Assembly: GCA_000310025.1 (NCBI GenBank)
Contig: FN649749.1
Location: 2,665,620-2,714,023, forward strand
Origin: Ectocarpus siliculosus
Lineage: Eukaryota > Sar > Phaeophyceae > Ectocarpales > Ectocarpaceae
DNA length: 48,404 bases
Direction of reading: 5' to 3'
The notes beneath the pieces are model-generated. The model did not search any database, was not told the DNA's origin, and worked only from the letters and a program-made list of their open reading frames with translations. The position numbers were made by a program, and so were the translations under genes. Below, piece by piece: positions 1-48,404 of this stretch. Each line of letters starts with the position of its first letter. The first letter of the stretch is position 1.

Positions 1-122
1 CCTGTCGCCCTTTCTTAAACCTCGTACGACCGCGTCAAGTGTTAGAATAGTACGGACAGAAGAAGGTACTGGGTAGAGAGAACGGAACCTTTTTTTTAAT
101 GTGAAGACAATAACAACAAACC
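1..122 (+). repeat. Dispersed (AAC)n-tailed repeat, partial copy
   Basis: This stretch aligns by eye with the right half of the repeats at 39986-40241 and 42890-43118. The shared core is GTACGGACAGAAGAAGGTAC, followed by a G-rich block, TTTTTAATGTGAA and an AAC-rich tail. The copy is cut by the window edge. No protein is encoded. A non-autonomous SINE-like or MITE-like element is the simplest reading, but no clean A and B boxes or target-site duplication can be shown. Confidence 0.6.
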
Positions 123-11655
<11,533 letters not shown>

Positions 11656-13895
11656 GGCCTACCAGCCCCAATCCTCTCCGATTGTGTGCTGTTGTTGATT
11701 TCTTTGGTTGGCTGTGGGATGTTGTGGCTGCACACCTTGCTTGCATTGCTTAGAGGCGAGGTCAGCGCGGGGAGCGCAAGCGGCGAGTTCGCCGCAGGGG
11801 ATTTTCGGGATTTCCACAGCCTGTTCTCGGCGTTTTTCTCGAGGGGGGAGAAGCCTGCATGTTTCGAGTTTGATTTCGCTCTCAGCGGTCCAAGCTTATA
11901 TTCAGCCGTCCGCAGTGGAGTTGACCCCCGGAGCAAACTCAAAGCTAATACCAGTAGTACAGCCTGATTCAAAAGCACGAGGGTGACTTCATATGAATTG
12001 TCGCAAGAAGGGGCAATGGAGAGCGAAATATTGAAATAATGTACACCTGTAGATATTCTAGAGTGGACAGTCCCCACGCCGTGGTACGCATCGTCGTTGT
12101 CCGTGCTTCTCTCTCTCCCGCCCTCCCGCCGCCTAAGCGCCCCATCTCTGCCTACTGCCACAACCCAGAAGCAAGAGACGACGCGCGAGGTGAATAGTCT
12201 TAGCAGCAAGAGGGGAGACAGGGATATCGTTGAGATGCAACCATGCATCGTGCTCGTCGTACGGCGCTCTCCCAGCAGCAAGGAGGGGTGCTGCGGCAAA
12301 GCACACCGCGAGGCGGAAGACATGTTTCCTAGGTTTGACAAGCGAGTTCTAGCTACACACCAATCGAGTGATGTATGTGCGTCGGCCGCGGCGTCTTATG
12401 CATATGTTAACTGCCACACTCAGCCGAATTGCGTTCTGAGCGTTCCCTAGATATTATTGCAGGCATGCGGGGCAGCGAACGGTGAAATGTACGGGAGGCA
12501 TCGAGTGGCACACGGGAGGAATGCGGAAAAAACGTGCGTGTCGGTGTGCTACCATTGCAGATTCTTCCTCAAGCGAAAACACGCGGCGCGGCTACCTCTC
12601 TAGATTGACCATTTCGAGATATTACGACGCTTCCTTCCAATCCCTGCCGACCAAAGGGCATCATTCCTATTCCAGGACTGTGCGGCGAGGAACGAATCAT
12701 GTTTCCTTGAGAGGAAAGACGCGGGGGCGCCCCAGGTACAGCAGGTAAGTTCACCACGACTACCCAATCGCTGTTGAAAACTCTAGATCTACATGTGTTT
12801 ATGGGTTTCAGTGTTGCTCATGTAACGTCCGATCTGTTATATGTATTTGGGACTACACTGTAAATATCCCTTGGTCATCTTATCTTATCTCCTCCCGGAT
12901 ACTCATTGTTCGGCGTGGATTGTAGCCTTGAGCGCACAAGTAACCGCGCATCGTCCTGTGGTACGTACCACTTGATCCGGAAGAAGTGATGACAGGAAAG
13001 ACCCTCTGCACACCAGGCCAATTTGTCTTACGGGAGAGGTCATCGTCCGACTCGGAAAGCGGGAAGCCATGTCACCCACCCATACCTTTGGCACACCCCA
13101 ACAAGGCCTTGCACCATGACAGAAAGGATTGCGCGGGCGGGCGAGCGGGCGGTCAGCAGATTCACGAGAACCCAGTTGGTCGTGTCGTTCATCATGACAA
13201 AGGATATACCTTGATCCGGCCCTCTTCGTCCAAGCCGCCATCATCCAAATACGCGAGTGTGGCGCAAGCACTACTGTATGTACTACAGTACTTCAGGCTG
13301 AGCCGCGCAAGAATGATCCCACTCTCGCACCACCACGCAATCACTCTTCTGGAAGTTGATACGGTAAACGTCCAGTTTGCATAAGACCAACGTGTGTTCG
13401 TGATAGTTGCTGCTGTGTGTGTCGACAGAGTAACGTAGCACAATATGATTGGACAGTTTGAATTGAGGGACTGTCGATGTTGCAGATCGCTGAGTAGCCA
13501 CATATTATCAGAACAGCAAGGAACGTTCTGTAGGAATGCTCCTCGTGGATGGTGCATTTCCCCGAGTGTATTCTTTATGGATAGTGCATCAACCAGAGGA
13601 TTCATGGTACGTTGTGAAGTACGTTGGCCCCTGTTGAGTCGTTGTGTTCCGATATTGTGTTCTGCTTTCGTCCGTTGGTCGAGCGACGGGTGGTGCTGCG
13701 GCGCTGCGGTGCTCGCCCCACCCTTGCTCACTCCACCTTTTGACCTGTTCTCCTGGTCCAAGGTCTCATCAATACAACATCTTTTCCCCAGAAGCCACGA
13801 GTTTACCAACACGCTATAGCGAACCAGTCGACTGCTGCTTGTCCCCTTGGACTGTACGTCAAGACTGAACGGAGGAAGATTGATCACCTTGCTTC
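11656..13895. other. Intergenic; no gene I can support
   Basis: This lies between the Prp16 start and the Copia remnant. Open frames occur on both strands but none is recognised. Possible exon traces: a minus-strand segment ending at 13210 with donor ATCAAG/GTATATCC, and a plus-strand segment ending at about 12745 with a strong donor CAGCAG/GTAAGT. These two are on opposite strands and do not form one model. The 5' part next to 11656 should hold the Prp16 promoter; no clear core element was seen. Confidence 0.5.
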
Positions 13896-14916
13896 GTGAT
13901 GAGTGGGCCTGCTGGGGATCATGTGGATTACCCACCTCTGGGTGATTCGCGGGATGTTATTGGTGGTGAGAGACTGGATTCGATTGAGACACTGTTGTCC
14001 CAGCTCACGAGCATAATCAAGTCGCTTGTTGGGCAACGAGGTGATCAGGTGGAGTCCTCTGTTTCATTTGCTGCTGCGCCGGGAAGCGGCGGAACAGAGT
14101 ATGCTGGTGTGCATCAATCGGATGTCACTGGCAGGACTGTGGGAGGTACGGACAGTAGTGTCCAAGGCTTTGGCATGTCCAGCATGTGGGTTGGGAGTAG
14201 TAGTCTTGCAGACTCAGGCTTGAACCTTCGTGCAATTGTTGTTTGTCGTTCCTCTGCTGGTGGTAGAGCCAGCGGCGGAACCGACGCCGGTTGGCATCCT
14301 GTAGATGCTACTGGCAGGACTGCGGGAGGTAAGGGCAGCAGTGCCCAAGTCCTTGGCATGTCCAGCGTGAGAGTTGGGAGTAGTAGTCTTCTAGACTCAG
14401 ACTTGAACCCTCATGCATCTGCTGTAAATCGTCCCTCTGCTGGTGCTGCAAGCTTTGGTTCGATTGGAACTGTTAGTGGGGCTTCGGGTAGTAGCCAGTC
14501 TTTCGGTTCGGGAATGGTTAGTGGGACTTTAGGTAGTCAGTCTTCCATTCCGGGAATGGTTAGTGGGGCTTTAGGTAGCCAGTCTTCCATTCCGCCCCCA
14601 TCTACTCCATCGAGTGAGTGGTGGGGATGTGTCGCCAGTGGAAACACATATATTCCTGGGGTCGGCATTAATAACACAGGAGAAAACTTGGGTAGGAGTC
14701 CTTTTCAAAGTTCCCAAAGCTTCTGTTTTTGACGGGACGGACGTGTCATATCCGTCGTGGTCACAATTGTTTCTACTGAGTGCCCACAACAATAATCTGT
14801 ATGAGGCTTTTGTTTCTGTGCTACATGTAGAGATTTCGATTGCAAGCATTGAATTCGATCTGACCCCCTGGGTAGAGAAAGGATACAACATACATGGGTG
14901 TGCTGTGCCAGACTGA
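13896..14916 (+). pseudogene. Copia gag remnant, frame broken
   Basis: The first frame (ATG at 13896, open to 14732) is Gly/Ser-rich with imperfect internal repeats (two copies of DVTGRT or DATGRT followed by GG and SS, and several GMVSG or similar). The recognisable gag motif is in another frame from about 14690: FKVPK, then VFDGTDVSYPSWS, then FLLSAHNNNLYEAF, like the N-terminal Copia gag (DUF4219-type) helices. A stop at 14914-14916 ends it without a zinc knuckle. Confidence 0.7.
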
Positions 14917-15086
14917 GATATCAAGGTGGATTTTGTTCGACTGTTTGAAGAACTCTCTCAAAACCATGGCTAGGCATGCAGGTTTCCCCAGCAAGGCATT
15001 TCGAGTGTTGAAAGATCACTTTCTACCCTTGAGCCAGAGCACTGTCTGGAACCTTGGAGTTGGTGTTTGTGACTGCTGATTTGAGT

Positions 15087-16562
15087 TTCTGTAGAGTTGG
15101 AGCATGTATTGTAATCTCCCAACTTGGGATATCACCTCTTTTCTCCCAGCGCAGATTGGTGGTGAGTCATGGAATTACCTTGCTTGGTGGTCCTGATGGT
15201 GTGATGACTGTTTTCGACGGACATACTATTTTTCAGAGCTTCGATGGCATGCTAATTAAGACTGCGTATCGTCTTGAAGATAAATCTGTTGGTTCGGTGT
15301 TAACTGCCCTCACTCCTTCGAACCCCAAGCATGAATCTAAGATGGATGTGAACGAGTTTCATAACATTTATGCTCATTCGCATGAGGGATTGCTTCGTAC
15401 AACTGCAAAGCGACTAGGTATCGAGTTGACCGGTAAAATGCATGCTTGTACGGGATGTTCGATGTCGAAGGCATTCAAGAAAGGGATTGCTCATGAAACA
15501 AAATGCAGATCAGACAAAAAGTTGGGCAGAGTTTTTGTTGACCTGGGAGGGCGGAAGGACGTTGCGTCCGTAGGGGGTAAACATTACCCCATGATAGTGA
15601 AGGATGATTTCACAAGACGGACATGGATGTATTTCCTGAAAAGTGAATCAGACGCTGCGAGTGCTTTCCGGAGTTTCCTTGCAAGTGTGCGTGCTGATGG
15701 TATCCCATCATTGGTTGAGATTGTTAGATCTGACAATGGGGGGGAGTTTGTCGGAGGAGAATTTGCGTCCGTGTGCAACGAGCTCTTGATTAAGCAAGAG
15801 TTCACCCCGGCTTACAGTCCCCAATACAACGGTGTTGCAGAGCGTGGTTTGGGATTGATTGAGGCGGCGGCAATGGCTGTTCGTAATCAGGCAAAAGTTT
15901 TGTTTGGGCATGTGCAATTACCTAAGACTGATAGACTATGGGCTGAGGCGATGCATTGGGCTTGCGAAGCAATTAACCACACAGCTTGTTCCGCTAATCC
16001 CGACAGTAAGTCACCGTATGAGATGTGGCATGGTGAAGCTAGTCATGCTAGACCGTATCCGTTTTTGAAACCGGCGTACTGTAGGTGGCAGCGTCCGTCT
16101 AAGCTGCTACCGAAGGGTGAGGCTTGCTTTTATGTCGGTCCTTCGAGAGACCACCCGCGTGACTGTCATAGAGTACTTACGAGGGCTGGAACTATTCAGG
16201 AAACGAGGAATGTGACATGGGAAGCGTTGCCGTCACAGCTCCCTCCACCGCAACCGTCTCTCTTGCCGATAGAGGTTGCAGAGCAGGGAGGGGAGGAACG
16301 TGACGACGATATAGAAGCTGAGGTATGGCCGCTTTTAGGGAGAGGAGTTCCCCACATTCTTTTGCGACGTGATATCTCTGGTGGAACAATCGATGAGGTT
16401 GGCAGTGTTGATGCAGGCAGTGTAGGTCAACCCCCCTCTATGCCATCTTCGCCCGCGATTAATTCCCCTAGTAGCGCAGCTCCCCCTGTGTCTTCTCCAG
16501 CAGACGAGTTCTCCGATGAGGGAGGGCAGGGAGGGCCGGAGACAGGGCAGACAGAATCGGCG
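15087..16562 (+). pseudogene. Copia GAG-pre-integrase and integrase core, partial
   Basis: The open frame runs to the N gap. A 'VISQLG' phrase resembles the end of Copia protease regions. The zinc-binding pre-integrase has H-x3-H (HNIYAHSHEGLL) and CTGC. The core has the catalytic triad: D in FVDLGG, D in VRSDNGGEF, and E in GVAERGL, with spacing typical of Copia. A Pro/Ser-rich linker follows. The frame itself is intact, but the neighbouring protease is lost, so the element is a remnant. The nearest ATG (15054) is probably not a real start. Confidence 0.85.
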
Positions 16563-16662
16563 NNNNNNNNNNNNNNNNNNNNNNNNNNNNNNNNNNNNNN
16601 NNNNNNNNNNNNNNNNNNNNNNNNNNNNNNNNNNNNNNNNNNNNNNNNNNNNNNNNNNNNNN
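16563..16662. other. Assembly gap of 100 N
   Basis: Exactly 100 N. The true distance is probably unknown. It cuts the Copia element before its reverse transcriptase; the right flank is simple-sequence DNA, which probably caused the gap. Confidence 0.98.
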
Positions 16663-16890
16663 CCAACCCAATCCAACCCAAAACACAACCCAACGCCAGT
16701 CCGACCGACCGTCCGACCGACGAACCAAACCTACCCTCTACCTCCAACCCACCCAAACCCGTCCCAAAACACACCCCGACCAACCGACCGACCAAACCCA
16801 CCCAACCCAACCCAACGTAACCCAACCCAACCTTGCCCAACCTAATACTCAACCCAACTGGACCGACCGACCGACCGACCGACCGACCGC
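16663..16890 (+). repeat. CCAAC/ACCCAA low-complexity tract and (GACC)7
   Basis: Irregular CCAAC, CCCAA and CCGA words fill 16663-16860, followed by about seven tandem GACC units at 16861-16888. Long reading frames in both directions here are compositional artefacts. Confidence 0.9.
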
Positions 16891-17094
16891 GCCACGGCAG
16901 CAACGGGATGAAGAATATTTGCAAAGAATGCCAAATGGATGGATGGGTCTTTCTTCCCGATGAAAGCTTCTTCTTCCGTTTTCTCGGCAAGAACACCGCA
17001 TCCATATCCATCCTCGACTCTCCTTCTTTTTGTGAAGTTGAAGCTAAAAAGTAGCCTCACCAGGTCTGTCTGCCGTTCGTTCTTGTTACTGCTG

Positions 17095-17640
17095 CATGAC
17101 TTCGATCTACCTATCTATCTATTAATGATGCGCGAGACGTGTGCTGTATACACGAAGGGGTTCACAGGGAGGGGCCGAGATCTATCAATTAGATTAGCCA
17201 GCCACTTGTTCTAGTCACCGAAGAACAGACCATCTATCTACTCTACTACTACTGTAGATACAGTACGTCGACCATGTGTCCTTTCTTCCCGAACTACTTT
17301 TGAACACGCGGTGAACACCGCATGACATTGCGGTATGCATCGATCCTCAACTTTTATCTGTTTCGTAGCCAGAAGCGGCCTAGCCGGGGCTGCTGTTGTT
17401 GTTGTTGTTGCTGCTGTACGATACCTCTCCATCTATCTACATGTATGTCTATCCTGTTTGTGGGAGGCATGTGCTGTGTACAGCAGTAGCAGTGCACCGA
17501 GAGAACGGATCTTTCTTCCTGCATCAATTGCCTGTACATGAATGATGACTCCATCTATCCTCATGTAGACTATGTGTGGGAGAGGCATGTCATGTGCTGT
17601 GTAGGTACACACCGAGAGACCAGGCACATGAAAACCTTTT
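17095..17640 (+). repeat. Degenerate tandem repeat with CATCTATC and TGTGCTGT words
   Basis: Four to five loosely conserved units each carry a CATCTATC-like phrase, a CATGTA or CTGTAGATAC phrase, then TGTGCTGTGTA or TGTGCTGTATAC and CCGAGA. The clearest pair are at about 17430-17510 and 17550-17625. A GTT run lies at 17395-17418. No gene is visible. Confidence 0.55.
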
Positions 17641-20600
17641 CGGCGAATCTCTTTCAGTTTTCATAACATGAACTCTTCTTGGTGTGTAGCCAACGCGGCC
17701 TCCTGATGTCATTTAATGTGATACCTCTTGAGCGAACCGGTGCAAAGCGTTGTTGTGAACGAACACGTGAAATTGTCGGCATTTAGCAGCAAAAGGGTCA
17801 GTTGTGTGGGGTCTGTATTGGCGTGGTCACAGGACCAGTAGTATAGAAGCGTTCGTTTACGGCGATGTACTGTAGATTCGAAACACGCTACTGGTGTACG
17901 ACGTATTATTGTAGCCCACCATTGAGTCGACTGTGAGGGGCGGAGCTTGCGTGGAGCTAGAATCTAGGGATGAAGTTAATGCGTATTTCAGCAAACCCTG
18001 TCGTACTCTGTCGGAAGGATTATGAAGGAGACAACCAACTTGAGACAACCCCCCTCTTTAGCAACGCCGTTTTAGCACTGGTTCTACAGCAGTGAAACAG
18101 GTTGACTGAGGTACAGCAGGGCAGAGCCGAACTTGTTTTTCGTACTCAATGCTTCGGAACTGGTCTGTGCGGTTTGCTTTGACTCCTGGGTTATCTTTCG
18201 GGCTGGGTCACAAACCCAAAGAGGTTGAGAATTCAGTATTGTCTGCAACGGCTTCAATCCTTCCCTTCTGACACCTCACACCTCCACCCTAGACCCACCT
18301 AAAACTGAACAGATATCGGCTATTCGGGCGTGTGCCTCCAGGAACCGCCTTTCGAAAAACACGTCAATAGTGCCACAGGGCTTCCGTCCGGGATTCGGTG
18401 CAGTACCGAGTAACGTATGGTACAGGGTATGAAGTGGGATGAGGCGTGCTTCCGGAGACGCTAACGGAAGAGAAACAGTAGCAACGAGGCACGCCGTCAT
18501 CCCCCCAACCCTCTTCACCCACTCCGTCCCCCAGCTGATTAACCTCGCCGTGGGGCCTCGTGCGAGTATTTATTTTGTTGTTGCGACAGTATTTTTTCCG
18601 AAACAAATGTTTGACACTGCGCTGTCGTGCGTAAGGCCCTGGGTTGTGAGTTGGATACATGGCGTCAGCTGACAGGAAACCCAACTGCCGTGCTGTTACC
18701 TTGCCCCTGCGAATTTCGTGATCTAATGCCTAAGGCGAACATCCAGCGATACGTTACCGACTAAATACCAAGAAGACTGGCATGAACAAGCGAACGGGGT
18801 CCGACGAAGTCGACACGCGCATGACGATGACGATACTGCTGGACGAGCAGCGTGGATACCGTCCGGACACAACTTGGTCCCAACCAGAGGGAGGCTAGGG
18901 AATGATTTGATCGGGCGGGCGGGGAATTTTGCGTGGACGTAGTGCCTCAAGGAGACTGTAGATTTGGGGTCGTGGGCAGGGGAGAGAGGAGCTTAGGCTG
19001 GGGCGGGGCCGGCGGAGGGCGACAGGTGCTTGTGTATGTGCTGTGTGTGGGGGGGGGTGTTGTCGTCTAGGTGGGGACCAAGGGAGTCGTCAGCGAGAGA
19101 GAGGCGGTGGACGAAACGAGGGAGGGTGGGCTTGGGTTGCGCCATTTCGACAAGCACCTACTGGCCGCTACACGGACAAGGTTGGCGAGAAAGTTCGGTA
19201 GGCGGTCTTCCGTTTCGAGTTCATTTTTGTTTGCTGTATTTTCATGGAAAGGTGATGTGCAACTGTGCAAGGTTAATTTTCTTTTGTTGAATGTTGAACA
19301 CCGTCCCCTAAAATAGGCTCAAGGAGGAGGTGGCAGACAAGTGCCCCCCTGCGATGTGCGCGTGCAGCCTTTGCGCTTGGCGTCTTTACTTGGTATAGTG
19401 TTGTTCCTGTTCTCAGTGTGCTGCAGCAAAGCACCGGGTAGAGGTGCTTGCCTATACGCCGGAGTTGTGGCTGATGTGATTTGCTGGTTGTGTGTGGATA
19501 TATGTGTTTCTTGTGTCCGAAGGTCGCGAGTGGTTGGGGCTTGATGTATGTCGTGATAGACACCCCCCACACTAAATTTATGGGTCGAAGGGGCTATTGT
19601 TGCAGAACGAGGAGTGCCACCCTGCGGAGGCGAATGAAACGATGAAGATCCCGGGAGTAATGCCTCGGACATTGTCCAACCGCGACGAATAAAACTAAAA
19701 TGCCCCAGGGCTAACTCAAAAGTTTTGAGCTTCGGCCAGATTTTGGGGGGGGATATTCTCATGGCGGGGGGTGTCCTGCACGGTAAGTGAACTATTGTAG
19801 ACGGCACGAAATAGAGAAAACTCCCTGTGGGGAGGTGTGGCGTTTGTGATTTACACACCACGAACAACAAAATGTTTGGAACTCATTCACGTGGTAAAAT
19901 ACGTTTGACTACCAGAGCACGATTATTTAGTGCGATCTCCATTATTTTCCTTAAAAATCACGCATGTGGCACGTTGCCCCAAAAGAAGGAGCCCACATGA
20001 AACGACACATGGCCATGCTGAAAGGTCCTTCGTCAAACGGGTTACTACACGGCAAAAAACAAGACGCCGGGCAATCGGTGTCAGGGCAAAGTATATTTCT
20101 GATCATCGGCTCAGCTCTCTTTCCTGCTCCCCAAAGTACGAACGCATGTGATGCTGCCACAAACATATTTGCACCTACATTTCAGCATGTGTCTTTCAAT
20201 TCTCACGCAATGCTTGTTTCCTTAAGAGGTACTTTACCTACTTTACCTATAAATGCATTGCTTCGCCTCTGAAAAAACAAGTATGCCACAGTTTTACGAA
20301 AGGCGTGGAACAACAACAAAAACTTGCCGCCGTACCGTCCTCGCCCTCCTTTTTATACCAACAATGGCAAGTGCGTGGGCCTTCTAGGAACCACACCGAC
20401 ATGCATAACCAAGTACGAATGCGAGGGACGCCAAAACCCGAACGTATCGAAAACACACGTGCTAAACGAATGTGTCCCAGAAATATTTGGCTTTAATGCA
20501 GGTACGCCACCTGGATCACCCCTAGAGCAACGAGCCCTTCTATACCCCCACCCAATTCCCGCTCGCTCTCATCCCTTCCTCATACTGCGAGATATTCCCC

Positions 20601-20929
20601 CACCGCTCAGTCAACCTGCGACATTGTTAACCATCGCAAAAATAAGTGAGAAGGGCTATCGGAGGGAGGTCGGGTGGGCGAAAATTGCACGGCAACACTG
20701 CTACTGTACATCGGTTTTTTTCTTGCTGGTGCGCCGATCTGCCGTTTCGTTGCGCAAACACTCGAGACAAGGAAAATCAACACCGTGGGCAGGATGGCAC
20801 ACAAATATGTTGAGGCGTGGGATAGCTCAGAAAAGGCGTTTCTGTACCGATACAAGCGGAGAATGGCATTAAGATGATCGTGCAAGCTCGTTCTGTGGCA
20901 AGAAGAAAAATCAAAGGGGTGGGCTGCCT
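17641..20929. other. Gene-poor stretch; no supported gene
   Basis: I see no recognisable protein family. A small Cys-rich open segment at about 20345-20510 on the plus strand (phrases NNGKCVGLL and CITKYECEG) ends in a donor-like AATGCAG/GTACGC and could be an orphan exon, but it has no clear partner. TACAGCAG words occur at 17479, 18084 and 18112. Confidence 0.4.
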
Positions 20930-21092
20930 AAATCGATTCTTGCTTTCGGAGATCACCTTCACTATTTCGTTCTTGAAGTCCTCCAAAATGCCGTAGTCGG
21001 TGCCCCGTTTCTCCGCGCTGTATCCTCGTTGTCGAGCTCTGCTTTCGCGCCAGCTGCGTCCGTTGCTCTCGGGAAGGCCTTTCCTCTACCAG
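20930..21092 (-). other. Coding-like segment of unknown origin
   Basis: A minus-strand frame reads a compact, charged, helix-prone peptide including RGYSAEKRGTDYGILEDF and KNEIVKVISESKNRF. Composition looks coding, unlike its flanks. A donor-like TTTAG or an early loss of meaning follows below 20930. I do not recognise the family. It could be one exon of a host gene or a transposase remnant near the Gypsy insertion. Confidence 0.25.
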
Positions 21093-21520
21093 CTGTCTAC
21101 TCGGTCACGCGCGGAAGATCCCAGTTTTTAATTTTCTTCCGGCTGCGTGAGGTGCGATCGCCCCCTGCAGCGGCATTTTCGCCTTGATGACGTGAAACAA
21201 GAAAAGTGGCAACATTGCGGGACGCTCAGTCAAATATTGTGGCATTCGCACCTCAGAAATTGTCGGGAGCGCGCGAGAGGCGGTAGTCTATGTAGGTGAA
21301 AACGTACTACAGAAGTAGTTTTTTTCTCGTGTCGTGGTCACGCATGTTTGGTGTCGACAACAGTCGCAGGGGTGATGGGGCGTATTCTGACGAATACGTT
21401 GTACTGCTGTACGAAACAATCCACATTCTGTCTCACAAGGACTGCACGCTGGCAGAATGGCTGCTGCTGTGGACGAACACACCACAACGCATGAGTCCAA
21501 AAACATGCTGTACATTTGTG

Positions 21521-21524
21521 TACG
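21521..21524. other. Target-site duplication, left copy (TACG)
   Basis: TACG directly precedes the left LTR and recurs directly after the right LTR at 33706-33709. A 4-base duplication fits Ty3/gypsy integration. Confidence 0.85.
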
Positions 21525-21790
21525 TGTTGTGGGATTTCACGCGTAGCGATCCCTGAAGACCCTGATGAAGACTCACTTGTTTATTAATCTCTTGGAACAG
21601 CAGTGCTTGCTGTTGCTTTGCTCTCAAAGGTAGACTGAGCACAGAGGGGGAGGACATGCTCCCTCTAAAAGGGGTCACAAAGGTCCTGTCCCCTGTTTTA
21701 TCCTTCCATCGGGAGTTATATCTCCCGCACTTTCCTCTGGGAATTACTCCGCAATACCGTTGGCACTGGCTACATTCAAATCCCATAACA
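21525..21790 (-). repeat. 3' LTR of the Gypsy element
   Basis: 266 bases, ends TG...CA, with an AATAAA polyadenylation-type signal on the minus strand (plus 21580-21585). It is identical to 33440-33705 except for one C/T difference. Confidence 0.96.
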
Positions 21791-22645
21791 CTAGCCCACC
21801 CTGGAGGTTCTCATACGCAGATACTTGAAACCTAGGAACTTGACAAATAATTGTCGAATCCCAAAAAATGAAAGGATCGAGGATGTGGAGCTCCAAAATA
21901 CCAAGAATCACCCTCCCACACCTCTCACACGATGATTCGCAAGACCATCGTTTGACCCAAGCAAAAAGAACGAAAGAGAAGGGAAAGACGGGGGCTAAGA
22001 ATGAAACAGGGGGACAATAGACGACACGGTCATAGAAAAAGTCAACGCTACAAATACCATAACAGGTCGGAACCCAAAGAAAGGAAGAAAATGCTGGAAA
22101 AGCACCGTCGGAACGGCGAAAACCAACCGTATCGACAAAACGATACAAAACACGAAGCAGTCGGTGTCGCTCAAAGACTAAAAGCGACGAAAATACTCAC
22201 GGCTAGCCCGTATAAGCTAACAAATCACAAAGAAAACCTGATGACGCCATAGGGCGACGTACACAAAAAGGTAAGAAACCAATCGTTTCGACAGCAAAAA
22301 CCAGTAGGGGGCCATGACCCAATATAAGGTCCGATGAAATCAAACCGCCGCGGGGAGCCGAAAATAAAGCTCAACCACGCGAACGGCGAAAGAAGCAGAA
22401 AGGCAAAAAGGACTCGAAAGACAAGACGACGTACCAGGCGGAAACAAACCGATCGCCAGAATGACGAGAAAAAGGGGTCGAAATACCAAAACGAGGCCTA
22501 ACACTGCGCTATCCAGAGGCAACAACAGCCTACATGTACTTGCAAATGAGAGGACCGGACGAGATCAGGGGCGACCTCGAGTCCGCATCCCATCTAGGAT
22601 AGAACACACACGTCAAACAGGTAGATCCCAAGAAACACACGCTTG
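21791..22645 (-). other. 3' internal non-coding region of the Gypsy element
   Basis: This separates the Pol stop from the 3' LTR. The minus strand next to the LTR reads CCAGGGTGGGCTAG, a weak candidate polypurine tract. Short open frames here show no family. The region is unusually long for a 3' leader of this kind. Confidence 0.6.
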
Positions 22646-25600
22646 CTAATCGGTGCGTGCCGGATCATTTGGCGGCGAATGCTCCGCCTCCACGTTTCGC
22701 GACATGTCGACATTGCGAAGAAGTCCTTTCATGAGGGCGCTACCGCTGTGGACTTGAAGGCACCACGAACCGCAGACGGCCGATCCGAGGGTAGTGTAAC
22801 GAACAACGGAGAGGGCGATCTTGACCGGTCCGGGGTCGTCGAGGAAGCGTACGATGTAGTGGTCAGCCCGTTCAGTCGGTCCAGAAATCTTGCCCAGCCA
22901 CCAGAGTCCATCTTGAGCCTTGTACCAGAAGAACGCACCCACAGGTAGAGGAGTATCGGCGAAACGACCGTCCCAGGTTGAGCGGGAGACAAAGGAGTAA
23001 CCCGGAGGCAAATATCTCTCGCCCTTAGCACGTGCCAATTCGCGTGCGGCTGCGCCAATACGCATTGCACGGTATCGGCGATTCGTCTGACGGTGTTGAT
23101 CGGGCGTACCCGTCCAATACCGGAGAATCTGCGATCGAGAGTGCTGAAGGTCCATCTCACGCTCCCAAGAAGGGCGGAGAAGACCCTTCCAATGTGTCTG
23201 ATACAGAACTGCGATAACACCACCACGACCGCGAACAGACTGGTGACCAGTAATTTGTTCCACCTCGAGGCGTTCGACCGAAGTCGAGACGTCATTTTCC
23301 GTAACATGATACGGAGGAGATTTGGTCGTATAGTTGTTTAAAACATACTGCGTGAGACCAGTCGGCAGAAACCGTGGCAGGTCCTCAGCGTCACGCGGAT
23401 TAGCGCATGGCTTGCAGCGTGCGACCGAAACACGACGTTTCGAGTCTTTGCCCGGCAGGTCCGACGGAAGATCCAAGTATAACAACTTGGCCGCGAGAGG
23501 ACTGCCATCAGGGGCTTTCGAACAGGGGCCTACAGCCAACACTTTAAACGGACCGGTCCAAAGCAATGATAACTTCGCTTTGAGAACCTTGTCGTTGGTG
23601 CCTGATCGAACACCGGAGCGAATGGTAGATTCGGTATTATAGATCCAAACCCAATCGCCGATGGTGTAAGTCGGAAGCTTGTGCAAAGCATCCGAGAGAG
23701 CGGAATTTCGACGCTCGATCCGAGAAATGGATAACTTGTGCTGCTCGCGTACTAGCTCGTAAGCACGACGTTGGCGATCAGCAGCGAGGTCGCAATATTG
23801 GAGATGGTCGCGATCCAAACTTTGATGACCACGAGCATAAGGATGCTCGATGACAGTCATCGGAAGGCGAGGCAAACGGTTGATATGCACCTCATTAGGT
23901 GCTAAACCGGTGGCCGCGCTAACAGAGTTATTATAGGCAAACTCTACATGAGGGAGATGGACATCCCAATCATCTTGCCGTTCGTTAACGACCATGGCAA
24001 GCATTTGTGCCATAGTATGGTTAACTCGCTCAACACCACCATTTCCATTAGGGTGGTACGAACTGGTGGCCACTTTGCGAACTGCGAGACGTTTGTAAAC
24101 GGCTTGTGACAGTTTCGAGCAAAATTGTGTGCCATTGTCTGATAAAAGACTCAAGGGGCAACCCCACAGAGGGATATACCGATTCACTAAAATATCTGCA
24201 GTACCTTCAGCGGTAAACTCAGCAGCCGTAACGGCGTACATGTCAGCACGCCGACTAAACCGGTCGGTGAAGAGCAGAATGTAAGTGTTACCCCTAGGGG
24301 TAGTCGGCAGCGGGCCGAAATAATCGACACTCACGGACACTCCAGGTCCGGACGGTAGTGGCAAGCTTAAAATGGGCCACCGGGCCGTTTGTCGGGAAGT
24401 TTTACGAGCTTGGCACTTGAGGCAATGGCGAATCCACCATTTGGTACAGACGCTCATGCCTACCCACCAGTAGAAACGCTCTAACATAGACAGCGTACGA
24501 GCTGCACCAAGATGACAAGACGCATTAGCGTGACAGATCTGCATGATCCATGGGCGCATCAACATGGGGACGTAAACTCTAATAGATTCGTCGTTGAGGA
24601 GACGGGCCGCACGCCCGCCATGGCGCGTGGAAGTGGCAGAAGTGGTTGTGGTGGGCTTCTTAACGAGAAGCACTACGTCATCGTCGTCAACGTGCAACCG
24701 GCCTTTATGTGCCAGTTCACGGATGTCCGAAAACGAAGGTCGACGGTGTGACGGAAGGTGGTCGAGAAAACTAGGCGGTAATTCGGGAGGTTGACCTAGA
24801 AGGATGTAGCGTATGGCGGCATCGCACACGGGTTCACCGCGTTGTTCTCGCTCCCAATCAGAATGGGAAAAACGCTCAACCGATTCGCGGAAATCGAGCT
24901 CTACACCCGAAAGCACTGGGGTAACAACAGCCGGCGGAACACGCACCGAACCAAGCAATGGTCCAGACGCGGGCGTCGGCGGTGTCGGGTCTGGGCGAAC
25001 GGCCATCTCCGGAATTGGACTCAGTGGCGCCGAAGCGGCGGAATCCACCGGCTGGGAAGCCGAAGATTGATGAACGCGAGGCGCACGAGCTACAGACTGA
25101 GGAACAGTCGGCTCGAGAAGCGAGTCCTCCGGCTGGGAAAAGCCATAGTCCACCGCCGGGCGCGGAGTACCGGCGGCAGCAGCAGCGCGCCGACGGGTTC
25201 GTGTTGAAATGAGATCGGTAGGATCCAGGGCGCGCCTGGATGAAGCACCAGGGCGTGTAGCGGGCGTTTCTGACGCATCTTGTACGGAAAAAACACCAGC
25301 AGCAGTCGAAACTGCAGAACGACCCGAGGCGACCAAGGGAGGGCGGTTGCGAGCGGTTGTAGAGCCCGAAGCACCGATAACAGTCGGGGTTAAACCTCGA
25401 ACAGACCAAACGCCCGAGGGAACGTCAGAATGAGCGACAGTAGCGCGCGGTCCGTGCTCGCGAAAATCAGCAAAATCAGCTGAAGAAGGCGGTAGCCAAC
25501 CCAAGACTGAACTCGGGGCGGACGGGACGAGCCCACCCAAGCCAACACCGGCTTGATGGCCAGAAGGCACAAACCCACAAGAGCGGATAAAATAAACCGT

Positions 25601-28600
25601 TTCATCTTCAGCCGACGGAGTCAAACGACTGCGGCCAGAACGGTCACGCTCGGTAGCTTCTATCGGTAGTCGAGAAAGGAAGTCAGCATTGCCGTTGGAC
25701 GAACCCTTGCGATACTCGAGAGTGTAGGAGTATGCTGTCAGGAACTCCAACCAACGCTGAACGCGAGCGTTGTTTTCCCCCACCTTTGCAAGGTGTTCAA
25801 GGGACTTGTGATCCGTGAAAATCTTGAAGTGGGTGCCCCATAGGTAACCGCGAAGGCGCTTGATGCACCAAATGATACTGCCAGCTTCAAGATCCAGAGG
25901 AGTCCAATGACGCTCAGATTCCAAAGTAGCTCGGCTAACAAAAACGATAGGCCGAATAGAGCCATCAGGTTGTTCTTGTTCCAAAGTTCCACCAAACCCA
26001 TCTTTACTCGCGTCACAGTAGAGGCGAAAAGGGCGCGAACCGTCGGATACAGCATCCCAATCTGGATACACCAAAACTGGAGGGTTCGCCAGTTCTTCGA
26101 GAAGTTGGCGAACGACGGATTCCATTGAACCCGTGAACTCAAACTTCACATTCTTTTTAAGAAGCGTCGTAAGAGGGCGAATACGCTTAGCCATCTGTGG
26201 AAGAAACTTCCGGTAATAACCCAAACCACCCAGCAAAGCTCGAAGCTGCTTGGTGTCTTTGGGCATCGGCATCTTGGTGAGAGCAACAACTTTTTCACCA
26301 TTGGGCCGAACTCCGTCCGGAGATATAGTGTGCCCAAGAAACTCGGCTTCCGTGGCGCCAATAGTGGCTTTCGGAGGAGTCAGTTTCAAATTGTGCTCGC
26401 GCAATCTTTCGAAAAGAGAGCGAATGGTCGCTACATGAGCGGCCGGGGTCTCATCAAAGACAATGAGGTCGTCCAGATACGACGCAACACCTCGAAGATT
26501 TTTGATGACTTCGTTGACGACCTTACAGAACCATCCGGGAGCAGCGGCACTGCCCTGAGGCATTTTCAACCACTCAAACAGCCCAGAAGACGTAACAAAC
26601 GCCGTGAGGGGGATGGTATCACGATGAACCGTGATCTGATGGAACGAAGATTTCATGTAAAAGAGAGAATAAATCTTCCCCTTAAACAATTTGGCCAGAG
26701 TATCATCCACTCTAGGAATCGGAAGCTGACTAAGAGCACATAGTTTATTCAACTTACGATAGTTTACGGTGATGCGAACACCACCGGATTTCTTGGGTAT
26801 AACAACCAAAGGACTCGAGTACGGTGACGTCGAGTGTTGTATAAGACCCGCAGCAAGATATTGGTCGAGGATAGCGTCCACTTGCTTCGAAACCGGAGGA
26901 CTAACTCGGTACGGACGAGATGTAACGGGCTCACTGCCGGAGGGAACGGTCAACTTGAACGGGAACAATGAACAAGAACCGAAATCCGTAGGCGAACTGG
27001 AAAACACGTCGTGATATTCACATAGCACCTTACCCAATTCGGTAATAACGTCCGGTGTCCAACCAGGACCATGTAAATTAAACGTGATTTCTCGCATGTG
27101 ACGGGGGAGCTTATCCCACACACGAGAGAAACTGGCACGTTGATCTGGTGCTAAACGCGCCAAAAGAGCCGGGGAAGGCGAAAGAGGAGTCGAATCAGAA
27201 GGATTCGAACCAGGCGCCGGATGCGGCGGTTTGGCGGTCCGTTCATGCAGATCATACACAAACGAATGAGCCGTCGGTGACGCTGTCGAACCGGAGCCAT
27301 CGTAGTTAAAAACGGGGCCAGGGTCCGTATGGACAGATTGCGAGGTGTCCGAAACGGGAGTGGGTGAAACGACGGTGGCCGAAAGACCAGCTCCGTCGGT
27401 ATCACACGGAAACGCACCAAGAGGAACCTTGAGAAGGGGCGCTGAAGCAGTACCCAAAACATCACCCGGTTCCAAACTTGAAACTCCCGCTAATGGCGCA
27501 CGCTGGCGGCCATGAGTAACAAAATGTTCTTCTGAAGAAAACATGGACGTTTGAGCAAACATATCTACCAGATAATTGCCTACAAGGGCAGGAGACCCAT
27601 CACTGCGAACTAAATCAACTGGAACCAGTTGGTGTTCAGGCAGTAATTGAATGGGATGTCGGCCAGCATATCTAAGCTGGAAACTACCTTCACGAGCAGT
27701 GACGTCATGCACAAAAGCTTCAGCACCACCGTGCTTATGGTGGGCTAAAGGCAGTTCCCCGAAAACGCGATCATTGGGGCGTCTTGTGGGCAAGGCACGG
27801 TAGGAACGGTCGCTAAAACGCATCCAACTATCCCTGCCGAGCAACACATCATGTTGCATAACACCGTCAGGCACAACATACGCCCAAACGGCGAGAGAAG
27901 CGGTCGGGAATTTTCGCCGAAGAAACTGCACGCTTAAACGGACCATGGTCGACGTTTGAAGGGGGGCGGACTCACCAAACCCTCCCCAACAACGAGGTTG
28001 GGTGCGTGTTTCAAACAACGACGAAGCTGCACCCGCGGCTTTCATGGACTCCCAAGTTCGAGAACTAACGAAAGTCTGGGGTGAACCGGTGTCCAGCAAC
28101 GCCACGCATCCAAATTGCGTAGAAGCCGAGCCACAATGGGTGAGGATTCGTGCAGTGAAAGAGTCATCGTCAACGGTGATTACACCGCCGACTAAACTAG
28201 GACCTTGCTCAGGAAGCAAAGGCGACTGAGGACCAGGATGGTCAGTGTCCCGAGACACAGCCCAAACGCTGTTGTCATGATCGGACGGGACACTAGTGGC
28301 GTATTGCGAAAAGGACGCAAAACGCTCCGAAGACGACGGCACAGGTGCCGTCGACAGCCGTTGATGCGTGGAAGGATTAACTTCGAACACGGTACAACGA
28401 TCTGGGCTGGGCGTTTTACCCAAAGCCGCTAAGCGAGAACTACGTTCTGGCTGTGGGGCGTTGGATCGTAAAAGTTGGCGAACGTTCTGTAAAGCTACAC
28501 CCAACAAATTTAGACCACGCCAACGAGACGGACGACAAGCGTCCGGATGATCTGCACGAAGACCGATTCCCCAAATGCAGTCATAAGGACTGGCTTCTGC

Positions 28601-29977
28601 TAAAAGCTTGTCTCCGGATCCAAGGAGGTGTAGTCTCATCTCTGGATTTTGGGAAAATTTAGCGTAAGAGCCGGTCAGCACGATATTTTCGCGCTCCTTC
28701 TCCCAGAGAGTTTGGTCGAAACCCTGGACCGCACGACCATACTTCTTGTGTAGATCGGGGTCGGAAACTCTCATGATGTTCTGTAGACATTCGCGGTCGC
28801 CAAAAAGGCGAGCTTTCTCTGCAGCAAAAAATTGCTCTGCACACACATACGAAGTACCATCAACGACAAAAGTAGATGGGGTCCATTGACAGAAGGGAGA
28901 AGGGGATTTCCAAAATAGGACCACGTCTGAATTGGAGTACTCCTGAGTAGCATCGAAACCAGCGTCTTTCGAGGACGGGCGATGACGAGAAGTACGAGCA
29001 GGATGTGTGTCAACTGCTAAACGACCTGAAGTGGGAGACGCCTGGGCAGCATTATGGTCAACATCTTCTGCAGATGGGCCGGTGCCAGGTGTACGGGCAA
29101 AGGAATTTACATCCATTGCTAAAATGCCTAAATCAGGGGGTGGGTCCATCGGAGAATTCGAATCCACTGCCGAATTCGCCGAGATAAACGGGGGCGCCAC
29201 GCTTCGTATAGGGCTGTCCGTTTCTAGATCTTCTACCGTACCCGCATCCGATCCGGACCAGGGGGCATATAGATCGCTTTCGCTAGGAGCGGACACCAGT
29301 GCTTTGTCTGTCAATACAACTTTGGACGGTGCAAGGTGCTCCTGGCCGGTCCTCCGTGACAAGGATCGCGAGCATACCGTATTTACGGCGGGCGTCTCTG
29401 AAGCGTCCTCTGGAGACGGTGCTGTCAGCACTCTCAACGTCGATCGCGGGATGTTCCTGGTTTGCACCTCTGCACGATCGTTCTCGTTGGCAATTGGTGG
29501 GGTCTGCTTAGCCCCACCGGGCGAGAATCGTCGGTCGGAACCTGACGAAACCGCTACCGGTGCTGCGGCGGCTGGCGGACCAACGGCGGCAGCGAGCACA
29601 GACGAATCACACGTATCAGAAGACGCATCAGAATTGACCACTTCTGACGAATCCTCCTCAATCATAGAAAGCGCGTTGCTCTTGCCGGTCTTACCTGCAG
29701 ACGCCGGGGGGAGCTGCCGAACTACACTCGGTGGCCCCGCGCGTCTGGTCGCTCTGTTCCCGCACCTCAAGACGGCACTCTCCTCGGGGGAGTCATTTCC
29801 CGAAAAAGTACCCATCAAAAGAGGCGAAGTAGCAGAGGTTGCAAGCGAAATGTCGGAGGGTAAAAGGGGAACGGCATCGTCTTGTGCATTCCCAACCCTC
29901 TTGTCCGAATATGGAGAAGAAACAGCGGGTGCAAGGGCACCAGCGTTTCGCAGGGCAGGAGCACCTCGCTCCACCAT
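22646..29977 (-). CDS. Gypsy Pol polyprotein: NADAR, protease, RT, RNase H, integrase, chromodomain, Tudor-like
   Basis: One uninterrupted frame of 2443 residues from the ATG at 29977; the frame is open back to a TGA at 30071-30073. Domains by residue: Ser/Pro-rich leader 1-350; NADAR about 352-505; aspartic protease with DTG at 629-631 and LLGRD at 712-716; RT about 1015-1215 with YLDD at 1167-1170; RNase H about 1315-1435 (D1322, E1364, D1389); linker 1440-1690; integrase with an H-H-C-C zinc site at 1816-1855 and catalytic D1885, D1947, E1983 (D-x35-E); chromodomain about 2234-2288; Tudor/Agenet-like barrel about 2344-2396. RT motif A, normally LDL or FDM, reads FYM, so the catalytic Asp is Tyr (codon at 26657-26659, TAC). 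That would abolish polymerase activity of this copy. All other catalytic residues that I checked are present. Confidence 0.95.
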   Translation of the reverse strand: MVERGAPALRNAGALAPAVSSPYSDKRVGNAQDDAVPLLPSDISLATSATSPLLMGTFSGNDSPEESAVLRCGNRATRRAGPPSVVRQLPPASAGKTGKSNALSMIEEDSSEVVNSDASSDTCDSSVLAAAVGPPAAAAPVAVSSGSDRRFSPGGAKQTPPIANENDRAEVQTRNIPRSTLRVLTAPSPEDASETPAVNTVCSRSLSRRTGQEHLAPSKVVLTDKALVSAPSESDLYAPWSGSDAGTVEDLETDSPIRSVAPPFISANSAVDSNSPMDPPPDLGILAMDVNSFARTPGTGPSAEDVDHNAAQASPTSGRLAVDTHPARTSRHRPSSKDAGFDATQEYSNSDVVLFWKSPSPFCQWTPSTFVVDGTSYVCAEQFFAAEKARLFGDRECLQNIMRVSDPDLHKKYGRAVQGFDQTLWEKERENIVLTGSYAKFSQNPEMRLHLLGSGDKLLAEASPYDCIWGIGLRADHPDACRPSRWRGLNLLGVALQNVRQLLRSNAPQPERSSRLAALGKTPSPDRCTVFEVNPSTHQRLSTAPVPSSSERFASFSQYATSVPSDHDNSVWAVSRDTDHPGPQSPLLPEQGPSLVGGVITVDDDSFTARILTHCGSASTQFGCVALLDTGSPQTFVSSRTWESMKAAGAASSLFETRTQPRCWGGFGESAPLQTSTMVRLSVQFLRRKFPTASLAVWAYVVPDGVMQHDVLLGRDSWMRFSDRSYRALPTRRPNDRVFGELPLAHHKHGGAEAFVHDVTAREGSFQLRYAGRHPIQLLPEHQLVPVDLVRSDGSPALVGNYLVDMFAQTSMFSSEEHFVTHGRQRAPLAGVSSLEPGDVLGTASAPLLKVPLGAFPCDTDGAGLSATVVSPTPVSDTSQSVHTDPGPVFNYDGSGSTASPTAHSFVYDLHERTAKPPHPAPGSNPSDSTPLSPSPALLARLAPDQRASFSRVWDKLPRHMREITFNLHGPGWTPDVITELGKVLCEYHDVFSSSPTDFGSCSLFPFKLTVPSGSEPVTSRPYRVSPPVSKQVDAILDQYLAAGLIQHSTSPYSSPLVVIPKKSGGVRITVNYRKLNKLCALSQLPIPRVDDTLAKLFKGKIYSLFYMKSSFHQITVHRDTIPLTAFVTSSGLFEWLKMPQGSAAAPGWFCKVVNEVIKNLRGVASYLDDLIVFDETPAAHVATIRSLFERLREHNLKLTPPKATIGATEAEFLGHTISPDGVRPNGEKVVALTKMPMPKDTKQLRALLGGLGYYRKFLPQMAKRIRPLTTLLKKNVKFEFTGSMESVVRQLLEELANPPVLVYPDWDAVSDGSRPFRLYCDASKDGFGGTLEQEQPDGSIRPIVFVSRATLESERHWTPLDLEAGSIIWCIKRLRGYLWGTHFKIFTDHKSLEHLAKVGENNARVQRWLEFLTAYSYTLEYRKGSSNGNADFLSRLPIEATERDRSGRSRLTPSAEDETVYFIRSCGFVPSGHQAGVGLGGLVPSAPSSVLGWLPPSSADFADFREHGPRATVAHSDVPSGVWSVRGLTPTVIGASGSTTARNRPPLVASGRSAVSTAAGVFSVQDASETPATRPGASSRRALDPTDLISTRTRRRAAAAAGTPRPAVDYGFSQPEDSLLEPTVPQSVARAPRVHQSSASQPVDSAASAPLSPIPEMAVRPDPTPPTPASGPLLGSVRVPPAVVTPVLSGVELDFRESVERFSHSDWEREQRGEPVCDAAIRYILLGQPPELPPSFLDHLPSHRRPSFSDIRELAHKGRLHVDDDDVVLLVKKPTTTTSATSTRHGGRAARLLNDESIRVYVPMLMRPWIMQICHANASCHLGAARTLSMLERFYWWVGMSVCTKWWIRHCLKCQARKTSRQTARWPILSLPLPSGPGVSVSVDYFGPLPTTPRGNTYILLFTDRFSRRADMYAVTAAEFTAEGTADILVNRYIPLWGCPLSLLSDNGTQFCSKLSQAVYKRLAVRKVATSSYHPNGNGGVERVNHTMAQMLAMVVNERQDDWDVHLPHVEFAYNNSVSAATGLAPNEVHINRLPRLPMTVIEHPYARGHQSLDRDHLQYCDLAADRQRRAYELVREQHKLSISRIERRNSALSDALHKLPTYTIGDWVWIYNTESTIRSGVRSGTNDKVLKAKLSLLWTGPFKVLAVGPCSKAPDGSPLAAKLLYLDLPSDLPGKDSKRRVSVARCKPCANPRDAEDLPRFLPTGLTQYVLNNYTTKSPPYHVTENDVSTSVERLEVEQITGHQSVRGRGGVIAVLYQTHWKGLLRPSWEREMDLQHSRSQILRYWTGTPDQHRQTNRRYRAMRIGAAARELARAKGERYLPPGYSFVSRSTWDGRFADTPLPVGAFFWYKAQDGLWWLGKISGPTERADHYIVRFLDDPGPVKIALSVVRYTTLGSAVCGSWCLQVHSGSALMKGLLRNVDMSRNVEAEHSPPNDPARTD
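28465..28920 (-). other. NADAR (YbiA-like) domain inside Pol
   Basis: Residues 352-505 of Pol. Visible family hallmarks: FW near the start, PF then VVDGTSYVCAEQFF with the conserved Glu (residue 381), AEKA, KKYGR, W425 and R429, AKFSQNP, LLAEASPYDCIWGIGL and LNLLG followed by VR. NADAR proteins are N-glycosidases: bacterial YbiA cleaves riboflavin-pathway intermediates, and other members remove ADP-ribose from guanine in DNA. It lies upstream of the protease in one frame, so it would be released or carried with Gag-Pol in particles. The role in the element is unknown. Confidence 0.9.
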
Positions 29978-30199
29978 CCCTGATACACGTACATCTTGTG
30001 AAGAACGTGCAATATGTCCCGATGGTGCCGAAGGCGGGTCGGGGGAGGTACACGAACCGCCACCGACGAGTCAGTTGGACCCACGAGCATTGTGGCCATT
30101 CTGACCGCCAGATTGGAAATTTCCCGGCTGTCTAGCATTGTAGTTAGACGAAACAGAAGCACCGGGAGGAGAGCCTGTGTGGACCGATGATTGCGGTCA

Positions 30200-30546
30200 T
30201 TATGTAGACAGAGCACCAGTGTGATGGGTGTTGTCTGTGGACGGCTGTCGCGAGTTATGAGCAAAATTTCCATTATTGCGACCATTATTCTGGGAGTTAC
30301 CGTTGTTATGGTAGTCGCCTGCGTGATTTCTACGCGAAGACGAAGAGTGACGCTTGTTACGCCCGCCACCAGCACCTGAACCGGTGTGTGGCTTGCGACG
30401 GTAAGACCTCATACGGCCTTGCCAACGTCGGAAAGCGTCAGAGTTGTCGTGCAGCTCACCCAGTTCTGGGTTCAACAGACCGCTAGAATTTGTGAAAGGA
30501 GCTGGGCAGTGTTTCATGGAATGGTCATCACCAGAGCGTTCAAACA
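30200..30546 (-). CDS. Gag C-terminal/nucleocapsid segment in the -1 frame
   Basis: In the -1 frame relative to Gag, the sequence continues the zinc knuckle as FERSGDDHSMKHC and then an Arg/Asn/Gly-rich tail (KPHTGSGAGGGRNKRH, NNGNSQNNGRNNG). Joined after the Gag Cys codon (30544-30546) it gives C-x2-R-x4-H-x4-C, so the second Cys is Arg. The frame ends with TAA TGA at 30197-30202, then stays open to a TGA at 30071-30073 and is in the same frame as Pol. Confidence 0.7.
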
Positions 30547-32022
30547 ACGGTTACGGTTCTCTCGAAACGCTTGCGAGCGAGCGTCCTGAGAAAAGAGAGG
30601 AGTCCACAAAAAAGGATCACCGGTGTTACGGAAAGAGGAACTGACTTGGTACACATTCGACCAATCGCCTTGTGTGGCGGGCCATGCACTATAATCACGG
30701 GAAAACGGATTATCACCGCCGCCCTGAGACTGAACTGCCAAAACAACAGGATTTTGTGCAGAACCCTGTGCCCACCGGCCCGAAGGCGCAGGTGCAGGTG
30801 CACGGTTCTGGGAACGCCGGGGCTGCGAAGAACCAGGCGTGGAAGACAAAGAAAAATACTCTGAACCTCCTATAGCGGGGGTTTTGTTGGTGGCCAAAGG
30901 CGAGAACGCCTGCCACATTGCATCAATCGAGTCAAACGGTGTCACGGCCGTAGCCAGATCACCAGGGTACAGCATCGGAGCCAAAGACGGAAACTGTTTA
31001 CTTACAGAATTCCTGACTATCTCAAGCACCATAGACACGCTAAGAGCCAAAACACGCTCAGATCCGGTGACAGAAGAAACCAAAAGGCGGAACGCCCTAA
31101 GGTAATCCGCAAACAAGGTCCCATTCGAAACACCAAATTGCTGAAGTCGCAAAAACGACTCCTGTCGATCTCCGACATCGAATTGCTCCGACAGCAGTCG
31201 CAGAAGGAGCGTGAAGGCCTCTGGACCCGTGGCTCCTTCATCCAGCCTCCGCTTCACTTGCTGAAAATAATCAGAAATGGAGAGGACAAGGTCGGATGTA
31301 GTAGGTTTGTCAGGTGAGATCGCACTCAAAATTCTCTTTTGAAGGGGGCGCTCCCAACCTCGGACAAAATCGGAGTCCATCAAACCGACGCGACGATCAT
31401 CACACAACATCAAAATATCCGTGAGCGCAGATCGAACGGTGCGAATGAGCTGCTGATATGCATCAGCTGGCAGCAAAGACGCAGGGAAAGGCATAGCGGA
31501 TACACGTTCAACTTTTTTGAGGTTGAGGGTGATGTACTCACGTTGGACACGAGCAACATGTGCGGCATCAACTGCCGAAGCAGCAGCAGCAACCGTTGCA
31601 TGGCGAGCGTGAGCAGTGGTGGAAGAAAGCGGCAGAGCACTATCATCGGTGGGCACACTCGCTATGGCAAGAGGCTCTGTTTTTACAGACGGTGGGGCAG
31701 CTTCAACAGCAACCCCACTGGGTTCGGTCTTAATAGACTTTGTGTCTGCAACATCAACACCACGGAAGTCTGTCAACTTGACAGACTTGTCACTACGCAA
31801 CACAGTGTTCGAAAACACAAGATGACCATCACGCAGAAGAGCGTTAAGACGATCATCAGAAGCAACATCCACGAGAGACGGTACTACTTGCCTGGAAGAC
31901 CGGCCCGAAGAAGCCTTCCGAGGAAGACTACGCTCCGAGGCGGAGTCCGAGGATGCTCCTCCAGCGGCGTCCGAAGACGGGCGAGAGGTGCGGCTCTTCT
32001 TCTTGACCACCTTCTTGTCCAC
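30514..32022 (-). CDS. Gypsy Gag, matrix/capsid part
   Basis: A 502-codon frame, open further to a TAG at about 32134, with no ATG before residue 170 or so; GTG at 32022 is only a notional start. The N-terminal third is Ser/Lys-rich with repeated KTEP phrases. The middle (about residues 160-390) is Leu-rich and helical, as capsid domains are (ADAYQQLIRTVRSALTDIL, SISDYFQQVKRRLDEG, FADYLRAFRLLVSSV). A Pro/Gly/Gln-rich region follows, then RENRNRC, the first Cys of a zinc knuckle, where the frame is lost and soon stops. Non-AUG initiation, splicing from ORF0 or decay are all possible. Confidence 0.75.
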   Translation of the reverse strand: MDKKVVKKKSRTSRPSSDAAGGASSDSASERSLPRKASSGRSSRQVVPSLVDVASDDRLNALLRDGHLVFSNTVLRSDKSVKLTDFRGVDVADTKSIKTEPSGVAVEAAPPSVKTEPLAIASVPTDDSALPLSSTTAHARHATVAAAASAVDAAHVARVQREYITLNLKKVERVSAMPFPASLLPADAYQQLIRTVRSALTDILMLCDDRRVGLMDSDFVRGWERPLQKRILSAISPDKPTTSDLVLSISDYFQQVKRRLDEGATGPEAFTLLLRLLSEQFDVGDRQESFLRLQQFGVSNGTLFADYLRAFRLLVSSVTGSERVLALSVSMVLEIVRNSVSKQFPSLAPMLYPGDLATAVTPFDSIDAMWQAFSPLATNKTPAIGGSEYFSLSSTPGSSQPRRSQNRAPAPAPSGRWAQGSAQNPVVLAVQSQGGGDNPFSRDYSAWPATQGDWSNVYQVSSSFRNTGDPFLWTPLFSQDARSQAFRENRNRCLNALVMTIP

Positions 32023-32855
32023 GCGCTCCGAAGAGCTGGACGCCGAAGAAGACGCTGGAGCACGGCCGCGATGGGAGAGAGCAGATCCGCGGCGGTGGCT
32101 GCTATCGCTGTCGCCAGAGCTGCCGCACGGCTAATCTCCTATCCTCCATGATATGACGAACAGCGAACCGTTCGAAAATAGCTGCTTCACAGCAGCATCC
32201 ATCGCATGAAAGTACAAGCATATGGACAGGATGGGTAGTGTTAGCAAGAGCTATCACGCCCAGAATTATTGCAAGCGCTTGCTCCCAATCACTCCTGAGT
32301 GTTGCTACTCGTAGAGTTCAAGGGCAGCAGCAGTAGCTGCACGTTCATGAGCGGAAGAAAGCATGGGAGGCGGAGCAGGCACATGGTTAGCAGAAGCTAC
32401 AGCGCGTGCATTGCGAGCCTGGTGACGATTATCACGAGCAAGCGCCTGCTCTCTGTTCTCTTAGAGGTATAACTCTGAGAAGCGGACACTCGGGGCGGCG
32501 ATCACACTACATGTAGCATCAGTATGCGCCGACCGAGCGCCCGCGCTGCTTCCCCGAACAGGAATCAGCGATTTTGCTACATGGTTAATAGCAGGCGTAT
32601 CGCAACGCACACCTCGGGAGGTGTTGATGGTCCTTGGTGCGGCTGAGCGCACATCAGAACGAGCACTAACTAGAGCTGCTAGGTGCAACTGCGAGTGCGG
32701 AGGGGTGTTGTACAGCGTCAGAAAAATGACAGTCCCGTCAGCAAAAGACGGGACAAGAGACACTTCACGCGAAGCGAGTGTCGGTCCTATTGCGACTGAA
32801 CGCACATCGGAAGTTCCTAGTGCGACTGAACGCACATCGGAGGGGTGTGTGGCTA
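32023..32855 (-). other. Region between ORF0 and Gag
   Basis: The Gag frame extends upstream to about 32134 without ATG (Ser-rich, SSHRRGSALSHRGRAP). An AG directly before this open stretch (GGAGATTAG/CCGTGC) could be a splice acceptor. Farther up are an Ala/Thr/Arg-rich open stretch (32461-32835) and a 25-base tandem duplication around CGATGTGCGTTCAGTCGCA (32775-32850). No domain is recognised. Confidence 0.5.
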
Positions 32856-33302
32856 CTAAGCGGAACCAGTGGCCACCACCACATCATCACCAGACACAGC
32901 AGTCTCAAAAGGAGACGGAGATGTTCCGGTGGGGGTATGAACGGCATCAACAGCAGAACCAGTGGATACAAAGGGGGCAGCCGGTTTACGCGCACGCACA
33001 CTGCTCGGGGCTATAGCCCCACGAGCACGCTCATCCTTTTGGAAAGAGCGGACACGCCTGGCCTCAGCGCGAAGCTCAGACAGACGTGCGGCCTCTTCTT
33101 GAGGATCAGCGGCGCGAGCACCAACACCATAATGCGGTGCATACAGAGCGTGGTCGAAAAAGACAGAGGCGACTGCAGGATCAACATGTGATACAGCAGG
33201 CAGCGCCTCTGGCGAACCAGGCGGTGGGAGAGGAACCGACTGCAGAGAACTGGCAGGGCTGGTGGACTCTGAGTCCTCGCTGCCGTCCCTACGATGAGAC
33301 AT
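32856..33302 (-). CDS. ORF0 of the Gypsy element, 148 residues, unknown function
   Basis: It starts with ATG at 33302 (MSHRRDGSEDSES) and ends with TAG at 32856. It is Ser/Pro-rich, with a charged helical centre (ARLSELRAEARRVRSFQK) and a Val/Thr-rich tail. It is the first ORF after the 5' LTR. Its start resembles the Ser/Arg-rich start of the open Gag frame. It may be a true accessory protein, or the first exon of a spliced Gag. No homologue is recognised. Confidence 0.5.
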   Translation of the reverse strand: MSHRRDGSEDSESTSPASSLQSVPLPPPGSPEALPAVSHVDPAVASVFFDHALYAPHYGVGARAADPQEEAARLSELRAEARRVRSFQKDERARGAIAPSSVRARKPAAPFVSTGSAVDAVHTPTGTSPSPFETAVSGDDVVVATGSA

Positions 33303-33410
33303 ACCAAGAAAGGAAAGCAGGAGCAAGACCGCGCGGTAGAGATGTTTAGCCAGTGGAGCAAAAACGAGCTCTCACGCTAGCAACTGAGAAACCAAAGAGC
33401 CGAGGGAAGG

Positions 33411-33701
33411 CTAAAATCCTTTACTGCAGACACGCCAAATGTTGTGGGATTTCACGCGTAGCGATCCCTGAAGACCCTGATGAAGACTCACTTGTTTATT
33501 AATCTCTTGGAACAGCAGTGCTTGCTGTTGCTTTGCTCTCAAAGGTAGACTGAGCACAGAGGGGGAGGACATGCTCCCTCTAAAAGGGGTCACAAAGGTC
33601 CTGTCCCCTGTTTTATCCTTCCATCGGGAGTTACATCTCCCGCACTTTCCTCTGGGAATTACTCCGCAATACCGTTGGCACTGGCTACATTCAAATCCCA
33701 T
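33411..33701 (-). CDS. Short LTR-borne ORF with CxxC...CxxC
   Basis: The ATG at 33699-33701 lies five bases inside the 5' LTR; the frame crosses the whole LTR and stops 29 bases beyond it. The first residues, MGFECSQCQRYCGVIPRGKC followed by GRCNSRW, carry two CxxC pairs, like a small zinc ribbon. The 3' LTR carries the same frame (from 21786), but its single base difference turns the last Cys into Tyr. It could be chance in a short LTR. Expression is unknown. Confidence 0.35.
   Translation of the reverse strand: MGFECSQCQRYCGVIPRGKCGRCNSRWKDKTGDRTFVTPFRGSMSSPSVLSLPLRAKQQQALLFQEINKQVSLHQGLQGSLRVKSHNIWRVCSKGF
33420..33437 (-). promoter_or_regulatory. Candidate primer-binding site
   Basis: Directly inside the 5' LTR, after two T, the minus strand reads TGGCGTGTCTGCAG. 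A tRNA primer site should start with TGG, complementary to a tRNA CCA end. I cannot assign the tRNA. Confidence 0.4.
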
Positions 33702-33705
33702 AACA
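33440..33705 (-). repeat. 5' LTR of the Gypsy element
   Basis: 266 bases, TG...CA ends, AATAAA signal on the minus strand (plus 33495-33500). GGATAAAACAGG upstream of it is a possible TATA-like element. It matches 21525-21790 at 265 of 266 positions. Confidence 0.96.
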
Positions 33706-33709
33706 TACG
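33706..33709. other. Target-site duplication, right copy (TACG)
   Basis: It repeats the four bases at 21521-21524. Removing the element and one copy restores a continuous empty site. Confidence 0.85.
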
Positions 33710-34937
33710 GTACATGGTAGATATTCATGTGACACTAAAAAACAAACGATTTACCACTGCTGCCGCCGACTTGACTGACGGATTACAGCAGGTTTCGGCA
33801 ATACAGCAGTAGTTCGGGGACACAGCAGTGGTACTCTCGGCATGTATGTGCCCATGTACAACTTCATGTGTAGAGGTAGACTACAGCAGTACTGCTGTAT
33901 GCAGTGGGTAACATTAGCACCGTGGCACCAGCATGCTTCGAAATGTATACTTGTACAGAGTCGGAGGTCCTGATACAAGAATTGGGACGCACATGTGGGT
34001 ATCAATTTTTGAATCATGAATACCACCCGACACATGCTTCGACTTGCAGTGCGAGACGAAGAGTTGGGGTGGTACTGCGGGTATTGCGGGTGGGAGCGAG
34101 TGCGGCGAGAGACGAGAGAAAGGGGACGAGAGCGACACACGCACACACCAGGCGGACACACCAGGCGGACACGAAGACTATGTAGACTACTCTATGTAGA
34201 CAGATGGCGAGAGAGACAAAAACAAGCTTCTCACACACCTACTGCTGCAACCTCGAGGCCCGAGACATGAGTCTTCTCCTTCCAGCAACCTGGCTGACGC
34301 TATCCAGCAAGTAGGGCATGCTCTCGGCATCTTGCTGCTTCGCGCTTGCTCGCCTTGGCCTGAGGTGTTGCCTGACGGCCTACCGAGCAGGGAAACCGAC
34401 TGCACCTGGACCTACAGCAGCGCCGTTAACCGCCCTGTTTGCTGAATCCTGACAGGATTTGCCCTTGGTGACCACTACCCCTCTCTATGTTGGGCCCTAC
34501 CATGGTGTCGCGCGTGTGGGGCCGTTGCCTGTGGCGTGCGTGGTGTGTTTGAAGGGGCATGCCCACTCGCCATCACATGCGGCGAGATTGATTTGGAAAG
34601 TTGCCTTGCAGCTTGCAGCGCGTTTAAAATGAAGATGTTGGTTCCAAATATTTGACACTAAATATTTGGAAACTTTGGAACGAAAATTTGGAACAATAAT
34701 AAATAAAACGGCCCTAAACAGGGTCCGCTACTGCTGTACCACGGTACGTTGGAAGATGGGATTTGGATTTTGGAGGTGGACGGGGTAAACGCGGTATGCA
34801 TGCGAATATGTACCGCATCGTCATACATTTGAGGCTTCATCTTCACAGACTGCTTGACTCTCGCTCGACCTCTGAGACACAGACTAGCTTGAAAAGGGAA
34901 GGACAGAGGCAGTCCGTCTCGTTTGCTTCTGGTGACG
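33710..34937. other. Gene-free stretch right of the Gypsy element
   Basis: No recognised gene. TACAGCAG or its complement occurs at 33784, 33802, 33882, 33892, 34413 and 34731, far above chance. A short GGCGGACAC duplication occurs at 34150-34172. Confidence 0.5.
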
Positions 34938-35300
34938 ATGGTGCCGTCTCCTTCGTTGCGGTACCGACGGAGGAGGAGTCGTTTTCGGGCAGCTGTGGCG
35001 GTTGGTGCGGCAGTGGCGGCAGGTTTGGCGGCACCTCTTCTTGCTGTTGCCGCTACGGCGCCCGCTGCGGCCGCCCAGGAAGTCGTCGACCTGCCAGAGC
35101 TCACGGGTAACCGTGGGCAGACTCAAGACCACGGACGGGTGGACCCTGAGCCACGGCAACGTCCTGGGAAGGGGCCAGGAGGTTACAACGGGTTCAGCGC
35201 TCACCCCATGATAGACGTGGGTGAGGAGTGTGTACCTAGCCCTCTCTGGGTCAAAGACGTCGACAAGTCGAGCTATGAGCTGGGGTGCGAAGAGATCGAG
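34938..35300 (+). CDS. Possible first exon of a secreted or organelle-targeted protein
   Basis: An ATG at 34938 opens 121 codons that end in phase 0 at a strong donor (GATCGAG/GTACGT). The start is Arg-rich (RYRRRRSRF), followed by an Ala/Val/Leu hydrophobic segment of about 28 residues ending in APAAAAQ, as in a signal peptide or transit peptide. A hydrophilic part and two Cys (CVPSPLW, LGCEEIE) follow. I could not place a following exon. The complementary strand has a longer open frame (34884-35312), so a shadow cannot be excluded. Confidence 0.4.
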
Positions 35301-38147
35301 GTACGTACGCATACATTTTCTGCTATTTAGTCTGGTGCATGTATATCATGAGTCTACCTCCAAACGCCCCGTGTGAAATCAAGATAACTTCAAACCAGTC
35401 TAAATGCAAGTCAATAGAGCCAGAACGGCAGGCGCTCTAATCAGGCCATTTTTTTTAGCGTTCTAACGTTCTAACGGCACCGCGAAGAATGCGTCGTGTG
35501 TGCTGGCACCTTCAGGTTTGCTTCTTGGATGGTGATATCGACCATATCGTATGTAGTCTATAGAAACTACGCCCATCTGCTCTCTGCAAATAAATAAATC
35601 TTCGCAAATTGAAAATTGACCGACACACCCAGTGTCTTGCACTACAGATAGGGCCCGGAGATAAGAAACGCCAAAATCGGATCGAGCCTCAATTTGTTTT
35701 TCTGGGCTGAAGGGCCAGCCGAAGTCGACCAACTTCTTCAACGGATTTCTTATTCCTTTGGACTGTCGGGTCCTGCTAATTCTCTTATTTTCTTGTTTCT
35801 GGTGATGGCGAAGAAAACAAAAACAACACACCAATGACCAAGCCTTCATGCAGCATTAAACCGACAGCTCGGTGTGGTGAACATTGGGGGTCGTGGCAGT
35901 ACAGAAGTACAGCAGCAATGGGTAGCGCAGCCCGCAGCGGTGCTGGGGTGCGGGGGGCGCCGCGAAAATGATCACTCTCTACATAGACTACCCCAAAAAA
36001 ATACTTGACATGAGCTAGGTAGGGGGTGGGAGCATGGCAGCAGCAGCAGCAGCAGCAGGAGTGAGTGGAACGTTTCTTTGGACACGCGCCCCCAGTTTCT
36101 ACCCCTTGCTTCTTTTGTCTTGGTATTGCACGGCCATCTTTCTTATTGGGACGTTTCTTTTGTTGTGGCCGAGATTGCGCTGAGTTTTTGGCCTTTTTTC
36201 TCATTTTCCGTCAATACTTGGGCCTTTTATTCTTCACTGAATTTTTCTTAACTGCGGGCCCCGTCTGTACTTGTGCTCGCCGCCACCGACCCCAATCTCC
36301 TGAACTGAACTGTGGGTCGACAGCAGCAGTAGTTGATGCTGCTGACGACCCGCCGTTCAGGGATTTACGGTCCGCGGCGGTGAGTACAAGCAGGTCTTGG
36401 GCATCGGTCAAATTTATTTGCGGAGATTTACGGAGACATATTTATTGGCCATTACCCCGATCGATCCTCGATATCACCGCCCAAGAAGCAAACCAAACGC
36501 GCCAGCACACACGACGCCTCTTTATGGTGTCCTCTACTGATAGCAGAACTTACGTGCAGTGAAAAAAAGCGGGAGCGTTGCGGGAAGGTTGATTCATTCT
36601 TCTTGTGCATTGGACTAGTCTCCAAAGGGTTGTGAGTTCCCCGCTAGAACGCGTGCGTGTTGCTGTTGGAGAAACCAGACGACAACAATCATCCAAATCA
36701 TCTACGCCACATCCTCGAATCAAGTGTCGGTGAACTCAAAAGCCCGGAGTAGCGTCGTGCCTCTAGGCGTGCGAACGAAGAACCCCAATGCTCGACGGAC
36801 ACGAATTGCGGAACAAGTCGGAGCTCGCAAGTAGCTGATGAGATGAGAGTGTTCCGTTCTATCCCCTGCCACCGTTCCACTGCGACTTTTCGACATTCAT
36901 TCGTTCTATCTCGCACGCAAAACTACATGAACCAAATCGACGTTTGTTTCGGGGTGCGTTTAAACTCCCTCGAGCGCACGTCCAGCTCCTCTGCCTTCTC
37001 CTCCTCCCCCTCTTCCTCCTCCTTTTCATCCCCTCCCCCTCGTTTTCTCCCCCGTACCCCGACCCCTACCCCCTACCTCCCTCTTGCTCACTTCCCTCCC
37101 CCCCTCTTCGCTGAAGTCCGAGTTAACCTCTTCTACGCGCCGAAAACATATTTGGCCATAATCTTGCGCCGCAGCAGCCTAGGCTACCCCCGTGAGGGTG
37201 CGCTGACCATGCTCTCCCTCTCATCGCCTACTTGTAGGTGTTGTACGCCGTAAAGAGCGCGGATAGACGCGGCGAGCCCGCACGCGCGCACACGGCTATA
37301 GGGGGCACACACAGATGCACAATAAGCCCCCTACAGAACATGGTGCCCCATTTATTTACTGGAATTACGGTTTCATCTTGAACTTATTATAGCGTTTGGG
37401 GGGGGTGGGGGTGGTCACTTCATACGCACCCCCCCAAAAAAAATCATCCCACATCAAAAAGGGATATGTACCTACAATATAGGTGTGCAAAATATCGGGC
37501 ACCCTGTCGCGACATATTCTGTTTCTAGATCCTGGCGGGTTCCAAGATGTTAAGTCTTTAGACTACATTGAGAAAGGTAGTGCTGAACTGAAAATGGTAT
37601 GTATTGTCAAAAAAGGTTAGTCAGTACCATACCTATGCGAAAGAAGGGTTGCAGAACCGCATCTGGTCACCGAAGTGTAAGGTGCTTTGCTCGTGCAAGG
37701 CGAACACGGAACGGGCCCGAAGACAAGAATTTTTTTCAGAAAAACAGCTTCAAACGTTCGTAGAAATAATAGAAATTGGCCTTGTACGAAACACACCTCA
37801 ATCTAGGGCGTACCGTGTGGTATGACACAGGAACGACCGGTACCCCAACAAGAAACGGTAGCTATGGACGTGTGTTGAATTGGAAACATCACCACTTATA
37901 TGTAGATACCTAGGCCACCGTTGCCGGTACAATGGCTAGATAAAGCCAACGCCGTCGGAGCGTGGGTGCCGCTAGGAGTCACCATGAGAAAGGGAGTGAG
38001 ACATTCAACCCAGGAGGGTGATCACCCCCGCTCGATGTTCGCCACACCGAGAATTTCGGGCCAATGGCGCATGAAAGATGAAAGCTTGGTGTGTTGCGTT
38101 CTTGGCAAGAGATGAGAGAATAGGAAGAAGGATGCCAAGGCCCCCCA
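35301..38147. other. Intergenic or intronic; several unassigned open segments
   Basis: Nothing is recognised. Candidates are a plus-strand frame 36065-36562 with a donor-like GCGGCG/GTGAGT at 36378, its minus-strand counterpart 36211-36411, and a CT-rich Ser/Pro frame at 36841-37253. A (CAG)7 tract lies at 36040-36060 and TACAGCAG at 35908. The stretch 37380-37450 holds G and C runs. Confidence 0.4.
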
Positions 38148-38187
38148 ATGCGAAGGTGTACCGATTCTGGTAAAAGTCAATCGACGG
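38148..38187 (+). repeat. 40-base exact direct repeat, copy 1
   Basis: It begins ATGCGAAGGTGTACCGATTC and ends TCAATCGACGG, and is identical to 38421-38460, 273 bases away. Confidence 0.9.
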
Positions 38188-38382
38188 ATACCCTGCGAAT
38201 CGGGTCCTCCTTAACACTCCACCCACAGAATTTACCCTCAACTGGGAACCTCTTGTGGCCAGGACGGGTAATTCGATGGAAGTGTCACAAGGTTCTTTAT
38301 AGGATCGATTCCAAGAGGTGTTCTCAGGACTGACACACATTGTGTCCATGGGAAAATGTCCAAGTCAGGAGAAAAAATGTGC

Positions 38383-38412
38383 ACCCAAGGAGATTCGAAC
38401 CAGTATCCTGCT
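38383..38412 (-). other. tRNA-like B-box fragment
   Basis: The minus strand reads GGTTCGAATCTCC, matching the tRNA T-arm/B-box consensus, preceded by TGGCGTCAGCAGG (A-box-like) and followed by a T6 run. The stem does not pair well and the spacing is too short for a tRNA. It is probably a tRNA-derived repeat fragment. Confidence 0.3.
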
Positions 38413-38420
38413 GACGCCAT

Positions 38421-38460
38421 ATGCGAAGGTGTACCGATTCTGGTAAAAGTCAATCGACGG
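38421..38460 (+). repeat. 40-base exact direct repeat, copy 2
   Basis: Exact copy of 38148-38187. CTGACGCCA phrases lie on both sides of this copy. Confidence 0.9.
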
Positions 38461-39133
38461 CCGCTGACGCCAACTATAAAGGAGGTGAAGCCGTGGACGG
38501 TAGCTTGCTCCTAGAGATAGATGAAGGTAGGTTCTGTCGTTGACACGCTTGTCCACGACCACGTTGAGATGGGAAAGTTGCTTGTTATTGCTGAGAGACT
38601 ATCAGCAAAGGTCTGAGGTGAAGTGGGGATCCAACTTCACCTCAGGGGGTACGCAGACTAGACAAATTCTAAGAGGGTAGGTGTCTGAAGGGTATACCTC
38701 CGGGGACCGACCCACATCCTATCAACAATAAGATGTACCCTATTTAAGCTAGCAGCCACACTCCTTAACACCAAGTAGAAATATGGACGACGTCGGCAAG
38801 TCTTGGGACACAAAGTATGGAACGGACCCACCCGTTGTTTCTCTTTTTTTTCTTCTGGCCTGTTCGGCACTTGGTGAATCAGGGTGGTTGTTGTCATCAA
38901 CCACCCGGGATCTTGAATCGAAATCTACATGGAATCTCGATATCGAGGGTAGATTGGGCGTCGTGTCCGAGTACAACACACAAAAAACGGTGCAGCCGGA
39001 GGTATGAACATGTCGTTCACGCCAGCACCGCCGAGACAACGATCTCGGGAAAACTCTGTACATTTTTCGTATGATGTTTCTAAAATGTTTGTGTTTGGCT
39101 GGCTCTGTGTCTGGTGCGGGAAACGTGGCCCAG

Positions 39134-40207
39134 GCTATGCTGGCAAACAACAAGAGGTTCGTCGGGGAGGGTCGTGTGCGAAAAGTGTACTTGGCGGAGT
39201 ACGGGGATCAGACGGTAGCTGTGAAGGTACTCCAGCACCAAGACCAAGTTAACCGGCATCGAATCGAGGTGGCAACCATGGATGCGGTGAGTTGGTTGAA
39301 AGAGTGGGCCTGTCGCTCGCCCAAGACGAAACCTTTGTGTTCGCATTTTTGTAGACCCGTTGAGGGCTGCACCTGTGCATCATTTTTTCTTCACGGTTGA
39401 TTGTCTAGATGTGTTTTTCCCTGGTCCATACATACATGTCCTAAAGGTATTCGCTTTTCCTCTTTGCCCGTTTGTTTTCTCCAGAGACCGTGGTACCTGG
39501 GCTCGTCCGTTGATTTTTCCCCAAACCGTCTGAATACCGGCGTGGTTCATTGGTGACATGGACGTACCGTCAAACGTGGGGCGTTTTGTGCCTTCACATT
39601 TTGGTGTTTTATCGTAAGTGCGCCCCTCGTCGGTTGGGTATGGCTGGGTGTGAGGACGACCTACTATCACCCCATGCCCAACATATCCCCGGTTTGTTGG
39701 GTGACAGGAATTTCCTCGTTGTACCCCTTACTTGACTTATCTCCCCCCCCCCCGGGCACTGCACCATTGCACCAACCTCCCGCGAGCGATGACGTGCATT
39801 TGCTGGCTCGGGTGACACGCTTTGAGTTGTGTTGTTTTGCGTTGTCTTTGTTGTTGTTTGTTTGTTGTTTGTCGCTACGGCGTGTGTCTTTCTCTGTCTG
39901 TGTCTTTCTCCTACTCTTTCCCTTCTCTCCGTCTGTTTTCTTCTTTTTCTTTTTCTTTTTCTTTCTTGTTCCAATCTACGGTTACCTCGCATAGCGTGTA
40001 GAGGCGAGCGGAGTGGCCTAGACTATCTGTCGTTGACTTCTATTGGCTTGCGGACCCATCGGGTCCATTTTGTTTTCGTATACCTTTTTTTGGGTAAGTT
40101 AGCCTGTGACCACGGGAATCGACCCCGTCAATCAGGTGTTAGACTCGTACGGACAGAAGAAGGTACTGGGCAGAGAGAATGGAACGGTTTTTAATGTGAA
40201 TACAACA

Positions 40208-40242
<35 letters not shown>

Positions 40243-42315
40243 TATTAGTTTAGTATACATGGCGCTTTCCACCAAAACACCGTTGACCCCCCCGACCCCT
40301 GCTCGTCTGTCTTGACGCCGATCGCGGGAGCAGGTCAGAGGTAATCCTCACATCGTCCAAACACTGGGCATATGCAACACCACGGTGGTAACCGAAGCCT
40401 TCACGCTTACTCTTTCATCCGCCATGCGCAAGCGCACGACGGCTCTACCGATCGGCGAGGCCGTCACGATGTCCTTGGACGCCGTGAGAGGCCTGCAAGC
40501 CCTCCACGAGGCTATCGGAGGCCCAATCGTACACTTTGACCTGAAACCGCCCCAGATTCTGGTGACAGGCATCGGGCAGGTGAAGCTCAACGACTTCAAC
40601 GTTGCCTGGTTCATGAGCCGAGGGCCGGACGGGAAGCCGTGTCCATTCAATATGGGTATCGAACATCGCGGGCAAACCTCACCCTGGAGATCCCCTGAGT
40701 ACCACGCCCGAAAGGTCAGCGACAGCAGTAGGGATCGGTCGGTTCAAAGCGTTTGTTCCATTGGTCGTTTCACTATAGCGGTCGCCGAGGAAGCCGCTTG
40801 CAGCAGTCAACTCCTGGTAGACGGAAGGCGACAGCTAGCTGTATTTACTGACCACCCTACCGGAGCATATAATGTATTATCTGGTCGCTATTTTTTCTAG
40901 CGATTGTCACACGCCTTAGACTATATCGCACGCGATATTGTAGGATTGAACGACGACAGGCTGATGACGACGAGGAACTTCGTCAACGGTGTGACGATGA
41001 GGACAACCAGGAGGTAAGTGGCCACCCCCCTCACTCAGCCCGTGCGCTGGGGACCCCCCGGAATATACCTACACGCTGGCGATGGCGAGTACCACGGGCA
41101 ACCCCGACGGGCTTCAACTTCTCTCCAGCAGAGGTCAACATCAAAAGCAGAACACCTCCGGAGAACGTGAAGATCGCTGAATATTTATGCGGCTGGCATG
41201 AGCTGTAATTCTGCGGAACACGTCACGTCTCCATCTATCGTGTCGGTTGCCAGGTCGAGGCTTCACCTATTGACTGACCTCAAGATGTCTGAACATGACC
41301 ATCACCGATAGGCTGGTGGGCTGTGAAGAGGCGTCGGTTCCGTCTTCTGAGGCACTCGTACGTTCGTCCCCACGACGCGATGACACAACATACTTGCGGG
41401 ATTCGTCCTGCATGGTCCCAGCTAGTGCGCATGAAGGTTTCACCCAGGTTACATGCTCACGTCCAGCATCAATGGGAATACAACACACGCACAGTTGGAC
41501 AGTACGCATGCCTTGTTCCAACAGCGTTCGTCGCACCCCTTTTGTTTTTGCCCCCTTTCATTGTCGTTTGGAACCCTTTTTAGCCCATGACGGAGAAAGT
41601 AGATATCTACTCGATGGGTCTAATCTTCCTATTAATAATAGCTGGCGACGGCATGCGCATGCCAGTGGCGCAAGAGTCGAAGGATGATGTCCCCGTGTTC
41701 GCCACACCGTGGCACAGGAGCTACTATGAGGTGCGTGAGCTTAGATTGTTTTGCTACTCGGCTGAACGCCCCCCACTCTTCGGGCGGGACAGGATTATGC
41801 GAACAGTATAGTGGTCAGCGGGTGTTGTTGTGTGTTTTCATATGTGTGTGTGAATCCCATACCGAGTCTGCCTAGTTTAAGTGCAAAAAGCGGTTACCAT
41901 TACGTCGTGCAGCATGTGTGCCACTCTGCCGTTTGTACTCGTCGTTTCCACGGTCGAACACGGCAGTTATCGGTCTGAAAGGCTCGCTAAGACCTAAGTA
42001 CGTTTTTCGTCAGTTACAAACACAAAGAGTCGACAGGCGATTTGAACGGTTTGTGTAGATCGGCCAGTAGCCCTTATGACAGATCGTTTGGAAGCACTGC
42101 GACCGATCGACAATTCCCCCCCCAGTTACGCCAGCCCTCGATAATTACCCATGTTCGTTGTTATGCCTACCCTGCCTGACAACCCCGTGGACACCAACAC
42201 GCTTTCCGGCCTTGGCAAGATCGCGCAAGACATGATTGTTGAGGAGGCCAACCGAAGACCCTCCGCTCGCCAAGTCGCTGAGCGGCTAGACGTGATCCTC
42301 CACGAGTTACCCTGA
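39134..42315 (+). CDS. Protein kinase domain gene, split, with a broken last junction
   Basis: Exons: 39134-39286 (Gly loop GEGRVRKVY, VAVK Lys, helix C Glu), 40334-40714 (hinge, HFDLKP catalytic loop, NDFN in place of DFG, WRSPEY), 41584-41730 (EKVDIYSMG, subdomain IX) and a C-terminal segment about 42160-42315 (NRRPSARQVAERL, then TGA). The first three join in phase 0 with GT-AG borders, although GTCAGC at 40715 is a weak donor. The last segment has no usable acceptor in its frame: an in-frame TAA lies at 42142-42144, and the CAG at 42122-42124 gives another frame. An upstream exon is likely missing from the model. HRD to HFD and DFG to DFN keep the key Asp residues, so activity is possible. 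The type resembles stramenopile Ser/Thr kinases with NDFN motifs, as I recall them. Confidence 0.7.
39986..40241 (+). repeat. Dispersed (AAC)n-tailed repeat, complete copy in kinase intron 1
   Basis: About 256 bases starting CTCGCATAGCG and ending in about 13 CAA units. It aligns along its whole length with the complement of 42890-43118, including ATCTGTCGTTGA, TTGCGGACC, GACCACGGGAATCGACC and GGTTTTTAATGTGAA. GGTCGATTCCC on the complement is B-box-like but one base short. Confidence 0.8.
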
Positions 42316-42448
42316 TTCCGTTAGACAACACATCAGTTTCGTGTCCAACCGATTCAAGCAAGTGTGTTTGTGCACCAAGATTCGTTCCATTATTGCCCGG
42401 CCATGAGAGAACGAGGGCTTATAAAAGGACTCTGGCCCTCCATTTTGT

Positions 42449-42500
42449 TTCGTCGTCGTCGTCGTCGTCGTCGTCGTGGTTGCGGTCGTCGTCGACATTC
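42449..42500 (+). repeat. (CGT)n microsatellite
   Basis: About nine CGT units and then broken CGT units, directly downstream of the kinase stop. Arg-rich and Thr-rich frames here are artefacts. Confidence 0.85.
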
Positions 42501-42889
42501 ACTGCATCACGCTAAGCATAAACCCTCTTGCAAAGTTCTGGAGGTCTGCTCTGTCGCTTGATTCGAGATTGCGGACTTGGTCAAGCCCTTGTTGTCGCGG
42601 AAAGTCACGCAGCTATGCATAGTTTCGGGGGGCAAAGATGTTTCACCGCCAACCATCCATGGTGATGGTCTCGTGTGTCGTGGAGGTATGAAACAAATGA
42701 AAATTTCCGAGTTGGGCAGACTAGCGTAAATATGTACGTAGTAGTCTTCTGCCGCACAATGTACAGCTGTGGCGGGAGTGTGCATCATGCTTCGGAGTAC
42801 GTTGTGTACGTACATGGTTTGCCGAGCACGTTCGCAGGGATGCAGCATAGATAGGTGGCCTCAGGTGCAGACTAATAAGTTGTACGGCG

Positions 42890-43118
42890 ATTGTTGTTGT
42901 TGTTGTTGTCTTCACATTAAAAACCGTTCCGATCTCTCTCTACCCAAAACCTTCGTATGCCCGTACTGATCCAACACTCGACGCGGTCGATTCCCGTGGT
43001 CACAGGTTAAACCCTAAAAATGTACACTCAAATAAACTGGCCCCGAGGGGTCCGCAAGTCAATAGAAATCAACGACAGATATTCTGGAGTCCTCCACTCC
43101 CTCTGCGCGCTATGCGAG
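42890..43118 (-). repeat. Dispersed (AAC)n-tailed repeat, inverted copy
   Basis: This is the reverse-orientation partner of 39986-40241, ending in CGCTATGCGAG at 43118. The tails of the two copies point toward each other across the last three kinase segments. Flanking bases give no matching target duplication. Confidence 0.8.
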
Positions 43119-44640
43119 GTATCAACTGAGACTAGGAGTCACTATCATGGGCCGGAGAGAAATAGGTACACCCCCTTGGTTCAATCTTGGTACTTCACAA
43201 CGCAAGCAGAGACAAGGCCATCTGGCACAGAAAAAGAGAGAAAAAGAGAAAAAATACAAAATGGAAACAGTAAGAAGAAGAGAAAATAAAATGAAACTAA
43301 AATGAAAAAGAGCGAGGACAAAAAGGGACCAGGCCGAAAATAACAAGAACGGCGATTAAACAAGCTTTAGTGGATAAAAGGTTGTCAGCAGTGCAGTAGT
43401 ACTTCGGTTTTGGGGGAAAGAGGATGGTTCTGAACGTCGCAGGAATGGGAAAAACAACCGGTTTCCGCCAGGTTCCAAGCAGGGGGGGAGCGTAACTTTC
43501 GCCACACGCATCGCTCCGCCAACTAACGGTGGGGTTTGTGCTGGAGGACGGAGATGCAAAAGAGTGACACCCTGAGATGGGAACCCTGCACTTTCATGTT
43601 GCACCTGTTCGCTACCGGCTTGCTACGTTGTGACGGAAAAATGAACAATGAATTTCTTTCCATTATTTTTTCAATCTTGCTCAATCAAAGGACGGCTTAT
43701 CGCGTTTGCTCTGTCTTGTCCGTTCTCTGAGCTTACGGAAGCTAAACGCAAGAGATCGCGGTCGTGCCTTCGCACGACCTGGGCCTCGACTTCTGCTCTA
43801 AGGATCTTCAACGAAGCGACACCGGTGCCGGCGGCAGGGATTGTACCGGCCCATACCAGCATCACGTTCGTTGTCGACTCTGTTTTTCCTGTACGTCACT
43901 GATGATTGCGATTTTTTATGTCGTTGTCCTGTTGTTAGTTTGTTTTTGGTACAACAGCCGTGAACTCGAGAAACGATATGAACAAAGGGCGACTCACTTC
44001 TTGCGGTGCAATCGATCGTGTTGTGAGGTCTTCCGAGTTATCGACCAGAAAGAAAAACTCTCTTGTGACGAACGGCCATTGGTATCGTCACGCGTCACAC
44101 ACACGCACAATTTGCCCGAAATGTAGTACAGCAATAGCTTACCTTCCCGCCGATTTGGAGTGATTATTGTGAATTTCTCGTTCTCTGCGGAAAGTGAAAC
44201 TGAAACAAGAGCAACTGCAAAATCATACCCACTGCGAGCTGTGTGTATGATTGGTCTTGTGTAGCGGCTGATAGGGGTGGCGAGCGAGTCGTGTAGGGCG
44301 AGACTCGGATGGCGGGCAAGAGTAAAATTTAACTTTCAAGCAGTGTGTTCGGCCCAAACACACTCTTCTTACTATACCCTGCCGGCCGTGGTGTGGCAGC
44401 ACCTAAACTGAACCCTTTCGCCTTCGCGATGGAACCACGGTACGCCTCCCCGGCCTGCCCCCCCCGTCCCTGGGGTAGGCCGAGGTTCCGCAAGTGGATC
44501 TAGACCTCGAAAGACCACCCAGCAAAGACGGATATTCGGTCCCTAGCACTGTTGAGAGGGGGATCCTGAGTTTGGCGGTTGGGAGTTACTGCTGTCGTGA
44601 GATCGGGGTAGCTCGTGAACCGCCAGCTTTGGTAACTGCA
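43119..44640. other. Gene-free stretch, probably ending in LINE 5' leader
   Basis: 43119-44240 holds no recognised gene; an A/G-rich stretch lies at 43220-43320. About 44420-44640 directly precedes the LINE ATG and is probably its 5' untranslated part, though the true element start cannot be fixed. Confidence 0.45.
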
Positions 44641-44642
44641 AA

Positions 44643-45655
44643 ATGAGACTGGATCCTAACGCCCCGGCTTGGACACCGGGGCTATGCAGCAGCAGAGAGC
44701 ACGGTGAGGGTGGCGGAGTGACCGCACGCCGTGGGGGTATGCCCCAGAGAGAGGAAAGGAGAGAGTCCAGAGATGGAGGACCACACCGCTCCGGGACAAG
44801 AAGACAACTCTATGGGAAACAAGGCAAGGACCGGGGTAACTATCACCTTAGCCCGAGAGTTCGCAAGAAAAAAGAAAAAAAAGAAAAAAAGAGGGGGAGA
44901 TGGAGGAAAAGGAGGGGTCGGGCGGCGCGTAGGCTAGCTAAGAGATTTTCGCGCGCCGCGAGAAAGAGACAGCAGGGTCAACTTCTTAGGGTAGCAACCT
45001 GGAATGTGCGGACTTTGGCTTTAAACGGGGCCAATGGATACGGGCGAGCCTACAGCATTCTACACGAGGCAGCGAGACAAGACGTATCGGTGGTAGGAAT
45101 GCAGGAGACACGGAGGGCAGGTCGAACGGAATTTGCAGCAGCGGGTTTCCGGGTGTTCTGCTGTGGCACGGAGACTGGTGGAGTCCATGGTGTGGGGATA
45201 GCCGTCAAAGAGTCACTGTGCAAGACATCCACGTTCACTACCGAGTTTATCGACGAACGCCTTATTGCCATGAGGTTTCTGTTGGCAGGCCACCGTGGAG
45301 CGGTCAACTTCGTAGCCGCGTATGCTCCAACCGAACCTTCAACCGCCGATAGCAAGCGCGTGTTCTGGGGAAAACTTGACAGTCTCGCGCGGAGGATCCC
45401 TTCCAAAGAATATGTGTATGTCTTATTGGACGCCAACGCGCGGACGGGAGATAGGTTGGACGGAGGGGACGGAAGGGTATTAGGAATGTACGGGCGTGAT
45501 GAGCTCAATGACAATGGCATGCTACTGTTGAATTTCGCAACGGAAAACAGGCTAGCTCTCACGAACACGTTCTTCGAGACGCGCAAGGGCGGAATATGGC
45601 ACACATACAACGGTGTGTCGGGAAACGATTGCAAGCGCCTTGACTACATTTCAAG
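44643..45655 (+). pseudogene. LINE AP-endonuclease, truncated
   Basis: A basic Lys/Arg-rich N terminus of about 110 residues is followed by the exonuclease III-like endonuclease: VATWNVRTL (Asn), GMQETRR (catalytic Glu), VAAYAPTEPS, VLLDANARTG (Asp, Asn) and TYNGVSGNDCKRLDYI. The last motif with the catalytic His is missing because of the deletion. After 45655 the frame runs on to 45806 over RT sequence in the wrong frame. Confidence 0.88.
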
Positions 45656-46914
45656 CCAACAACATCCTCCCGGAGGAACAGTGCGGATTTCGACCCGGGC
45701 GATCCACCGTCGACATGCTGTTCGTCGTGCGCCGCCTCCAGGAGCTGGGGCGGAGAAAGAAAATACCGCTCTACATGTGCTTCGTCGACTTGAAGAAGGC
45801 GTATGATTCGGTGGACCGAGAGATGCTATGGAAGGTGCTGGCCAGGGCCGGGATTCCCGCGAAGCTAATCAAAGCCATCCGCCAATTCCACGATGGAATG
45901 CGGGCCCGGGTGCGCATGGACGACGGAGAACTATCGGACTGGTTCTTCGTCAAACAGGGTGTGCGACAAGGATGTGTGCTATCCCCACTGCTGTTCAACA
46001 TCTTCTTCGCCGAGGTCCTCGAGGTCGTCGTTATCCGATTCAGCGAGGATGATGTTGTTCTGCAGAACCTGGTGTGCTTGGAGGAGGGGAAGACGGAAGC
46101 GGGGGGGGGGGGGGACACACCCCTTGACCGAGTACGGAGGGCAGTATGGGGGATGCTGTATGCCGATGATGCCGGCGTCGTATCGAGGTCTGCAGAAGGA
46201 CTGGCGAGAATGATGACCATCATCGTTGAGGTGTTCGGAGAGTTCGGGCTAACGGTGTCGGAGAAGAAGACGGAGACGCTCCTGATGCGCGCGAAGGACA
46301 AGTCGACTACAACATCACAGCCCCCCCCGCCTCCACCGCTCACCATCGAAGCCGCGGGACAGAAATACGCCCAGACGACCGAGTTCCGGTACCTCGGTGG
46401 CCTCGTCAACGAACATGGCGACCTCACCCGGGAGATCAGCTACAGGAGCATAGGAGCGTGGGCGTGCCTCAGGCGATATGGCCAGGAGCTCTTCGACAGA
46501 CCGAAAGAGCTATTCCGACTCAAGATCCGCCTCCTCCAGGCGGAGGCGATGGAGGCACTGCTGTACGGCTGCATGACATGGTCACCACTCAGCGGCCACT
46601 ATCAGACGCTGCGGTCGACACACCACCGACTGCTCCTTCGAGTTATCGGGTACAAGCGCAAGAAAGACACCTACCGGCAGCTCTCTTACGCCCAGACGCT
46701 GAAGACGGTCGAATGCCAGAGCGTTGAAGCCACGATCCGACAACGACGCCTACTGTTCGCGGGAGCACTGGCAAGGCAGCCGGACGGGCGACTCCCGAAA
46801 CGACTGATGCTCGGCGAGCTGGCGGGGGGGGAGAAGCTGATCGATAATTCGGGTGGCTCAGTTGTGTGTGATGGGAGCGTAGAGCAGCTCGGCCATGACG
46901 GGCCGCACGGGTAG
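45656..46914 (+). pseudogene. LINE reverse transcriptase palm and thumb, 5' truncated
   Basis: RT motifs present: EEQCGFRPGRSTVDML (motif 2), FVDLKKAYDSVDR (A, catalytic Asp), GVRQGCVLSPLLFNIFF (B) and YADDAGVV (C, catalytic Asp pair). A long C-terminal region (YLGGLV, then a tail rich in Arg and Leu) follows to a TAG. A G12 run at 46101-46112 sits inside the frame. Motifs 0 and 1 are missing, and there is no start of its own. Confidence 0.88.
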
Positions 46915-47474
46915 GTAAAGACGTGTAGACGTGGTGAAAAACGTGTTGTATTCATCGGGGGCGTGCTTGAGCTCGTCATTCCATCACGGCATCAAGTCAC
47001 GCATAACGCTTTAATACCCAGAACGAATCTCCATGAATCTCCACCAATCTACTACACTCCCAAGGAAAACACAAAGAAACTTCTTGTCCCTCCGTAGTTC
47101 GTCACTGCAATCCCCGCATATGTATACGCAATATACCACCCCCATGCTATGCTACGAGTATATCGAATAGCCCCCCTGCTCGTATGCATCGTCATGCTCC
47201 AACAAAATATCAAAGTCATCCTTATCATACCAGTTCAATCCCAAAACAAATCAAAACCAAGACAAAATCGAAAACTCCAACACCAAAACAATACCGCCTC
47301 CAAAAACAATCAATCGCATACCAACTCTTCCAAATCATCAAGAAAAATCCCAAACATTAACCTTCCAAAACACTACCATCTCCACTTGACCCTCTCTAGC
47401 TCTTGTTCAAACTCGTACATATCCTCTCTCTTCCACTCAACGGCAAATCACGATTTGATCCCAAAACACCTCTG
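46915..47474. other. Region between LINE and Copia end
   Basis: No gene. On the minus strand the part up to 47474 is the 3' untranslated region of the Copia element at the right edge. AGCAGGGGGG at about 47166-47175 is a candidate polypurine tract, after which its 3' LTR would begin, but no second LTR is present to prove it. Confidence 0.4.
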
Positions 47475-48404
47475 TCACTGCAAATTCATCACAAAGTCTC
47501 TGTGCAACGCAAAAGATTCCTTGCTGATAGCCTTCGTCAAGAAATCTGCATGCTGAAACTCCGACGACACATGAGTAATCGAAATCTCTTTCCTCTCTAC
47601 CAGTTCCCTGATAAAGTGATGCCGTACATCAATGTGCTTCGAGTTTGAGTTCGTGATCGGGTTGTGCGCAATCTGAATCGCTCCCTGATTATCCTCGAAG
47701 ATTTGAATGCACGGCATACCTGCATCTGGCAACATAAAACGCCAAACTTGCCTCAAGAAAAGCACCTCCTTCAAGACGTCGGCAATTGCCACATACTCTG
47801 CTTCCGTTGTGGAAAGCGTAACGCACTTCTGCGTCCTCGAAAACCAAGTCACACCCCCACCCCCACACATCACTAGTCCTCCTGAAACCGACCTACGGTC
47901 TGCTGCCTTGCTCGCATAGTCAGCATCCACAAACACCTGCATGCTCATGCCAGTCACCACACCCCTCTCAAATGTAATCCCCATCCAACTCGTCCTACGC
48001 ACGTACCCTAAAATACCAAGTGCTGCCTTCCAGTGCACCATCTTGGGAGACGCGCAATACCGCGCTACTGCTCGTACTGCATTCGCGATGTCCGGCCTGG
48101 TTTGAGTGGCCAACCACATCAGGGATCCTACCAACTCGCGGAAAGGGACGTCAGCACACGCTTCGTCCTCGTCAAAGTCGGTGAGCTTCATGCTCACAGG
48201 CAAGGGCACACTCTTCCCCCACTCTACGCCGTACTCTGCAGCCAACTCTTCTGCAAACCTTTGCTGCGAGATCCTCAAAAGGCCTCTCTCTAGATCTCTC
48301 TGGTAAAAGCACGCGGAGTACCACCTCAACTCCCCAAGGTTCTTCACGGGGACCATCTCGTTGAGGTCTCTGCCAAACTTGTCACATCTCTCCTTCTGCC
48401 CTAC
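47475..48404 (-). CDS. Copia Pol, RT C terminus and RNase H (5' part off window)
   Basis: The frame is open to the window edge and ends with TGA at 47475. Visible: CDKFGRDLNE, then PVKNLGELRWY (RT thumb region of Copia), RPDIANAV, and RNase H with VDADYASKAADRRS (Asp), STTEAEYVA (Glu), IFEDNQGAIQIAHN (Asp) and KHIDVRHHF. All look intact. It is on the opposite strand from the Copia remnant at 13896-16562, so it is a separate insertion. The RT YVDD motif lies off the window. Confidence 0.93.
   Translation of the reverse strand, partial: VGQKERCDKFGRDLNEMVPVKNLGELRWYSACFYQRDLERGLLRISQQRFAEELAAEYGVEWGKSVPLPVSMKLTDFDEDEACADVPFRELVGSLMWLATQTRPDIANAVRAVARYCASPKMVHWKAALGILGYVRRTSWMGITFERGVVTGMSMQVFVDADYASKAADRRSVSGGLVMCGGGGVTWFSRTQKCVTLSTTEAEYVAIADVLKEVLFLRQVWRFMLPDAGMPCIQIFEDNQGAIQIAHNPITNSNSKHIDVRHHFIRELVERKEISITHVSSEFQHADFLTKAISKESFALHRDFVMNLQ

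Follow-up and report, generated by a model that had tools for sequence, protein, structure and literature searches.

A NADAR domain conserved within the Pol polyprotein of a Ty3/Gypsy retrotransposon lineage of Ectocarpus siliculosus: active-site residues, selection and possible origin

NADAR-type enzymes strip ADP-ribose from DNA and RNA. Dinatale et al. (Genome Biol 2025, PMC12477816) reported the fusion of a NADAR domain to Gypsy elements in the brown alga Ectocarpus, and it is stated in the part of that report available to us that all families of the Ectocarpus NADAR-Gypsy lineage carry NADAR. The same part describes NADAR in another retrotransposon protein, ORF1 of a Tx1 LINE of the oyster Crassostrea gigas, but that element is of the non-LTR type, the domain lies in ORF1 rather than in Pol, and the matches are divergent. 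RNA-virus polyproteins with NADAR likewise hold a polymerase in the same polyprotein, although these viruses are positive-strand viruses of animals and work without reverse transcription, according to the accessible text of PMC9503650. The NADAR of Phytophthora nicotianae (8bau) is a stand-alone protein with 32% identity to the domain studied here, and its D86 is lost in the elements (PMC11543638). The DarT1-associated NADAR antitoxins share the superfamily and the catalytic Glu and Lys with the element domain; however, they belong to the BC4488 subfamily, which has Asp at the E125 position (PMC11543638), where the element has Glu. In the literature searched, which left out most subscription papers, no other report of NADAR in a retrotransposon or of a NADAR-integrase fusion was found.

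The element analysed here lies in a 48,404-nucleotide stretch of the E. siliculosus genome (contig FN649749.1), hereafter the window, to which all positions refer. On the minus strand, a Pol ORF of 2443 aa runs in one unbroken frame (22646..29977) between a 5' LTR (33440..33705) and a 3' LTR (21525..21790), both of 266 bp and with one difference between them. The LTRs have the ends TGTT...AACA, and TACG is duplicated on both flanks (21521..21524 and 33706..33709), so that the element has the paired TG...CA LTRs and the target-site duplication of a Ty3/Gypsy LTR retrotransposon. The single difference between the LTRs and the TACG duplication indicate a recent insertion. The minus-strand region adjoining the 5' LTR (33401..33439) is presumed from its position to be the primer-binding region and gave no tRNA match, and a 502-aa ORF on the same strand (30517..32022), which has no Pfam match, was assigned to gag by position only. 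The Pol frame is open from 30550 to 30203 across the end of this ORF, meets at least one stop between 30203 and 30070, and reopens into Pol.

Pol contains, all on the minus strand, a reverse transcriptase (RT; residues 1060-1218, 26324..26800; RVT_1, 88.2 bits), an RNase H (1314-1416, 25730..26038; PF17917, RT_RNaseH, 111.2 bits), an H2C2 integrase zinc-binding domain (1803-1860, 24398..24571; PF17921, 46.5 bits) and an integrase core (rve; 1878-1976, 24050..24346; PF00665, 35.0 bits). An aspartic protease-like stretch (625-716, 27830..28105) matched PF13650 at 14.3 bits, below the cut-off of 24.3, and Pol 600-760, which covers it, was matched in all 40 long sister loci. The order is that of Gypsy elements, protease-RT-RNase H-integrase, with the protease in its right place by a sub-cut-off match. 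The initial annotation had put all four of these in one uninterrupted frame with a NADAR domain; this is correct for the RT, RNase H and integrase at scores above the cut-offs, and for the protease only at a score below it. A C-terminal chromodomain, of which Gypsy-12_Ec32 is a published example (PMC12477816, part available), appears here as a chromodomain-like stretch (2238-2288, 23114..23266, minus strand) of 13.5-16.5 bits against a cut-off of 25.1. It was present in five of six copies, below the cut-off, and its profile match to the MPP8 chromodomain was weak (E 0.25). Downstream of it, at about 22700-23010 on the minus strand, a second block (VGA.FWYKA.DGLWWLGKI...YIVRFLDDPGP) has no Pfam name, is strongly conserved in one copy from each of six families, and gives the impression of a Tudor-like fold. 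Elsewhere in the window, the plus strand carries an integrase-core fragment (15054-16817, with an N run at about 16.6 kb), Copia-like in our impression, and a LINE-like pair of neighbouring ORFs (44643-46914) with a PF03372 endonuclease-type domain and an RVT_1 domain (105.7 bits).

The NADAR domain occupies Pol residues 355-504 (28466..28915, minus strand). It matched Pfam PF08719 at 154.4 bits (E 4e-45; profile positions 2-163 of 163; cut-off 35.1) and NCBIfam TIGR02464 at 137.8 bits (cut-off 73.7), it matched the PDB sequences 8bau and 2b3w, and its predicted fold is YbiA-like. A PF08719 scan of the whole 189 Mb genome recovered the same place. The initial annotation had located NADAR at 28465..28920 without giving a strand, and the domain is indeed there, on the minus strand; frame 1 of this interval contains stops on either strand, and the frame that holds NADAR is that of the 2443-aa ORF. 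All the motifs it had named (DG, CAEQFF, KKYGR, AKFSQN, LNLLG) were found in the translation. An artefact of chance or frame is excluded by the 154-bit match together with the conserved families, and we conclude that the NADAR domain inside this Gypsy Pol is real and conserved. Compared by published description, no difference was found between this element and the Ectocarpus NADAR-Gypsy lineage, and in both the element and the Gypsy-12_Ec32 lineage a YbiA-family NADAR sits in the N-terminal region of a Gypsy Pol (PMC12477816, part available). The genuine domain in a Gypsy Pol had thus been recognised correctly, and the accompanying statement that no described case was known has to be withdrawn, because the NADAR-Gypsy fusion as an architecture is already described there.

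In the numbering of the Phytophthora NADAR (8bau), E43 is kept in 59 and K50 in 54 of 60 domains of the genome, and both are present in the window. E125 is Glu in the window and in 59/60 domains, and W133 is Trp in all 60; the active-site Glu and Trp are therefore in place. It is reported that the YbiA subfamily has Glu, rather than Asp or His, at the E125 position, and that the equivalents of E125 and E43 matter for hydrolysis, while E88A alone had a minor effect in vitro (PMC11543638). With Glu at this position the element domain falls in the YbiA subfamily, and the identity of a DarT1-type antitoxin of the BC4488 subfamily is ruled out by this Glu and by the genome scan, which gave no match to DarT. 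Of 13 mapped positions, 12 were invariant across the representatives of the six families, compared with 66 invariant columns in the 171 of the alignment (hypergeometric test, 5e-5, or 9e-5 with the 152-column core). In 101 database NADARs, K50 is Lys in 94, E125 Glu in 94 and W133 Trp in 97, and E43 is Glu in 79, with 18 unaligned at that position. R93, which contacts the pyrophosphate, is replaced by Cys in 61 of the 101, and D86, which contacts the adenine-side ribose in 8bau, is unconserved in the elements. The alignment indicates that the residues of the ADP-ribose pocket are conserved, and the domain is probably enzymatic.

At least 150 places in the genome scored above the PF08719 cut-off (best 150 of 230 candidates scored). 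Besides the window, 60 of the other 149 were read as a non-random sample of the 40 best-scoring and 20 weaker loci, the former with up to 4.6 kb of context and the latter as the domain only. The window and these loci gave 60 usable domains of 61 (L052 was dropped for length), and single-linkage clustering at 85% nucleotide identity sorted these into six families and two broken singletons, L049 and L050. RT of the same lineage was present in 39 of the 40 long loci. When the window was the query, NADAR and protease were matched in 40/40 of these, RT and RNase H in 38/40, Pol 515-600 in 17/40, and Pol 1-330 in only 6/40. NADAR lay upstream on the same strand for 119 of the 136 RT matches listed (median gap 1570 bp, range 614-2643), and a listed RT stood beside 119 of the 158 NADAR places listed. 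These counts are lower bounds, the RT list being 136 of 137 rows (the second piece of one copy was dropped) and the NADAR list being the 150 best-scored places plus 8 from another query. Of the 17 RT copies lacking a listed NADAR, two were inspected. L073 has a NADAR remnant only. L072 (G000 C26:254651-258000) has the protease and RT of the lineage, but the 3.35 kb upstream of the RT match are free of NADAR, which may reflect deletion, truncation or a NADAR-free subfamily. A stop codon lies inside the domain in 5/60. L049 and L050 have open frames (2346 and 1055 aa), yet the middle of their NADAR is read in a shifted frame.

The conservation of the domain in sister elements was accompanied by purifying selection. 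Within families, the summed dN/dS was 0.236 for NADAR (213 pairs) and 0.216 for RT (41 pairs), calculated from pairs with dS >0.01 in 55 rows after exclusion of the five with stops. Between families, pS was 0.72-0.88, near saturation, and the nonsynonymous values were well below it, at 0.17-0.37 for NADAR and 0.08-0.29 for RT, indicating that NADAR is constrained, somewhat less than RT. L049 and L050 gave high ratios against their nearest families (0.56 and 0.99). The pN/pS of NADAR was 0.57, 0.07, 0.25 and 0.11 in families 0, 1, 2 and 3, so constraint within family 0 is weak. The Pol stretch before it was almost neutral in families 0, 1 and 2 (0.88, 1.16 and 0.92; 87, 274 and 219 aa in 12/12, 5/6 and 8/10 copies, none in family 3), and these ratios come from few differences. 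The 90 residues after NADAR gave 0.75, 0.32, 0.37 and 0.60 in families 0 to 3, and since this flank is also constrained in families 1 and 2, a low pN/pS is not peculiar to NADAR. Taken together, NADAR is under purifying selection both within and between families. None of the outcomes that the initial annotation had set against its own reading was observed: the profile match is significant, the catalytic residues are present, and the domain is shared by many copies.

A search with Pol 345-1240 returned 104 proteins (8000 candidates scored, on the first 420 residues), and local BLAST of the search set found NADAR with this protease in 79 proteins and NADAR with RT in 27. Many of the related proteins sit on ENA contigs with lengths up to 2.5 Mb. 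The NADAR- and RT-bearing proteins P0248, P0301 and P0305, from Ectocarpus sp. CCAP 1310/34, fall within the element families found here. In trees of 23 rows, NADAR and RT-RNase H gave the same family groups, including that of P0236, indicating broad co-descent of NADAR with RT. The deep branching conflicts: the RT tree joins families 0 and 5 (100/99) and the NADAR tree does not, family 0 standing there closer to 1 and 4 (80/88), and P0290 and P0299 also move between the trees. A single early entry of NADAR followed by descent with the element would be the simplest reading, and NADAR may also have been exchanged between families. A metagenome contig of 3540 bases encodes P0326 (738 aa), in which NADAR stands directly before an integrase (H2C2, rve and p58 C-terminal domain). 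P0326 is a separate NADAR fusion, in another Gypsy-type element; its NADAR has a long branch and does not share a starred group with those of the algal elements. The available part of PMC12477816 makes no mention of a NADAR-integrase fusion.

The genome also has a host ZnF-NADAR gene, L082 (G000 C24:2125000-2127200), which lies outside any element and shares its contig with the window, at a distance of about 0.54 Mb. Introns divide its domain region into four or more coding blocks, whereas the element domain is in one frame, and three of the four blocks match Ectocarpus sp. 13 AM-2016 at 84-95%. The gene was absent from the best 150 of 265 candidates of one query, and another query found its exons, so the view that it is missing from the genome was rejected. 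Its relatives occur in Ectocarpus, Scytosiphon and Pylaiella. The brown-algal proteins P0124, P0125 and P0006 have a Cys/His motif followed by NADAR, and they group with P0126 and P0127, whose models lack the full motif. In a 76-row tree, which excludes four long-branch rows (P0163, P0326, P0180, P0191), these five proteins form one clade with 38 element rows (99/92), apart from bacteria; the element rows alone gave 66/73. The 38 rows are 12 copies from this genome, 7 database proteins with protease or RT, and 19 that are element-type by tree position. The best host match of the six family representatives had 51.5-59.4% identity, and in five of the six families it scored higher than any of 12 named bacterial proteins. 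The element NADAR most likely derives from a ZnF-NADAR gene of a brown alga, or from a close relative of such a gene, captured before the families split; these comparisons favour a relationship to the host gene without proving it. The host gene might instead derive from an element; P0128, which has a similar Cys/His-NADAR make-up and lies outside the clade, argues for the host gene as the earlier of the two. The N-terminal Cys/His motif itself is missing from all 40 element loci, so a shared zinc finger was rejected as a direct trace of capture. A tblastn of the zinc-finger part gave one match at E 0.002, in L016 and without the cysteine pattern, when composition correction was off, and nothing under E 0.16 when it was on.

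Dinatale et al. suggest that the domain came directly from bacteria by horizontal transfer (PMC12477816, part available). The named non-algal matches are mostly bacterial (52-56% identity, best 120 of 690), family 2 is slightly closer to a bacterial protein (184 vs 181 bits for a host protein), and a grouping of the elements with 15 mostly bacterial rows, the host genes outside, was not rejected (AU p 0.084). The backbone of an earlier 72-row tree was unresolved, and there the AU test did not reject a clade made up solely of 21 element rows either (p 0.219). However, the brown-algal ZnF-NADAR genes, which do not figure in the accessible account of PMC12477816, cluster with the elements, and a host protein scores best in all families except one; we consider direct bacterial transfer rather unlikely. 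A phage origin was set aside, the 689 matching phage records all lying below 60% identity.

The YbiA-subfamily NADAR, which has a constant place behind the N-terminal part of Pol and ahead of the protease, may be an enzyme module acquired by the Ty3/Gypsy lineage. Either freed by the element protease or tethered in Pol, it would reside in the particle as an active N-glycosidase removing ADP-ribose from guanine bases, and would clear adducts from the RNA template and from cDNA, or at the site of insertion, as a module of repair or counter-marking. Such clearance would be useful if an adduct blocked reverse transcription or marked the element for silencing, and for a conserved catalytic NADAR within a polyprotein that copies RNA to cDNA the simplest role would be to clear adducts from the element nucleic acid. 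From the sequence data we infer each step, from a likely active domain to action on element RNA or cDNA and then to the countering of a defence, and we hold a captured, active guanine-ADP-ribose N-glycosidase in this repair or counter-marking role, the likeliest of the readings considered, only tentatively, at a little under an even chance. The further proposal of the initial annotation, that the domain removes ADP-ribose from RNA, cDNA or Gag and thereby counters a host defence, is a hypothesis. On the host side, the genome gave only four exon-level PARP matches, one matched Macro exon and no DarT. The family does not fix the substrate, because TIGR02464, which is also matched, is named riboflavin-intermediate N-glycosidase.

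We consider it unlikely that the domain instead degrades small derivatives of NAD or ADP-ribose (cyclic ADP-ribose, phosphates of ADPr or other signals), either to weaken a signal that diffuses in the host or to dispose of by-products of RNA processing. This was proposed for phage NADARs, and NADAR is also embedded with the polymerase in RNA-virus polyproteins, but macromolecular targets are preferred for the eukaryotic RNA viruses (PMC9503650, accessible text). The conserved ADP-ribose pocket would suit such an activity; a Pol domain bound in the particle would be a poor scavenger of diffusible signals. The conserved binding residues, together with the sub-cut-off chromodomain-like stretch, are also consistent with a reader that binds ADP-ribosylated chromatin or DNA breaks and steers integration. 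This is the more doubtful of the two, as a pure reader could do without E125 and E43, the counterparts of residues important in hydrolysis (PMC11543638), and NADAR adjoins the protease, far from the integrase. That NADAR keeps the YbiA housekeeping activity on riboflavin-pathway intermediates, to the benefit of the host, is quite improbable: the TIGR02464 score speaks for it, but the evidence is the name of the family, the multi-copy element context and co-descent with RT point to the element's own use, and a separate ZnF-NADAR gene is already in the genome. Broken or changed domains in some copies (L049, L050 and those with stops) and the NADAR-free L072 could suggest a captured passenger of no use to the element, but this least probable reading is disfavoured by purifying selection beside an almost neutral preceding Pol stretch and by the over-conserved active-site positions.

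Our data add to the published architecture the evidence on selection and on the active site, a tree favouring host-gene kinship, and a separate NADAR-integrase fusion. A wider view, speculative and rather doubtful at present, is that retroelements have repeatedly armed themselves with NADAR. It would have been acquired on three or more occasions, by the brown-algal Gypsy Pol, the NADAR-integrase protein P0326 and oyster Tx1 ORF1; the source in brown algae would be a host ZnF-NADAR gene, and selection would have kept the domain for removing guanine ADP-ribose, added by the host, from the nucleic acid of the element. If true, recurrent capture would mean an ADP-ribosylation arms race between the genome and its retrotransposons. 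The element described here offers a testable case, being multicopy and apparently recently active, with a known enzyme fold and catalytic residues under selection, and it can be compared directly with the ZnF-NADAR gene that the host genome carries. If ADP-ribosylation of nucleic acids restricts the retrotransposons of stramenopiles, the NADAR-Gypsy elements would be the place to see it.
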